DNA of 64,000 nucleotides, taken from Rhodanobacteraceae bacterium. Lineage in GTDB: Bacteria > Pseudomonadota > Gammaproteobacteria > Xanthomonadales > Rhodanobacteraceae. Under the pieces are notes generated by a model. It was not told where the DNA came from. It ran no database searches and saw nothing but the letters and a program-made list of their open reading frames with translations. Made by a program: the position numbers and the translations under genes. The stretch covers positions 1 through 64,000 of the forward strand of contig JAACZU010000001.1 of the NCBI GenBank assembly GCA_009996615.1, read 5' to 3'. The stretch's first letter is position 1. The number at the start of each line of letters is the position of its first letter. Below are positions 1-64,000 of the stretch, piece by piece.

Positions 1-1
1 C

Positions 2-445
2 TTGGCTGCGCCCGGCTCAACCGATGCCGGGGTAAAAATCAACCACTGGAAACGCGAGAGAGCCATTGAATCTACCAGCAGCCCATTTCAGGCCGTGGTA
101 TTTGAGCGTAGTTGCGGTGCCACCACTGACTTCAGTACGCAAGTGTCGTTGCTCAGGATTGGTGCCGAGCTTCCCAACGAAGCGGGCACTATCTTCATCG
201 CAGATACGAATCATGGAGCGGCACCCTCGGGCCTTGGTGGCGGTCCCGAGGTTCGGGTGATGTGGGGCGAGGATTCCTCCGTTACTGTCTCTCATCATCC
301 GCGAGCCAGGGTGTTCAAGGCCGCATCGGAGTTTGGAGGCATCAAGGTTCGGGTTGTTCCGAGCACAGGTGCCCCACAAGGCGCTCAAGCGACGGACTCG
401 CCATTGGCAAGCCTGCCGCCTAGCCCCGGCGGCGCGCCGCTGTAG
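2..445 (+). CDS. conserved hypothetical protein, 5' truncated by window edge
   Basis: The frame is open from the first base, so this is probably the C-terminal part of a longer protein; the TTG at position 2 need not be its start. A motif of the form FERSCGATT-x-FSTQVS followed by a Gly/Pro-rich stretch (GLGGGPEVRV) matches, from memory, a family of small uncharacterised proteins of about 100-150 residues. One cysteine is visible. The last codons (Pro-Leu-stop) run into the AGGAG that serves as ribosome binding site for the next gene, so the two are probably co-transcribed. I do not recognise a function. Confidence 0.6.
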   Translation: MAAPGSTDAGVKINHWKRERAIESTSSPFQAVVFERSCGATTDFSTQVSLLRIGAELPNEAGTIFIADTNHGAAPSGLGGGPEVRVMWGEDSSVTVSHHPRARVFKAASEFGGIKVRVVPSTGAPQGAQATDSPLASLPPSPGGAPL

Positions 446-453
446 GAGCTGCA

Positions 454-825
454 ATGAACGTGCAGTCAGTCCGCAAGATCGCCCTGGCTCTTCCGGAAGT
501 CACAGAAGCGCCACACTTCGACTACCGCTCATTTCGCGTCAAGGGCAAGATTTTCGTCACGGTGCCGCCGGATGAACGGCACGTCCATGTGTTCGTGGAT
601 GAGCAGGAACGCTTGTTGGCTCTTGCCATGTATCCCGAGGATGTCGAGCCGCTGCATTGGGGTCAGAGGATCCTCGGCGTCCGGGTCGATCTTTCTCGGG
701 CCAAAGCGGAAGCCGTCGAGCATCTTGTGCGCGCTGCTTGGCGCAACAAGGCACCCAGGCGCCTGGCGGCTGCAGCCGGCATGTCCGGACCCGTAGACAT
801 GGGGAACGATCATGACGTTCGTTGA
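454..825 (+). CDS. MmcQ/YjbR family protein
   Basis: This 123-residue protein has the YjbR (DUF419) pattern: an N-terminal helix ending in ALALPEVTEAPHF, then F-R-V-KGKIFVTV, and a C-terminal helix carrying VEHLVRAAWRNKAPRRL. The family has a double-wing DNA-binding-like fold and is usually about 115-125 residues, so the length is normal; its biological role is poorly known. The ATG lies 8 bases after AGGAG (444-448), which also contains part of the stop of the upstream gene. It probably forms a short operon with the flanking genes. Confidence 0.85.
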   Translation: MNVQSVRKIALALPEVTEAPHFDYRSFRVKGKIFVTVPPDERHVHVFVDEQERLLALAMYPEDVEPLHWGQRILGVRVDLSRAKAEAVEHLVRAAWRNKAPRRLAAAAGMSGPVDMGNDHDVR

Positions 826-1132
826 TATGTCGCGCCCAGGCAAGCGGTGGCTCTACGCCGTTCTGACTTGTGTCCTTCTTGCATGCCTGTGGATCGGATG
901 GCGCGATTTCGATCCATGGGTTCCTCAGGACGAGGTGCGCGAGAACATCCGGTCCACTGTCCGTTGGCTGATCCAGCTACTGGTTCAGTATGCGATTCCG
1001 GGCGGCATCCTGATCTTTTTCGGCAAGGAAGTCCTTGCCAGGCTTCGGAACAGCGGCGCACGCCCGGCAATGAGGCCTGACAATCCCGGACTGCGTTCAG
1101 GGTGCCGGTTGGGTCGTCGGCACACCGCGTGA
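812..1132 (+). CDS. small membrane protein of unknown function
   Basis: A 106-residue frame overlaps the end of the YjbR-like gene by 14 bases. Residues about 13-29 (WLYAVLTCVLLACLWIGW) and about 53-70 (LIQLLVQYAIPGGILIFF) are clearly hydrophobic, so a two-pass inner-membrane protein with a polar loop is likely. The C-terminus is Arg-rich and low in complexity. No family is recognised. The overlap suggests translational coupling. A chance frame in high-GC DNA cannot be excluded, but two well-formed membrane segments favour a real gene. Confidence 0.5.
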   Translation: MTFVDMSRPGKRWLYAVLTCVLLACLWIGWRDFDPWVPQDEVRENIRSTVRWLIQLLVQYAIPGGILIFFGKEVLARLRNSGARPAMRPDNPGLRSGCRLGRRHTA

Positions 1133-1185
1133 TTTCCTGCGCCCGGATTCGGCATCTGTCGGGCACGTCGAGGCATGCCCATGCC

Positions 1186-1208
1186 GCCCCGCAGCGGCTT
1201 TGCGGGGC
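1186..1208. terminator. hairpin between convergent genes
   Basis: A perfect 8-bp stem GCCCCGCA/TGCGGGGC with a 7-base loop lies between the end of the small membrane protein gene and the end of higA. No long T tract follows. It may terminate transcription from either side. Confidence 0.45.
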
Positions 1209-1221
1209 AGGGAGCAGACGC

Positions 1222-1512
1222 TTACGCGGCGATCCGTTCGATGCGCGCGACGACGTCGCGCAGGGCACGGTGGGCTTCTTCCAGGTCGTAGTCGGCCTGC
1301 AAGCCGAGCCAGAAGCGCTCGCTGGTGCCGAGCGCGGCGGCCAGGCGGACGGCGGTGTCGGCGGTTACGCTGCGCTTGCCGAGCACGATTTCGTTAATGC
1401 GCCGTGGCGGCACGCCGGCGGCACGGGCGAGCGCGTTCTGGCTGATGCCGAGCGGGCGCAGGAATTCCTCGAGCAGGATTTCGCCGGGATGGATGTTGGG
1501 CAAGGTCTTCAT
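1222..1512 (-). CDS. higA: HigA-family antitoxin, XRE-type DNA-binding protein
   Basis: The 96-residue product begins MKTLPNIHPGEILLEEFL, the standard opening of HigA addiction-module antitoxins. A helix-turn-helix follows at about residues 22-45 (GISQNALARAAGVPPRRI) and then ERFWLGLQADYDLEEAHR, also typical. HigA neutralises HigB and represses the shared promoter. It lies 15 bases downstream of higB, the usual toxin-first order for this type. A 30-bp palindrome upstream of higB (1821-1850) is the likely binding site. Confidence 0.93.
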   Translation of the reverse strand: MKTLPNIHPGEILLEEFLRPLGISQNALARAAGVPPRRINEIVLGKRSVTADTAVRLAAALGTSERFWLGLQADYDLEEAHRALRDVVARIERIAA

Positions 1513-1527
1513 GGTCGACTCCGCGTG

Positions 1528-1809
1528 TCAGTGGTAATCGACGATTTCCACGTCATGCGCATCGCCGTCCTCCCATCGGAAGCAGATGCGCCATTGGTTG
1601 TTGATCCGGATGCTGTGCTGGCCTGCCCGGTTGCCCTTGAGCGCTTCGAGCCGGTTGGCCGGAGGCACGCGCAAGTCGTCGAGGTTGGCTGCGTTGTGGA
1701 GCATGCGCAGCTTGCGCCGGGCGGCTTGCTGGATGTCTGCCGGCAACCGCCTGGATGGCGTGCCGCGCCAGATCTTCTCGGCTTCCTTGTCGGCGAATTT
1801 TCGGATCAC
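1528..1809 (-). CDS. higB: HigB toxin, RelE superfamily mRNA interferase
   Basis: The 93-residue protein carries the HigB/RelE pattern: F-ADKEAEKIW near the N-terminus, LRMLHNAANLDDLRVPP-NRLEAL in the middle, and the catalytic-strand region INNQWRICFRWEDGDAHDVEIVDYH at the end. Members of this family cut mRNA on the ribosome. The start is a GTG at 1809; an upstream ATG is closed by an in-frame TGA. It is the first gene of the pair, consistent with autoregulation by HigA at the palindrome just upstream. Confidence 0.93.
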   Translation of the reverse strand: MIRKFADKEAEKIWRGTPSRRLPADIQQAARRKLRMLHNAANLDDLRVPPANRLEALKGNRAGQHSIRINNQWRICFRWEDGDAHDVEIVDYH

Positions 1810-1820
1810 GTGGCCACCAT

Positions 1821-1850
1821 AACGTCTTGCGTCATATGACGCAAGGCGTT
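1821..1850. promoter_or_regulatory. palindromic operator of higBA
   Basis: The core CTTGCGTCATATGACGCAAG (1826-1845) is a perfect 20-bp palindrome. It extends to 30 bp with a single mismatched pair, starting 12 bases upstream of the higB start codon. The position and two-fold symmetry are what HigA-type repressors need. Binding is inferred. Confidence 0.7.
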
Positions 1851-1919
1851 ACGAAGACGGCCGCTACGGGCGCAGATCGTGGGTGACAGGAGGTGGGTGG
1901 AGTCTTGTGCAGCCTCGAA

Positions 1920-2447
1920 TCAGGATGGCTTGCGTGCCTGCAACTCGTACAGCCAGTGCAGGAGCATGAAGAACGCGGCGCCGAGCAGGAGGCCGCAAGC
2001 GGTCGCTGAAAGGGTGGGGCCGTGCCAGCGAAAGTCGACGAGGATGGCAAAGACCAATCCCGCCGCGCCGCCATAGGTCGCCGCCACGCACCATCCGCGC
2101 ATCGTGCTAGGAGCATCGAACAGGCTCCTGACGATGCCTGCGGCCAGTGCGCCGGCACCGAGCGGGCCAACCAGATGCGCGACCAGATCCAGGTTGATCG
2201 TCACGTTCAAGCCGAACAGGTTGAGCACGAGCACGGTAAGGCCGAGTACCGCGCCGTAGTAGGCGGTTTGGAACAGCACTTCGGCCGCGTAGTGAAATTG
2301 CGGACGCGCATGCGCAAGCAGCCATAGGCGCGCCAAGCCTATGGAGCCAGCGATCCGCTGCGAGACGGTGAGGTCCGGCCGCTGGGTTGACTGACGCATT
2401 ATGTGCGCACCGCCTGGACGATTCAGGCCAGGCGCCGGCCCGCGCAA
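1920..2447 (-). CDS. multi-pass membrane protein of unknown function
   Basis: The product (175 residues from 2447, or 159 from the ATG at 2399) has about four hydrophobic segments. They include YGAVLGLTVLVLNLFGL, LVGPLGAGALAAGIV, YGGAAGLVFAILVDF and a last one around ACGLLLGAAFFMLLHWLYEL. The soluble N-terminus is polar. No family is recognised. It stands alone between higBA and the permease genes. The downstream ATG (MRQSTQRPD) is an equally plausible start. Confidence 0.6.
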   Translation of the reverse strand: MRGPAPGLNRPGGAHIMRQSTQRPDLTVSQRIAGSIGLARLWLLAHARPQFHYAAEVLFQTAYYGAVLGLTVLVLNLFGLNVTINLDLVAHLVGPLGAGALAAGIVRSLFDAPSTMRGWCVAATYGGAAGLVFAILVDFRWHGPTLSATACGLLLGAAFFMLLHWLYELQARKPS

Positions 2448-2467
2448 TGGCGAGCCGGCGCAAGCGG

Positions 2468-3895
2468 TCAGCTCCGGCGCAGCCGGCTATGCCGATAGCC
2501 GTAGCCGAAGTAGACGATCAGGCCGAACAGCGTCCAGCCGATCATCAGCGCCCAGTTGTGCGCGGTCATCGTCGAAAGCAGGATCATGCAGCTGACGATG
2601 CCGGCGAGGCAGATCAGCGGGGCGAACTTGATGCGGAACGGGCGCGGCAGGTTCGGCTGCGTGCGGCGCAGGATCCACACGCCGCCGCAGACGGCGGCGA
2701 ACGCGATCAGCGTTCCCATCGAGGTCAGTTCGCCGAGGATGTCGAGCGGGAACACCGCCGCGAGCAGCGCGATGCCGACGCCGGTGATGATCGTGTTGAT
2801 GTGCGGCGTGCGGTGCTTGGGGTGGATCGAGGTGAACACCGGCGGCAGCAGGCCGTCGCGGCCCATGATCATGAAGATGCGCGGCTGGCCGATGATCATG
2901 ACCAGCACGACCGAGGACAGGCCGATCAGCGCGCCGATCTCGACCACCACGCGCAGCCAGGACAGTTCCGGGTGGCTGGCGACCGCGGTCACGACCGGCT
3001 CGTTGGTGCCGAGCAGGTTGTACGGGGTCAGGCCGGTCATCACCGCGGCCATGCCGATGTAGAGCACGGTGCAGACGGCGAGCGAGGCGAGCATGCCGAT
3101 CGGCATGTCGCGCTGCGGATTCTTCGATTCCTGCGCGGCGACCGAGGTCGCCTCGAAGCCGATGTAGGCGAAGAACACCATCGAGGCGCCGCGCAGCACG
3201 CCGTCCCACCCGTACTTGCCGGGGCCCTGGTTGGCCGGGATGAACGGCTCCCAGTTCGCCGGATTCACGTACTGCCAGCCGGCGAAGATGACCAGCACGA
3301 TCAGGCCGATCTTCAGCGCGACCATCGCCGCGTTGGCCGAGGCCGATTCGCGGATGCCGACGTAGCAGACCCAGGTCAGCGCGAGCACGATGGCGGCGGC
3401 CGGCACGTTCATGATCGCGCCGGTCGGCTTGAGCTGGCCGTCGAGCGGCGCGTTGACCAGCGCGGCCGGCAGGTGGATGCCGAAGTGGTCGAGCAGGCTG
3501 AGGAAGTAGCCGGTCCAGCTGACCGCGACGGCCGAGGCGGACACGCCGTATTCGAGCACCAGCATCCAGCCGATGAACCACGCGGCGAGCTCGCCGAGCG
3601 TGGCGTAAGTGTAGGAGTACGCGCTGCCCGAGACCGGCACCATCGCGGCGAACTCGGCGTAGCACAGCGCGCAGAACGTGCAGCAGATCGCCGCCAGCAC
3701 GAACGACAGGATGATCGCCGGGCCCGCGTGTTCGGCCGCGGCCTGGCCGGTGATGACGAAGATGCCGCCGCCGATCACGGCGCCGATGCCGAGCGCGGTC
3801 AGGCCCCAAGGCCCGAGCGTGCGGTTGAGCTGGAGGCTGTCCGCATCGGCCTGGGCGGCCTGCGGGTGCTTGATCGCGAGGAGCTGTTTCAGCAT
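2468..3895 (-). CDS. APC-family amino acid permease (CAT-like)
   Basis: The start is taken at 3895 (MLKQLLAIK), giving 475 residues. The first membrane segment carries the APC signature ALGIGAVIGGGIFVITGQAA, with the unwound GAVIG-GIF substrate-binding stretch. FCALCYAEFAAMVPVSGSAY in segment 3 and GFEATSVAAQESKNPQRDMP near segment 6 are diagnostic of the cationic amino acid transporter/YfnA-like group. About 12 membrane segments fit the length. The protein probably imports or exchanges amino acids; the substrate is not readable. It follows a close paralogue on the same strand, 90 bases away. Confidence 0.92.
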   Translation of the reverse strand: MLKQLLAIKHPQAAQADADSLQLNRTLGPWGLTALGIGAVIGGGIFVITGQAAAEHAGPAIILSFVLAAICCTFCALCYAEFAAMVPVSGSAYSYTYATLGELAAWFIGWMLVLEYGVSASAVAVSWTGYFLSLLDHFGIHLPAALVNAPLDGQLKPTGAIMNVPAAAIVLALTWVCYVGIRESASANAAMVALKIGLIVLVIFAGWQYVNPANWEPFIPANQGPGKYGWDGVLRGASMVFFAYIGFEATSVAAQESKNPQRDMPIGMLASLAVCTVLYIGMAAVMTGLTPYNLLGTNEPVVTAVASHPELSWLRVVVEIGALIGLSSVVLVMIIGQPRIFMIMGRDGLLPPVFTSIHPKHRTPHINTIITGVGIALLAAVFPLDILGELTSMGTLIAFAAVCGGVWILRRTQPNLPRPFRIKFAPLICLAGIVSCMILLSTMTAHNWALMIGWTLFGLIVYFGYGYRHSRLRRS

Positions 3896-3985
3896 GAAAA
3901 ATCCCGGGCGCCGCGGCAGCGCCGTGCGCAAAGTGAAGGTGTCCGGACGGGAAGGGCCGGCGGGTTCGCCGCCGGCCCCGCGGAA

Positions 3986-5455
3986 TCAGGCGCCCTTGCG
4001 CAGGCGGCTGTGGCGGAAGCCGTAGCCGAAGTAGATCAGGAAGCCGAGCACGGTCCAGCTGATCATCACGTGCCAGTTCTCCGCGAACGGCTGCCAGAAC
4101 AGGTACAGGCAGAAGATCACGCCGAGCGGGCAGACCAGCCACGGCGCGCGCACGCGGAACGGGCGCGGCAGGTCCGGGCGCGTGCGGCGCAGGATCAGCA
4201 CGCCGGCGCTGACGGTGGCGAACGCGAGCAGGGTGCCCATCGAGACGAGGTCGCCGAGGAAGCCGATCGGCAGCAGGCCGGCCAGCACCGCGGCGACCAC
4301 GCCGACGACGATCGTGCCGCGGTGCGGCGTCTGGAATGTCGGATGCACCTTGGCGAACATCTTCGGCAGCAGGCCGTCCTGCGCCATCGAGTAGAAGATG
4401 CGCGGCTGGCTCATCAGCATGACCAGGATCACCGAGGACAGGCCGGCGATCGCGCCGATCGAGACGATGGTCTTCAGCCACAGCAGGCTCGGGTACGCGG
4501 CCAGCGCGGTCGCGACTGGCTTGGGCGTGCCCAGCTCGGTGTACGGCAGCATGCCGGTCAGCACGGCGGCGACGATGATGTAGATGATGGTGCAGAAGAA
4601 CAGCGAGCCGAGGATGCCGATCGGCATGTCGCGCTGCGGGTTCTTCGCCTCGCCGGCGGCGGTGGAGACCGCGTCGAAGCCGATGTAGGCGAAGAACACG
4701 ATCGCCGCGCCGCGCACGACGCCTTCCATGCCGAACTTGCCCGGGCCCTGGTTTTCCGGGATGAACGGATGCCAGTTGGCCGGATCGACGTACTTCGCGC
4801 CGAACGCGACGAACATGAAGATCACGATCAGCTTGATCGCGACGATGACCGAGTTGACGATCGCCGACTGGCGGATGCCGACGTAGCACAGCGCGCTGAT
4901 CGCGCCGATGATGGCGACGGCCGGCAGGTTGACGTAGCCGCCGGTCGGGGTCAGCTTGCCGTTGACGACGTCGAACGGCGCCGCCGCGAGCGAGTTCGGC
5001 AGTGCGAGCCCGAAGTCATGCAGCAGGCTGTTGAGGTAGCCGGACCAGCCGACCGCGACGGTCGAGGCGGCGAACAGGTATTCGAGTACCAGGTTCCAGC
5101 CGATGAACCAGGCGACGATCTCGCCCAGCGTGGCGTAGGAATACGAGTACGCGCTGCCCGAGACAGGCAGCATCGCGGCGAACTCGGCGTAGCACAGGCC
5201 GGCGAATGCGCAGGCGATGCCGGCGATGACGAAGCTGAGCATGATCGCCGGGCCCGCATGCGCCGCGGCCGCCTGGCCGGACAGCACGAAGATGCCGGCG
5301 CCGATCACCGCGCCGACGCCGAGCGCGACCAGCTGGCGCGCCGTCAGCGTGCGCTTGAGCGTGACCTCCCCCTGCAGCGATCCGTGGACCGGCTCGCCCG
5401 CGTCGACATGCGGCGCGGCCTGCACCGGTTTGGTAATGAACAAACTGTTGGACAT
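3986..5455 (-). CDS. APC-family amino acid permease (CAT-like), second paralogue
   Basis: The frame stays open upstream, but the real start is the ATG at 5455 (MSNSLFITKP), preceded by GAGGGGAG at good spacing, giving 489 residues. The signature GVGAVIGAGIFVLSGQAAA, then FAGLCYAEFAAMLPVSGSAY and GFDAVSTAAGEAKNPQRDMP, match its neighbour almost motif for motif, so the pair arose by tandem duplication. It is the upstream gene and its promoter region faces that of the divergent Nudix gene across 283 bases. An inner-membrane transporter; the substrate is unknown. Confidence 0.92.
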   Translation of the reverse strand: MSNSLFITKPVQAAPHVDAGEPVHGSLQGEVTLKRTLTARQLVALGVGAVIGAGIFVLSGQAAAAHAGPAIMLSFVIAGIACAFAGLCYAEFAAMLPVSGSAYSYSYATLGEIVAWFIGWNLVLEYLFAASTVAVGWSGYLNSLLHDFGLALPNSLAAAPFDVVNGKLTPTGGYVNLPAVAIIGAISALCYVGIRQSAIVNSVIVAIKLIVIFMFVAFGAKYVDPANWHPFIPENQGPGKFGMEGVVRGAAIVFFAYIGFDAVSTAAGEAKNPQRDMPIGILGSLFFCTIIYIIVAAVLTGMLPYTELGTPKPVATALAAYPSLLWLKTIVSIGAIAGLSSVILVMLMSQPRIFYSMAQDGLLPKMFAKVHPTFQTPHRGTIVVGVVAAVLAGLLPIGFLGDLVSMGTLLAFATVSAGVLILRRTRPDLPRPFRVRAPWLVCPLGVIFCLYLFWQPFAENWHVMISWTVLGFLIYFGYGFRHSRLRKGA

Positions 5456-5738
5456 CGAAGACTCCCCTCGGAGGCGTGACCCGATCATGCGTGGTGATGC
5501 GGGAATTTTTCGGCACTGGCACTGGCCGCGACACCCGCGCGTTCTGTGGTGCACGGTGGGTCGCGACACCGCACGGCGACGGGCGGCACAGTACCTTGCC
5601 AAAGCGCCGATGCGAGCACAAGCGCCGACAGTCATGGGCGTGCGGGCCGCGGTCCGCGTGGCGCAATGCAGCATCGCAGCTTGTGCCGTGCGACGCGCTG
5701 CGGCACGCTGCACGGCCTTTTCACAGGGCGCTTCATCG

Positions 5739-6284
5739 ATGCACGACGACAATCGGCGCGCGCTGCACGCTGCGCTGCAAGGTCACGGCGAGCGCGACCC
5801 GGATGCGCCGGTCGCGTGCTTCATCGACTTCCTCGACTCGCACGCGGACGTGTTCGAGCGCCGCCATGCAATCGGCCACTTTACCGGTTCGGCCTGGCTG
5901 GTCAGCGCCGATGGCGCGCGCGTGCTGCTGACGCACCACCGCAAGCTCGGCCGCTGGCTGCAGCTCGGTGGCCACGCCGACGGCGATGCCGATCTCGCGC
6001 GCGTCGCGCTGCGCGAGGCGGAGGAGGAGTCGGGTCTCGCGGGCCTCGCTGTCGAGCCGGCGATCTTCGACCTCGACCGCCACCTGATCCCGGCGCGCGG
6101 CGCCGAGCCGGCGCACTGGCACTACGACGTGCGCTACGTCGTGCGCGCGACGGCCGGCGAGGACTTCGTCGTCGGCGAGGAGTCGCTCGACCTGGCGTGG
6201 CGCGACATCGCCGCGCTGGCGGACGACGCCGCAAGCGACGAATCGCTGCGCCGCATGGCGCGGCGCTGGTTGATCCGTACCTGA
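5739..6284 (+). CDS. Nudix hydrolase
   Basis: The 181-residue protein starts at the ATG at 5739 (MHDDNRRALH). The Nudix box is at about residues 76-99: GGHADGDADLARVAL then REAEEESGL. The REUXEEXGU half is intact, but the Glu of the GX5E half is Ala here. Nudix enzymes cleave nucleoside diphosphates linked to another moiety using Mg2+; the substrate cannot be predicted. The QLGGHADGD variant is, from memory, a recurring subgroup, so activity is likely kept. It is divergent from the permease genes and probably transcribed alone. Confidence 0.85.
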   Translation: MHDDNRRALHAALQGHGERDPDAPVACFIDFLDSHADVFERRHAIGHFTGSAWLVSADGARVLLTHHRKLGRWLQLGGHADGDADLARVALREAEEESGLAGLAVEPAIFDLDRHLIPARGAEPAHWHYDVRYVVRATAGEDFVVGEESLDLAWRDIAALADDAASDESLRRMARRWLIRT

Positions 6285-6344
6285 TTCCGCCGTCGGGGGA
6301 CCGACGTATACTGCGCGCGTTTTGCTGGATGACCGGGAGGGGGT

Positions 6345-7772
6345 ATGGGCAAGGCGGACGTTGGGCGCTTGGTCCTGCCGGCGCTTGGCGCCATCGGTGC
6401 GGGGAGCGCCATCGCGCGCGATGGCGATCTCGATCGGAGCTTAGGAACGATCGGCAAGGTCTTCATGAAGTATCCGGACGGGTCCTTCATCGATTCCTAC
6501 AACGTGGACGCCGCGCTGCAGCCGGACGGCAAGCTGCTGCTCGCCTCGTCGCGCAACGTCGCCGACCCGGACTACGATTTCGGTGTGCTGCGCCTGCTGC
6601 CGAATGGCAGCATCGATACGACGTTCGGTACCGGCGGACAGGCGTTCTTCGCGATCGACCGGGTCGGCAGCGAAAAGGGTGATCACGTCGTCGGCATCGC
6701 ATTGCAGCCCGACCAGAAGATCGTGCTGGCCGGATTTGCCGACGGCGACAACTTGACGGGCCAGGACATGGCCGTCGTGCGCTTGAATGCCAATGGCTCG
6801 ATCGACACCGCATTCGGCGCCAACGGCGTGGCCATCGTGCAGTTCAACCTCGGCAACTGCAGCGCGAACGGATGCGTGGACCAGGGCCTGCGCGTCAACC
6901 TGCAAGGCGACGGCAAGATCCTCGTTGCGGGGCAGGCGAGCAGCAATCAGGTTGCTTCGACGTATTCGAGCACGTTCGCGATCGTGCGCTTGACGACCAG
7001 CGGCGTGCGCGATTCGACGTTCGATATCGACGGTCGCGTGACGATGACGTTCGGGGCGGGCGATCAGGCGCGCGCCTTCAGGATCAAGCAGCTCGCGGAT
7101 GCGGCCCATCTCGTGGTCGTCGGCGGCGCCAACACTGCGCCCGGCAGCATCAATTCCGACTTCGCGCTGGCGCGGCTCAACGCCGACGGCTCCCTGGATT
7201 CCACCTTCGGCGTGGGTGGCAAGGTCACTTATGGCTTCGACCTTGGTGGCGGCAAGGCCGACATCGCGACCGATTTCGTCGAGCTGCCGGACGGCAAGCT
7301 GATGGTTTGCGGCCAGGTGGAGGTGAATGCGCCCGCGAACTACGATTTCGGCTGCATGCGCTTTCTCGCCAGTGGCGTACCCGATCCGGCCTTCTCGCCG
7401 GTGCTCGTGCCGTTCGATTTCGGTGGGCAGTTCTCGGACGCGCCCTTGCGCATCGAACTCGATCCGCGGGGACGCTTCGTCGTCGCGGGATTCGCCGAGG
7501 GCGTCTCGGGCAACTACGATTTTGCGCTGGTCCGCCTCATGCCCGATGGTGCGCTCGACACCACGTTCGGCAACGGCGGGTTGGCGACGTTCGACAGCCT
7601 GCCTGGCTCGGGCGTGACTGAGCGCGACAATCTGGCCAGCGGACTGGCGATCCAGCCTGACGGCAGGATCATCCTGGCCGGAACGAGCCGCACGAGCACG
7701 GGGTCTCCGGAGTTCGAAGTCGTGCGCGTCATCGGCGACACGGTGTTCTCGAACGGCTTCGACGCGTTCTGA
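6345..7772 (+). CDS. exported delta-60-repeat protein with C-terminal VFSNGFDAF tail
   Basis: The 475-residue protein starts at 6345 after a GGGAGG. The first 25 residues look like a signal peptide ending at SAIA. About seven repeats follow, each of the form PDGK-hydrophobic-AG...DF-VRL-NGS-D-TFG-GG, the delta-60 pattern, which would build one beta-propeller. The last nine residues, VFSNGFDAF, form a short hydrophobic Gly-Phe tail separated from the last blade. Delta-60 proteins are secreted or surface proteins of unknown function. It is monocistronic, with efpL convergent downstream. Confidence 0.85.
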   Translation: MGKADVGRLVLPALGAIGAGSAIARDGDLDRSLGTIGKVFMKYPDGSFIDSYNVDAALQPDGKLLLASSRNVADPDYDFGVLRLLPNGSIDTTFGTGGQAFFAIDRVGSEKGDHVVGIALQPDQKIVLAGFADGDNLTGQDMAVVRLNANGSIDTAFGANGVAIVQFNLGNCSANGCVDQGLRVNLQGDGKILVAGQASSNQVASTYSSTFAIVRLTTSGVRDSTFDIDGRVTMTFGAGDQARAFRIKQLADAAHLVVVGGANTAPGSINSDFALARLNADGSLDSTFGVGGKVTYGFDLGGGKADIATDFVELPDGKLMVCGQVEVNAPANYDFGCMRFLASGVPDPAFSPVLVPFDFGGQFSDAPLRIELDPRGRFVVAGFAEGVSGNYDFALVRLMPDGALDTTFGNGGLATFDSLPGSGVTERDNLASGLAIQPDGRIILAGTSRTSTGSPEFEVVRVIGDTVFSNGFDAF

Positions 7773-7826
7773 TGCGGCTCGCCGCGCGCCCGGGCGCGCA
7801 GCCCGGGCACGCGGCATCGCAGGCGC

Positions 7827-8390
7827 TCAGGCGCGGCCGGAGAACTCGCCGGTGGTGGTGTTGACCACCACGCGCGTGCCGGTGGTGATGTACTCGGGCA
7901 CCTGGATCTCGATGCCGGTCGACAGCTTGGCCGGCTTGGTGCGCTTGGTCGCGCTGGCGCCCTTCAGTTCCGGCGCGGTGTCGACGACTTCCAGCGTGAC
8001 CGACTGCGGCAGCTGCAGGCCGACCGGCGCGTCGTCGATCAACTGGATGTAGCAGCCCTCGATGCCGTCGGCGAGGTAGCCGGCGGCGTCGCCGATCGCG
8101 CTCGCATCGAGCGTGTACTGCGTGTAGTCCTCGTTGTCCATGAACACGTAGGCGTCGCCGTCCTTGTAGGAGTAGGCGACCGGACGGCGGAGCAGCTCGG
8201 TTTCCTTCAGGTCGTCCTCGGCGCGCAGCGAGATGTCGAGCTTCTGCCCGCCCGGCACGCTGTACATGATGAAGCGGAACGTGACGTTGCCGCCGCGGCC
8301 CTGCGGCGAGCTGCGCTCGATGTCGCGGATTTGCCAGACCTTGCCGTCGTGCTCGACGACGTTGCCTTTCTTGATCTCGGAAGCTTTCAT
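7827..8390 (-). CDS. efpL: elongation factor P-like protein EfpL (YeiP)
   Basis: The start is set at the ATG at 8390 ([12 protein letters not shown]), giving 187 residues; in-frame sequence upstream is repeat-derived. The KOW-like N-terminal domain ([18 protein letters not shown]), the loop [14 protein letters not shown] and the later [10 protein letters not shown] and [18 protein letters not shown] segments match the YeiP/EfpL paralogue rather than EF-P itself, which carries a modified-Lys loop. EfpL binds the ribosome and relieves stalling at proline-containing motifs. It lies downstream of a short-chain dehydrogenase gene on the same strand, separated by a repeat. Confidence 0.93.
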
Positions 8391-8395
8391 TGGAG

Positions 8396-8519
8396 AGCCG
8401 GGAATGGGGAGTCGGGAATGGGGAATCGTTGAAGCGGGCCGGCTGTGGTCGGGTGGGGCGGAACCGGGAACGACACGCTGCTCTTTCGATTCCCGATTCC
8501 CCATTCCCGATTCCCGGCT
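8396..8519. repeat. inverted repeat of GGGAATSGGGAAT units
   Basis: Two 33-base arms (8396-8428 and 8487-8519) are inverted copies with 4 mismatches, built from GGGAATNG units and separated by 58 bases. The right arm runs into the stop codon of the short-chain dehydrogenase gene and the left arm ends 6 bases before efpL. It could form a strong hairpin between two co-directional genes. Confidence 0.8.
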
Positions 8520-9285
8520 ACTTCGGCGCCAACCGGATCGCGCCGTCGATGCGGATCGTCTCGCCGTTGAGGTAGCGGTTCTGGAGGATGAACGCGACCG
8601 TGTCGGCGTATTCCTCCGGCTTGCCCAGGCGCGAGGGGTAGGGCACCTGCGCGCACAGCGAGGCGTACACCTGCTCGGGCATGCCGTCGACCATCGGCGT
8701 GTGGAACACGCCCGGCGCGATCGTCATCACGCGCACGCCGATGCGCGCGAACTCGCGTGCCATCGGCAGCGTCATGCCGACCACGCCGCCCTTCGAGGCC
8801 GAGTACGCGGCCTGGCCGATCTGGCCTTCGAACGCGGCGATCGAGGCGGTGTTGATGATGACGCCGCGCTCGCCGTCCTCGCCCGGCGCGTTGTGCTGCA
8901 TCAGCGCGGCGGCGGCCTTGGCGACATTGAAGCTGCCGACCAGGTTGACCATCACCGTGGTCGCGAACGTCGCCAGCGGCATCGGGCCTTCCTTGCCGAG
9001 CACGCGGCCGGCGCCGAGGATGCCGGCGCAGTTGACGACGACGTTGAGGCCGCCGAGCGCGGCCTGCGCGTCCTTCAGGGTGGCGGCGACGCCGTCCTCG
9101 TTCGTCACGTCGGTGCGGAAGTAGCGCGCGGCGGCGCCGAGCTGCTGCGCGGCGGCGTGGCCCTTGTCGTCGTTGACGTCGAGCAGCGCGACCTGCGCGC
9201 CGTGCGCGACGAGGTGCTGCGCGACGGCGAAGCCGAGCCCGGAAGCGCCGCCGGTGACGACGGCCTTGACCTGATCGAGTTGCAT
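8518..9285 (-). CDS. short-chain dehydrogenase, 3-hydroxyacyl-CoA dehydrogenase type II-like
   Basis: The 255-residue protein has the NAD-binding TGGASGLG motif near residue 12, DVN at the end of beta 2 (NAD preference), NCAG, and the catalytic Ser-Tyr-Lys set ([17 protein letters not shown]). The [15 protein letters not shown] segment resembles the HSD17B10/type II 3-hydroxyacyl-CoA dehydrogenase group, which oxidises short and branched 3-hydroxyacyl-CoAs. That would suit the branched-chain catabolic genes further right, but the link is inferred. It is cytosolic. Its stop codon overlaps the end of the inverted repeat. Confidence 0.9.
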
Positions 9286-9377
9286 GGGAAGCCCTCTGTT
9301 TCGAGGGCGCGGATTCTAGCAGCCACCCCGGCGCGCCGGCGACGCGCCGGAGGGCAATTGCGGCGGCCACCGCCGTG

Positions 9378-9995
9378 TCAGCGGACCGGTGCCATCAGGT
9401 GCTGGTACGGCGTGCCGGCCCACATCACGTAGGGCTGCGTCGTGTCCGGATCGGGCTTCTTCGGATAGGCGTCGTAGAAGCCGGGATCCGCGCCGACGAC
9501 CATCACGTGCGGGCCGGTCTTGACCCAGTGGTTGCCCGCCTCGGGCTTGGTCGCGTACGGATCGGTATTGCTCGCGTCGGTGCCGCCTTCGAGCATGTAC
9601 ATGAAGCCGACCTTGCCGGGCGTGGGCGTCTGGTGCGTGGTCCAGGCGTTCACCCACTCCATCGCATTGGCATCCATGCACATCGGGTCGGGGCCCGGTG
9701 TGGCCGGGTTGTCCGGCATGCAGGTGAAGCCGTTGCTGCCCTGGCGCAGCGTGCGCATCTTGCCGGCTTCGTCCATCACGACGACGCTGGCGTGCTTGCC
9801 CACGTTGACTGGCGCGGCGCGCATCGCGCTGGCGATCAGCTTGGCGTCGCCCGGCATCGCACCGGCGGCGTGCTTGCCGCCCATGCCCTGCATCGCTTCG
9901 TGGGTAGGCGGCTTGTCTGCGGCCCAGGCGCTCAGCGCGAGCGTCACGGCCATGCCGACGAGCGCGGATCGATGGAACAGACGCACGGTACACAT
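9378..9995 (-). CDS. exported hypothetical protein
   Basis: The 205-residue product starts after a clear GGGAGG at 5-base spacing. An N-terminal signal peptide (LVGMAVTLALSAWAADKP) predicts export with cleavage near residue 25. A Met/His/Gly-rich stretch follows (THEAMQGMGGKHAAGAMPGD), then FTCMPDNPATPGPDPMCMD with two cysteines that could pair, and a C-terminal YVMWAGTPYQHLM. The same architecture occurs, from memory, in unannotated exported proteins of several Proteobacteria. Function unknown. Confidence 0.75.
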   Translation of the reverse strand: MCTVRLFHRSALVGMAVTLALSAWAADKPPTHEAMQGMGGKHAAGAMPGDAKLIASAMRAAPVNVGKHASVVVMDEAGKMRTLRQGSNGFTCMPDNPATPGPDPMCMDANAMEWVNAWTTHQTPTPGKVGFMYMLEGGTDASNTDPYATKPEAGNHWVKTGPHVMVVGADPGFYDAYPKKPDPDTTQPYVMWAGTPYQHLMAPVR

Positions 9996-10175
9996 GACAT
10001 CCTCCCGATCGGATTTCGATCACTGGGGCCGGGTTGGCGCGCCCAATTTCCTCCGGTTCCCGAGGGGCGTCAACGGACGCGAAACGGCGTCGGCACGAGG
10101 CAAACGGCGTGCCAGAGGCGGGCGTCGGAGCGGGCGCGATCACGCCGCCGCGGCAGGCGTCCCCAACGCGCCGCC

Positions 10176-10982
10176 TCAGCCGATCGTGCGGCGGAAGTCC
10201 AGGTCGTAGCGGGCGCCGCCGGTGAGTGCATGCAGGCGCAGGTTGGTGATGCGGATCGGCGCGCCGGGGGCGAGGTCGGCGATGTTCGACTCGACCATCT
10301 CGGCCGGGTCGATTAGCGTGATGCCGCCGCTGCCGATGACCTCGAGCACGTTGTCCGGCCCGATCACGGCGGCGGTGGCGGCGTCGACGCCGAGGCCGAG
10401 CGCGAACGGGTTTAGCGCCAGCGCCGCCAGCAGGCGGCCGAGCCGATCGCTGGCGGCGCCGCCCTGATCGATCACGACGCGGTTGGTCAGGCCCAGGCCC
10501 GGCGCCAGGTTCGCGCCGCCGCTGCGTGGCGTCGCGCCCTCGCTGCCGTGCGCCAGCATGTGTTCGCACAGCGCCGCCGCGCCGGCACCACAGCCGGCCA
10601 CCGCCAGTCCTTCGGCGTTGCGCCGGCGCAGCACGCGCGCGAGCGCGGTTCCGCCGATCAGCGTCGACAGGCGCAGCGGCTGGTCGGACAGCAGCAGGGC
10701 GAGCTGGGCGCGCTCGAGCGCGTCGAGCAGCGCCGGCCGCTCGCTGTCGGCACGCGCCTGCAGCAGGTGCCGATGTACCTCGCCGGCGCCGGCATCGAAC
10801 AGCGCGCGCTCGAGGTCGTCGTCCCCGCGCGGTTCGAGCGCGCCGATCACGACGACGCGCGGATGCGGATCGAGCAGGGCGAGCAACTGGCCGAGCAGGC
10901 GCGCGTCGCGTTCGTTCGTGCCGAGGTCGCCACTGGCGACGATCAGGCCGCGCTGGCGGTCGGGAGCGAGTTTCGCGGGCAT
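10176..10982 (-). CDS. cyanophycinase-like (S51-fold) protein lacking catalytic Ser and His
   Basis: The 268-residue protein follows the cyanophycinase plan: LIVASGDLG at the start, VVVIGALEP, SDQPLRLSTLIGGTAL, the nucleophile elbow, then PGLGLTNRVVIDQ and LALNPFALGLGVDAATAAVI. The elbow reads AGCGAGAA at residues 130-137, so Gly132 replaces the nucleophilic Ser of the usual GTSAGA. At 172-174 the Asp-Gln-His motif is Asp-Gln-Gly. The substrate arginines are partly kept (Arg180 and Arg183 present, 178 is Ser; numbering from memory of the Synechocystis enzyme). Hydrolysis of cyanophycin by the known mechanism is therefore unlikely. It might be a binding or regulatory protein. No cyanophycin synthetase gene is nearby. 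Confidence 0.8.
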   Translation of the reverse strand: MPAKLAPDRQRGLIVASGDLGTNERDARLLGQLLALLDPHPRVVVIGALEPRGDDDLERALFDAGAGEVHRHLLQARADSERPALLDALERAQLALLLSDQPLRLSTLIGGTALARVLRRRNAEGLAVAGCGAGAAALCEHMLAHGSEGATPRSGGANLAPGLGLTNRVVIDQGGAASDRLGRLLAALALNPFALGLGVDAATAAVIGPDNVLEVIGSGGITLIDPAEMVESNIADLAPGAPIRITNLRLHALTGGARYDLDFRRTIG

Positions 10983-11022
10983 GGCGGATGCGCGGGCGGG
11001 ATTCCAAGTATAGGCCGAGCGC

Positions 11023-13314
11023 TCAGCGCAGGGCGCGGATGTGCGTGGCGAACGCCGCGGGATCGAGCGCCGGGCTGAACAGGTGGCCCTGGCCGAGCAT
11101 CATGCCGTGGCGCAGCAGGAACGTGCGCTGGGCCTCGGTCTCGACCCCTTCGGCGATCATCGTCAGGCCCAGCGCGTGGCCGACGCGGATGATCGCTTCG
11201 CAAATGGCCGCGTCGGCGTGGCTGGCGGGCACGCGGCGCATGAAGTCGTAGCTGATCTTGAAGCCGTCGATCGGCAGCTGGCGCAGGTAGTTGAGCGCCG
11301 AATAGCCCTCGCCGAAGTCGTCGATCGTGATGGTCACGCCGACCTCGCGCAGGGTATTGAACGTCTGCAGCGTGTCGGGCGTGTCGTCGATCAGCATGCG
11401 CTCGATCAGTTCCAGCTCGAGCGCGTCGCCGGGCAGGCCGTGGCGGCGAAGCGCGGTGAGAACCGTGTCGAGGAACGATTCGCTCAGCAGCTGCCGGTAG
11501 GAAACATTCACCGCGACGCGGTCGAGCGACACGCCGGCATCGCGCCATTCGCGCAGCTGGCGGCAGGCCTCGTCGATCGCCCAGGCGCCGATCGCGACGA
11601 TGTCGCCGGTGCTCTCGGCGTGCTGCACGAACTCGAGCGGCTGCAGCTCGCCGCGTTGCGGATGGCGCCAGCGCAGCAGCGCCTCGGCGGCGACGACGCG
11701 GCCGCTGGCGAGCTCGACCTGCGGCTGGTACAGCAGGTGCAGTTCGCCGTGGCCGAGCGCATGGCGCAACTGGTTCTCGATGGCGAGGCTGTTCTCGACG
11801 CGGCGCGCAAGCGCCGGCGAGAACATCTGCCAGGTGTTGCGCCCGCGATGCTTGGCTTCGCTCATCGCGGCGTCGGCGTGCTTGAGCAGTTGTTGCGCGG
11901 TCCGGCCACCGTCGGGGTAGCGCGCGACGCCGATCGAGGCGCTGATCACGAATTCCTCGCCGCCGTGCTCGAACGGGCAGCGGAACGCCGCGTTGATCGC
12001 TGCGGCGATCTCGCCCGGCGCCTCCTCGCGCAGCGAACGCGGCAGGACGACGAGGAACTCGTCGCCGGCGAAGCGGCCGCAGCGCGCCCCCTCGGGTAGG
12101 CACTCCTGCAACCGCAGTGCGGCACTGCCGAGCAGGCGGTCGCCGGCGTCGGCGCCGAGGATGTCATTGATGACCTTGAAGCGGTCGAGGTCGATGTACA
12201 GCAGGGCAGGCCCGTCCGCGTTGCGCGCTTCGCCGATCTGGCGGTTGAGCTCGTCGAGGATGCTCTCGCGGTTGGCCAGGCCGGTGACCGGATCGGTGAC
12301 CGCCTTGCGCCGCAACTCCAGTTCCATCTGCCTGCGCTCGGTGATGTCCTGGCAGGTGCCGATCAGGCCGTAGATGTCGTTGCCGCGCACGAGCGGGCGC
12401 GACACCGCGCTGATCCAGCGCCGCCGGCCGAGCGCCGTGACGATCTCGTATTCCTGCCGTTTCCCCTGCTGACCGGCCATGACCTCCCGCAGGTCGCGTT
12501 GCGCCCGCTCGCGGCTGCGCGGCGCGAACAGGGACAGCACGCGCTCGAGCGTGACCGGAAACTCCGGAGAGAGGTCGAACAGGCGGTACATGCCGCTCGT
12601 CCAGACCGGCTCGTCGCGGCCGAACAGCAGCTCGAAGCCGCCGATGTGGCCGAGCGCCTGCGTCTGTTCGAGCAGCTCCTGCGTGCGCTTGACTTCAGTG
12701 ACATCGTTGAACGTGGAAACGACCCCGTACGGCCGCGCCTCGCCCGGGCGCCGCAGTGGTGTCGCACTGACCTGCATCCACAGCGGCGCATCGGCCTTCG
12801 GCAGCCAGAAACAGATCAGCTCGGCTTCCACGGCATGGCCGTTGGCGAGCGCGCGCAGGCCGGGGAAGTTGCGCGGCGAGAGCATGTTCCCGTCGTTGTC
12901 GGAGAAGCGCCAGCCAGGGAAGCCGGCGGCTTCCAGCCGCGACAGCTCGCCGGAATCGACCCTGAAGATCCGCAGCGCCGCCGGGTTGGCGTAGATGACG
13001 CGCCCGGTCGCATTGCGCACGAGGACGCCGGTGTCCATCGCATCCAGCAGGGCGTGCTCGTGCGTGACCACCTCGTGATGGGCGCCCGCGAGGGGTTGCG
13101 GGTCCGGCGAGGCCTGCGCCATGTCGCGCCGTTCGCGCAATTCCTCGATCGCCCGGTGCAGCGTGCTGCGCAGGCCGGGGCCGAGGCCGGCGCCGGTCGC
13201 CAGCAGCGTGGTGAGTGCTGCGACGGCGCCGCCGACGCCATCGGCTGCTGGCACAGCATTTTCGTCGTGCGCGACGGATTCGACGGTCGTCGGCGCCAAC
13301 CCCTGAGAGTGCAT
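11023..13314 (-). CDS. PAS-PAS-GGDEF-EAL cyclic di-GMP signalling protein
   Basis: The 763-residue soluble protein has two PAS domains (about 75-195, starting LLDAMDTGVLVRNATGRVIY, and 200-325). A GGDEF domain follows (about 340-495, with AGDEF near residue 418, a variant compatible with activity). Last is an EAL domain (about 510-755) with EALLRW, VNVSYRQL, ELIERM, TIDDFGEGYSAL and AEGVET. Both metal-binding acids of the EAL core are present, so phosphodiesterase activity is likely; the cyclase may be active or regulatory. No membrane segment is seen. It is transcribed toward the cyanophycinase-like gene, 40 bases away. Confidence 0.92.
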   Translation of the reverse strand: MHSQGLAPTTVESVAHDENAVPAADGVGGAVAALTTLLATGAGLGPGLRSTLHRAIEELRERRDMAQASPDPQPLAGAHHEVVTHEHALLDAMDTGVLVRNATGRVIYANPAALRIFRVDSGELSRLEAAGFPGWRFSDNDGNMLSPRNFPGLRALANGHAVEAELICFWLPKADAPLWMQVSATPLRRPGEARPYGVVSTFNDVTEVKRTQELLEQTQALGHIGGFELLFGRDEPVWTSGMYRLFDLSPEFPVTLERVLSLFAPRSRERAQRDLREVMAGQQGKRQEYEIVTALGRRRWISAVSRPLVRGNDIYGLIGTCQDITERRQMELELRRKAVTDPVTGLANRESILDELNRQIGEARNADGPALLYIDLDRFKVINDILGADAGDRLLGSAALRLQECLPEGARCGRFAGDEFLVVLPRSLREEAPGEIAAAINAAFRCPFEHGGEEFVISASIGVARYPDGGRTAQQLLKHADAAMSEAKHRGRNTWQMFSPALARRVENSLAIENQLRHALGHGELHLLYQPQVELASGRVVAAEALLRWRHPQRGELQPLEFVQHAESTGDIVAIGAWAIDEACRQLREWRDAGVSLDRVAVNVSYRQLLSESFLDTVLTALRRHGLPGDALELELIERMLIDDTPDTLQTFNTLREVGVTITIDDFGEGYSALNYLRQLPIDGFKISYDFMRRVPASHADAAICEAIIRVGHALGLTMIAEGVETEAQRTFLLRHGMMLGQGHLFSPALDPAAFATHIRALR

Positions 13315-13455
13315 CGCGTCCCCACTTCGCGTGCGTGTGCCGGCAACTTTACATCGCGGCGGCGAAAGATGGAAAAGTCGCGTGCGCAGGGAATCCGGCT
13401 GTCGCTTGTCGCAGTCGCGACAAGGGGCGCGGGCGCCGCGCGGCGCAGGTCCGTG

Positions 13456-14358
13456 CTAGATGCCGGCCCGTGCCACGCGGCTGCCGGTTTCGCGGCCGAG
13501 CTGCGCGCTCAGCCACAGTCCGGTCTCTACCAGCGCCGGCAGGTCGATGCCGGTCGCGATGCCCAGGCCTTCGAGCATGTAGACGACGTCCTCCGTGGCG
13601 ACGTTGCCGGTGGCACCCTTCGCGTACGGGCAGCCGCCGGTGCCGGAAACCGCGCTGTCGACCACGCTCACGCCTTCCTCCAGGCAGGCGAGGATGTTCG
13701 CCAGCGCCTGCCCGCGCGTGTCGTGGAAGTGCACGGCCAGCGCGTCCATCGGCACCTCGGCCGTGACCGCGCGCAGCATCGCGCGCGCCTTGCCCGGCGT
13801 ACCGATGCCGATCGTGTCGCCGAGCGAGACCTCGTAGCAGCCCAGCTCGTGCAGGCGCCGCGCGACGCGCACGACGTCGGCGACCGGCACTTCGCCCTGG
13901 TACGGGCAGCCGAGCACGGTGGAGACATAGCCGCGCACGCTCACGCCGTCGGCGCGCGCCTGTTCGAGCACCGGCACGAAGCGCTCGATCGACTCGTCGA
14001 TCGAGGCGTTGATGTTCTTGCGGTTGAACGCCTCGCTTGCCGCGGTGAAGATCGCGACCTCGCGCGCGCCGACCGCGCGCGCGCGCTCGTAGCCCTGCAG
14101 GTTCGGCACCAGCACCGGGTAGGCGACGCCGGGCTTCTTCGCGATGCCGGCGAACACCTCGGCCGCGTCGGCCAGCTGCGGCACCCATTTCGGGCTGACG
14201 AAGCTGGTCGCTTCGATCGTGCGCAGGCCGGTCGCCGACAGGCGGTCGATCAGCTCGATCTTGGTCGCGGCCGGGATGATCGTCTTCTCGTTCTGCAGGC
14301 CGTCGCGCGGACCGACCTCGACGATGCGGACGGCGACGGGGAGGGAGGTGTCGGACAT
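13456..14358 (-). CDS. hydroxymethylglutaryl-CoA lyase
   Basis: The 300-residue protein opens with [16 protein letters not shown], the metal-binding Asp and active-site Arg of HMG-CoA lyases, and has [28 protein letters not shown] and the signature [15 protein letters not shown] with the catalytic Cys. It splits HMG-CoA into acetoacetate and acetyl-CoA, the last step of leucine degradation. The genes for the preceding steps (carboxylase alpha subunit, hydratase) lie just upstream on the same strand, so this belongs to a liu-type cluster, although 324 repeat-rich bases separate it from the carboxylase. Confidence 0.95.
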
Positions 14359-14682
14359 GTCGATTCCTGTGGGACGCCCGCGCCGATGGCCGGCGCGGCA
14401 ATGGCCGATGATCGCACGCCGCCGTCCCGTCCACGCATGCGTGATGGCTAGGCGCGCAGCGCCGCTCTCGGTAGGAGCGGCTTTAGCCGCGATGCTCTGG
14501 CGTGGACGCGAAGAGGAGAAGCATCGCGCCTTCCGGCGCTCCTACAGAAGCAGCGCGGCGCCGTTCTCGGTGGGAGCGGCGGCAGCCGCGATGCTCTGGC
14601 CCTCAACCAAGCATCCATCCATGGAGCGCTCTCCGGTCGGCATCCATGCCTCCCCCTCAGCGGCCTGAGGGCCGCTTCGACC
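14359..14682. other. intergenic region with GTAG palindromes
   Basis: This 324-base gap holds no convincing gene. It contains three related GTAG/GTGG-type palindromes (14471-14595) and otherwise nothing recognised. Confidence 0.6.
14471..14595. repeat. REP-like GTAG palindromes, three copies
   Basis: Copies lie at 14471-14496 (GTAGGAGCGGCTTTAGCCGC plus GATGCT), 14520-14545 (inverted) and 14570-14595 (GTGGGAGCGGCGGCAGCCGC plus GATGCT). The first and third are both preceded by a TCTCGG. Each folds into a short hairpin behind a 5' GTAG, the layout of the GTAG REPs described in Stenotrophomonas. No REP-associated transposase is in the window. Confidence 0.8.
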
Positions 14683-16701
<2,019 letters not shown>

Positions 16702-16801
16702 GGATGGACGCGGATGGGCGCGGAGTGTTCATGGATTGTCCGTAGACGCGGCGTTTGATGGGGGCGCGGCGGGGTGGGGGCGAAGCGAGGGGCAGCTTTT
16801 C

Positions 16802-16893
16802 GTAGGGTGGGCCGCAGCGCCGAAGGCGCGAGTCCCACCGTTGTTGTGTACGGGCGGTGGGACTCGCCGCTGCGCGGCTGCGTCCCACCCTAC
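16802..16893. repeat. inverted repeat GTAGGGTGGG...CCCACCCTAC
   Basis: This 92-bp element has exact terminal inverted GTAGGGTGGG ends and internal palindromes (GCAGCGCCGAAGGCGC and GCCGCTGCGCGGCTGCG). Related copies are at 46821-46908 and 55990-56081. It lies between the VOC gene and the carboxylase gene. Confidence 0.85.
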
Positions 16894-16910
16894 GAAAGAA
16901 TCACAGGCCC

Positions 16911-17294
16911 TCAGCCTTCCGGCGCGTGGCACACCGCCTCGATGTTATGGCCATCGGGGTCGAGCACGAACGCGCCGAAGTAGTCCGGATGGTAGTGCGT
17001 GCGCAGGCCCGGCGGGCCGTTGTCGCGGCCGCCGGCGGCGAGCGCGGCGTCGTAGAACGCGCGCACCGCGGCACGCGTCGGCGCATTGAAGGCGACATGC
17101 GTGCCGGTGGCGGCGCCCGGGCCGATCCAGAAGTACGGCTTGGCGTGCTCGCCGAAGCCGGCGTGGTGGTCGTCCGCGCCGGAGGAGGGGTCGACTTCCA
17201 GGATCAGCGTGATGCCGAGCGGCGCCAGCGCGCGTTCGTAGAACGCCTTGCTGCGTGCGTAGTCGGATACGGCGATGCCGATGTGGTCGAGCAT
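16911..17294 (-). CDS. VOC (glyoxalase/dioxygenase fold) family protein
   Basis: The 127-residue protein begins MLDHIGIAVSDYARSKAFY, the classic first beta-alpha unit of the vicinal oxygen chelate fold, with His4 as a potential metal ligand. It ends with YHPDYFGAFVLDPDGHNIEAV, where DPDGHNIE supplies the second half of the site. Such proteins act on glyoxal adducts, epoxides or catechols; the substrate cannot be read. Its start is 2 bases from the stop of the hydratase gene, so the two are almost certainly co-transcribed and possibly coupled. Confidence 0.85.
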   Translation of the reverse strand: MLDHIGIAVSDYARSKAFYERALAPLGITLILEVDPSSGADDHHAGFGEHAKPYFWIGPGAATGTHVAFNAPTRAAVRAFYDAALAAGGRDNGPPGLRTHYHPDYFGAFVLDPDGHNIEAVCHAPEG

Positions 17295-17296
17295 GG

Positions 17297-18088
17297 CTAC
17301 TCCTTCACCCAGGCGGGCGCGCGTTTGTCGAGGAACGCGGCGAGGCCGGCCTGGCCTTCCGCGGAGACCCGCAGGCGCGCGATCAGCTCGGCGTTCTGCG
17401 TGTCGGTGTGTTCGGCGGATTCGACCGTCATGCCGGCGATGCGCAATGCCAATCGTTTGGCTTCGGCCTGTGCCAGCGGGCCGCCCTTGGCGAGGAAATG
17501 CAGCGCGCGCTCGACCGCGGCGTCGAGCTGGTCGGGCGCGACGACTTCGTGCACCAGGCCGATGCGCGCAGCGTGCGCGGCGTCGAACACCTCGCCGCTG
17601 ACGAACAGGCGGCGTGCATGGCGGCCGCCGATCGCGGCGATCACGTACGGCGAGATCACCGCCGGCACCAGGCCGAGCTTGACCTCGGACAGCGAGAACT
17701 TGGCGCCCTCGACGCCGATCGCGAGGTCGCAGCAGGCGACCAGGCCGACGCCGCCGCCGTAGGCCGAGCCGTTGACGCGCGCGATCGTCGGCTTGGCGAG
17801 GAAGTTCAGCGTGCGCATCAGCGCGGCCAGGCGCAGCGAGTCGGCGCGGTTGTCGGCCTCGCTCGCCTGCGCCATGCCGCGCATCCAGTTGAGGTCGGCG
17901 CCGGCCGAGAACGAGGCGCCGGCGCCGGTCAGCACGACCGCGCGCACGGCCGGGTTGCGCTCGCAGTCGGCCAACGCGGCGGTCAGGTCGGCGATCAGCG
18001 CGTCGTCGAACGCGTTGTGCACGTTCGCGCGGTTCAGCGTGATCGTGGCGACGCCGGCGTCGACGACGACCAGCACGGTCTCACTCAT
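17297..18088 (-). CDS. liuC: enoyl-CoA hydratase/isomerase, methylglutaconyl-CoA hydratase-like
   Basis: This 263-residue crotonase-fold protein has the oxyanion-hole segment FSAGADLNWMRGMAQ and ARVNGSAYGGGVGLVACCDLAI. The Gly in GGGVGL, where many crotonases have Glu, is typical of the LiuC/AtuE methylglutaconyl-CoA hydratases. SLSEVKLGLVPAVISPYV supplies the other acidic residue. It would hydrate 3-methylglutaconyl-CoA to HMG-CoA, between the carboxylase and the lyase encoded downstream. It is the first gene of the minus-strand unit and divergent from feoA. Assignment to this step rests on motif and neighbours. Confidence 0.82.
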   Translation of the reverse strand: MSETVLVVVDAGVATITLNRANVHNAFDDALIADLTAALADCERNPAVRAVVLTGAGASFSAGADLNWMRGMAQASEADNRADSLRLAALMRTLNFLAKPTIARVNGSAYGGGVGLVACCDLAIGVEGAKFSLSEVKLGLVPAVISPYVIAAIGGRHARRLFVSGEVFDAAHAARIGLVHEVVAPDQLDAAVERALHFLAKGGPLAQAEAKRLALRIAGMTVESAEHTDTQNAELIARLRVSAEGQAGLAAFLDKRAPAWVKE

Positions 18089-18190
18089 GCGGCTTCATCC
18101 CCAGGGTTTTCGAGGCGGCGATGATAGCCGAGCAGGCGCTGCGACTTGCCGCCGCGGGCGGCCGGCCTTCGGTTTTGGCGCGAATCTGGC

Positions 18191-18212
18191 ATAATGCGAA
18201 CCATTCTTATTT
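18191..18212 (+). promoter_or_regulatory. probable Fur box upstream of feoAB
   Basis: The sequence ATAATGCGAACCATTCTTAT plus TT is close to the 19-bp Fur consensus (GATAATGATAATCATTATC type). It overlaps a -10-like CATAAT at 18190-18195. It lies directly in front of feoA, so iron-bound Fur would block this promoter. Confidence 0.75.
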
Positions 18213-18219
18213 GCGCGCA

Positions 18220-18474
18220 GTGGTCGACGTGCGGCTATCCGAATTGAAACAGGGTGTCACGGCCGTGGTTCGCGAAGTCGAAGATGCCCATGACGCCGAC
18301 ACGATCGCGCGGCGCCTGCGCGAGCTCGGCTTCGTCGCCGGCGAGCCGGTGCGCATCGTGGCGCACGCGCCGTTCGGCGGCGATCCGCTGCTGGTGCAGG
18401 TCGGCTTCACGCGCTTCGCGCTGCGCAGGAGCGAGGCGGCGCGCGTGCGCCTGACCACGCTGGGGGCCGCATGA
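18220..18474 (+). CDS. feoA: ferrous iron transport protein A
   Basis: The start is set at GTG 18220, or a TTG at 18211, because the longer frame from 18121 would run through the Fur box. The 84-residue product has the SH3-like FeoA core: LSELKQG, then RRLRELGFVAGEPVRIVAHAPFGGDPLLVQVG and FALRRSEAARV. FeoA is a small cytosolic partner of FeoB. Its stop overlaps the feoB start by ATGA, indicating coupled translation. Confidence 0.9.
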   Translation: MVDVRLSELKQGVTAVVREVEDAHDADTIARRLRELGFVAGEPVRIVAHAPFGGDPLLVQVGFTRFALRRSEAARVRLTTLGAA

Positions 18475-20339
18475 ACGCGCTGGCCGGTTCGCTGCGGGTC
18501 GCCCTCGTCGGCAACCCGAATTGCGGCAAGACCGCGCTGTTCAACCGCCTGACCGGCAGCCGCCAGAAGGTCGCCAACTATGCCGGCGTGACGGTCGAGC
18601 GCAAGGAAGGCCGCTTCGTCGCGCCGTCCGGACGCGTGCTGCACCTGCTCGACCTGCCCGGCGCGTACAGCCTCGACGCGACCAGCCCGGACGAGGCGAT
18701 CACGCGCGACGTCTGCGAAGGCCGCCATCCGGACGAGCCGGCACCGGACCTGATCGTGTGCGTGGCCGACGCGACCAACCTGCGCCTGCACCTGCGCTTC
18801 GTGCTCGAGCTCAAGCGGCTCGGCCGGCCGATGCTGCTGGCGCTGAACATGATCGATGCGGCAAACCGGCGCGGCATCGTGATCGACCCGGCCGCGCTCG
18901 AGCATGCGCTCGGCATTCCGGTCGTCGGCACCGTCGCGATCCGCCGCGGCGGCGCCGCGGCGCTGGTCGAGCGCGTCGATGCGATGTACGCCGACCTCGC
19001 CGCCGGTGTCGCCGTCGCCGCGCCGGCAGCCATCCCGGAGCAGGCCGACCTGCACGCGCAGGTGCGCGCGATCCTCGCCGCCGCGGTGACGATGCCGCGC
19101 GCGACCGCGGCGGTGGACGATGCGATCGACCGCGTCGTGCTGCACCCGGCCGCCGGCCTGGCGATCCTCGCGGTGGTCATGTTCCTCGTGTTCCAGGCTG
19201 TGTTCTCGTGGGCCGCGCCGCTGCAGGACGCGGTGCGCGCCGGCGTCGAGGCGGTCGGCGCGGCGATCGGCGGCCTGCTCGAACCGATGCCGCTGCTGCA
19301 CAGCCTCGTCACCGACGGCGTGTTCGCGGGCTTGGGCACGGTGCTCGAGTTCCTGCCGCAGATCCTGATCCTGTTCCTGTTCATCCTGATGCTCGAGGAA
19401 TCGGGCTACCTGCCGCGCGCGGCATTCCTGCTCGACCGGCTGATGTTCCGCGCCGGCCTGACCGGGCGCGCGTTCATCCCGCTGCTGTCGAGCTTCGCCT
19501 GCGCGATCCCCGGCATCATGGCCACGCGCAGCATCACCGATCAGCGCGACCGCCTGACCACGATCCTGGTCGCGCCGCTGATGACCTGCTCGGCGCGGTT
19601 GCCGGTCTACACCTTGCTGATCGCTGCGTTCATCCCGCGCCATGACGTGCTCGGCCTGTTCAACCTGCAGGGCGTGGTGCTGTTCACGCTGTACGTCGCC
19701 GGCATCCTCAGCGCGCTGGCGGTGGCATGGGTCATGAAGCGCCTGCGCCGCGACAAGAGCGAGCATGCGCTGCTGATGGAACTGCCCTCGTATCGCCTGC
19801 CCAATCCGCGCGACATCGCGCTGGGCCTGTGGGAGCGTGCCAAGATCTTCCTCAAGCGCGTCGGCGGCATCATCCTCGCGCTGACCGTGCTGCTGTGGTT
19901 CCTGTCCTCGTTCCCGGCGCCGCCGGCGGACGCGACGCTGCCGGCGATCGACTACAGCTTCGCCGGCCGCATCGGCCGCTGGATGACGCACGTGTTCGCG
20001 CCGATCGGCTTCAACTGGCAGATCTGCATCGCGCTGATCCCGGGCCTGGCCGCACGCGAGGTCGCGGTGTCGTCGCTGGCCACGGTCTACGCGCTGTCGG
20101 GCGGCGAGGACGTCGCCGCGGCGCAGCTCGGCGCGATCATCGCGAACGAATGGTCGCTGGCGACCGCGCTGTCGCTGCTGGCCTGGTACGTGTTCGCGCC
20201 GCAGTGCATGTCGACGCTCGCCGTGATCCGGCGCGAGACGAACTCGTGGCGCAACGTCTGGATCACCGCCGGCTATCTGTTCGCGCTGGCCTACCTGGCC
20301 TCGCTGGCGACCTACCAGATCGCAAGGGCGTTCACATGA
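18471..20339 (+). CDS. feoB: ferrous iron transporter B
   Basis: The 622-residue inner-membrane protein has an N-terminal G domain with G1 GNPNCGKT (about residues 14-21), the switch Thr in NYAGVTVERK, G3 DLPG and G4 NMID. Membrane domains follow with the Gate motifs (PLLSSFACAIPGIMATR and LIPGLAAREVAVSSL). The C-terminus is shorter than in E. coli FeoB (about 770 residues). It moves Fe2+ into the cytoplasm. It overlaps feoA and the downstream Cys-rich gene by 4 bases each, forming a tight three-gene operon under the predicted Fur box. Confidence 0.97.
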   Translation: MNALAGSLRVALVGNPNCGKTALFNRLTGSRQKVANYAGVTVERKEGRFVAPSGRVLHLLDLPGAYSLDATSPDEAITRDVCEGRHPDEPAPDLIVCVADATNLRLHLRFVLELKRLGRPMLLALNMIDAANRRGIVIDPAALEHALGIPVVGTVAIRRGGAAALVERVDAMYADLAAGVAVAAPAAIPEQADLHAQVRAILAAAVTMPRATAAVDDAIDRVVLHPAAGLAILAVVMFLVFQAVFSWAAPLQDAVRAGVEAVGAAIGGLLEPMPLLHSLVTDGVFAGLGTVLEFLPQILILFLFILMLEESGYLPRAAFLLDRLMFRAGLTGRAFIPLLSSFACAIPGIMATRSITDQRDRLTTILVAPLMTCSARLPVYTLLIAAFIPRHDVLGLFNLQGVVLFTLYVAGILSALAVAWVMKRLRRDKSEHALLMELPSYRLPNPRDIALGLWERAKIFLKRVGGIILALTVLLWFLSSFPAPPADATLPAIDYSFAGRIGRWMTHVFAPIGFNWQICIALIPGLAAREVAVSSLATVYALSGGEDVAAAQLGAIIANEWSLATALSLLAWYVFAPQCMSTLAVIRRETNSWRNVWITAGYLFALAYLASLATYQIARAFT

Positions 20340-20638
20340 GCACGCCGATGCTCGTGCAGGGTGTGGTGATCGCGCTGGTCGTCGGCTGGAGCGCGCTGTT
20401 CGCGCTGCGCCGCCTGCTGCCGGTCACGAGCCGCCGCGCACAGGCGCGCCTGGCCGGCTGGTTCGATCGACCGGCGCTGCCGGCCGCGCTGCGCGGTCTC
20501 GCCCGGCGCCTGCAGCCGACCAGCAGCAGTGGCGGCAGTTGCGCCGACGGCTGTTCGAGCTGCGGTGGCTGCGGCACGGCGAAGCCGGCTGTGGTCGAGG
20601 CGCAGCCGTTGGTGTTCCGGCCGCGCGCGAAGACCTGA
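20336..20638 (+). CDS. FeoB-associated Cys-rich small membrane protein
   Basis: The start is the ATG at 20336, overlapping the feoB stop (ATGA), giving 100 residues. One N-terminal membrane segment (VQGVVIALVVGWSALFALRR) is followed by a basic linker and a Gly/Ser/Cys cluster, CADGCSSCGGC, with four cysteines spaced C-x3-C-x2-C-x2-C, then a short tail. The position resembles FeoC or the FeoB-associated Cys-rich family (PF12669/DUF6587-like). Iron binding or redox sensing is a reasonable inference; there is no winged helix as in enterobacterial FeoC. Confidence 0.8.
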   Translation: MSTPMLVQGVVIALVVGWSALFALRRLLPVTSRRAQARLAGWFDRPALPAALRGLARRLQPTSSSGGSCADGCSSCGGCGTAKPAVVEAQPLVFRPRAKT

Positions 20639-20642
20639 TTTT

Positions 20643-20717
20643 GCAGGAGCGCACCCTGTGCGCGACCAGCATTCGATCCGTTGCGGCGCCTCGGTCGCGC
20701 ACAGGGTGCGCTCCTAC
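20643..20717. repeat. inverted repeat GCAGGAGCGC...GCGCTCCTAC
   Basis: The terminal arms GCAGGAGCGCACCCTGTGCG and its inverted copy flank about 30 bases. On the minus strand it starts GTAGGAGCGC, a GTAG-type REP. A relative lies at 63426-63492. The stop codon TAG of the O-methyltransferase gene is inside this GTAG. Confidence 0.85.
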
Positions 20718-21391
20718 GAAAATGCGTGCTCCTGCGCCGGCCGCTTGCGCACCAGCATCACGCCGTCGCCGAGGCTCAGCAGCGAGGCGTCGACGCGCGC
20801 GTCGTCGCGGATCTTCGCGTTGAGCGCGCGCAGCGCCACCGTATCGGCGTCAGTCTGCGCCGGATCGGCGACGCGGCCGGACCACAGCATGTTGTCGAGC
20901 GCGATCAAGCCACCCGGGCGCAGCAACGCCAGGCAGGCTTCGTAGTAGGCGTCGTAACTGCCCTTGTCGGCGTCAATGAAGGCGAAATCGAACGGTTCGG
21001 CGTGCTCGGCACGCAGCGCGGCCAGCGTGTCGAGCGCCGGCGCCAGGCGCAACTCGATGCGCTCGGCCAGGCCGGCCTCGGTCCAGTAGCGGCGCGCGAT
21101 GCGGGTCCATTCTGCGTTGACGTCGCAGCAGACCAGGCGGCCATCGGGCGGCAGCGCCGCGGCTACCGCGAGCGCGCTGTAGCCGGTAAACGTGCCGATC
21201 TCGAGCGCGCGGCGCGAGCCGATGCTGCGCGCGAGCAGGGCAAGGAACGCGGCCTGGTCGGGACCGATCTGCATGCCGGCCTGTGGCAGGCGCGCGGTCT
21301 CCTCGCGCAAGCGGCGGGCGAGGGCGCTTTCGCGCGTGTGCGTCCAGACGTAGTCCTCGAGCGCGGCGGTCGGCGGGATCTGGCGAGTCAT
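20714..21391 (-). CDS. class I SAM-dependent O-methyltransferase
   Basis: The start is the ATG at 21391 (MTRQIPPTAALED), giving 225 residues. The frame stays open far upstream, but that part overlaps other genes. Motif I is RALEIGTFTGYSALAVA, then VCCDVNAEWTRIARRYW, FDFAFIDADKGSYDAYY (metal-binding Asp) and GGLIALDNMLWSGRV, the standard set for the catechol/caffeoyl-CoA O-methyltransferase family. Its substrate is unknown. The C-terminal codons and stop are shaped by the adjacent REP-like repeat. Confidence 0.92.
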   Translation of the reverse strand: MTRQIPPTAALEDYVWTHTRESALARRLREETARLPQAGMQIGPDQAAFLALLARSIGSRRALEIGTFTGYSALAVAAALPPDGRLVCCDVNAEWTRIARRYWTEAGLAERIELRLAPALDTLAALRAEHAEPFDFAFIDADKGSYDAYYEACLALLRPGGLIALDNMLWSGRVADPAQTDADTVALRALNAKIRDDARVDASLLSLGDGVMLVRKRPAQEHAFS

Positions 21392-21418
21392 GGGGGCTCC
21401 GTCGGGTGCAAGTTCGTG

Positions 21419-21534
21419 TGCAGGAGCAGCTTCAGCGGCGGTGCTTTCTCGAAACACCATCCCCACCCAACCCTCCCCTTGAAGGGGAGGGCTCAAGCGA
21501 CATCGCGGCTGAGGCCGCTCCTGCTGGTCTTCTC
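21419..21534. repeat. composite repeat: REP, CCATCCCC element, inverted REP
   Basis: A GCAGGAGC-type REP (21419-21444), a 39-base element from CACCATCCCC to GGGCT (21455-21493, with palindrome core CCCTCCCCTTGAAGGGGAGG) and an inverted REP (about 21500-21534) form one unit. A second copy with the same order is at 27680-27799. Confidence 0.8.
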
Positions 21535-21546
21535 TTCGCGCAGGGC

Positions 21547-22275
21547 TCAATCGCGATGCGCGGCGTTGCGGTCGCGGCCGGCGCCGAGCTTGCGGTCGAG
21601 GGCGCCGAACAGCTTCTTGAACAGGCGCGACAGCTTGCCGCGGCGGGTCTTGCGCAGCTTCTCCTCCTCGCTGGTCAGCCACGCGACCTGGATCACGCGG
21701 CGCTCGCCCTCGTGCGGCAGGTGGCCGTGGAACGAGTTGTCGGCGCGGCGGAACGCGACGAGATGGCCGTACAGCGGGCGCACTTCGGGCACGACCAGGT
21801 CGTCGATGTCGTCGATGTGGTTCAGGAAGCGCAGGCAGCCTTCGCTGGTGTCCGGCCAGTCCTCGTTGAGGTAGACCAGCGCGGTGACGATCTTCGAGCG
21901 GCTGTCGGTGTGGATCGTGCCGTGGCGCTTGTTCAGCGCGCGGCAGATCGTGACCAGATGCGGATATTCGCCGAGGTTCGGCACGCCCAGCCGCGCGCCG
22001 ATCGCATCGGCGAACGCGCGCGAGGTCAGTTCCTCGACCAAGCGGTTGACCGCCGGGCCGCAGTCGACTGGGTCGTGCGGGAAGAACCCGGCGCTCGCGT
22101 AGCGCGGGAAGTCGCGCGCGAGTTCGGCCCGCGCCGCATCGGGCAACTGCTCGCGCGCGATCAGGAACGCGAACGGCCGCTCGCGCACCAGGGTGTCGGC
22201 GCGCGCGAGGTGCGCCGGATCGAGCAGGCGCGGCAGCGTGCCCTCGCGGGTCGGGACGTCGGCGGCTGTGCTCAT
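21547..22275 (-). CDS. 2OG-Fe(II) oxygenase family protein
   Basis: The start is the ATG at 22275 ([12 protein letters not shown]), giving 242 residues. The iron triad is visible as HTD in [20 protein letters not shown] and the distal His in [19 protein letters not shown], with Arg for 2-oxoglutarate in ERRVIQ. The C-terminal 35 residues are very basic ([18 protein letters not shown]), suggesting an RNA, DNA or membrane contact. Substrate unknown. It lies upstream of the O-methyltransferase gene on the same strand across the composite repeat, and is divergent from carA. Confidence 0.85.
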
Positions 22276-22462
22276 GTTTCGCCCGGAACTGGAGAGGCCA
22301 CAGTGTAGTCTGCGGTGGACAGCCCGGCGATGCGTCCCTAAAATTGGCGCTCGCCTCGAATCCCATTTCACCCCGGACTGGCCGCTGCCAGGCCGTGGGT
22401 TCTGTCGCATCCGGTGTCGACGTGGCTTCCGGGTGTCCTTCCTGAACGACATAGGCGAACGC

Positions 22463-23602
22463 ATGACCATTCCCGCCCTTCTCGCACTCGCCGACGGCAG
22501 CCTGTTCCGCGGCGTTTCCATCGGCGCGCCCGGGCTGACGGTCGGCGAGGTCGTATTCAACACCGCGATGACGGGCTATCAGGAGATCCTGACCGATCCG
22601 TCCTACGCGCAGCAGATCGTCACGCTGACCTATCCGCACATCGGCAACACCGGCTGCAACGCCGCCGACGCCGAATCGGACCGCGTGCACGCCGCCGGCC
22701 TGGTGATTCGCGACCTGCCGCTGCTCGCCAGCAACTGGCGCTCGCAGGAACCGCTCGATGCCTACCTCAAGCGCAACGGCATCGTCGCGATCGCCGAAAT
22801 CGACACGCGCCGGCTGACGCGCATTCTGCGCGACAGTGGCGCGCAGAACGGCTGCATCCTCGCCGGCGAGGCGGTTTCCGAGGACGCCGCACTGGCGGCG
22901 GCGCGCGGCTTTGCCGGACTGAAGGGCGCCGACCTTGCCAAGGTCGTGTCCGTGCGCGAACGCTACGCCTGGCGCGAGGGCAGCTACGACCTCGATGCCG
23001 CCGCGTTCACGCAGCCGGCGCTGCGCCTGCGCGTGGTCGCCTACGACTTCGGCGTCAAGCTGAACATCCTGCGCATGCTTGCCGACCGCGGTTGCGATGT
23101 CACCGTGGTGCCGGCGCAGACGCCGGCCAGCGAGGTGTTCGCGCTGCAGCCGGACGGCGTGCTGATGTCCAACGGCCCGGGCGATCCGGAACCGTGCGAC
23201 TACGCGATCGATGCGCTGCGCGAGTTCATCCGCGCGAAGCTGCCGACCTTCGGCATCTGCCTGGGCCACCAGCTGCTCGGGCTGGCGGTCGGCGCGCGCA
23301 CGCTGAAGATGAAGTTCGGCCACCACGGCGCGAACCATCCGGTGATCGACCTCGATACCGGGCGCGTGATGATTTCCAGCCAGAACCACGGCTTCGCGGT
23401 CGACGAAGCGACGCTGCCGGCGAACGTGCGCGCCACGCACCGCTCGCTGTTCGACGGCTCGCTGCAGGGCATTGCCCTGACCGACGCGCCGGTGTTCGGT
23501 TTCCAGGGGCACCCCGAGGCGAGTCCCGGCCCGAACGACGTGGCAGGCCTGTTCGACCGATTCATCCAGCAGATGGAGGCGCGCGCGGCTGCCGCGGCGT
23601 AA
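22463..23602 (+). CDS. carA: carbamoyl-phosphate synthase small subunit
   Basis: The start is the ATG at 22463 ([13 protein letters not shown]), giving 379 residues, the usual size. The N-terminal domain has [20 protein letters not shown]. The C-terminal glutaminase has SNGPGDP, the nucleophile in GICLGHQ (Cys266) and [12 protein letters not shown]. It hydrolyses glutamine and channels ammonia to CarB for pyrimidine and arginine synthesis. The order carA, small exported protein, carB is known in Xanthomonadales. Confidence 0.97.
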
Positions 23603-23607
23603 TCGAC

Positions 23608-23961
23608 GTGAACCGACCGTTCCCTCGCAAGTCCATGGCCCTTGCCATCGCCTGCGCCGCGCTCATGGCTGCGGCGCCGGCATTCGCCGCCAAGCCGGCG
23701 CCGAAGGCCGAGGCCGCCGCGGCGGCCTCGCCAGCCGGCCGGCTGGTCGAATACGCCGAGCTGGAGCACCAGCTCGGCGCGCAGATCGCGGTCGAGACGA
23801 CGCTGAACACCGTGCGTCGCGGCTGGCTCATCAAGTACACCGGTCCGGCGCTGACCTTGCAGCTCGGCCCCGAGGCCGGTTCCATCGAATTGTCCGTGCC
23901 GCGCGAAAGCGTGCGCAGCGTGCGCATCCTCGCGCCCGCGAAGACCGCCCAAGCGGAGTAG
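23608..23961 (+). CDS. small exported protein encoded between carA and carB
   Basis: The start is GTG 23608 (117 residues) or ATG 23635 (108 residues); both leave a clear signal peptide, MALAIACAALMAAAPAFAAK, after a basic n-region (NRPFPRKS). The mature part is Ala-rich, then LVEYAELEHQLGAQIAVET, TVRRGWLIKYTGPALTLQLG and SIELSVPRESVRSVRIL, an all-beta-looking domain of about 65 residues. It sits 5 bases after carA and 9 before carB. No known function; export is puzzling in a cytosolic enzyme operon. Confidence 0.8.
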   Translation: MNRPFPRKSMALAIACAALMAAAPAFAAKPAPKAEAAAAASPAGRLVEYAELEHQLGAQIAVETTLNTVRRGWLIKYTGPALTLQLGPEAGSIELSVPRESVRSVRILAPAKTAQAE

Positions 23962-23970
23962 GGTAGAGCA

Positions 23971-27191
<3,221 letters not shown>

Positions 27192-27195
<4 letters not shown>

Positions 27196-27671
27196 AGCGA
27201 CCGCCGATGACCCAAAAGGGGGCGCAGCGCCTGCGCAGCGAACTGGAGCGCCTCAAGTCCGAGGAGCGCCCGCGCATCATCGCGGCGATCGCCGAGGCGC
27301 GCGCGCACGGCGACCTGAAGGAGAACGCCGAATACCACGCGGCGCGCGAGATGCAGGGCTTCATCGAGGGCCGCATCAACGAACTGGAAGCGGCGCTGTC
27401 GCACGCCGAGATCATCGACGTGACGCGCCTGAATGCCGGCACGCGCATCGTGTTCGGCGCGATCGTCGAGCTGGCCGACGAGGACTCGGGCGAGGAAATC
27501 AGCTACCAGATCGTCGGCGACCTCGAAGCCGACATCAAGCAGCGCCTGATCTCGGTGTCCTCGCCGTTCGCGCGCGCGCTGATCGGCAAGAGTGAAGGCG
27601 AGAGCTTCGAGTTCCAGGCGCCGAACGGCACGCGCTACTACGAAATCACCGGCGTGCGCTACGAGGGCTGA
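27192..27671 (+). CDS. greA: transcription elongation factor GreA
   Basis: The start is the ATG at 27192, overlapping the carB stop, giving 159 residues. The N-terminal coiled coil carries the tip region [20 protein letters not shown] and [22 protein letters not shown], with the Asp/Glu pair that coordinates Mg2+ in RNA polymerase. The C-terminal FKBP-like domain has [20 protein letters not shown] and [13 protein letters not shown]. GreA restarts backtracked transcription complexes by cleaving the RNA 3' end. Co-transcription with carAB is typical of this order. Confidence 0.97.
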
Positions 27672-27679
27672 TCGCTGCT

Positions 27680-27799
27680 GTAGGAGCGGCTTCAGCCGTG
27701 ATCCTTCTTCTCGGGGCGCGTGTGTCGAACACCATCCCCACCCAACCCTCCCCTTGAAGGGGAGGGCTAAAGAAGCATCACGGCTGAAGCCGCTCCTGC
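27680..27799. repeat. composite repeat: REP, CCATCCCC element, inverted REP
   Basis: GTAGGAGCGGCTTCAGCCGT starts at 27680. The 39-base CACCATCCCC...GGGCT element lies at 27730-27768 and the inverted REP at about 27775-27799. The same three-part order occurs at 21419-21534. It fills the gap between greA and recJ, where Xanthomonas carries rpfE. Confidence 0.85.
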
Positions 27800-27838
27800 G
27801 TTCGTTCCCGCGAACTCTCCCGCACGAGCCCGCCGCGC

Positions 27839-29629
27839 ATGAAGCCGATCGCCATTCGCCGCCGCGAGCCGGTGTCCATCGCGGGCTGGCCGGCCGACCT
27901 GCATCCGCTGCTCGCGCGCGTCTACGCCGCGCGCGGGCTCACGCCGCGTGATCTCGCGCGGCGCCTCGCCGACCTCGTTGCGCCCTCGTCGCTCGGCGGC
28001 CTCGACGCGGCCTGCGCGCTGCTGGCCGAGGCGATCGAGCGCGACCTGTCGATCTGCGTGGTCGGCGACTTCGATGCCGACGGCGCCACCGGCAGCGCGG
28101 TCGCCGTGCGCGGCCTGCGCCTGCTCGGCGCGCGGCGCGTGCACTACCGCGTGCCGAACCGCATCCGCGACGGCTATGGCCTCAGTCCCGGCGTGGTCGA
28201 GTCGCTGGCCGACGCCGCGCCGGACCTCATCCTCACGGTCGACAATGGCATCGCCAGCCATGCCGGCGTCGCCGCGGCGCGCGCGCGCGGCATGCGCGTC
28301 GTCGTCACCGATCATCATCTGCCAGGCGAGACGCTGCCCGACGCCGATGCGATCGTGAATCCGCAATTGATGCGCGCGTCCTGCGCGCGAGAATCAAAAA
28401 GCGGCGATCCCTCGCCGCACTCTTCAACAACAGCGGCCAATCCCGATCTGCGCAATCTGGCCGGCGTCGGCGTCGTGTTCTACCTGCTGCTCGCGCTGCG
28501 GGCGCGATTGTTTCCGAACGATGGGGACGATCGTGCCCGGCAGGATCGGCCCGACCTTTCGTCGTTGCTCGACCTCGTCGCGCTCGGCACCGTCGCCGAC
28601 CTCGTGCCGCTCGATGCGAACAACCGCATCCTGGTCGAGGCCGGCCTGAAGCGGATCCGCGCCGGCCGCTGCTGCGCCGGCATCGCCGCGCTGTTCAAGG
28701 CGTCCGGACGCGATCCGGCCCGCGCGGTCGCGAGCGACCTCGGCTTCGCGCTCGGCCCGCGCATCAACGCGGCCGGCCGGCTCGAGGACATGAGCCTGGG
28801 CATCGAGTGCCTGCTGACCGACGATCCGGCGCGGGCGCTGCAGCTGGTCGAGGAACTGTCCTCGATCAACGCGCAGCGCCAGGAGCTGCAGGCGACGATG
28901 GTCGAGCAGGGCGAGGCGATGATCGCGCGCTTCATCGGCCGCTATCAGGACGACGCGCTGCCGCACGGCGTCGTGCTGCACGAGCCGGACTGGCATCCGG
29001 GCGTGGTCGGGCTGGTCGCCTCGAAGCTGAAGGAGCGCCTGCACCGCCCGGTAGTCGCCTGCGCCGGCGCCGAACCGGGCAGCTCCGAACTGAAAGGATC
29101 GGCGCGTTCGATCCCCGGCTTCCACCTGCGCGATGCGCTGGCCGAGGTCGACGCGGCGTGCCCTGGCCTGCTCACGCGCTTCGGTGGCCATGCGATGGCG
29201 GCCGGATTGACGATCCCGGCCGATCACCTCGCGCGCTTCGCCGCCGAATTCGATGCGGTCGTGCGTCGACGTCTGGATGCGCAACTGCTCGAGCCGTACA
29301 TCTGGAGCGATGGCGAGCTCGATCCGGAGGCGTTTACGGCCGAGGCCGCACACGCGCTGCGCTACGCCGGGCCGTGGGGGCAGGCATTCGCCGAGCCGGC
29401 GTTCGACAACGTGTTCGAGGTCGAGAGCTGGCGCGCGGTCGGCGAGCGCCACCTGCGCCTGATGCTGCGCCCGACCGGCTACGCCGGCACGTTCGAGGCG
29501 ATCCTGTTCAATGCGCTCGAGGTCATGCCGCCACCGCCGCGGCTGCGCGCGGTGTACCAGCTCGACCTCAACGAATGGAACGGGCGCGAGCGGCTGCAAC
29601 TTCTGGTGCGGCATATCGAACCGGCCTGA
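27839..29629 (+). CDS. recJ: single-stranded-DNA-specific exonuclease RecJ
   Basis: The 596-residue protein has the DHH phosphoesterase motifs: CVVGDFDADGATGSA (motif I), LILTVDNGI, the DHH in VVVTDHHLPGE, GVGVVFYLL, the DHHA1 part LGPRINAAGRLEDMSLGIE, then VGLVASKLKERLHRPVV and RFGGHAMAAGLTI. It degrades single-stranded DNA 5' to 3' in recombination and mismatch repair. An extra stretch at about residues 180-202 (rich in Ser and Thr, after VNPQLM) breaks the usual short VNP...LAGVGV loop; its DNA includes a hairpin (28401-28418). Confidence 0.96.
   Translation: MKPIAIRRREPVSIAGWPADLHPLLARVYAARGLTPRDLARRLADLVAPSSLGGLDAACALLAEAIERDLSICVVGDFDADGATGSAVAVRGLRLLGARRVHYRVPNRIRDGYGLSPGVVESLADAAPDLILTVDNGIASHAGVAAARARGMRVVVTDHHLPGETLPDADAIVNPQLMRASCARESKSGDPSPHSSTTAANPDLRNLAGVGVVFYLLLALRARLFPNDGDDRARQDRPDLSSLLDLVALGTVADLVPLDANNRILVEAGLKRIRAGRCCAGIAALFKASGRDPARAVASDLGFALGPRINAAGRLEDMSLGIECLLTDDPARALQLVEELSSINAQRQELQATMVEQGEAMIARFIGRYQDDALPHGVVLHEPDWHPGVVGLVASKLKERLHRPVVACAGAEPGSSELKGSARSIPGFHLRDALAEVDAACPGLLTRFGGHAMAAGLTIPADHLARFAAEFDAVVRRRLDAQLLEPYIWSDGELDPEAFTAEAAHALRYAGPWGQAFAEPAFDNVFEVESWRAVGERHLRLMLRPTGYAGTFEAILFNALEVMPPPPRLRAVYQLDLNEWNGRERLQLLVRHIEPA
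28401..28418. repeat. hairpin inside the recJ insertion
   Basis: GCGGCGA-TCCC-TCGCCGC is a perfect 7-bp stem with a 4-base loop, flanked by A/T-rich bases (AATCAAAAA and CACTCTTCAACAAC). It lies in a non-conserved loop of RecJ and looks like an inserted palindrome that kept the frame. Confidence 0.5.
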
Positions 29630-29715
29630 CCGCGGGGCTGCCGCACGCCTTGCATTCAGCCTCGCGTCCCGCATTTTGCTAGGATGCGCGCCCTTCCGAT
29701 TACCTGTCTGCCGTC

Positions 29716-30841
29716 ATGATCGAAACCAATCCGATCCATGCGCGCATCGCCGACCTCAGCGGTCGGGTTGCGTCGCTTAGGGGGTATCTTTGACTTCGAT
29801 GCCAAGGCCGAGCGCCTGGAAGAAGTCACCCGCGAACTCGAAAGCCCCGACGTGTGGGACAACCCGCAGCGTGCGCAGGACCTGGGCAAGGAACGCGCGA
29901 CGCTCGAACGCATCGTCGGCGGCATCCGCAGCTTGACCGCGGACCTGGCCGAGGCCGGCGACCTGCTCGACCTGGCCATCGCCGAGAACGACGAAGGCAC
30001 CGCGATCGCGGTGGCGAGCGACGTCGACACGCTCGAGCAGCGCGTCGGGAAGCTCGAATTCCAGCGCATGTTCTCCGGCGAGATGGACGGCGCCAACGCG
30101 TTCGTCGACATCCAGGCCGGCGCCGGCGGCACCGAGGCGCAGGACTGGGCCGAGATGCTGCTGCGCATGTACCTGCGCTGGGCCGAGACGCGTGGCTGGA
30201 AGACCGAACTGCTCGAGGTCAGCGCGGGCGAAGTCGCCGGCATCAAGAGCGCGACGTTCCGCGTCGAGGGCGACCATGCCTACGGCTGGCTGAAGACCGA
30301 GATCGGCGTGCACCGCCTCGTGCGCAAGTCGCCGTTCGACTCGGACAACCGCCGCCACACCAGCTTCACCTCGGTGTTCGTGTCGCCGGAAGTCGACGAC
30401 AACATCGACATCGAGATCAATCCGGCCGACCTGAAGACCGACGTCTACCGCTCGTCCGGCGCCGGCGGCCAGCACGTCAACAAGACCGAGTCGGCGGTGC
30501 GCATCACGCACGTGCCGAGCGGCATCGTGGTGGCCTGCCAGACCGAACGCTCGCAGCATGCCAACCGCGACCGCGCGATGAAGATGCTGAAGGCGAAGCT
30601 GTACGAGGTCGAGATCCAGAAGCGCAATGCCGAGAAGGACGCGCTGGAGGCGACCAAGTCCGACATCGGCTGGGGCAGCCAGATCCGCAACTATGTGCTG
30701 GACCAGTCGCGCATCAAGGACCTGCGCACCGGCATCGAGCGCAGCGACACGCAGAAGGTGCTCGACGGCGACCTCGACGAGTTCGTCGAGGCGAGCCTGA
30801 AGGCGGGCCTCGAGGCCGGCGCCAAGCGCAGCGACGCATAA
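29716..30841 (+). CDS. prfB: peptide chain release factor 2, with programmed +1 frameshift
   Basis: The start is the ATG at 29716 ([14 protein letters not shown]). The zero frame ends at TGA 29791-29793 after 25 codons and continues in +1 as [12 protein letters not shown], for 374 residues in all. The GGQ motif ([19 protein letters not shown]) that triggers peptide release and the N-terminal coiled coil are intact. RF2 reads UGA and UAA. The internal stop is the autoregulatory site, not damage. lysS follows 69 bases downstream, as in many bacteria. Confidence 0.97.
29779..29794 (+). promoter_or_regulatory. prfB programmed frameshift site
   Basis: AGGGGGTATCTTTGAC combines an internal Shine-Dalgarno-like AGGGGG, the slippery CTT and the in-frame TGA followed by C, identical to the classic E. 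coli site. Low RF2 favours the +1 slip and thus more RF2. Confidence 0.97.
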
Positions 30842-30910
30842 TGGAACGTTGGCGGTCGATGCCGGGCGCGTGCCTGGCATCCCGCGCCCCTGCAATTCCG
30901 GGAAGACATC

Positions 30911-32470
<1,560 letters not shown>

Positions 32471-32627
32471 CTCGGCGGCGTCGGCGGGAACGAATGCGAC
32501 GGAATGCTTGTGCTAGCCTACGAAAGGGGACCCAGCCGTGGGTTGGCCGGTTGCGCATGCGACCGCCGGCATGCACGGATTCACATGATGGATCGCGCTG
32601 CCTGCCAATGATCGCGGGGAACCTTGC

Positions 32628-33680
32628 TTGAATGTTTTGATCGTCGACGACCAGCCTTCCCAGCGCACCATGTTGCGTCATGTGGTTGAGGCCATCGGCC
32701 CGGGGGTGCATGCGGCGGACTTCGGTAACCCAGTCGAGGCGCTGCAGTGGTCCGACGGCAACGTTCCCGATCTCGTACTGCTCGATTACCGCATGCCGGA
32801 AATGGACGGCCTCGAGTTCGCACGCCGTTTCCGGCGCACGCTGTCGCGTCGCGACGTGCCGATCGTGCTGATCAGCATCGTCGGGGACGAACCGGTGCGC
32901 CAGGCTGCGCTCGAGGCCGGGGTCATCGATTTCGTGACCAAGCCGATCCGTCCGCGCGAGTTCCGCACGCGCTGCCGCAACCTGCTGCAGCTTCGCCAGC
33001 AAGGCGAGTCGGTCAAGGAGCGCGCCCGCTCGCTCGAGGCGCGCGTGCTGGCCGGCCTGCGCGAGGTCGAGCAGCGCGAACGCGAGACCCTGTACCGGCT
33101 GGCCAAGGCGATCGAGTACCGCGATCTCGGCACCGGCGTCCACCTGTTGCGCATGGCGCACTACACGGAGGTGCTGGCAGAGGGATTCGGCATGTCCGAG
33201 GATGAGGTCGGGATCCTGACCGCCGCCGCGCCGCTGCACGATATCGGCAAGATCGGCGTGCCCGACTCTGTGCTGCTCAAGCGCGGCCGCCTGACCGAGG
33301 ACGAGTTCGCGGTCATGCGCCAGCACCCGCTCGTCGGCCACGAGATCCTGCGCGACAGCCCGAGCCGCTTCGTGCAGATGGGAGCGCTGATCGCGCTGCG
33401 CCACCACGAGCGCTGGGACGGCAGCGGCTATCCGGACAGGCTGAGCGGCGAGGACATCCCGCTGCCGGCTCGCATCGTCGCCGTCGCCGACGTGTTCGAC
33501 GCGCTGACGTCGGAACGCCCGTACAAGCGGGCCTGGAGTCCGGACGAGGCGCTCGAGTACATGCAGGAGAACGCTGGCACGCTTTTTGATCCTGCTTGCG
33601 TGGGCATTTTGCTCGACAATCAGGTTCGTATCCTCGACATCCTGCACGCCAAGCTGGCGCTGCCCGCCCTGGGGCTTTGA
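32628..33680 (+). CDS. rpfG: RpfG, response regulator with HD-GYP cyclic di-GMP phosphodiesterase
   Basis: The start is TTG 32628 after GGGGA, giving 350 residues. The receiver domain spans about 1-120 with Asp6-Asp7 and phospho-acceptor Asp53 (LLDYRMPEMDG). A linker helix leads to an HD-GYP domain with LHDIGKIGVPD (His204-Asp205), HHERWDGSGYP and VADVFDALTSERPYKR, all metal ligands present. On phosphorylation by RpfC it hydrolyses cyclic di-GMP, linking DSF perception to virulence- and biofilm-type outputs in Xanthomonas. It is followed 30 bases later by rpfC. The start codon may limit its level. Confidence 0.94.
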   Translation: MNVLIVDDQPSQRTMLRHVVEAIGPGVHAADFGNPVEALQWSDGNVPDLVLLDYRMPEMDGLEFARRFRRTLSRRDVPIVLISIVGDEPVRQAALEAGVIDFVTKPIRPREFRTRCRNLLQLRQQGESVKERARSLEARVLAGLREVEQRERETLYRLAKAIEYRDLGTGVHLLRMAHYTEVLAEGFGMSEDEVGILTAAAPLHDIGKIGVPDSVLLKRGRLTEDEFAVMRQHPLVGHEILRDSPSRFVQMGALIALRHHERWDGSGYPDRLSGEDIPLPARIVAVADVFDALTSERPYKRAWSPDEALEYMQENAGTLFDPACVGILLDNQVRILDILHAKLALPALGL

Positions 33681-33710
33681 CCTGCGTCGGCAACCCATGG
33701 AGGAGGCGCG

Positions 33711-35870
33711 GTGAAAGAGTTCCTGTCCATACTCGGCCAGCGCTACGCCAACCGGCCCGACAGCGAGCACCAGCAGGCCTTGGTGCGCCTTGTCATTCTT
33801 GGCCTCGGGCTGGCGTATCTGTACGGAATGAACCTCCTCGGCGGCTTCCATGCCACGCCGATGGACAGCGCGCTGGTCATCGCGCTGACGGAATTCATCA
33901 TCGGCTTCGGCATCGTCGTCCACATCGCCTTGCGTCCCGGCATTTCCACGGTCCGGCGCGTTATCGGCATGCTGGCCGACTACGGCGCGATGGGCGCCGC
34001 GCTGCACCTGATCGGTGCGCCGATCGCACCGCTCTACGTCGTCTACCTGTGGGTCACGATCGGCAATGGCCTGCGCTACGGCCCGCGTTTCCTGTACGCG
34101 GCCGTGTGCCTGGCGGCGACCTCCTTTGCCGCGGTCATCCTGACCACCGACTACTGGCAGCAGAATGCGCCGCTCGCCTGGGGCCTACTGTTGGGCCTGG
34201 TGGCGATCCCGGCCTACCTGACCTCGCTGCTGCGCGCCCTGACCCGTGCCACCGAGGAGGCACGCCGGGCCAACGAGGCCAAGAGCCGCTTCCTGGCCAA
34301 CATGAGCCACGAGTTCCGCACGCCGCTGAACGGCGTGGTCGGCATGTCGGACCTGCTCTCGACCACCCGCCTGACCAAGGAGCAGCGCGAGTGCGCGGAG
34401 GTTATCCAGGCCTCGGCAAAGGCGCTGCTGGCGCTGGTCGAGGACGTGCTGGACATCTCGGCGATCGAGGCCGGCAAGCTGCGTTGCGTCGAGGCGGATT
34501 TCCGGCTTGACGCGCTCCTCGACGGCATCCAGCGCATGCTGCAGCCGGCAGCCCGGCACAAAGGCGTCACGTTCCAGGTCAAGGTTGCCGATGACGTCCC
34601 GGACGACCTGCATGGCGATGGCAGCCACCTGCACCAGATCCTGGTGAATCTGGTTTCGAACGCAATCAAGTTCACCGAGGAGGGCTGCGTCAGCGTATCC
34701 GTCGAGCGCTTGCCTACGCTCGGCGCCGGCACTGCCTTGCTGCGCTTTTCCGTGCGCGACACCGGCGTCGGCATCGCGCCGGAGGCGCAGCAGCGCATCT
34801 TCCAGGCCTTCGAGCAGGCCGACGCCGGCCAGAGCCGGCGCTTCGGCGGCACCGGCCTCGGTACGACGATCGCCAAATCGCTGACCGAGCTGATGGGCGG
34901 CAGGATCGCCTTCGAGAGCACGGAAGGCGAAGGCTCGCACTTCTGGGTGGATATCCCGTTCCGCGTGAATACGGTCCTGGCCGAAGCCGTGCGTGCGCCG
35001 CGCGCCGGTGCCAACGTGATCGCGTTCGACGATCCGTTCGTGCGGCATCGCGCACGCGTGCGCCCGCTGCAGGTGCTGATCGCCGACGACCAGCCGACCA
35101 ACATCACCGTGTTGAGCCGCCTGCTGGAGAAGGCCGGGCATCGCGTGACTGCGGCGCGCAACGGCGAGGAGGTGCTTGGCGCCCTCGAAAGCCAGTCGTT
35201 CGACGCGGTAGTCATCGATCTTCACATGCCCGGCATCAGCGGGCTGGACGTGCTCAAGCAGGCGCGCGTGATGCAGGCTGGAGGCGATCCGACGCCGTTC
35301 ATCGTCCTGAGTGCCGACGCCACGCCGACCACCGTGCGCGACTGCGAGCGGGCCGGCGCTCGGGCGTTCCTGACCAAGCCGATCGCGCTGAACCGGCTGC
35401 TCGAGACGCTGGCCGAGGTCGCGTGTGCGCGCACCGACGGCCGCACGCCGCTGGCCGCGCAGGCTGGCGCGGCTGGTCGGGCCGGGGAAGGGGACGCAGT
35501 GATCTCCCGTGCGGTGCTGGAGGAACTGGCCGAGCTTCAGCTCGGCCCGGACTTCGTCGGCCTGTTCGTCGACGAATGCCTGCGCGATGCGCTGAAGACG
35601 ATCGGCGATCTCGAGCGCGCCGGCGCGCAGGCGCAGTGGGACCTGTTCCGCGATCAGTGCCATGCACTCAAAGGCGTGGCCGGCAACATGGGCGCGGTGC
35701 GCCTCGCAATGGCGGCATCCGAGGCGATGAGGCTTGGCAACTGGCAGTTGCCCGGCGAATGGGCGCAGCAGGCGCGCCAGTTACGCGAGCAACTGGAGCT
35801 GGCGCGTTCCGCGTTGAAGTCCTCGATGGCAGTGCCTTCCGGCGAAACCGGTCCCGGCCGGATTCCGTGA
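33711..35870 (+). CDS. rpfC: RpfC, DSF-sensing hybrid histidine kinase
   Basis: The 719-residue protein uses a GTG start after GGAGGAGG. The order is that of Xanthomonas RpfC (726 residues): a short N-terminal sensor with [13 protein letters not shown], about five membrane segments to residue 180, HisKA with His200 in [12 protein letters not shown], HATPase ([14 protein letters not shown]), a receiver with Asp503 (VIDLHMPG), and an HPT domain with His651 ([13 protein letters not shown]). It binds DSF at the periplasmic face, phosphorylates RpfG, and in Xanthomonas its receiver holds RpfF inactive. It ends facing rpfF. Confidence 0.95.
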
Positions 35871-36024
35871 GACGGTGGGCGCGCCTGCCCCCGCGTGGTC
35901 ATCGGCGCGCCATATCGACGCCCAGGCGCATGCTCGATGCCGGAAAGCGCGCTCCGCTTTACGGCACAGGCAAGAGCCTGGAAGAACGGTTGTCGATTGG
36001 GAGGGTCCGGTCCCCATCCGGGAT

Positions 36025-36046
36025 GTCCGGCTTCGGTTCGCCGGAC
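36025..36046. terminator. hairpin between convergent rpfC and rpfF
   Basis: GTCCGGC and GCCGGAC form a perfect 7-bp stem with loop TTCGGTTC. A second palindrome (CGCGCTCT/AGAGCGCG, about 36049-36065) follows and includes the rpfF stop codon. This is a likely bidirectional terminator of the two facing rpf units; no T tract is seen. Confidence 0.5.
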
Positions 36047-36055
36047 AGCGCGCTC

Positions 36056-36988
36056 TCAGAGCGCGACGGCCTTGGTCGCGGTCGGCAGCGGGCTCTCCGC
36101 CGCTTGCGCCTTGGCCGGACGCTTCTGCTGGGCGCGCACCAGGCGTTCCATCGTGCGCAGCGGCTTGTCGCCAAGTTGCATCGCGGTGTCGACCCAGATG
36201 TCGGTGATGTCGAGCAACTCCTTCAGCGTGACCGGGCGTGCCGCGTAGCGGACCCGGTTCAGGGCGGCGCGCGCATGCGGGCTGCGCTGGTTGCGACGGA
36301 TCAGGTCGTTGACGGCCTGGATGCCCTCGCCTTTGGGGACGAGCACGTCGACCAGGCCCATGCGGTGCAGTTCGTCGCTCGAATAGATCGTGCCGTTGAG
36401 CATCATCTCTTCCGCGGCGCGCGGGCTGATGCGCTGGCACAGGAACGAGAACGCGCCCATGCCCGGGAACAGGTCGAACAGTACCTCCGGGAAGCCCATG
36501 CCGACGCCGCTCTCTGCGACGATCGTCTGGCACGACAGGGCCAGTTCGAAACCGCCGCCCAGCGCGTCCCCCTGCACCAGCGCGACGGTATGCACGCGGC
36601 TGCGCGAGGCGAGTTCGTAGCAGTCGAACATGCTCTGCACGCACAGGCGCGCATAGGCCTGCAGGTGCTCGCGGTTGCGCTCGCGGATCAGGCGCGAGAA
36701 CAGGTCCAGGTCGCCACCGAGGTTGAAGACATTCGCATCCGAGGCGATGATCATGTGGGCGAGGCGGCTGTCGGCGTTGCCGCCGGGCAGGGCCAGGCGG
36801 TCCTTCGCGCGATGCAGGAATTGCTGCATCTCCTTCATCAGCAGCACCGAGAAGCAGGGGCGGTACGTGCCCTCGAGGAAGGCGCGCTTCTTGTGCATGA
36901 AGAACCAGAATGCGTTGGCTTCCGGATCCTCCTCGGCACGCAGCAGACGATAGGAAATGTCACGATGCAGCAATTCGACGGCGGTCAT
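36056..36988 (-). CDS. rpfF: RpfF, DSF synthase of the crotonase superfamily
   Basis: The 310-residue protein carries the RpfF hallmarks: FWFFMHKKRAFLEGTYRPCF, FNLGGDLDLFSRLI, and both catalytic glutamates, in GDALGGGFELALSCQ and GFPEVLFDLFPGMGAFSFL. RpfF acts as thioesterase and dehydratase on 3-hydroxyacyl-ACP to make cis-2-unsaturated fatty acid signals. The usual length is about 289; the excess is a C-terminal tail after LVRAQQKRPA. It faces rpfC, and its start lies opposite that of the PilZ gene across 200 bases. Confidence 0.95.
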   Translation of the reverse strand: MTAVELLHRDISYRLLRAEEDPEANAFWFFMHKKRAFLEGTYRPCFSVLLMKEMQQFLHRAKDRLALPGGNADSRLAHMIIASDANVFNLGGDLDLFSRLIRERNREHLQAYARLCVQSMFDCYELASRSRVHTVALVQGDALGGGFELALSCQTIVAESGVGMGFPEVLFDLFPGMGAFSFLCQRISPRAAEEMMLNGTIYSSDELHRMGLVDVLVPKGEGIQAVNDLIRRNQRSPHARAALNRVRYAARPVTLKELLDITDIWVDTAMQLGDKPLRTMERLVRAQQKRPAKAQAAESPLPTATKAVAL

Positions 36989-37083
36989 GGCTTACCCCTT
37001 GGTACGGAAAGCCGCTCATCGATCGCAAGCGGAGCGGCGGACGCTCTGCACCCCAGTGCCCCGGAATGGGACGATCCACGGCA

Positions 37084-37136
37084 GTTTATCGTAAACCTCA
37101 TGAAATATTGACAATTTACCCGTGATGTGACTATCT
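37084..37136. promoter_or_regulatory. AT-rich divergent promoter region of rpfF and the PilZ gene
   Basis: This is one of the few AT-rich pockets in the window. TTGACA at 37108-37113 (+ strand) has a weak TATCTG 18 bases later toward the PilZ gene. On the - strand TTGTCA (37114-37109) has GATAAA 18 bases later toward rpfF. The two -35 candidates overlap, so the promoters may compete. Inferred only. Confidence 0.4.
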
Positions 37137-37188
37137 GCAGCGTCGGGGTCGGGAAATCCTCGATGACGAAATCGGCTCTTGGGGCATC

Positions 37189-37536
37189 ATGACGAAAGGA
37201 ACAGGGAACAGGGGGCTCCGCCCGGCTCGGTTGGCGCTGAATTCCGCGGTGTTGATAAGCAGCGGTCACAACGCCTGGACCAGCGAGATCGAGGACATCT
37301 CGGCGACGGGCGTGCTGGTCGCCAAGCCGGACGGGTGGCACGGCGCGGTCGGCGAAGTCTTCGCGCTGGACATGCTCGTCTGTGATTCGCTCGACATCCA
37401 CGTCGAAGCGAGGCTCGCGCGCGTGACCGACAGCCAGCTCGGCTTCGCCTACGAGCGCATCCCGGAGGACCGCGAGGCGCCGTTGTGGAATCTTCTCGGT
37501 GGCTACGCGGACCGGCTCGAGCCGTATTCGATCTGA
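37189..37536 (+). CDS. PilZ-domain protein
   Basis: The 115-residue single-domain protein matches PilZ: an N-terminal basic strand (NRGLRPARLALNSAV), DISATGVLV fitting the (D/N)xSxxG motif, and LDMLVCDSLDIHVEARLARV in the barrel. The RxxxR half is imperfect (RGLRPAR gives RxxR spacing), so cyclic di-GMP binding is likely but not certain. Its place between rpfF and rpfB is not part of the Xanthomonas locus and suggests a role downstream of RpfG. Transcription is divergent from rpfF. Confidence 0.85.
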   Translation: MTKGTGNRGLRPARLALNSAVLISSGHNAWTSEIEDISATGVLVAKPDGWHGAVGEVFALDMLVCDSLDIHVEARLARVTDSQLGFAYERIPEDREAPLWNLLGGYADRLEPYSI

Positions 37537-37555
37537 GGGGGCACGCTGAGAAGCC

Positions 37556-37665
37556 CGTCATTCCCGCGAAAACGGGAAGCGCCCTCGAGCAGCCGCCGGC
37601 TGGCCTTCCGGATGACCTGTATTCCACGGATGCCCGTCGCTGGCGGGCATGACGCCAATGACGCG
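37556..37665. repeat. CGTCATTCCCGCGAAAACGGGAA-type repeat between convergent genes
   Basis: CGTCATTCCCGCGAAAACGG followed by GAA, and the reversed GGCGGGCATGACG at the right, bracket about 110 bases with the ends inverted. Similar CGTCATTCCCGCG repeats are common in Proteobacteria. It may terminate both the PilZ gene and rpfB. Confidence 0.65.
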
Positions 37666-37739
37666 GCGCCACGGCCCGGGTGGCGCGCCGCGCGCGCCAC
37701 GAGTCGCCGCGTGACGCGCCGACCGGTTCCCGACAATGG

Positions 37740-39425
37740 TCAGGACGATGCGGCGGGTGCGTCGCGCAGCTCGCGGCGCAGGATCTTGCCGACGTTCGTC
37801 TTCGGCAGCGCGTCGCGGAACTCGATTACATGCGGGCGCTTGTAGCCCGTCAGGTTCACCTTGCAATGGGCAAGGATCGCCTCCGCCGTAAGGCCCGGAT
37901 CCTTCCTGACCACGACCAGCTTCACCACCTCGCCGGACTTGCCGTCGGGAATGCCAACCGCCGCGACCTCCAGCACGCCCGGCATTTCGGCGACGACGTC
38001 CTCGACCTCGTTCGGATAGACGTTGAAGCCGGACACCAGGATCATGTCCTTCTTGCGGTCGACGATGTAGACGAATCCCTTGTCGTCGATGCGCGCGATG
38101 TCACCGGTGCGCAGCCAGCCTTCGGCGGACAGCACCTTGGCGGTCTCGTCCGGGCGGTTCCAGTAGCCTTTCATGACCTGCGGCCCGCGCACGCACAGCT
38201 CGCCGACCTCGCCGAGCGGCAGCATGTTGCCGGCGTCGTCCTGGATGGTCACGTCGGTGGACGGGATCGGCAGGCCGATCGAGCCGTTGTAGGCGGCCAG
38301 GTCGAGCGGGTTGATGCACACCGCCGGGCAGGTCTCGGTCAGGCCGTAGGCCTCGGCCAGCGTGCAGCCGGTGACCAGCTTCCAGCGCTCGGCCACCGCG
38401 CGTTGCACCGCCATGCCGCCGCCGAGGGTCAGGCGCAGGCGAGAGAAGTCCACCTTGTCGAAGCCTGGCGTGTTGAGCAGGCCGTTGAACAGCGTGTTGA
38501 CGCCGGTGATCGCGGTGAAGCCGATATTGCGGATCTCCTTGACGAAGCCGGGCATGTCGCGCGGGTTCGTGATGAGGTAGTTGTGCGCGCCGATCCGCGC
38601 GAACACGAGGAAGTTCGCGGTCAGCGCGAAGATGTGGTACAGCGGCAGCGCGGTCACCGTGACCTCTTCGCCTTCGCGCACCAGCGGCCCGATCCAGGCG
38701 TAGGCCTGCAGCATGTTCGCGACCATGTTGCGATGGGTCAGCATCGCGCCCTTGGCCACGCCGGTAGTGCCCCCCGTGTACTGAAGGAACGCGACGTCCC
38801 CCGGATCCACGTCCTCGCGCTCCAGCGGCGTCCGCTCGCCCCGCGCGATGGCCTCGTTGAAGCCGATCGCGTTCGGCAGTGAATGGGGCTTCACCATCTT
38901 CCTGACGTGGCGCACGACGAAGTTCGTGATCGCGCCCTTCGGGAAACCGAGCAGGTCGCCGATGCTGGCACGGATGACGTGCCGGCAGGACGTTCCCTCG
39001 ATCACTTCGGCGAGCACGTGGCCGAAGTTCTCGAGGATCACGATCGCGCTGGCGCCGGAGTCGTCCAGCTGATGCCGCAGTTCGCGTGCGGTATAAAGCG
39101 GGTTGGTGTTGACGACCGTCAGGCCGGCCCGCAACACGCCCATGACGGCGACCGGGTACTGCAGCAGGTTCGGCATCATGATCATGACCCGCTCGCCCTT
39201 GGCGAGCTTGAGGTCGTTGCGCAGGAACGCCGCAAAGCCCGCGCTGAGCCGGTCGAGGTCGTCGTAGCTCAGCGTGCGGCCCATGTTCGTGAATGCGGGC
39301 CGATGGCGGAAGCGGTCGCAGCACTCTTCCAGCAGTGCGGTGATGGAGCGGTACTGGCCCGGATCGATCTGCGCGGGAACGCCGTTGGGGTAGCTTGCCA
39401 GCCAGGGCCGCTGTTCCGTCGTCAT
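37740..39425 (-). CDS. rpfB: RpfB, long-chain fatty acyl-CoA ligase
   Basis: The start is the ATG at 39425 (MTTEQRPWLASYPNG), 6 bases after GGAGG, giving 561 residues; upstream in-frame sequence is not coding. The AMP-binding motifs are clear: LQYTGGTTGVAKGAML (P-loop), AYGLTETCPAV, GWLRTGDIARID, and the C-terminal hinge KDMILVSGFNVYPNEVE with Lys in KTNVGKILRREL. It is FadD-like, and in Xanthomonas RpfB activates free fatty acids and participates in DSF turnover. It follows rpfF on the same strand, with the PilZ gene inserted in opposite orientation. Confidence 0.93.
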   Translation of the reverse strand: MTTEQRPWLASYPNGVPAQIDPGQYRSITALLEECCDRFRHRPAFTNMGRTLSYDDLDRLSAGFAAFLRNDLKLAKGERVMIMMPNLLQYPVAVMGVLRAGLTVVNTNPLYTARELRHQLDDSGASAIVILENFGHVLAEVIEGTSCRHVIRASIGDLLGFPKGAITNFVVRHVRKMVKPHSLPNAIGFNEAIARGERTPLEREDVDPGDVAFLQYTGGTTGVAKGAMLTHRNMVANMLQAYAWIGPLVREGEEVTVTALPLYHIFALTANFLVFARIGAHNYLITNPRDMPGFVKEIRNIGFTAITGVNTLFNGLLNTPGFDKVDFSRLRLTLGGGMAVQRAVAERWKLVTGCTLAEAYGLTETCPAVCINPLDLAAYNGSIGLPIPSTDVTIQDDAGNMLPLGEVGELCVRGPQVMKGYWNRPDETAKVLSAEGWLRTGDIARIDDKGFVYIVDRKKDMILVSGFNVYPNEVEDVVAEMPGVLEVAAVGIPDGKSGEVVKLVVVRKDPGLTAEAILAHCKVNLTGYKRPHVIEFRDALPKTNVGKILRRELRDAPAASS

Positions 39426-39595
39426 GCTTCCTCCACGTGGTAGGCGACCACCGGTCGCATCGTTTGTCGGTGTACTGTAGCCGGCATCGGCCACGCTGCG
39501 CCCTTGGGGCGTTTGGCACGATTGCAGCACAGCGCCTCGACGAGCGGCAAGCCGCACTGCAGCGTCGGCGCTCGATGAAGGGAGGGAGACGAATC

Positions 39596-40045
39596 ATGCG
39601 CCTGTTCATGCCGATCCTGCTCGGCCTCGTACTGCTCGCCGGCTGCGCGCGCCCGCCGGACGAGGCGTCGATCCGCGGCGCGATCGAGGCGATCGCCCGG
39701 GCCGCCGAGGCGCACGACGGCAAGGGCATGCTCGAACACATCACCGATGATTTCATCGGCAACGACGGCGAATTCGACCGCCAGCAGCTGGAGAACTTCT
39801 TGCGCCTGCGGCTCGTCGCCGCGCGCGGCGTCACGGCGAGAGCGGGACGCATCGACCTCGAGCTGTCCGGTGACCGCGCCACGGCCCGTTTCGAGGCGCG
39901 GGTGGCCGATGCGTCCGGGCGCTGGATCCCCGGCCATGGTGCCGTCGTGCAGTTCGTCACCGGCTGGCGCCGCGAGCGCGGCGTCTGGCGCTGCAATAGC
40001 GCGAAATGGTCGGCACGGCCTCCGGGCGGAAGAGGGCCGGGCTGA
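39596..40045 (+). CDS. lipoprotein with an NTF2-like-looking domain
   Basis: The start is the ATG at 39596 (MRLFMPILLGLVLLAGCARP), 7 bases after GGGAGGGAG; an earlier in-frame ATG at 39575 is less well placed. The lipobox LLAGC predicts lipidation at Cys17 of a 149-residue product. The mature part (IRGAIEAIARAAEAHDGKGMLEHITDDFIG, then GEFDRQQLENFLRL) has the helix-sheet rhythm of SnoaL/NTF2-like proteins, seen in other small lipoproteins. Function unknown. Divergent from rpfB. Confidence 0.8.
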   Translation: MRLFMPILLGLVLLAGCARPPDEASIRGAIEAIARAAEAHDGKGMLEHITDDFIGNDGEFDRQQLENFLRLRLVAARGVTARAGRIDLELSGDRATARFEARVADASGRWIPGHGAVVQFVTGWRRERGVWRCNSAKWSARPPGGRGPG

Positions 40046-40055
40046 GTAGCCCGGC
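40036..40055 (+). terminator. hairpin overlapping the lipoprotein stop codon
   Basis: GCCGGGCT-GAGT-AGCCCGGC is a perfect 8-bp stem with a 4-base loop; the stop codon lies at the edge of the loop. It is placed to terminate the lipoprotein transcript before the ABC operon. The next 220 bases hold no convincing gene. Confidence 0.5.
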
Positions 40056-40276
40056 TTGCCAGGAATGGAGGCGCCGGAAGCGTCGGTCCCGGATGCGGGG
40101 AACTTTTCGTCGAGCCTGCGGTATCTTTGCCGGCGCTTCGCATTTCCTGCCGATTGCGCTGCCGGCCCATCCGGCGGCCCGGTGCAGGAGCGCCGAAGCG
40201 CTTCCCGACGCAGACATCCACCCGCGGCCAGTTGGCGGCGGGAACCATGCATTTTGGACAAGGTGCATAGACGACG

Positions 40277-41218
40277 ATGATCGAAACCCGACAGATCACC
40301 AAGCGCTACGGCAGCTTCACCGCCGTGGACGCGATCAGCTTCAAGGTCGAGCCGGGCCAGGTGCTCGGCTTCCTCGGCCCGAACGGCGCCGGCAAGTCGA
40401 CCACGATGAAGATGGTGGCCGGCTTCCTCGCGCCGACCTCCGGCAGTGCGAGCGTGGCCGGCTACGACGTGCAGACGCATCCGCTCGAGGCCAAGCGTGC
40501 GCTCGGCTACCTGCCGGAAGGCGCGCCGAGCTACGGCGAAATGGCGGTACGCGAGTTCCTCGGCTTCATCGCCGACGTGCGCGGCCTGCGCGGCGAGCAG
40601 CGCTACCAGCGCATCGACGACGCGGTCGGCCGCCTGCACCTGGAGCGCGTGCTGGAGCAGCCGATCGACACGCTGTCGAAGGGCTTCAAGCGCCGCGTCG
40701 GCCTCGCCGGCGCGATCCTGCATGATCCGAAGGTGCTGATCCTGGACGAGCCGACCGACGGTCTCGATCCGAACCAGAAGCAGGAAGTGCGCACGCTGAT
40801 CAACTCGATGGCGCGCGACAAGACCATCATCATCTCCACGCACCTGCTGGAAGAGGTCCACGCGGTGTGCAGCCGCGCGATCATCATCGCGGCCGGGCGC
40901 ATCCTCGCTGACGCGACGCCGGCCGAGCTGGAGGCGCGCTCGCGCTACCACCAGGCGGTGTCCTTGACCGCGACCAACCTGCAGCAGGCCAAGGAGGCGC
41001 TCGCGCGCGTGGCCGACATCGCCGCGATCGAGGTCGATCCGCAGGACAACCGCATCACCGCGTTCCCGAAGCCGGGCCGCGCGATCTTCGCCGCGGTCGG
41101 CGACGCGCTGAAGGCGCAGGGCGTGGTCGTGCGCGAACTCGCGCTCGAGGCGGGGCGCCTGGACGAAGTGTTCCGCACGATCACCCAGGGCGCGGCCGGC
41201 CAGGAGGCACGCACATGA
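40277..41218 (+). CDS. ABC transporter ATP-binding protein, GldA-like
   Basis: The 313-residue ATPase has Walker A GPNGAGKST (about residues 36-44), the signature LSKGFKRRVGLAGAIL and Walker B VLILDEPTDGLDPNQK, with STHLLEEVHAVCSRA. The C-terminal 85 residues (PAELEARSRYHQAVSL to LEAGRLDEVFRTITQG) form the extension of multidrug/gliding-type ABC-2 exporters. It opens a four-gene operon with permease, GldG-like and DUF4340 proteins and overlaps the permease start by 4 bases. The substrate is unknown. Confidence 0.9.
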   Translation: MIETRQITKRYGSFTAVDAISFKVEPGQVLGFLGPNGAGKSTTMKMVAGFLAPTSGSASVAGYDVQTHPLEAKRALGYLPEGAPSYGEMAVREFLGFIADVRGLRGEQRYQRIDDAVGRLHLERVLEQPIDTLSKGFKRRVGLAGAILHDPKVLILDEPTDGLDPNQKQEVRTLINSMARDKTIIISTHLLEEVHAVCSRAIIIAAGRILADATPAELEARSRYHQAVSLTATNLQQAKEALARVADIAAIEVDPQDNRITAFPKPGRAIFAAVGDALKAQGVVVRELALEAGRLDEVFRTITQGAAGQEART

Positions 41219-41949
41219 ACGGCACCATGACGATCTTCAAGCGCGAGCTGCACAGCTATTTCGCCACGCCGGTCGCGTACGTGTTCATCGTGATCTTCCT
41301 GCTGCTGTCGGGTGCGTTCACGTTTTATCTGGGCAACTTCTACGAGCGCGGCCAGGCCGACCTGCAGCCGTTCTTTAACTTCCACCCGTGGCTGTACCTC
41401 TTCCTGGTGCCGGCGGTGTCGATGCGCCTGTGGGCGGAGGAGAGGAAAAGCGGCACGATCGAGCTGCTGCTGACGCTGCCGGTCACGATGTGGCAGGCGG
41501 TACTCGGCAAGTTCATCGCCGCGTGGGCGTTCATCGGCATCGCGCTGGCGCTGACGTTCCCGATCTGGCTGACCGTGAACTACCTCGGCAGCCCGGACAA
41601 CGGCGTGATCTTCGCCAGCTACCTCGGCTCGCTGATGATGGCCGGCGCGTTCCTGGCGATCGGCTCGTGCCTGTCGGCGTCCACGCGCAACCAGGTCGTC
41701 GCGTTCATCCTGACCGTGGTGACCTGCTTCCTGCTGCTGCTGGCCGGCTTTCCGCTGGTGCTGGACTTCTTCCACGCCATCGCGCCGCAGGCGGTGGTCG
41801 ATGCGATCGCGGGCCTGAGCTTCCTGACCCACTTCGCCTCGATCAGCAAGGGCGTGATCGACCTGCGTGACCTGATCTATTTCGTGCTGATGATCGGCGT
41901 GTGGCTGTACGCCACCGCGGTCGTCATCGACATGAAGAAAGCGGCCTGA
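41215..41949 (+). CDS. ABC-2 permease, GldF-like
   Basis: The 244-residue protein has six membrane segments, starting FKRELHSYFATPVAYVFIVIFLLLSG. The GldF-type loop FNFHPWLYLFLVPAVSMRLWAEERKSGTIELLLTLPV is well conserved. Later segments include SLMMAGAFLAIGSCLSASTRNQVVAF. In Bacteroidetes GldF works with GldA and GldG; here the same trio lacks any gliding machinery nearby. The start ATG (41215) overlaps the ATPase stop. Inner membrane. Confidence 0.9.
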   Translation: MNGTMTIFKRELHSYFATPVAYVFIVIFLLLSGAFTFYLGNFYERGQADLQPFFNFHPWLYLFLVPAVSMRLWAEERKSGTIELLLTLPVTMWQAVLGKFIAAWAFIGIALALTFPIWLTVNYLGSPDNGVIFASYLGSLMMAGAFLAIGSCLSASTRNQVVAFILTVVTCFLLLLAGFPLVLDFFHAIAPQAVVDAIAGLSFLTHFASISKGVIDLRDLIYFVLMIGVWLYATAVVIDMKKAA

Positions 41950-41964
41950 GGGAGGGCACCGACG

Positions 41965-43845
41965 ATGAATCTCAATCGAAAGGCGCTCTCCGGCACCGCG
42001 CTGGGCGTGCTCGCCGTACTGTTCGTGGCGGTCATGCTACTGGTCAACGTCGCCTTCCGCGGCGCGCGCGTGGACCTGACGCACAACCACCTGTACACGC
42101 TGTCGGACGGCACGAAGAACATCCTGAAATCGATCGACGAGCCGATCAACCTGTACCTGTTCTTCTCCGACAAGGCCACGCAGGACCTGCCGCAGCTGCG
42201 CACGTACTTCACGCGCGTGCGCGAGATGCTCGAGGAGATGGCCTCGCGCTCGGGCGGCAAGCTCAGGCTCGAGGTGATCGACCCGCTGCCGTTCTCCGAG
42301 GACGAGGACCGCGCCGCCAGCTTCGGCCTGCAGTCGGTGCCGGTGTCCGCCGCCGGCGACAAGGTGTTCTTCGGCCTGGCCGGCACCAACTCGACCAACG
42401 GCCAGGCGGCGATCCCGTTCCTGCAGCCGGACAAGGAGACGTTCCTCGAGTACGACGTGGCCAAGCTGATCCACGAGCTGGAGACGCCGAAGAAGCCGGT
42501 CGTCGGCCTGCTCTCGAGCCTGCCGCTGGCGGCCGGCTTCGACCCGGCCACGCGCCAGATGCGCGAGCCGTGGGCGATCGACCAGCAGTGGACGCAGCTG
42601 TTCGAGATGCGCAGCCTCGATGCGGCCACGCTGAAGGCGATCGACAAGGACATCGACGAACTCGTGGTCGTGCAGCCGAAGAACCTCAGCGACGACGCGC
42701 AGTACGCGATCGACCAGTTCGTGCTGCGCGGCGGCCATCTGCTCGTGTTCGTCGATCCGGACGCCGAGATGGACCAGCCCGGCGCCGACCCGAACAACCC
42801 GATGGCGGCGATGATGGCCGACAAGTCCTCCGACCTGCCCAAGCTGTTCAAGGCCTGGGGCATCGAGTACGACCCGCACCAGGTCGTGCTCGACCGCGCG
42901 CGCGCGTTGCCGATCAGCATCGGCGAGGGCATGGCGCCGGTGCGCCATGCGGCCATCCTCGGCCTGACCGGCGCCGACCTCAACCAGGACGACGTCGTCA
43001 CCGCCAAGCTCGACAGCATCAACGTGTCCTCGGCCGGCTTCATCGAGCTGGCCAAGGACGCCAAAGACGTCAAGCTGACGCCGCTGATCCAGACCACCTC
43101 CGACTCGATGGCCGTGCCGGGCGAGCGCCTGCGCATGCTGGGCGACCCGAGCACGCTGCTGCAGGGCTACAAGCCGGCCGGCACGCCGTTCGTGATCGCC
43201 GCGCGCCTGACCGGCAAGTTTCACAGCGCGTTTCCGGAACGCAACGACGCCGGCGCGCTGAAGGAATCGAAGGACGCCAACGGCCAGATCGTGCTGGTCG
43301 CCGACACCGACCTGCTCAGCGATCGCCTGTGGGTGCAGATCCGGCCCTTCTTCGGCCAGAAGATCATGAACGCGTTCGCCAACAACGGCGACTTCGCGGT
43401 CAACGCGCTCGACAACCTGGCCGGTTCCAGCGACCTGATCTCGATCCGCGGCCGCGCCACCTCGCAGCGTCCGTTCACCACGGTCGATGCAATCAAGCGC
43501 ATTGCCGAGGGCCGCTTCCGCGACAAGGAACAGGAACTGCAGCAGGAGCTGTCCGACACCGAGCGCAAGCTGACCGAGCTGCAGAGCGCCAAGAGCAAGG
43601 ACCAGGCGCAGATCCTGTCGCCCGAGCAGAAGGCCGAGCTCGACAACTTCCTCAAGCGCAAGCTCGAGATCCGCAAGGAGCTGCGCCAGGTGCGCCGCCA
43701 GCTCGACGCCGAGATCGAATCGCTCGGCACGCGCCTGAAGGTCATCAACATCGTTCTGATGCCGCTGCTGGTCACGATCGCCGCGCTGGCGTTCGCCTGG
43801 TGGCGCATCCAGCGCCGCCGCCGTGCGCAGGGAGCCCACGCATGA
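41965..43845 (+). CDS. GldG-family ABC-associated protein
   Basis: The 626-residue protein has an N-terminal membrane anchor (ALSGTALGVLAVLFVAVMLLVN) and a large periplasmic domain opening VDLTHNHLYTLSDGTKNILK with INLYLFFSDKATQDLP. A coiled-coil-like stretch rich in Glu, Lys and Gln (about 510-600) precedes a C-terminal membrane segment (LVTIAALAFAWWRI). This is the DUF4350/GldG plan, a substrate-binding or adaptor subunit of the exporter. It overlaps the next gene by 4 bases. Confidence 0.88.
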   Translation: MNLNRKALSGTALGVLAVLFVAVMLLVNVAFRGARVDLTHNHLYTLSDGTKNILKSIDEPINLYLFFSDKATQDLPQLRTYFTRVREMLEEMASRSGGKLRLEVIDPLPFSEDEDRAASFGLQSVPVSAAGDKVFFGLAGTNSTNGQAAIPFLQPDKETFLEYDVAKLIHELETPKKPVVGLLSSLPLAAGFDPATRQMREPWAIDQQWTQLFEMRSLDAATLKAIDKDIDELVVVQPKNLSDDAQYAIDQFVLRGGHLLVFVDPDAEMDQPGADPNNPMAAMMADKSSDLPKLFKAWGIEYDPHQVVLDRARALPISIGEGMAPVRHAAILGLTGADLNQDDVVTAKLDSINVSSAGFIELAKDAKDVKLTPLIQTTSDSMAVPGERLRMLGDPSTLLQGYKPAGTPFVIAARLTGKFHSAFPERNDAGALKESKDANGQIVLVADTDLLSDRLWVQIRPFFGQKIMNAFANNGDFAVNALDNLAGSSDLISIRGRATSQRPFTTVDAIKRIAEGRFRDKEQELQQELSDTERKLTELQSAKSKDQAQILSPEQKAELDNFLKRKLEIRKELRQVRRQLDAEIESLGTRLKVINIVLMPLLVTIAALAFAWWRIQRRRRAQGAHA

Positions 43846-45047
43846 ACCAGAAGACCCTGATTGGACTCGCGCTCGCCGCACTGTTCGCGATCGTCGCGGC
43901 GATCGTGCTGAACCGCGCGAACGCGCCGCGCAGCGAGAGCGGCGAGGCCGCCACCGGCTGGCTCGCGCCGGGCCTGCGCGAGCACCTCAACGACGTCGGC
44001 AAGGTCGTCGTCACCGGTGCCGAGGGCAAGGTCGTGGCGACGCTCGAGCGCGGCGCAAACGGCTGGAGCCTGGCCGAGAAGGGCGGCTACGCGGTCGACA
44101 CCGGCAAGCTGCGCGAACTGCTGCTCAAGCTCGCCGACGCGAAGCTCATCGAGCAGAAGACCGCGAACGCGGACAAGTACGCCACGCTCGGCGTCGAGGA
44201 CGTGGCGGGCAAGGACGCCAAGGGCGTCCAGCTCGAACTCGACGGCCTCGCGCAGCCGCTCAAGTTGATCGTCGGCAACACCAACCCGCGCGGTGGCACC
44301 TTCGTGCGCCGCGCCGGCGAGGCGCAGAGCTGGCTGACCTCGGCGACGCTGACGGTCGACAAGAACACGTCCGACTGGCTCGGCAAGGACCTCGCCGACA
44401 TCGCCGCCAGTCGCATCGAGTCGGTCGCGATCACGCATGCGGACGGCAAGGTCGTGCGCGCGGCGAAGGCCGCAGAGAGTGATGCGAACTTCACGCTGGC
44501 CGACGTGCCGAAGGGCCGCGAGGTCGCCTCCGAGTTCACCGTCAACGGCCTCGCCTCGACGCTCGCCGGCCTGCGTTTCGACGACGTGCTGCCGGCGGCG
44601 GACGCGGCGCCGGACGACAAGGCGCTGAAGGCGCGCTACGCGACGTTCGACGGCCTCGTCGTCGAGGTGACCGCGTGGCCGCACGAGGGCAAGGACTACG
44701 CCCAGCTCAGCGCCTCCCTCGATGCCGCGCAGGCCGACAAGGGCATCACCGCCGCGCAGGCGAAGGCGAAGGCCGAGTTCGAAGCCGCCGCGGCGAAGGA
44801 GCAGGCCGGCACGAAGGAACCCGACGCCGCCGAGGCGATCAAGCCGCTCGCGGTCAGCGATCCGGCCAAGGACCGCGACGACCGCCTCGCCAAGCTGAAC
44901 CAGGAAGTCGCCGCCCTCAACGCGCGCTTCCACGGCTGGACCTTCGTGCTGCCGGCGTACAAGTACGCCAACATCGACAAGCCGCTCGAAGACCTGCTGA
45001 AGCCGGTCGAGGAGAAGAAGGCGGCGGCGAAGAAGCCGGGCAAGTAA
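43842..45047 (+). CDS. DUF4340-domain protein, partner of the GldG-like exporter
   Basis: The start is the ATG at 43842, overlapping the gldG-like stop (ATGA), giving 401 residues. One N-terminal membrane helix (LIGLALAALFAIVAAIVL) anchors a periplasmic DUF4340 domain with ERGANGWSLAEKGGYAVDTG, LLKLADAKLIEQKTAN, KYATLGVED and IVGNTNPRGGTFVRR. The middle and end are Ala/Lys/Glu-rich (about 285-400). DUF4340 proteins always seem to accompany GldG-type exporters; their role is unknown. Confidence 0.88.
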   Translation: MNQKTLIGLALAALFAIVAAIVLNRANAPRSESGEAATGWLAPGLREHLNDVGKVVVTGAEGKVVATLERGANGWSLAEKGGYAVDTGKLRELLLKLADAKLIEQKTANADKYATLGVEDVAGKDAKGVQLELDGLAQPLKLIVGNTNPRGGTFVRRAGEAQSWLTSATLTVDKNTSDWLGKDLADIAASRIESVAITHADGKVVRAAKAAESDANFTLADVPKGREVASEFTVNGLASTLAGLRFDDVLPAADAAPDDKALKARYATFDGLVVEVTAWPHEGKDYAQLSASLDAAQADKGITAAQAKAKAEFEAAAAKEQAGTKEPDAAEAIKPLAVSDPAKDRDDRLAKLNQEVAALNARFHGWTFVLPAYKYANIDKPLEDLLKPVEEKKAAAKKPGK

Positions 45048-45090
45048 GCGCGCCGAAGTCCGAAGCCTCCCCGCGCTGCGCAGGCTCTTA

Positions 45091-45194
45091 AGCCCTCCCC
45101 TTCAAGGGGAGGGTTTGGGTGGGGATGGTGCTGCTGGTGACGCGACCGCCACTGCAAACCCATCCCCCTCCCAGCCTCCCCCTTGAAGGGGGAG
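45091..45194. repeat. two CCATCCCC-type palindromes in inverted orientation
   Basis: A reversed copy (45091-45130, AGCCCTCCCCTTCAAGGGGA onward) and a forward variant (45160-45194, with a C/G-expanded core CCTCCCCCTTGAAGGGGGAG) face each other, 30 bases apart, in the 216-base gap between the DUF4340 gene and the DUF423 gene. They could pair with each other. Confidence 0.8.
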
Positions 45195-45263
45195 GAGACA
45201 AAGCGCGCTAGGACTCGCCGAGCGGCCACGCAATCAGGTGTGCCCTGTGCGAGCATCCACCTC

Positions 45264-45644
45264 ATGCTGAAACCCACACCAACGTTCCCTCTGCTCGCCG
45301 CCGCCTTCGCCGGCGCCACCGCCGTCCTGCTCGGCGCCTTCGGCGCGCACGCGCTGCGCGGCCTGCTTGACGAGCACGCGCTCGCGACTTGGCGCACCGC
45401 GGTCGACTACCAGTTCTGGCACGCGCTCGCGCTGCTCGGCGTCGGCCTGCTTGCACAGGCGCGATCGAGCCGCGCGCTGTCCGTCGCGACGATCGCGTTC
45501 GTGACCGGCCTGCTGCTGTTCTGCGGCAGCCTCTACGCACTCGCCCTCGGCGCACCGCGAGGGTTCGGTGCGATCACGCCGCTCGGCGGCGTCGCCTTCA
45601 TCACCGGCTGGCTCGCGCTCGGCGTGCACGTTGCGCGGCGCTGA
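45264..45644 (+). CDS. DUF423 (YgdD) family membrane protein
   Basis: The start is the ATG at 45264 (MLKPTPTFPLL), giving 126 residues. Four membrane segments and the motif GAFGAHALRGLLDEHALATWRTAVDYQFWHALALL are the YgdD/DUF423 signature. The end GSLYALALGAPRGFGAITPLGGVAFITGWLALG is also standard. Widespread inner-membrane protein, function unknown. It seems to be transcribed alone. Confidence 0.93.
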   Translation: MLKPTPTFPLLAAAFAGATAVLLGAFGAHALRGLLDEHALATWRTAVDYQFWHALALLGVGLLAQARSSRALSVATIAFVTGLLLFCGSLYALALGAPRGFGAITPLGGVAFITGWLALGVHVARR

Positions 45645-45751
45645 CCCCGCTGCGCGCGAACGGTGCGAAAGGCTCGAGCGCCGCGATCGCGGTGGATGCC
45701 GCGCCGATGCGCGGCCTGAGCGTCAGGAGGCGTGGGCGCGATTCCTTGGAC

Positions 45752-46666
45752 CTACTTGCCGCAGCAGGCCGCGATCCGCGCCGCTTCCCGCCGATACGTC
45801 TGGATTTCTTCGGGTGACAACTTGCCCTCGAGCTGGGCCAGGATGGATTCCATGGAGCCGTTTCTCTCGGGTGATGTCAGCGCAAATGCGTAGTAGTAGG
45901 TATACGCCTTGCCCGGATCGACGGTGAATGGGGTCGTCATTCCTTCGACTGGAGGTGGCATGTGGGCTTGAGCCATCGCGTTCAGTGCATTGCTGTTGCC
46001 GGCGGAAATCTCCTCGGCGAGGTATCGCGTGGCGTCGCTGACGAACTCGGCTCTTCTCTCATCGAAATCCGGCGCGCCGTCGTATTCGGGTTGGCCGATC
46101 GACGGATACCGGAGTCGCGCCTCGGAGTCACCGGACTCGGCCAGTTGCCTGGCCACGAGCCGGAGTGCGTCCCTACGTCCGGGCGACCATTCCGCTTCCC
46201 CGCACCAGGAAAGGATGGTTTGGTGGAATTCGATTTGCTGCGCCAGGGCGTCTCTTTGCCGGCTATCGGTTTCCTTCTCCAGTCGGTGCCTGGCATTGAG
46301 CAGATTGCGCTGCGACACGCTGGAATTCCGGCATCTGGTCAAGGCTTCGAGCAGGGCCTTGGCGGCGCGAGTGTCTCCCGCCTTGCTCATGGCAAGAAAG
46401 CGGTCGAAATCCGTACCCAGATTGCCCATCGTGTAGTCCGCTTCCCGTGCAGTCGTGGATTGCCGGGTCCTTGTGTCCGGCGCGGAGGCGGAGATGGAGG
46501 CTGCCTTTCCAGTCTCCTCATGCGAACTGGAGGTGCTGCCTGTCGAAGTACGCAGATCAGCCGCCGGCCTGAAATGGGCGAGTCCGGCCAGACCCGAGAT
46601 GATGGCGGCCGACAGGATGATGTGTTTTCCGTACCGCTGGAGATGCCGGAGCTTTCCCTGGAACAT
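45752..46666 (-). CDS. membrane-anchored or exported protein of unknown function
   Basis: The start is set at the ATG at 46666 (MFQGKLRHLQRYGKHI), giving 304 residues; the frame is open to 46816 but that part looks non-coding. One N-terminal hydrophobic segment (IILSAAIISGLAGLAHF) is followed by a Ser/Thr-rich linker and a helical domain with KAGDTRAAKALLEALTRC, ALNAMAQAHMPPP and YTYYYAFALTSPE, a rhythm like Sel1/TPR proteins. It ends ARIAACCGK with adjacent cysteines. Base composition is visibly less GC-rich than its neighbours. Confidence 0.7.
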   Translation of the reverse strand: MFQGKLRHLQRYGKHIILSAAIISGLAGLAHFRPAADLRTSTGSTSSSHEETGKAASISASAPDTRTRQSTTAREADYTMGNLGTDFDRFLAMSKAGDTRAAKALLEALTRCRNSSVSQRNLLNARHRLEKETDSRQRDALAQQIEFHQTILSWCGEAEWSPGRRDALRLVARQLAESGDSEARLRYPSIGQPEYDGAPDFDERRAEFVSDATRYLAEEISAGNSNALNAMAQAHMPPPVEGMTTPFTVDPGKAYTYYYAFALTSPERNGSMESILAQLEGKLSPEEIQTYRREAARIAACCGK

Positions 46667-46972
46667 CGAGCGCCCCTTGCGCTGGAGGGATGTTCTGTCA
46701 AGCAGACAGTGGACTGCGTGACCGGGTCTTGCGGGAAAAGTTTCAGAAAACCTGCTGTAGGGCGCTTCAGCCGCGCTGCTTTTCAGCACTCCGAGGCATT
46801 GAACTGATCTCGGCACGCGGGGTGGGCCGCAGCGCCGATGGCGCGCGTCCTACCGTCGTCGCGTGCAGGCGGTGGGACTCGCCGCTGCGCGGCTGCGTCC
46901 CACCCTACAGGCTGATGGCCGCCTTCATGCGGCGTTCGCGTACACGGATCGCCGCCGGATTGCCGCCGGTGG
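46667..46972. other. intergenic region
   Basis: This 306-base gap holds the GGTGGGCCGC...CACCCTAC repeat (46821-46908) and no convincing gene. Confidence 0.55.
46821..46908. repeat. GTGGG...CCCACCCTAC inverted repeat
   Basis: A copy of the 16802-16893 family. The left end is degraded (GGGGTGGG in place of GTAGGGTGGG); the right half, from GGTGGGACTCGCCGCTGCGC to CACCCTAC, is nearly identical to that copy. Confidence 0.8.
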
Positions 46973-48385
46973 TCAGCCGCCGCCTTCGACGCCACCCTCA
47001 TGCCACATCTCGTGCGCGTCGACGCGGATGCGCAGGGCGGCTTCGAGCGCGTCGGCGCGGGCGGTCAGTTCGGCCAGTGCGCTTTCCTGTTCGAGGCGCT
47101 GCGCGGCGATCAGTTCGGCGATTCCGGCTTCGCCGAGTGCGTAGGCGCGGCGTGACTTCGCGGTGCTGGCGCGGGTCGCCTCGAGCGCGCGCTGGCTGTC
47201 CCGCCACAGGCGCCAGGCGGCGTCGGCATGGCGCACGGTCTGCTCGGCCTCGATCGCGATCGTGCGGCGCATGCCGGCGGCTTGCGCCGCGCTGGCGTCG
47301 GCGCTGGCGCGCTGCGCGTCGGCGATGGCCGAGCGGTGGGCGCCGCCGAACGGGATGCTGACGACGACGCCGAGCACGCGCTCCTCGCCGCCGCGCTCGT
47401 CGAGCCAGCGCAGGCCGACCTGCGGATCGGCGATGCGATCGGCGCGCGCGCGCTCGGCACTACGGTCCTGCCGTTCGGCTTCGCGCTCGGCGGCGCCGAT
47501 CTCGTGGCTGCGCTCGATGATGTGCGCGATGTGCGTGGCGGCGCTGTCGGCGTCCGGAGCCGGCTCGGGCAGCGGCGGCGCGCGCTCGGGCAGCGGGATC
47601 AGCGGGAACGTGCCGGCGAGCGCGATGCGTGCGGCCTCGCGCCGTGCGCCGGCCGCGGTCGCGGCCGCGTCGGCCTGCGCCAGCGCGGCGTCGGCGCTGT
47701 CGAGGTCGCGTGCGGCGGCATCGCCGGCGCGCACGCGGCGCGCGATCGCGTCGCGGTCCTGTTGCAGCAGGGTGCGTTGCGCCGTGGCCTGCGCGAGCGC
47801 GCCTTCGGCGCGCAGCCAGTCCATCCACAGCGTCAGTAGCGTGCGCGCGGCCTGGTGCTCGGTGTCGGCCAGTTGCAGCTCGGCGACCTCGCTGCCGAGG
47901 CGGCCGATCTCGCGGTCGAGCCGCGCCTTGCCGGGCAGGCGCACGCCGCGCGTCAACTGGCCCTCGAACTCGCGGTAGTCCGGGCCGTTGCGCACGCGCC
48001 GCTGCTGCGGGATCACGCTCAGGGTCAGTTCGTGCGGGCCGGCCGCCAGCGCGCGCGACTCGGCATCGGCACGGCGCGTGCCGGCCGTGGCGGCGACGAC
48101 TTCCGGATAGGCGGCGATCGCACGCAGCGCGATGTCCTCCGGCGGCAGGAACGACAGATCCGTCGCGGCGTTCGCGCCGGCAGCGGCCAGCAGCAGGGAA
48201 GCGGCCAGGTATCGCGGAGCCTTGAAGAATGCCGTGCGGCTGGCGGTGCCTTCCACCGTTAGTAGGCTGGACGACCGCAGGTCGGCCGGCACAGGCGCCG
48301 GCTGCGCAAGCGCGTCCAGCCTACGAGGCAGGGAAGGAACCGCGGAAGGCCGCGCGAAGTTCTTGATCGTTTCACGAATGCTCAC
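46973..48385 (-). CDS. TolC-family outer-membrane factor of the metal efflux system
   Basis: The start is GTG 48385, 5 bases after GGGAGG and overlapping the DUF3240 stop, giving 470 residues. A second candidate is GTG 48256 (427 residues) directly before a normal signal peptide (FFKAPRYLAASLLLAAAGANA). The body shows the long Ala/Arg/Glu-rich helices of TolC/CzcC proteins, two outer-membrane-efflux repeats with RDLDSADAALAQAD and ERVLGVVVSIPFGG, and a Glu-rich second half. Residues 21-42 of the long form are encoded by a GTAG repeat (48262-48324). Confidence 0.85.
   Translation of the reverse strand: MSIRETIKNFARPSAVPSLPRRLDALAQPAPVPADLRSSSLLTVEGTASRTAFFKAPRYLAASLLLAAAGANAATDLSFLPPEDIALRAIAAYPEVVAATAGTRRADAESRALAAGPHELTLSVIPQQRRVRNGPDYREFEGQLTRGVRLPGKARLDREIGRLGSEVAELQLADTEHQAARTLLTLWMDWLRAEGALAQATAQRTLLQQDRDAIARRVRAGDAAARDLDSADAALAQADAAATAAGARREAARIALAGTFPLIPLPERAPPLPEPAPDADSAATHIAHIIERSHEIGAAEREAERQDRSAERARADRIADPQVGLRWLDERGGEERVLGVVVSIPFGGAHRSAIADAQRASADASAAQAAGMRRTIAIEAEQTVRHADAAWRLWRDSQRALEATRASTAKSRRAYALGEAGIAELIAAQRLEQESALAELTARADALEAALRIRVDAHEMWHEGGVEGGG
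48262..48324. repeat. GTAGGCTGGAC...GTCCAGCCTAC repeat inside the TolC-type reading frame
   Basis: Exact 11-base terminal inverted repeats enclose ACGACCGCAGGTCGGCCGG and a palindromic centre. Relatives are at 59182-59252 and, as a half copy, 53090-53118. Its length of 63 bases (21 codons) keeps the frame. Confidence 0.85.
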
Positions 48386-48687
48386 GCCAACCTCCCGAAC
48401 CCTTCGACGATCTCGGTCCACCAGGTGATCTCGCGCGAAGGCAGGCGCTGGCGCAGCTCCGCCAGCACCGTCTCGACCTCTTCGCGCGGCAGCACCATCC
48501 ACAGCACGCGGCGCGCGACGTGGCCGCGCACCTGCTCGCGCACGCTGGCGCGGGCGAAGTCGCTGCCGTGGCCCTCGGCGCGCAGCGTGGTGAAGCCGGG
48601 CAGGGCAGGCGTGCGGTCGAGCAGCGCGGCGACCACGGCGTCCTCCAGCGTGGGCGGAAAGATCAGGTTCAAGCGACGCAGTTCCAT
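48382..48687 (-). CDS. DUF3240 protein, PII-like, in RND efflux operon
   Basis: The start is the ATG at 48687 sharing one base with the pump stop codon, giving 101 residues. The sequence RRLNLIFPPTLEDAVVAALL, GFTTLRAEGHGSDF, a 15-residue polar loop, VLWMVLPREEVETVLAELR and ITWWTEIVEGFGRL follows the beta-alpha-beta-beta-alpha-beta order of PII proteins with a T-loop-like insert. DUF3240 genes are usually next to CzcA-type pumps, and PII-like proteins beside such pumps are known (PII-NG). A regulator of the pump is likely; the ligand is unknown. Confidence 0.82.
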   Translation of the reverse strand: MELRRLNLIFPPTLEDAVVAALLDRTPALPGFTTLRAEGHGSDFARASVREQVRGHVARRVLWMVLPREEVETVLAELRQRLPSREITWWTEIVEGFGRLA

Positions 48688-51600
48688 CAACGGCCTCCGA
48701 AGCGGCGGAACAACACCGGCAGCAGCAACAGGGTCAGCGCGGTCGAGCTGACGAGGCCGCCAATCACGACGATCGCCAGCGGACGCTGGATCTCCGAACC
48801 CGGGCCGCTGGCGAACAGCAGCGGCACCAAGCCGAACGCGGTGATGCTGGCGGTCATCAGCACCGGGCGCAGGCGCCGGCGCGCGCCTTCGCGCACGACC
48901 GTGTCACTGGCAAGGCCGGTCGCGGCGAGCTGGTTGAAGTGTTCGACCAGCACCAGCCCGTTCAGCACGGCGATGCCGAGCAGCGCGATGAAGCCGATCG
49001 AGGCCGGCACCGACAGGTATTGTCCGGTCAGCCACAGCGCGAGCACGCCGCCGACCAGCGCGAACGGCACGTTGCCGAGCACCAGCAGCGCCTGGCGCAG
49101 CGAGCCGAAGGTCGAGAACAGCACGAGGAAGATCAGCCCGAGCGCGATCGGGATGACGAGGCCCAGGCGCGCGGCGGCGCGCTGCTGGTTCTCGAACTGG
49201 CCGCCCCAGACGATGCGGTAGCCTGCCGGCAGCGCGACGTCCTGCGCCACCTTGGCGCGCGCCTCCTCCACGAAGCCGACCAGGTCGCGGCCGCCGACGT
49301 TGGCCTGGATCAAGGCGAAGCGCGAGCCGTTCTCGCGATGCACCGCGACCGGGCCGGTGCTGCGTTCGATGCGCGCGAGCGAAGCGAGCGGCACCTCGCC
49401 GGCACCGTCGCCGCGCGCGAGCGAGAGGCGCTCGAAGCGCGCCGGGTCCTGCTGCACGCCGCGCGCGCCGCGCACCAGCACCGGCGTGCGCCGGTCCGGT
49501 TCGATCACCATGCCGGCCGGCAGGCCCTCGAGCTGCGCGCGCAGCTCGTCCTGCACCTCGGCCACGGCGAGGCCGGCGCGGCCGGCAGCCTGCGCGTCGA
49601 TCGCGAGCTTGAGGTATTCCACGCCCTCGCCGGTCTGCGCGATCACGTCCTCGGCGCCGCGGATGCCCTCCAGCGTCTGCGCGATGCGCGAACCGAGCTG
49701 GTTGATCGTAGCGAGGTCGGGGCCGAACAGCTTGACCGCGACGTCGCCGCGGCTGCCGGTCAGCATCTCGCTGACGCGCATCTCGATCGGCTGCGTGAAG
49801 CCGAAGTCGAGGCCGGGGAAGTCCTGCAGCACGGTGCGGATCTCGCCGATCAGCCAGTCCTTGTCGGCGCGGCGCCATTGCGCCTTCGGCTTCAACTGCA
49901 GGAACACGTCGCTCTCGTTCAGCCCCATCGGGTCGAGGCCGAGCTCGTCCGAGCCGAGCCGCGCGACGACGTGCTCGATCTCCGGCACGCGTGCCTTCAG
50001 CGCGCGCTCGAGCGCGAGATCCTGCTCGGCGCTACGCTCGATGCCGACCGACGGCAGCTTGACCAATTGCACCAGCACGTCGCCCTCGTCCATCGTCGGC
50101 AGGAACGTCTTGCCGACGCCGAACCAGGCGCCGACGCCGAGCAGCAGCGCGAGGCCGGCGGCGAGCGCGACGCGGCCGGGTCGCGCCAGCGCGGCATCGA
50201 GCAGCGGCGTGTACAGGCGGTCGAGCTGGCGCATCAGCCACGGCTCGGCGTGCGCGCGTTCGCGCAGCAGCAGCGAGGCGAGCACCGGGATCACGGTCAG
50301 CGACAGCAGCAGGGAGCCGGCCAGCGCGAACACGATGGTCAGCGCGACCGGGCCGAACAGCTTGCCTTCGAGTCCCTCCAGCGTCAGCAGCGGCAGGAAC
50401 ACGAGGCAGATGATGAGGATGCCCGAGCCGACCGGCGTGGCGACCTCGTGCACCGCGCGGAACACGCGGTGCAGGCGCGGCAAACGCGCGCCCGGCGCGG
50501 TCGGATCGAGCCGGCTGACGGTGTTCTCGACCACCACCACGGCGGCGTCGACCAGCATGCCGATCGCGATCGCAAGGCCGCCCAGGCTCATCAGGTTCGC
50601 GCTCATGCCGAACGCGCGCATCAGCAGGAACGTCAGCAGCGCCGCGAACGGCAGCGTCAGCGCGACCACCAGCGCGGCGCGCAGCTCGCCGAGGAACAGC
50701 AACAGCAGCACGACCACCAGCACGGTCGCCTCGATCAGCGCGCGCGTGACCGTGCCGACTGCGCGGTCGATCAGCGCGCTGCGGTCGTAGAACGTGTGCA
50801 CCTGTACGCCGGGTGGCAGTTGCGGCGCCAGTTCGGCCAGGCGCGCGCGCACCGCGCCGACCACCGCGCCGGCGTCGGCGCCGCGCAGGCCGACCACGAT
50901 GCCCTCGACCGCCTCGCCGACGCCGTCGCGCGTGACCGCGCCGTAGCGGGTCAGGCTGTCGGTGCGCACCTCGGCCACGTCGCCGACGCGCAGCGGGATG
51001 CCGTCCTGCACGCGCAGCACGACGCGGCGCAGGTCGTCGAGCGATTGCACGGCGCCCTCGGCGCGCACGATCAGCGCCTCCTCGCCGTCGCCCAGCCGTC
51101 CGGAGCCGTCGTTGCGGTTGTTCTTCTCGAGCGCGTCGGCGAGGTCGCGGAAATGCAGCCCGGCCGCCGACAGCGCGGCGCGGTCCGGGATCACGGTGAA
51201 GCTCTTGACGTGGCCGCCGAGCGCGTTGACGTCGGCGACGCCGGGGATCGTGCGCAGCGCCGGGCGGATCACCCAGTCGAGCAGCGCGCGCCGCTCGGCG
51301 AGGTCGATCTCGCCACCTTCGAGCGTGAACATGTACAGGTCCGACAACGGCGTCGCGATCGGCGCGAGGCCGCCGCTGACGCCGTCCGGCAGCGTCACGT
51401 TGCCGTAGCGCTCGGCGACCTGCTGGCGTGCCCAGTAGATGTCGGTACCTTCGGCGAAGTCGAGCGTGAGGTCGGCGATCGCGTACTTCGCGGTCGAGCG
51501 CAGCATCGTACCGTGCGGCAGGCCGAGCAGCTCCAGCTCCAGCGGCACGATCACGCGGCTTTCGACTTCCTCCGGCGTCATGCCGGGGGCCTTCAGGATC

Positions 51601-51746
51601 AGCTTGACCTGGGTCGGCGCGATGTTCGGGTAGGCATCGATCGGCAGACGCAGGAACGCCAGCGCACCGGCCAGCGCGAGGCCGGCGGCGGCCACCAGCA
51701 CCAGCACGCGCTGGGTCAGCGAGAATTCGACGAGGCGGCTCAGCAT
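48687..51746 (-). CDS. heavy-metal RND efflux pump, CzcA/CusA family
   Basis: The 1019-residue protein has the RND pattern of two halves, each with one helix, a large periplasmic loop and five helices. It starts LVEFSLTQRVLVLVAAAGLALAG with DAYPNIAPTQV. The proton-relay segment SLGGLAIAIGMLVDAAVVVVEN identifies the heavy-metal (HME) branch. ANVGGRDLVGFVEEARAKVA and PFALVGGVLALWLTGQYLSVPASIGFIALLGIAVLNGLVLVEHFN lie in the second half. Probably exports Zn, Co or Cd, or Cu/Ag; the metal cannot be read. Four bases separate it from the upstream fusion-protein gene. Confidence 0.94.
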   Translation of the reverse strand: MLSRLVEFSLTQRVLVLVAAAGLALAGALAFLRLPIDAYPNIAPTQVKLILKAPGMTPEEVESRVIVPLELELLGLPHGTMLRSTAKYAIADLTLDFAEGTDIYWARQQVAERYGNVTLPDGVSGGLAPIATPLSDLYMFTLEGGEIDLAERRALLDWVIRPALRTIPGVADVNALGGHVKSFTVIPDRAALSAAGLHFRDLADALEKNNRNDGSGRLGDGEEALIVRAEGAVQSLDDLRRVVLRVQDGIPLRVGDVAEVRTDSLTRYGAVTRDGVGEAVEGIVVGLRGADAGAVVGAVRARLAELAPQLPPGVQVHTFYDRSALIDRAVGTVTRALIEATVLVVVLLLLFLGELRAALVVALTLPFAALLTFLLMRAFGMSANLMSLGGLAIAIGMLVDAAVVVVENTVSRLDPTAPGARLPRLHRVFRAVHEVATPVGSGILIICLVFLPLLTLEGLEGKLFGPVALTIVFALAGSLLLSLTVIPVLASLLLRERAHAEPWLMRQLDRLYTPLLDAALARPGRVALAAGLALLLGVGAWFGVGKTFLPTMDEGDVLVQLVKLPSVGIERSAEQDLALERALKARVPEIEHVVARLGSDELGLDPMGLNESDVFLQLKPKAQWRRADKDWLIGEIRTVLQDFPGLDFGFTQPIEMRVSEMLTGSRGDVAVKLFGPDLATINQLGSRIAQTLEGIRGAEDVIAQTGEGVEYLKLAIDAQAAGRAGLAVAEVQDELRAQLEGLPAGMVIEPDRRTPVLVRGARGVQQDPARFERLSLARGDGAGEVPLASLARIERSTGPVAVHRENGSRFALIQANVGGRDLVGFVEEARAKVAQDVALPAGYRIVWGGQFENQQRAAARLGLVIPIALGLIFLVLFSTFGSLRQALLVLGNVPFALVGGVLALWLTGQYLSVPASIGFIALLGIAVLNGLVLVEHFNQLAATGLASDTVVREGARRRLRPVLMTASITAFGLVPLLFASGPGSEIQRPLAIVVIGGLVSSTALTLLLLPVLFRRFGGR

Positions 51747-51750
51747 CGCA

Positions 51751-52836
51751 CTACTCCGCGCCGGCCAGCAGCGCCTTCAGCGCGCTGGTGCCGCTGACCG
51801 CGACCGGCGTGCCGGCCGCGAGCGCGCCGCGCACGATCGCATGCGTGGTCGATTCGCCGAGCAGTTCCACGGTGACCACGCGGTAGCCGTTGCCCTCGGC
51901 GACGAACACGACGTTGCCGCCGCCGTGGCGCACCACCGCGGCGCGCGGCAGCGCGAGGCTGCCCTTCGGCGCCGGCAGTTCCAGCGTCACCGCGACCGGC
52001 TGGCCCGGCGCCAGCGAAGGCGCCGCGTCGAAGCGCGCGCGCACCGGAATCGTCTGGCTCGCCGCATCGACCGCGCTGCCGACCGACAGCACGCGGCCGC
52101 GCGCGTCGGCGCCGTCGAGCGTCACCGCCAAGCCCGGCGCGAGACGCTCGCGCAGGTTCGCCGGAGCGCGGATCGCCACATCGAGCACGCTCGCATCGGC
52201 GACCACGAATGCTGGCGCCAGCGCCTCCAGCGCCTGGCCCGGCACGACCTTGCGTTCCAGCACGCGCCCGGCCAGCGGCGCGCGCAGTTCGTATTCGCCG
52301 GGCGCACCGTCGGCGGACTTCGGCGCCAGCGCCAGCGCACGCGCCGCCTGCGCCTGCGCCGCCGCGGCCTGCACCTGCTGCGCGCGGCTCGCCTCGGCGC
52401 GCGATGCCGGCACGATCCCCTCGGCCAGCAGCGCCGCATCGCGCGCGGCCTGGCTCGCCGCCAGGCGCGCCTCGCTCGCCGTGCGCGCGGCGTCGGCCTC
52501 CAGCATCAGCCGCTCGCGGCTCTGCACGCGCGCCAGCGCCGCCCCGGCCGCGACCTCGCTGCCCTCGACCGCCAGCACACGCGTGACCGTGCCGGCATAC
52601 GGCGCGGTCACGACCGCGCTGCGCTCCAGCGCCGGCTCCAGCGTACCGGGCAGGTGTTCGAGCGGAATTCCGCGCGCGGCCGTCGCCGCCTCGGTGCGGA
52701 TGCCGAGCAGTTGCGCCTGCTCGGCGGCGAGCGGAATCGTCGCGTCAGTTGCAAACGCCGGCGCGGCACACGCACCGGCGACGAGCAGCGCGGCAGTGAG
52801 CGGCACGCGCAGGCGGGAGCGGAGACGGCAGGGCAT
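51751..52836 (-). CDS. periplasmic membrane fusion protein of the metal RND system (CzcB-like)
   Basis: The 361-residue protein has a signal peptide (VPLTAALLVAGACAAPAFA). The lipoyl-like half-motifs are APYAGTVTRVLAVEGSEVAAGAALARVQ and RAPLAGRVLERKVVPGQAL, joined by an Ala-rich helical hairpin (about 108-175). A beta-barrel with GQPVAVTLELPAPKGSLALPRAAVV follows. It bridges pump and outer-membrane factor. First gene of the four-gene minus-strand operon; the promoter should lie in 52837-53050. No N-terminal metal-binding His-rich segment is seen. Confidence 0.9.
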   Translation of the reverse strand: MPCRLRSRLRVPLTAALLVAGACAAPAFATDATIPLAAEQAQLLGIRTEAATAARGIPLEHLPGTLEPALERSAVVTAPYAGTVTRVLAVEGSEVAAGAALARVQSRERLMLEADAARTASEARLAASQAARDAALLAEGIVPASRAEASRAQQVQAAAAQAQAARALALAPKSADGAPGEYELRAPLAGRVLERKVVPGQALEALAPAFVVADASVLDVAIRAPANLRERLAPGLAVTLDGADARGRVLSVGSAVDAASQTIPVRARFDAAPSLAPGQPVAVTLELPAPKGSLALPRAAVVRHGGGNVVFVAEGNGYRVVTVELLGESTTHAIVRGALAAGTPVAVSGTSALKALLAGAE

Positions 52837-53195
52837 CGGTTCGGCCTCGGTGGCGGGAGATGCCGACGAGTCTGCCGGGGGAACCTTTGGCGAGGCTTAA
52901 GGGGCGGGAGTGGGAATCGGTTGCGTTTGCCGCACGTCTCCGATGGCAGGTCGTCGCACCGAACGACGCTCAGCAATACTTCACGCGATAGCGATCGCAT
53001 GCTGACGATGGACATCGACAGGGCCCGCCACTTTGCACGCGGGGAATGCAGCGCATAATTACCGCACGGATCGCGGGGATTACCAGTGCGCCGGTCGCGC
53101 TGCGCGCGCCCAGCCTACGATGGAGGCGACTTGGCCTTCGTCGCGTTCATCGCCTCGGTATTCGATTCGCGCGTCCACTTATCGGGAGAGGGGGC
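52837..53195. other. divergent regulatory region between efflux operon and OsmC-like gene
   Basis: This 359-base gap holds no convincing gene. Toward the OsmC-like gene there is a possible TTTGCA / CATAAT promoter (about 53032-53059). A half copy of the GTAGGCTGG repeat lies at 53090-53118. No metal-box dyad could be identified with confidence upstream of the efflux operon. Confidence 0.45.
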
Positions 53196-53654
53196 ATGGA
53201 GATCTCGGCAACGGTCAAGAACGCGGGGGCGGATCACATCGTGACCGTCCGCACCGACGGCGCCGTGCAAGCGGTGTCGATTCCGCGCAAACGCTCCGGG
53301 CAGGGCTCCGGCGTCAATGGCGGCGAGTTTTTGATGCTGGCCTTGGCGACGTGCTACTGCAACGATCTCTATCGCGAAGCTGCGCGCATTGGCATCACGC
53401 TGGATGCAGTGGAGGTCGAGGCCAGCGCGAATTTCCCTGGCGTGGGGCTTGCGGCCACGGATATCCGATATCGGGCCAAGGTGTCGTCGCCGGCTGCTCC
53501 TGCCGAGATCGCCGAACTGCTGCGGCAGACGGATGCCGTGGCGGAGGTTCACAACACCGTCCGGTCGGGCGTGCCGGTTGTCCTGGTAGCGAGAGGGGAT
53601 GATGCGAAATCAACACCATCCCCACCCAACCCTCCCCTTGAAGGGGAGGGCTGA
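53196..53654 (+). CDS. OsmC-family protein with repeat-derived C-terminus
   Basis: The start is the ATG at 53196 (MEISATVKNAGADH), giving 152 residues. The OsmC/YhfA core is seen in SGVNGGEFLMLALATCYCNDLYREAARIG, with the catalytic-type Cys region, and VEVEASANFPG. A second usual Cys in the helix after AEIAELL is not seen. OsmC proteins reduce organic peroxides. The last 13 residues ([13 protein letters not shown]) are translated from the CCATCCCC repeat, whose end also provides the T of the TGA stop. It lies between the efflux operon and its likely two-component regulator. Confidence 0.82.
   Translation: MEISATVKNAGADHIVTVRTDGAVQAVSIPRKRSGQGSGVNGGEFLMLALATCYCNDLYREAARIGITLDAVEVEASANFPGVGLAATDIRYRAKVSSPAAPAEIAELLRQTDAVAEVHNTVRSGVPVVLVARGDDAKSTPSPPNPPLEGEG
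53614..53652. repeat. CCATCCCC palindrome overlapping the OsmC-like gene end
   Basis: A forward copy of the 39-base element from CACCATCCCC to GGGCT, identical in layout to 21455-21493 and 27730-27768, but lying inside a reading frame. Confidence 0.9.
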
Positions 53655-53727
53655 AAGCGCAGCATCGCCAGCGCGTTTGGTTGGCAACGGCTCGCCCTGC
53701 GCGCGCCCGCCTAGGACAGCGCTAACT

Positions 53728-55134
53728 TCAGCCTTCGGGCAATGCCGCAAACGGCCCCAGGCGCGCGACGAGTTCGCCGCGGTCGAGGTGGAATTGCAGG
53801 TCGAGGCCGAGCACGCGCGCGAGCGTGCGTGCGAGCGCGAGGCCGAGGCCGCCGTGTTCGGTCGGGTCGTGCTCGGGGCGCTTGCGCCAGAAGCGTTCGC
53901 CGAGGCGCGGCAGGTCGGCGACAGTGAGATCAGGCGCCGGGTTGCGGACTTCGATCCACGCCGCGTGCGCGTCGGCGGCGAGGCCGCAGGCGACGCGGCT
54001 GCCGGGTGGGGCGTATTCGACCGCGTTCTGCAGCAGGTTGGCGAGGATGCGTTCGAGCAGGGCCGGGTCGCTTTGCGTCCACCATTCGGGCGCGCTCGGC
54101 TGCTCGATGCGGACCGCGCGCGTCGCGGCGAGGTGTGCGAGTGCGTCGCGTTGCGCGTCGAGCAGTGCGCCGAGTTCGAGCGGTTCAACTTGTGGCTCGG
54201 CCTGCCCGGATTCGTAGCGCGTCAGCGCGAGCAGGCCGTCGACGCTGCGTTGCATGCGTTCGACCGCGCTGAGCGAGATCGTCAGCGCGCAGGCGGCGCG
54301 TGCATCGTCGCCGCTGCGGCGGGCGAGTTCGACGCTGGTGCGGATCTCGGCGAGCGGCGTGCGCAGTTCGTGTGCGACGTCGCAGGCGAAGCGGCGTTCG
54401 CGTTCGATCGCACCGTAGAGGCGTTCGAACGCGCGATCGAGCGCGCCGGCGAGCGGCGCGAGTTCCGGCGGCAGGGTGGCGTCGAGTAGCGGCGCGTGCG
54501 CCTGCTCGGGCGACAGCAAGGCGACGCGCGTGCCGAGGCGCAGCAGCGGGCGCAGGCCCCGGTTCACGACGACGATCGCGAGCGCGGCCGCGCCCAGCGA
54601 GGCGAGCACGATCGCGACCAGCAGCGACAGGTGCACGCGGCGTTCGAGCGCATCGACGTCTTCGCGCTCGATCGCGACCGCCACGGTGACAGGTCGCACG
54701 CCGCCGCTGGCGTCGAGCGCGCTGCGCAGCGCGACCGCGCGGCCACGGTGGCCGTCGGGCAGGGCGAGGTCGTAGTACAGCGGCGCGGTGGTCGGCGCCT
54801 GCGGCGGCGCTGCGAGCGTGCGCTCGCCGCTGGAGGCCGAGCGCAGCAGCACCGCGCCGTGCTCGTCCCAGATCGTGAAGAAGTCGGTGTGGCCGCGCGC
54901 GCGGAACTCGGGCATCAGCGCATCGACGTGACGACCACTGCCGAGCAGCGCGCTGACCGCGCGCGCGCGGTCGAGCAGTTGCGCATCGAGGCGGGCGTAC
55001 AGGTGGTGATCGAGCGTGTGGTCGAGCAGCACGAACACGAGCGTCAGCAGGCTGCCGAGGCCGCCGACCAACGCGACGATCAGGCGCCGCCGGATCGAGC
55101 GCAGCGGTGCGCGCTCAGCCGACCACATAACCAA
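53728..55134 (-). CDS. sensor histidine kinase
   Basis: The 468-residue protein has a first membrane segment (RLIVALVGGLGSLLTLVFVLL), a periplasmic sensor of about 130 residues and a second membrane segment around SLLVAIVLASLGAAALAIVV. HAMP and HisKA follow, with His255 in CDVAHELRTPLAE, then an ATPase with N box LLQNAVEYAPPGSRV and G box GGLGLALARTL. This is the QseC/CusS-like class. Its 5' end is preceded by and overlaps the regulator gene (20 bases). Close to the efflux operon, so metal sensing is plausible but unproven. Confidence 0.92.
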   Translation of the reverse strand: MVMWSAERAPLRSIRRRLIVALVGGLGSLLTLVFVLLDHTLDHHLYARLDAQLLDRARAVSALLGSGRHVDALMPEFRARGHTDFFTIWDEHGAVLLRSASSGERTLAAPPQAPTTAPLYYDLALPDGHRGRAVALRSALDASGGVRPVTVAVAIEREDVDALERRVHLSLLVAIVLASLGAAALAIVVVNRGLRPLLRLGTRVALLSPEQAHAPLLDATLPPELAPLAGALDRAFERLYGAIERERRFACDVAHELRTPLAEIRTSVELARRSGDDARAACALTISLSAVERMQRSVDGLLALTRYESGQAEPQVEPLELGALLDAQRDALAHLAATRAVRIEQPSAPEWWTQSDPALLERILANLLQNAVEYAPPGSRVACGLAADAHAAWIEVRNPAPDLTVADLPRLGERFWRKRPEHDPTEHGGLGLALARTLARVLGLDLQFHLDRGELVARLGPFAALPEG

Positions 55135-55780
55135 ATCCGCGCCGCGTCTCGATCAGCCCGTCGACGCCGGCGCGCGCGAGCTTGCCGCGCAGCGTGCTGA
55201 GCAGCACCTCGATGACCTTGTCCGAGGCGGTGCTGCTGCCGGCGTACAGGCGCTCGAACAGGGCCGCACGCGTGTGCACGCGGCCGCGCTCGCGCAGCAG
55301 CAGTTCGAGCAGCGCGTATTCCTTCGGCGACAGCGCCATCGGCCCGTCCGGGCCGCTGGCCAGGCGCGCGGCGGTGTCGAGCGTCAGCGCGCCGACGGTC
55401 AGGCGCGGCGAGCCGTCGTCGAAGCGGCGCCGCGCCAGCGCCTTCAGGCGCGCCAGCAGTTCGTCGAACGCGAACGGCTTGACCAGGTAGTCGTCGGCAC
55501 CGAGATCGAGTGCCCCGACGCGGTCGCCGACCTGGTCGCGCGCCGACAGCACCAGCACGCGCGCCGGCTGCTTTTTCCGGCGCAGCTCGCGCAGCACCTC
55601 GAGGCCGTCGACGCCGGGCAGCATCAGGTCGAGCACGACGAGGTCGTAGGCGTAGTGGGCGAGGAACGCGAGCGCGGCGTGGCCGTCGGCGGCGGTGTCG
55701 ACCGCATAGCCCTCGGCCGCGAGGGCGGCGCTCAGGCTGTCACGCAGGGCGGCGGAATCTTCGACGAGCAGCAGGCGCAT
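55115..55780 (-). CDS. OmpR-family response regulator
   Basis: The start is the ATG at 55780 (MRLLLVEDSAALRDSL), giving 221 residues; in-frame sequence upstream is repeat DNA. The receiver has Glu7-Asp8, phospho-Asp51 in VVLDLMLPGVDG and Lys in YLVKPFAFDELLAR. The winged helix ends MALSPKEYALLELLLRERGRVHTRAALFERLY and DKVIEVLLSTLRGKLARAG. Paired with the kinase gene by a 20-base overlap. It may control the RND operon and the OsmC-like gene, in keeping with other czc/cus loci; no binding site was identified. Confidence 0.94.
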   Translation of the reverse strand: MRLLLVEDSAALRDSLSAALAAEGYAVDTAADGHAALAFLAHYAYDLVVLDLMLPGVDGLEVLRELRRKKQPARVLVLSARDQVGDRVGALDLGADDYLVKPFAFDELLARLKALARRRFDDGSPRLTVGALTLDTAARLASGPDGPMALSPKEYALLELLLRERGRVHTRAALFERLYAGSSTASDKVIEVLLSTLRGKLARAGVDGLIETRRGFGYVVG

Positions 55781-56229
55781 GCGATGGCGAGCAGGGACGA
55801 AATTGCCCCATGATGCCTTGCGGGCGCGGTTGATGCATCGTTGGAGCTGGTGAAGTCCGCCCTGTGCTGGCGGTGGGACTCGCGCCTGCGGCGCTGCGTC
55901 CCACCCTGCGAAGGGGGCGTGAGTCCGCCGGTTGAACGCTGCCGGCGCTCTCACAGGAGTAGCGATGGCGCAAGTCCGGTAGGCGGCCCGTAGGGTGGGC
56001 CGCAGCCGCGCAGCGGCGAGTCCCACCGCACGCGCTTGACGACGGCGGGACTCGCGCCTTTGGCGCTGCGTCCCACCCTGCGAAGACGGGCGTGACCTCG
56101 CCGGCTGAACGCCGCCGCAATGGCGCAACGGCGTTCCCTTCAGGCACTTGGCGGCGTGGTCGCATAATCGGGCGGCTTGTGCGGGACGTTCCTTGCGTTG
56201 TGAAACGTAGCCCCTTTCGGGAGGAAGTC
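55781..56229. other. intergenic region rich in inverted repeats
   Basis: This 449-base gap separates divergent genes. It holds repeat copies at 55871-55945 and 55990-56118, and no convincing gene. Confidence 0.6.
55871..56118. repeat. tandem GTAGGGTGGG-family repeats
   Basis: A half copy (55871-55909) and a full copy (55990-56081, GTAGGGTGGG to CCCACCCTGC) are each followed by a similar 35-base tail of the form GGGCGTGA-TCGCCGG-TGAACGC-GCCG. The right part of the element is thus duplicated about 165 bases apart. Confidence 0.75.
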
Positions 56230-59124
56230 ATGTCGCATGCCGCCTTCGCGCGCCGCCGTGGCGCCGCGCTCTCGCTGTTCCTTTCGCTCGCCTTTTGTCC
56301 GGTCGCGCCGGTGATGGCGCAGACGCTCGTCGCGCCCGGTCTCGGCGCATCCGGCTCGATCACCTACGACGCGCGCGGCATGCCGACGATCCAGGCGTCG
56401 AGCGACAACGACGTGGCGTTCCTGCAGGGCTATGCGCACGCGCAGTACCGCTTCTTCGAGATGGACCTGACGCGGCGCCAGGTCAGCGGCACGCTGGCCG
56501 CGCTGGTCGGTCCTTCGCAGCTCGCCAACGACGTGCAGGCGCGCACGCTGGGCCTGCGCCGCGCGGCCGAGAAGACCTGGCTGGCGATGTCCGACGACAT
56601 GCGCGGCTGGCTGGCCGCCTATGCGGCCGGCGTGAACTACTGGCTGGCGACGAATCCGCTGCCGCCCGAGTACACGGTGCTCGACATCACGCACGCCGAT
56701 CCGTGGACGCCGGTCGACTCGGTCGCGGTCGGCAAGGGGCTCGCGTTCCAGCTCTCGTTCGATCTCGACATCGATCCGACCCTGCAGCTGGCCGCCTACC
56801 AGCAGGCCGGCAGTGCCGCCGGCTTCAACGGCACCGCGCTGTTCTTCGACGACCTGCACCGCTCGGCGCCAGCCGACGACCGCGTGACGGTGCCGGGCTT
56901 CCGGCCGGGGCCGCCGCCGCCGACACCGGCCGGCATCGCGGCGAAGAGCGCGCAGGCGGTCGGCCTGCCGCGCATCGATGCGCAGACCGTGAAACTCGCG
57001 CATGACTACCTCGAACGCGTGCGCGGCAATCCGCTCTTGTCCCGTGCCGTCGAGGGGCGCGCCACGCCGGTCGGCAGCAACGAGTGGGTCGTCGGCGGGG
57101 CGCTGACCGCGTCGGGCCGGCCGATCCTGTCCAATGATCCACACCTGAGCCTGGCGCTGCCGCCGGTGTTCACCGAGCAGCACCTGTACTCGACCGATGC
57201 GCGCTTCGCCGCGCCGATGGACGTGACCGGCGTGACCGTGCCCGGCGCGCCCGGCGTGATCCAGGGCTGCAATCAGCGCCTGTGCTGGGGCACGACGACG
57301 AACTCGCTCGACGTCACCGACGTGTTCCAGGAGACGCTGAGCTTCGACAGCTACGGCCTGCCGGTCGCGATCGTGCACAACGGTGTCGAGGAGCCGGTTC
57401 GCTGGGAATTCCAGAGCTTCTACGTGAACCAGCTCGACGGCACGCCCGACCACGTCGTGCGCGACAACTCGATCGGCTACGCGAACGGCGCGCTGACCGT
57501 GATCGTGCCGCGCCGCAACGACGGCCCGCTGGTGCAGATCGATGCCGCCAGCGGCACCGGCCTGTCGATCGCCTACACCGGCTGGGGCGCCACGCGCGAG
57601 ATCGAGAGCTTCCGCCGCATCAACCGCGCCGCCAACCTGGCCGAGTTCCGCGAGGCGCTGGCGTACTTCGATTTCGGTTCGCAGAACTTCGCCTACGCCG
57701 ACGTCGACGGCAACATCGCCTACTTCACCAGCGCCGAGGCGCCGATCCGCACCGACCTGCAGACGCTCGGCGCGCCCGGCGGCGGCATTCCGCCGTGGCT
57801 GATCCGCGACGGCAGCGGCGCGCTCAAGCACGACTGGCTGCCGGTGCAGAACCCGCAGCCGCATCAGGCGATCCCGTACGAGATCCTGCGCGCGAACGAG
57901 ATGCCGTTCGTGATCAATCCGGCCAGCGGCTATTTCGCCAACGCGAACAACGATCCGATCGGCTTCTCGCTCAACAACAATCCGCTCGGCCTGATGCGCC
58001 AGGGCGGCGGCATCTACTACCTCGACTGGGGCGGCGCCTCGTCGCTGCGCATGGGCCGCATCGACCGCGTCATCCAGGACTACATCGCCAGCGGCCACAA
58101 GATCACGTTCGAGGACATGCGCGCGCTGCAGGCGAACACGCAGGCGCTCGATGCCGAGCTGGTGCTGCCGTACCTGCTCGATGCGTACACGAACGCCAGC
58201 GGCAGTTCATGGTCGCCGCTGGCCACGCTGGCCGCCGACCCCGGCGTCACCGCGGCGATCGCCCGCCTCGGCGCGTGGGACTACTCGACGCCGACCGGCA
58301 TCGCGCCGGGCTACGATCCGGGCGACGATCCGTTCGCGCTGCCGGCACCGAGCCAGGCCGAGGCCGATGCGAGCGTGGCCGCGACGCTGTGGGCGACGTG
58401 GCGCAGCTACGCGCTGCAGAACACGATCAACGCGAGCCTGGCCAAGGTCGGCCTCGGCGGCTACCTGCCCGATACGAGCCTGGCGTTCAACGGCTTCAAG
58501 TACCTGCTCGACAACTTCGACACGCTGCAGGGCAAGGGCGCGTCCGGCCTCGCGTTCTTTGCGCCGGCCAGCGTGCCGGCCGGTGCGCCGAACCCGGCTG
58601 CCGCGCGCGACTATGTGCTGCTCGCCAGCCTGGGCCAAGCGCTCGGCCAGCTCGCCAGTCCCGCGCTCGCGCCGGCATTCGGTGGTTCGACCAACCTCGC
58701 CGACTACCGCTGGGGCCGCCTGCACCGCATCGTGTTCGCGCATCCGCTCGGCGGCCCGTTCAGCATCCCGGGCCAGAACGGCGCGACCAGCCCGTACGGC
58801 TTCACCGACCTCGCGCCGGGTCTGCCCGGCATCGCGCGCGCCGGCGGCTGGGAGACCGTCAACGTCGCCAACTACAACCTGCTCGGCACCGGTCCGAACG
58901 ATTTCATGTTCGGATCGGGCCCCGCGCGGCGCTTCGTCGGCGAGATCGGCCCGGTGATCCACGCGGTCGAGGTCATCCCCGGCGGCAACTCGACCGTGCT
59001 CGGCAGCCCGTTCTACGCCGACCAGCTGCCGTTCTGGCTGGTCAACGACTACCACCCGCTGCCGATCAGCGTATCCGCGGCGGTCGCGCAGGGCGGGATG
59101 ACGGTGACGTTCACGCCGCGGTGA
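56230..59124 (+). CDS. penicillin acylase family (Ntn hydrolase) periplasmic enzyme
   Basis: The start is the ATG at 56230 after GGAGGAAGTC, giving 964 residues. A signal peptide (AALSLFLSLAFCPVAPVMAQ) is followed by the alpha-chain with DNDVAFLQGYAHAQYRFFEMDLTRRQVSGTLA (given here by its first part only for the family motif AHAQYRFFEMDL). The autocatalytic junction is at Gly282-Ser283 in VGSNEWVVGG; Ser283 becomes the N-terminal nucleophile of the beta-chain. NDPHL and a later His/Asn set are typical. Family members cleave beta-lactam side chains or acyl-homoserine lactones; the substrate is unknown. Transcribed alone. Confidence 0.9.
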   Translation: MSHAAFARRRGAALSLFLSLAFCPVAPVMAQTLVAPGLGASGSITYDARGMPTIQASSDNDVAFLQGYAHAQYRFFEMDLTRRQVSGTLAALVGPSQLANDVQARTLGLRRAAEKTWLAMSDDMRGWLAAYAAGVNYWLATNPLPPEYTVLDITHADPWTPVDSVAVGKGLAFQLSFDLDIDPTLQLAAYQQAGSAAGFNGTALFFDDLHRSAPADDRVTVPGFRPGPPPPTPAGIAAKSAQAVGLPRIDAQTVKLAHDYLERVRGNPLLSRAVEGRATPVGSNEWVVGGALTASGRPILSNDPHLSLALPPVFTEQHLYSTDARFAAPMDVTGVTVPGAPGVIQGCNQRLCWGTTTNSLDVTDVFQETLSFDSYGLPVAIVHNGVEEPVRWEFQSFYVNQLDGTPDHVVRDNSIGYANGALTVIVPRRNDGPLVQIDAASGTGLSIAYTGWGATREIESFRRINRAANLAEFREALAYFDFGSQNFAYADVDGNIAYFTSAEAPIRTDLQTLGAPGGGIPPWLIRDGSGALKHDWLPVQNPQPHQAIPYEILRANEMPFVINPASGYFANANNDPIGFSLNNNPLGLMRQGGGIYYLDWGGASSLRMGRIDRVIQDYIASGHKITFEDMRALQANTQALDAELVLPYLLDAYTNASGSSWSPLATLAADPGVTAAIARLGAWDYSTPTGIAPGYDPGDDPFALPAPSQAEADASVAATLWATWRSYALQNTINASLAKVGLGGYLPDTSLAFNGFKYLLDNFDTLQGKGASGLAFFAPASVPAGAPNPAAARDYVLLASLGQALGQLASPALAPAFGGSTNLADYRWGRLHRIVFAHPLGGPFSIPGQNGATSPYGFTDLAPGLPGIARAGGWETVNVANYNLLGTGPNDFMFGSGPARRFVGEIGPVIHAVEVIPGGNSTVLGSPFYADQLPFWLVNDYHPLPISVSAAVAQGGMTVTFTPR

Positions 59125-59181
59125 GGGTCGCGGTGAGGGTATCGCGTTGTTTGGCGGGCCGCGCCGTGGGCGCGGCCCGCC

Positions 59182-59252
59182 AGTAGGCTGGACGACCGCA
59201 GGTCGGCCGGCGTGCGCGATCGAGCCGGTCGCGCTGCGCGCGCCCAGCCTAC
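59182..59252. repeat. GTAGGCTGG...CCAGCCTAC repeat
   Basis: A 70-base relative of 48262-48324, with GTAGGCTGGACGACCGCAGG at the left and CGCGCCCAGCCTAC at the right. The right end, read on the minus strand as GTAGGCTGG, contains the TAG stop of the M15 peptidase gene. Confidence 0.8.
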
Positions 59253-59848
59253 GCGGCTTTGCCGTCTTCCATCTCCCGTTTCCCGTCTCCCGCGCGCCAA
59301 CACCAATGCCACGGCTCGTAGGCGATGCCGTGCGGGTTGCCGCGTGGGAACGAGAGCGCGAAGCCGAAGCAGTGTGCGTGCGCACTCAGCCACGCGAACG
59401 CCGGCGAGCCTTCGAATTCCTCTTCCAGCGCGGCGTATCCGGGGCAGGTCAGGTCGAGCGCGCGGCCGCTGTGGTGTTCGCTGTAGCCGGGCGCGGCGCT
59501 GACCGCGAGGATCTGTGCGATCGACTGGCCGCGCTCGAGCTTGCGCTTGAGGATGCCGAGTTGGTAGTCGGCGGAGCGGAAGGCGGACACGACCTGCAGG
59601 GCGATCGCGTCGCGCGCCGCGGCGGCCTGCAGGCGTGCGAACGCGCGCGCGGCGCGTGGCGCGAGCCATTGAGGGCGCATGTGGACGTCGTGGCCGATGA
59701 AGGCGAGTTCGCGCGGTTCGCGCACGAGGCGCAGGCCGCGTGCGCGGCCGTAGTCGGCCGGTACGCCGAGCGCGTGCGCCTCACGCACGATCGCCTGCCG
59801 CTGGCGCGTGTCGCAGCGGGACGGCGGAGCGGAAATGTTTGTGCTCAC
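59249..59848 (-). CDS. M15-family (LAS) D-Ala-D-Ala carboxypeptidase-like protein
   Basis: The 199-residue protein (GTG start at 59848) has the zinc-binding SEHHSGRALDL (His and Asp ligands) and YEPWHWCW (the third ligand His), with VVSAFRSADYQLGI upstream, the standard VanY/LdcB set. Such enzymes trim peptidoglycan stem peptides. No signal peptide is visible, so either it is exported otherwise or the true start lies elsewhere. The C-terminal 14 residues (RAGDGKREMEDGKAA minus one) come from GGGAGACGGG-type repeats. It shares a strand with the DUF3887-like gene, 22 bases upstream. Confidence 0.85.
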   Translation of the reverse strand: MSTNISAPPSRCDTRQRQAIVREAHALGVPADYGRARGLRLVREPRELAFIGHDVHMRPQWLAPRAARAFARLQAAAARDAIALQVVSAFRSADYQLGILKRKLERGQSIAQILAVSAAPGYSEHHSGRALDLTCPGYAALEEEFEGSPAFAWLSAHAHCFGFALSFPRGNPHGIAYEPWHWCWRAGDGKREMEDGKAA

Positions 59849-59870
59849 GCGCCCCGGGCCTGCACGGCGT

Positions 59871-60566
59871 TCACGGGTTGGGCGTTTCCAGCGGCTTGAT
59901 GTAGAACCCGGCGATGCGGCCGCTCTCGCCGCAGGCGACCTGCGCGTACAGGTTCGCCTTCTCGAACACCAGCGGGATCGTGACCGCGATATAGCCTTCC
60001 ATCTTGCTCAGGTGCGACTGGCCGCGCGCTTGCAGCTTGCCGAACTGTGCCAGGGATTCCCACGCCTGGCGGAACTTCTCCGGCGGCAGTGCGGCGCGCA
60101 TGGTCGCGTCGAAGTCGCGCGTGGCGGTCGCGTAGTCGCCCTTCTCGGCGGCATCGAGCAGGCGCGTCGCGCGTGCCTCGCAGCCGGCGGCGCGCAGGCG
60201 CTCCGCCTCCCCGGGCGCGCTCGCCTTCGGTGCCGCCGCGGCGTTGGCGGGTGGAGACGTGGCGCCGCTGGCCGAGGCGGTCGGGGTTTCCGGCGCCGTG
60301 GTTTCCGTCGGCGGTGCGCCCGGCTCGGCGGAGGGCAGCGTGGCCTCGCCGCCGGCAGCTGGCGCCGGCGGCGTGGCGGCGGTCGTGCCGCTGGCGGTTT
60401 CCACCTGCGCGCCGACGTCCTTGGCGCGCGCCATCGCGTCGACGTCGATATCGGCCGCTGCGACCGGTGCGGCCGCGGGCGGCGCAGCCTTCTTCTTCGG
60501 CGGCGGCGCGGCCTGCGCGCAGGCTGCGGCAACGAGCAGGATCCACACGAGTCGACGCACGGGCAT
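59871..60566 (-). CDS. exported protein with C-terminal DUF3887-like domain
   Basis: The start is the ATG at 60566 (MPVRRLVWILLVAAACAQAA), giving 231 residues. A signal peptide is followed by a long Ala/Pro/Thr/Glu linker (about 20-115) and a compact domain of about 105 residues (KGDYATATRDFDATMRAALP, QFGKLQARGQSHLSK, VTIPLVFEKANLYAQVAC, AGFYIKP) fitting DUF3887. Elsewhere DUF3887 is fused to hydrolases; alone it is of unknown function. The linker explains the extreme base bias here. Confidence 0.8.
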   Translation of the reverse strand: MPVRRLVWILLVAAACAQAAPPPKKKAAPPAAAPVAAADIDVDAMARAKDVGAQVETASGTTAATPPAPAAGGEATLPSAEPGAPPTETTAPETPTASASGATSPPANAAAAPKASAPGEAERLRAAGCEARATRLLDAAEKGDYATATRDFDATMRAALPPEKFRQAWESLAQFGKLQARGQSHLSKMEGYIAVTIPLVFEKANLYAQVACGESGRIAGFYIKPLETPNP

Positions 60567-60639
60567 GAGGCGGTCTCCGGGAAATGCGTTGGCCGCGCAC
60601 GCTAGCACGAGTGTCCCCGTCTGCGTGCTGAACCGCGCG

Positions 60640-61404
60640 TCACGCCTGCGCCAGTGGCGCCGCGACGTGCAACACGAGGTCGGCGCAGAAGTGCGCGAGC
60701 ACGGCGTGTTCGAGGCCGCGCTTCCAGTACAGCGCGCCGAACACGAGGCCGGCGAGCGCGTTGTAGGCGATCACGCGCGTGACGATCGCGGCGGTCAGCG
60801 GACCGAGCTGCGCCGCCGCCGGCAAGTGGCCCAGGCCGAACAGCAGCGCGGCGGCAATGATCGCCGCGATCATCACCCAGGTGCGCGGCGCGCCATCGGT
60901 CGTGCGCGCGAGCAGCCAGGCGAGGCCGCCCATCACGAATACGCGCAGGCCGACCTCCTCGACGATGCCGCCATAGGACGAGGCGAGCAGACCTTTCCAG
61001 GCTGCCGGCGTCTGCGCGGGAGTAGATTCGCCGAGCGGAGTGCCGAACAGCGCGATCGCGCCAAGGATCGCGCCGGCGGCGAGCGCGCCGAGCGCCGCGG
61101 CCTGCCACCAGCTTGCCGTCGAAGGCCGCGGCCGCCGATACAGCCACGCGCCCAGCCACGGTGCACCGAGGCCGAGTGGCGCGCCGAGCTTGAGGCCGGC
61201 CCAGGCGAGCAGGAAATAGAGCAGGCCGTTCTGCAGCGCCTGGAATGCGATCAGCGCGATCGGCGGCACGCCGAGCATCGCGCTGACCAGTTCGAGTGCG
61301 CCGGGCTTCAGCGCGAGCATGTACGGAAACAGTGCCAGCGTGGCGAGGACGGAAGCGACACCGAGCAGCAGGGCAATGCGCAGTTGCGGCAGCGAGGCGT
61401 TCAT
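60640..61404 (-). CDS. CPBP-family intramembrane metalloprotease
   Basis: The 254-residue protein has about eight membrane segments and the three CPBP (Abi) motifs: EEVGLR in [16 protein letters not shown], the His in [12 protein letters not shown], and HFCAD in [12 protein letters not shown]. Bacterial members can process prenylated or membrane proteins or serve in bacteriocin immunity. Its ATG overlaps the stop of the upstream 61-residue ribbon-helix-helix gene (ATGA), so the two are translated as a pair. Confidence 0.92.
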
Positions 61405-61586
61405 GCGGAATCGTCCTCCACGGGTTCGGTCGACGCGGGTCTCAGGCGGCCGGCCTTGCGCAATGCCTCGCGCAGCACGTACTCGATCTGCGCATTGACC
61501 GAGCGCAGTTCGTCGTCGGCCCAGCGCTGCATCGCGTCGAGCACCGGCGCGCTGATGCGCAGCGGGTAGGCTTTCTTTTCGGCCAT
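61401..61586 (-). CDS. small Arc/CopG-type ribbon-helix-helix protein
   Basis: The start is the ATG at 61586 ([20 protein letters not shown]), giving 61 residues. An N-terminal strand (YPLRIS) is followed by two helices ([33 protein letters not shown]), the Arc-like RHH fold; the tail is acidic. Such proteins bind operators as dimers, alone or as antitoxins. The partner here is a CPBP protease gene, not a recognisable toxin. Its own promoter region contains the inverted CCATCCCC repeats. Confidence 0.85.
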
Positions 61587-61641
61587 GGCTCTTGGTGGGT
61601 GTGGGCGAAATCCGCTGTCAGTCTTGGCCTGGCTGATCTTC

Positions 61642-61815
61642 AGCCCTCCCCTTCGAGGGGAGGGTTGGGTGGGGATGGTGCTTGGTTCTCGCATCGCCGC
61701 TTCACGAAATCCGACCGGCATCGAAAATCACAGGCCATTGGGTTACGTCAACGTGACGCGGTGCTCATGCGAGCAACACCATCCCCCTCCAACCTCCCCC
61801 TTGAAGGGGGAGGCT
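61642..61815. repeat. pair of CCATCCCC-type palindromes in inverted orientation
   Basis: A reversed copy at 61642-61680 and a forward C-expanded copy at 61777-61815 lie 96 bases apart in the 270-base gap between the SPFH gene and the RHH gene. The arrangement matches 45091-45194. No other feature was seen in this gap. Confidence 0.8.
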
Positions 61816-61856
61816 AAGCGCGCGCTGGCCGAGTTTGGGTGGGTTCAAACTCCGCA

Positions 61857-62732
61857 TCAGCCGGTGTACAACGTCCCGGTGTTGACGACCGGCTGCGTCC
61901 CGCGCTCGCCGCACAGCACGACCAGCAGGTTGCTGACCATCGCGGCGCGGCGTTCGTTGTCGAGGTCGACGACGCCGCGCTTGCCGAGCTCGCCCAGCGC
62001 CATCTCGACCATGCTGACCGCGCCTTCGACGATGCGCTCGCGTGCGGCGACGATCGCGCCGGCCTGCTGGCGCTGCAGCATCGCCTGTGCGATCTCCTGC
62101 GCATAGGCGAGGTGGCTGATGCGCGCCTCGATGACCTTGACGCCGGCCTTGCCGAGGCGGGTCTGGATCTCGTTGCGCAGGTGCGCGTTGACCTCTTCGC
62201 CGTGGCTGCGCAGCGACGGCTTGCCGGTATCGTGCGCGTCGTAGGCGTAGCTCTGCGCCATCTGGCGCAGCGCCGACTCGGACTGGATCTGCACGAAGTT
62301 CTCGTAGTCGTCGACGCAGAACACGGCTTCGGCGGTGTCGACCACCTGCCAGACCACGACCGCGGCGATCTCGATCGGGTTGCCGTCGGCGTCGTTGACC
62401 TTGAGCTTCCCCGATTCGAAGTTGCGCACGCGCAGGCTGATCGCGCGCGTGGCGTAGAACGGATTGGTCCAGCGCAGGCCCGCCTCGCGCACGGTGCCGG
62501 CGTAGCGGCCGAACAGCTGCACGACCTGGCCCTGGTTCGGCTGGACCTGGAAGAAGCCCTTGGCGAGGAACGTGATCAGCGCGAACACCAGCACGATCGG
62601 CACGACCTGCGTCGGCGCGGCCGGCGGCGCGCTGAGCGTGGCGTACAGCCACCCGCCATTCAGCAGCGCGCAGGCGATCAGGACCAGCGCCGTCGGAATG
62701 CCCGGCAGCGAAAAGGCGTTGCGTTCATTCAT
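61857..62732 (-). CDS. SPFH (stomatin/prohibitin, band 7) domain membrane protein
   Basis: The start is the ATG at 62732 ([17 protein letters not shown]) after GGGGAGG, giving 291 residues. Two N-terminal membrane segments ([17 protein letters not shown] and [18 protein letters not shown]) are followed by [23 protein letters not shown], the SPFH beta-core ([20 protein letters not shown]), and a coiled-coil-like tail ([27 protein letters not shown]). SPFH proteins build membrane scaffolds. It is preceded by a well-defined promoter with GATATC palindromes. Confidence 0.93.
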
Positions 62733-62760
62733 GGCATCCTCCCCAAAGGTGTTGGGGAGG

Positions 62761-62788
62761 ATGATATCTTTTAGATATCTACTGTCAA
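62761..62788 (-). promoter_or_regulatory. promoter of the SPFH gene with paired GATATC operator
   Basis: On the minus strand TTGACA (62788-62783) and TATCAT (62766-62761) are separated by 16 bases that read AGATATCTAAAAGATATC with its flanks: two GATATC palindromes inside the spacer and -10. This is an ideal repressor site. The -35 lies at the 3' end of the cytochrome b561 gene. Confidence 0.7.
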
Positions 62789-63336
62789 TCGGTCGTCGTG
62801 GCGCGATCGGGCGGCAACATGCGCCGCAGCGTGTCGTCGCGCTGCACGAAGTGGTGGTACAGGGCCGCGGCGGCATGCGCGATCGCGAGCCACATCAGTA
62901 CGTTGCCGGTGGTTTCGTGCAGCTCTTCGAGGTTCTTGACGAGCCCTTCGTCCGGCGTTGCCAGGGTCGGCAGCGGCAGGCCGAGCAGGTCCCACGGTTT
63001 GCCGGCGGCGACCATCATCGCCACGCCGAGCAGCGGCACCGCGAACGCGAGCAGGTACAGCGCGAGGTGGATCAGCTTGCCGAGGCCGTCCTGCCAGCGC
63101 GGCGGCGCCGGGCTGATGGGTGGAACGCTCGCACGCAGGCGCACGAGCATGCGCGGCAGCATTAGCAGCAGTACCGCGAGGCCGAACTGCGTATGGGCCC
63201 ACTTGACCGCGGCGCGTTCGGCCGAGCCGCGCGGCAGCCAGCCCTTGAGTTCGATCAGCACGAGCGCGACGACGATCAGCAACGCAATCAACCAGTGCAG
63301 GTGGCGCAATCCAGCGGCGTAGCGGACGGTGGACAT
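62785..63336 (-). CDS. cytochrome b561-family protein
   Basis: The start is the ATG at 63336 ([17 protein letters not shown]), with GAGG upstream; an in-frame ATG at 63360 is also possible. The 183-residue product has four membrane helices and heme-ligand histidines in [39 protein letters not shown] and [13 protein letters not shown], the CybB pattern. It passes electrons between quinone and periplasmic acceptors. The -35 of the SPFH promoter overlaps its last codons. Confidence 0.92.
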
Positions 63337-63425
63337 GATGGCCTCGCGGGTTGGTGGCATGACGGAAGATGCGCCTGCTGCGTGATTTGGTGCACGCGGC
63401 GGATTGTCGCATGTCGCGCTTCTTG

Positions 63426-63492
63426 CAGGAGCGCGCCCTGTGCGCGACCACCGCCGCGCTATCGCGGGTCGCCCACAAGGTGGGCTCCTACA
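63426..63492. repeat. GCAGGAGCGC...GTGGGCTCCTAC repeat
   Basis: Inverted ends GCAGGAGC and GCTCCTAC enclose about 50 bases. It is related to 20643-20717 and lies in the 181-base gap between the transglutaminase-like gene and the b561 gene. Confidence 0.75.
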
Positions 63493-63517
63493 ACAGCAAT
63501 CAGCGCGTGAACAGCAA

Positions 63518-64000
63518 TCAGTGTGTGACTTCGATTGCTTCGGCCTGTTCCAGCTGCAGGCGGCCGAGCGCGTCGAGGCCCGCATAGAAGCGCCACGGAT
63601 CGCCGTTGCCGACCGACAGCGCGATATGGCCGGCGTCGAAGCCGGGCAGGGCGGCGTCGTAGCTTTGCCAGCGGCCGTCGACCCAGGCCTGCGCCCATGC
63701 GTGTGGCACGAACACCTGGTCCTTGCCGGCGAAGCCCGGCGCATAGGCGAGGCCGTCGACGACGCGCGTGGCAATGCCCAGCGCGCGGCCGAGCGCGGCG
63801 ACCAGCACGGCGTGCTCGGTGCAGTCGCCCTCGGGATTCTTCGCGACCTCCAGCGCCGAGGCATAGCCGACGTCGAGGCTCTTGGTCTGGATGAAGCGGC
63901 GCACGAACGCCTCGATGCGCTGCATGCGCTCGTCGGATCTCGTCGCGTCGCCGACCGCTTGGCGCGCGAGCTGCACGATCTCCGGCGCGGCGCTCTGCAG
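63518..64000 (-). CDS. transglutaminase-like superfamily protein, 5' truncated by window edge
   Basis: The frame runs to the right edge, so the N-terminus is missing; 160 residues are visible. The catalytic triad region is present: EGDCTEHAVLVAALGRALGIATRVV (Cys in the DCTEHA motif), VPHAWAQAWVDGRWQ (His) and YDAALPG (Asp). These are cysteine protease-like or cross-linking enzymes, often exported. The C-terminal part (HIALSVGNGDPWRF, LEQAEAIEVTH) resembles periplasmic members with a short beta extension. It lies upstream of the b561 gene on the same strand, across a repeat. Confidence 0.85.
   Translation of the reverse strand: MQSAAPEIVQLARQAVGDATRSDERMQRIEAFVRRFIQTKSLDVGYASALEVAKNPEGDCTEHAVLVAALGRALGIATRVVDGLAYAPGFAGKDQVFVPHAWAQAWVDGRWQSYDAALPGFDAGHIALSVGNGDPWRFYAGLDALGRLQLEQAEAIEVTH

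Follow-up and report, generated by a model that had tools for sequence, protein, structure and literature searches.

Cyanophycinase degrades cyanophycin, a bacterial nitrogen-storage polymer. The closest described systems are CphB of Synechocystis (MEROPS S51, TIGR02069; structures 3EN0 and 7UQW), the solved structure 7UQV, titled "Pseudobacteroides cellulosolvens pseudo-CphB," and the normal-triad cyanophycinases of a sister family of the same order (f12). For CphB, the passages of PMC3235067 that cite Law et al. 2009 give Gln101, Asp172, Gln173, Arg178, Arg180, and Arg183 as pocket residues and describe the role of Ser132. In the sections of PMC10206079 on gene context, synthetase and cyanophycinase genes are usually clustered, and cyanophycinase genes are found also in genomes without cphA1. 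S51-fold proteins without peptidase activity have been reported (Yadav 2019, as cited in a passage of PMC9239234). Our search of one open-access library for cyanophycinase combined with pseudoenzyme, catalytic inactivity, or Dokdonella, and for "pseudo-CphB" by itself, found no paper.

The window is the whole stretch of 64,000 nucleotides that was analyzed (G000:C1:1-64000), and its source genome has 3.9 Mb and is 99.97% complete. The protein encoded there shares with CphB the near full-length fold at 28% identity. Unlike in CphB, Ser132, His174, Glu201, Arg178, and the equivalent of Gln101 are missing, the gene does not adjoin cphA, and the genome is without cphA. The f12 cyanophycinases (e.g., L158 and L163) are its closest relatives in the tree with 44-47% identity, and several of them have HMG-CoA lyase, EAL, and GNAT neighbors in common with pseudo loci; unlike the window protein, they keep GTSAGA, DQH, and GIDEDT. 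7UQV is the best structural match (26% identity), but its sequence as aligned keeps Ser, His, and Glu despite the title. The protein also differs from the reportedly inactive S51 proteins of clade II; the passage of PMC9239234 concerned puts the Synechocystis cyanophycinase in clade IV.

The window protein and its active site

The open reading frame is intact and free of internal stops, and the coordinates and strand given by an earlier sequence-only reading proved correct (Table 1). The orthologues share this start to within one codon and use ATG, GTG, or TTG. With the curated equivalog model TIGR02069, the protein scores 142.2 bits and passes the cut-off of 126.6; the Tahibacter orthologue L057 scores 163.9 bits. 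With Pfam S51 (PF03575), it falls just below the gathering cut-off (21.1 vs 23.9 bits), and L057 passes with 34.2 bits. Matches to solved cyanophycinases range from 2e-28 to 4.5e-27.

An AlphaFold model was calculated from a 44-sequence alignment (mean pLDDT 83.1, pTM 0.84). The pLDDT is below 50 at residues 1-5 and 147-155 and averages 65 over 171-180. The model superimposes on 7UQV (Z 31.8, 1.9 Å, 253 residues), 7UQW (Z 31.7, 2.1 Å, 256 residues), and 3EN0 (Z 31.5, 2.3 Å, 258 residues). Foldseek puts the same three first, and the VIA-align rows after the S51 proteins have Z values of 6.5 or less. The predicted structure thus retains the cyanophycinase fold, and together the profile, the solved structures, and the model show that the resemblance is not due to chance.

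Table 1 Features of the locus, in window positions
Feature	Position	Strand	Remarks
Short-chain dehydrogenase	8518..9285	-	conserved downstream neighbor
205-aa protein	9378-9995	-	no Pfam or NCBIfam match
Pseudo-cyanophycinase ORF	10176..10982	-	268 aa, ATG start; profile, structure, and alignment matches
Ala201	10380..10382	-	replaces the third triad residue Glu201
Residues 178-183	10434..10451	-	Ser178 replaces Arg; Arg180 and Arg183 kept
Residues 172-175, DQGG	10458..10469	-	Gly-Gly replaces catalytic His174 and Phe175; 36/36 orthologues
Nucleophile elbow, residues 130-134, GCGAG	10581..10595	-	Gly132 replaces Ser
Residues 98-102, LSDQP	10677..10691	-	TGGNQ in canonical relatives; Gln101 equivalent lost
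PAS-GGDEF-EAL protein	11023..13314	-	upstream neighbor; stop 40 bases before pseudo-cyanophycinase start
HMG-CoA lyase	13456..14358	-	conserved upstream neighbor

Active-site positions were read from alignments to 3EN0, 7UQW, and 7UQV and to related loci. The triad is entirely gone: Ser132 is Gly, His174 is Gly, and Glu201 is Ala. The sequence-only reading had named the first two of these losses, which stand, and had missed the third. Its other residue assignments, namely Asp-Gln-Gly at 172-174, a substrate Arg (residue 178) turned into Ser, and the retained Arg180 and Arg183, agree with the alignments; Asp172 and Gln173 are likewise retained.

In the loop that reads TGGNQ in canonical relatives, both Gly residues (99-100) are absent. 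The ungapped alignment to 3EN0 makes Pro102 the equivalent of the CphB substrate residue Gln101. The window protein has a Gln101 of its own, which adjoins Pro102 and is not equivalent to that of CphB.

Conservation, selection, and distribution

The orthologue set comprises 36 distinct proteins from Dokdonella, Tahibacter, and relatives; named carriers include Dokdonella fugitiva and Tahibacter species, and NCBI taxonomy places Dokdonella in Rhodanobacteraceae, Lysobacterales. None of the 36 has Ser132 (Gly in 30, Ala in 5, Glu in 1), His174 (Gly in all), or Glu201 (Ala in 30). Since the entire clade carries the same losses, a local mutation or a sequencing error is ruled out. GTSAGA and DQH, which in most orthologues would have pointed to such a mutation, are present in the sister family and in the distinct copy of the cph cluster, not in the pseudo orthologues.

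The pocket-residue set is incomplete throughout. Arg178 occurs in no orthologue, and the Gln101 equivalent is Pro in 35 and Ala in 1. Asp172, Arg180, Arg183, and Gly175 are each invariant (36/36), and Gln173 is found in 34.

The sequence-only reading had also considered an enzyme using Cys131, next to the elbow, and had asked about conservation of GCGAGA. Of its residues, Gly132 is found in 30/36 orthologues and Cys131 in 12/36; elsewhere residue 131 is I, L, A, G, V, M, or S. In the window protein, Cys131 does adjoin the former nucleophile position, but the low conservation of the Cys makes a Cys nucleophile improbable, and the His174 and Glu201 partners exist in no orthologue. We rejected this candidate and consider an active peptidase of this kind extremely unlikely.

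Conservation was further compared between 34 pseudo rows and 37 canonical rows of the alignment. Across the pseudo rows, 88 of the 268 positions are at least 97% identical. Arg153, Arg258, Asp260, Asp262, and Phe263 are invariant in all 34 and variable in canonical enzymes; Gly174 and Gly175 are also newly invariant. Among the canonical rows, 79 positions are at least 97% identical. Of these, 46 persist in at least 90% of the pseudo rows and 22 in fewer than 10%. Most of these 22 lie in active-site loops, where 16 are lost and 5 kept, against 6 lost and 41 kept elsewhere (Fisher p 6e-7, a descriptive value and not a fair test because the loops were selected after the lost residues were known). 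Many active-site loop residues vary among the pseudo rows.

Selection was measured as pairwise NG86 dN/dS in 19 genome pairs. For the pseudoenzyme, dN/dS is 0.085-0.399 in the nine pairs in which the canonical copy is present too; in the ten further pairs it is 0.056-0.315. The canonical copy has the lower value in eight of the nine matched pairs, which are not independent since some genomes recur among them. Purifying selection acts on the gene, more weakly than on the canonical copy but clearly. With the catalytic residues lost clade-wide (36/36), no stop in 27 genes, and dN/dS of 0.06-0.40 in 19 pairs, the earlier view of a retained pseudoenzyme and not a decayed gene is upheld, and the gene behaves as a conserved pseudoenzyme.

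We searched 148 related genomes for the orthologue, for the synthetase CphA, and for canonical cyanophycinase. The orthologue is present in 27 (57-100% identity, no inner stops). Fourteen of these carriers have, in a separate cluster, both a CphA that passes the cut-off and an additional copy of canonical type; the additional copy in G073 is cut by a contig end and was counted without motif reading. The other 13 have neither CphA over the cut-off nor a normal cyanophycinase, some of them being incomplete genomes (G008 and G011 86%, G086 93%). In the window genome, the best of 14 TIGR02068 matches reaches 59 bits vs a cut-off of 850, so that the absence of a cyanophycin synthetase, first noticed for the neighborhood, extends to the whole genome. 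Several weak matches are grouped at C3:45-53 kb, and we tentatively take them for cell-wall ligases.

The canonical motifs (GTSAGA, DQH, and the Glu of the GxDE motif) are found in all 20 copies L126-L145. They were also read in 23 of 25 other loci, the two remaining ones being pseudo orthologues; some of these loci represent the same gene twice. A search across 398 genomes of the order gave many further matches, with 36-48% identity among the matches listed, and another dead copy may be among them.

Many cph clusters of the order, such as that of G005:C6 near 12-17.5 kb, hold a second, shorter synthetase-like gene beside cphA and cphB; its match to the CphA model is confined to about positions 476-850. 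The window genome has an asparaginase-2 type gene (PF01112), a family that includes isoaspartyl peptidases named in a passage of PMC10206079.

Relatives and gene order of the locus

In a tree of 71 rows, all 34 pseudo rows fall on one branch (100/100), and these together with six f12 rows stand opposite the 31 others on a 100/98 branch. With the active-site columns removed (45 rows), the branch of pseudo and f12 rows holds (100/98.8). The AU test rejects a tree in which the pseudo rows are placed with their own family's cph-cluster copies (p-AU 0.0003). The tree and this test rule out a recent duplicate of the cph-cluster copy. The tree is unrooted, and its reading in terms of orthology assumes a root among the other rows, some of which are alphaproteobacterial enzymes.

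The nearest relatives are thus the normal-triad cyanophycinases of f12, several of which lie at the same locus. The shared order is HMG-CoA lyase, GGDEF-EAL (often PAS-GGDEF-EAL), cyanophycinase, and GNAT. Among the seven f12 genomes examined, G140 and G146 show the complete series: HMG-CoA lyase, EAL gene, cyanophycinase, GNAT. In G134, the lyase lies directly upstream of the cyanophycinase and close to the contig end. A short contig of G152 carries the EAL gene and GNAT, and G115 carries GNAT, its lyase being on the opposite strand. G098 and G107 have none of the three on the same strand. In a CphA search of six of the seven (all but G152), five (G107, G115, G134, G140, and G146) encode CphA over the cut-off elsewhere, and the match in G098 is only partial. 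Because the nearest relatives have a normal triad, several of them at the same locus, and share one side of the 100/98 branch with the pseudo rows, a normal enzyme at this locus appears to have turned into the retained pseudoenzyme.

Of the 23 pseudo loci L041-L063, 17 have HMG-CoA lyase upstream and 17 have GNAT downstream; in three of the six that lack the lyase, the upstream sequence is shorter than 3 kb. The PAS-GGDEF-EAL gene is missing from its place in most pseudo loci. In the window, the gap of only 40 bases suggests that it is co-transcribed with the pseudo-cyanophycinase. In G023 and G046 (L147 and L151), the pseudo gene lies away from the leucine-catabolism neighbors. GNAT was considered as an obligatory partner and rejected: at E <= 1e-20, no GNAT homologue turns up in 15 of the 17 carriers among 20 genomes queried.

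A 4-base overlap between the end of the cyanophycinase gene and the start of GNAT occurs in the f12 genomes G115, G146, and G152 and in the pseudo loci L059-L063. At the f12 loci L158, L164, and L181, it is a normal-triad cyanophycinase that overlaps GNAT in this way, away from cphA. The cyanophycinase-acetyltransferase pair of f12 points to a possible modified degradation step. Relatives of the 205-aa protein occur in the neighborhood of some loci, in L042 and L045 on the other strand and the other side.

Possible roles of the retained protein

From the lost residues, we infer that the window protein no longer hydrolyzes cyanophycin and that the gene is kept for a non-catalytic protein, with a binding or scaffolding role favored. 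As the gene is kept intact even in species apparently unable to make cyanophycin, the protein probably does a job different from that of cyanophycinase. A dependence of this job on cyanophycin is hard to envisage, since roughly half of the carriers lack both the synthetase and the normal cyanophycinase.

On balance, we favor the following course of events. A normal-triad cyanophycinase would have stood at the HMG-CoA lyase/PAS-GGDEF-EAL/GNAT locus. In the Dokdonella/Tahibacter lineage, the whole triad has been lost and so has the TGGNQ loop, with the remainder under purifying selection; hydrolysis would have ceased, and the protein would have been retained non-catalytically. The kept Asp172, Arg180, and Arg183 would most likely build an altered pocket together with the new invariant Gly174-Gly175 and Arg153. 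What binds in such a pocket may be a small molecule, either an Arg- or Asp-type metabolite or an anion, or else a partner protein, and the window protein could then act as sensor, scaffold, or regulator. The best candidate for the new binding site is the strictly conserved series Asp172, Gly174-Gly175, Asp179-Arg180, and Gly182-Arg183, where the model is unsure. The variable active-site loop residues argue against a conserved ligand site there, and the mean pLDDT over 171-180 is 65. The retention of Asp172, Arg180, and Arg183 may be purely structural.

Three other explanations have to be weighed. The protein could be a neofunctionalized enzyme that performs a different chemistry with new catalytic residues, for example in the Gly-rich 172-183 loop or among Arg153, Arg258, Asp260, and Asp262. 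The residues newly invariant in the 34 pseudo rows fit this idea, but the old site has no recognizable dyad or triad and we found no link to a reaction or pathway, which leaves it a minor possibility. A slowly decaying relic under relaxed selection and of little functional weight would explain the higher dN/dS in 8/9 matched pairs, the many variable active-site positions, and the several genera of the family without a match, besides the same-genus genomes G001 and G003 (80% and 77% complete). A relic is unlikely, however, as all 27 reading frames across several genera lack inner stops, dN/dS is well below 1 in all 19 pairs, and a third of the chain (88/268 positions in 34 rows) is nearly identical.

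A dedicated regulator of cyanophycin metabolism, acting for instance in mixed dimers with active cyanophycinase, would suit the 14/27 carriers that also have CphA and the canonical copy. A precedent is the cyanobacterial CphB, which is modulated by the partner protein ArgD according to the passages of PMC12661447 on this interaction. Both ArgD contacts given there, His174 and Arg178, are missing here, however, and 13/27 carriers have neither CphA nor the canonical copy; we consider such a regulator quite improbable.

The non-catalytic sensor, scaffold, or regulator described above remains our preferred reading. More broadly, we think it rather likely that cyanophycinase has in one bacterial family taken on a stable non-catalytic role independent of cyanophycin, be it as ligand sensor, as scaffold, or through new chemistry at the Asp-Gln-Gly-Gly loop. 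Carriers keep the gene in the absence of CphA and CphB (13/27) and of GNAT (15/17). The locus offers a clean case of an enzyme that became a conserved pseudoenzyme, with normal-triad relatives at the same place to compare it with. Through it, the use of the cyanophycinase fold apart from catalysis can be addressed. If the reading is right, genomes that lack cyanophycin metabolism keep a non-catalytic protein that annotation still treats as an enzyme. The NCBI equivalog model can call triad-less proteins "cyanophycinase" (the window protein and L057), so surveys of cyanophycin use based on such names would overcount.

The window genome encodes a second S51 protein (L001 1027-2070, minus strand, G000:C2 near 234 kb). 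It scores 98.2 bits with TIGR02069, under the cut-off, and 44.4 bits with PF03575. It has GTSAG, a His, and DEDT motifs and, by inspection, a lipoprotein-like start, and is possibly an exported cyanophycinase-like peptidase.
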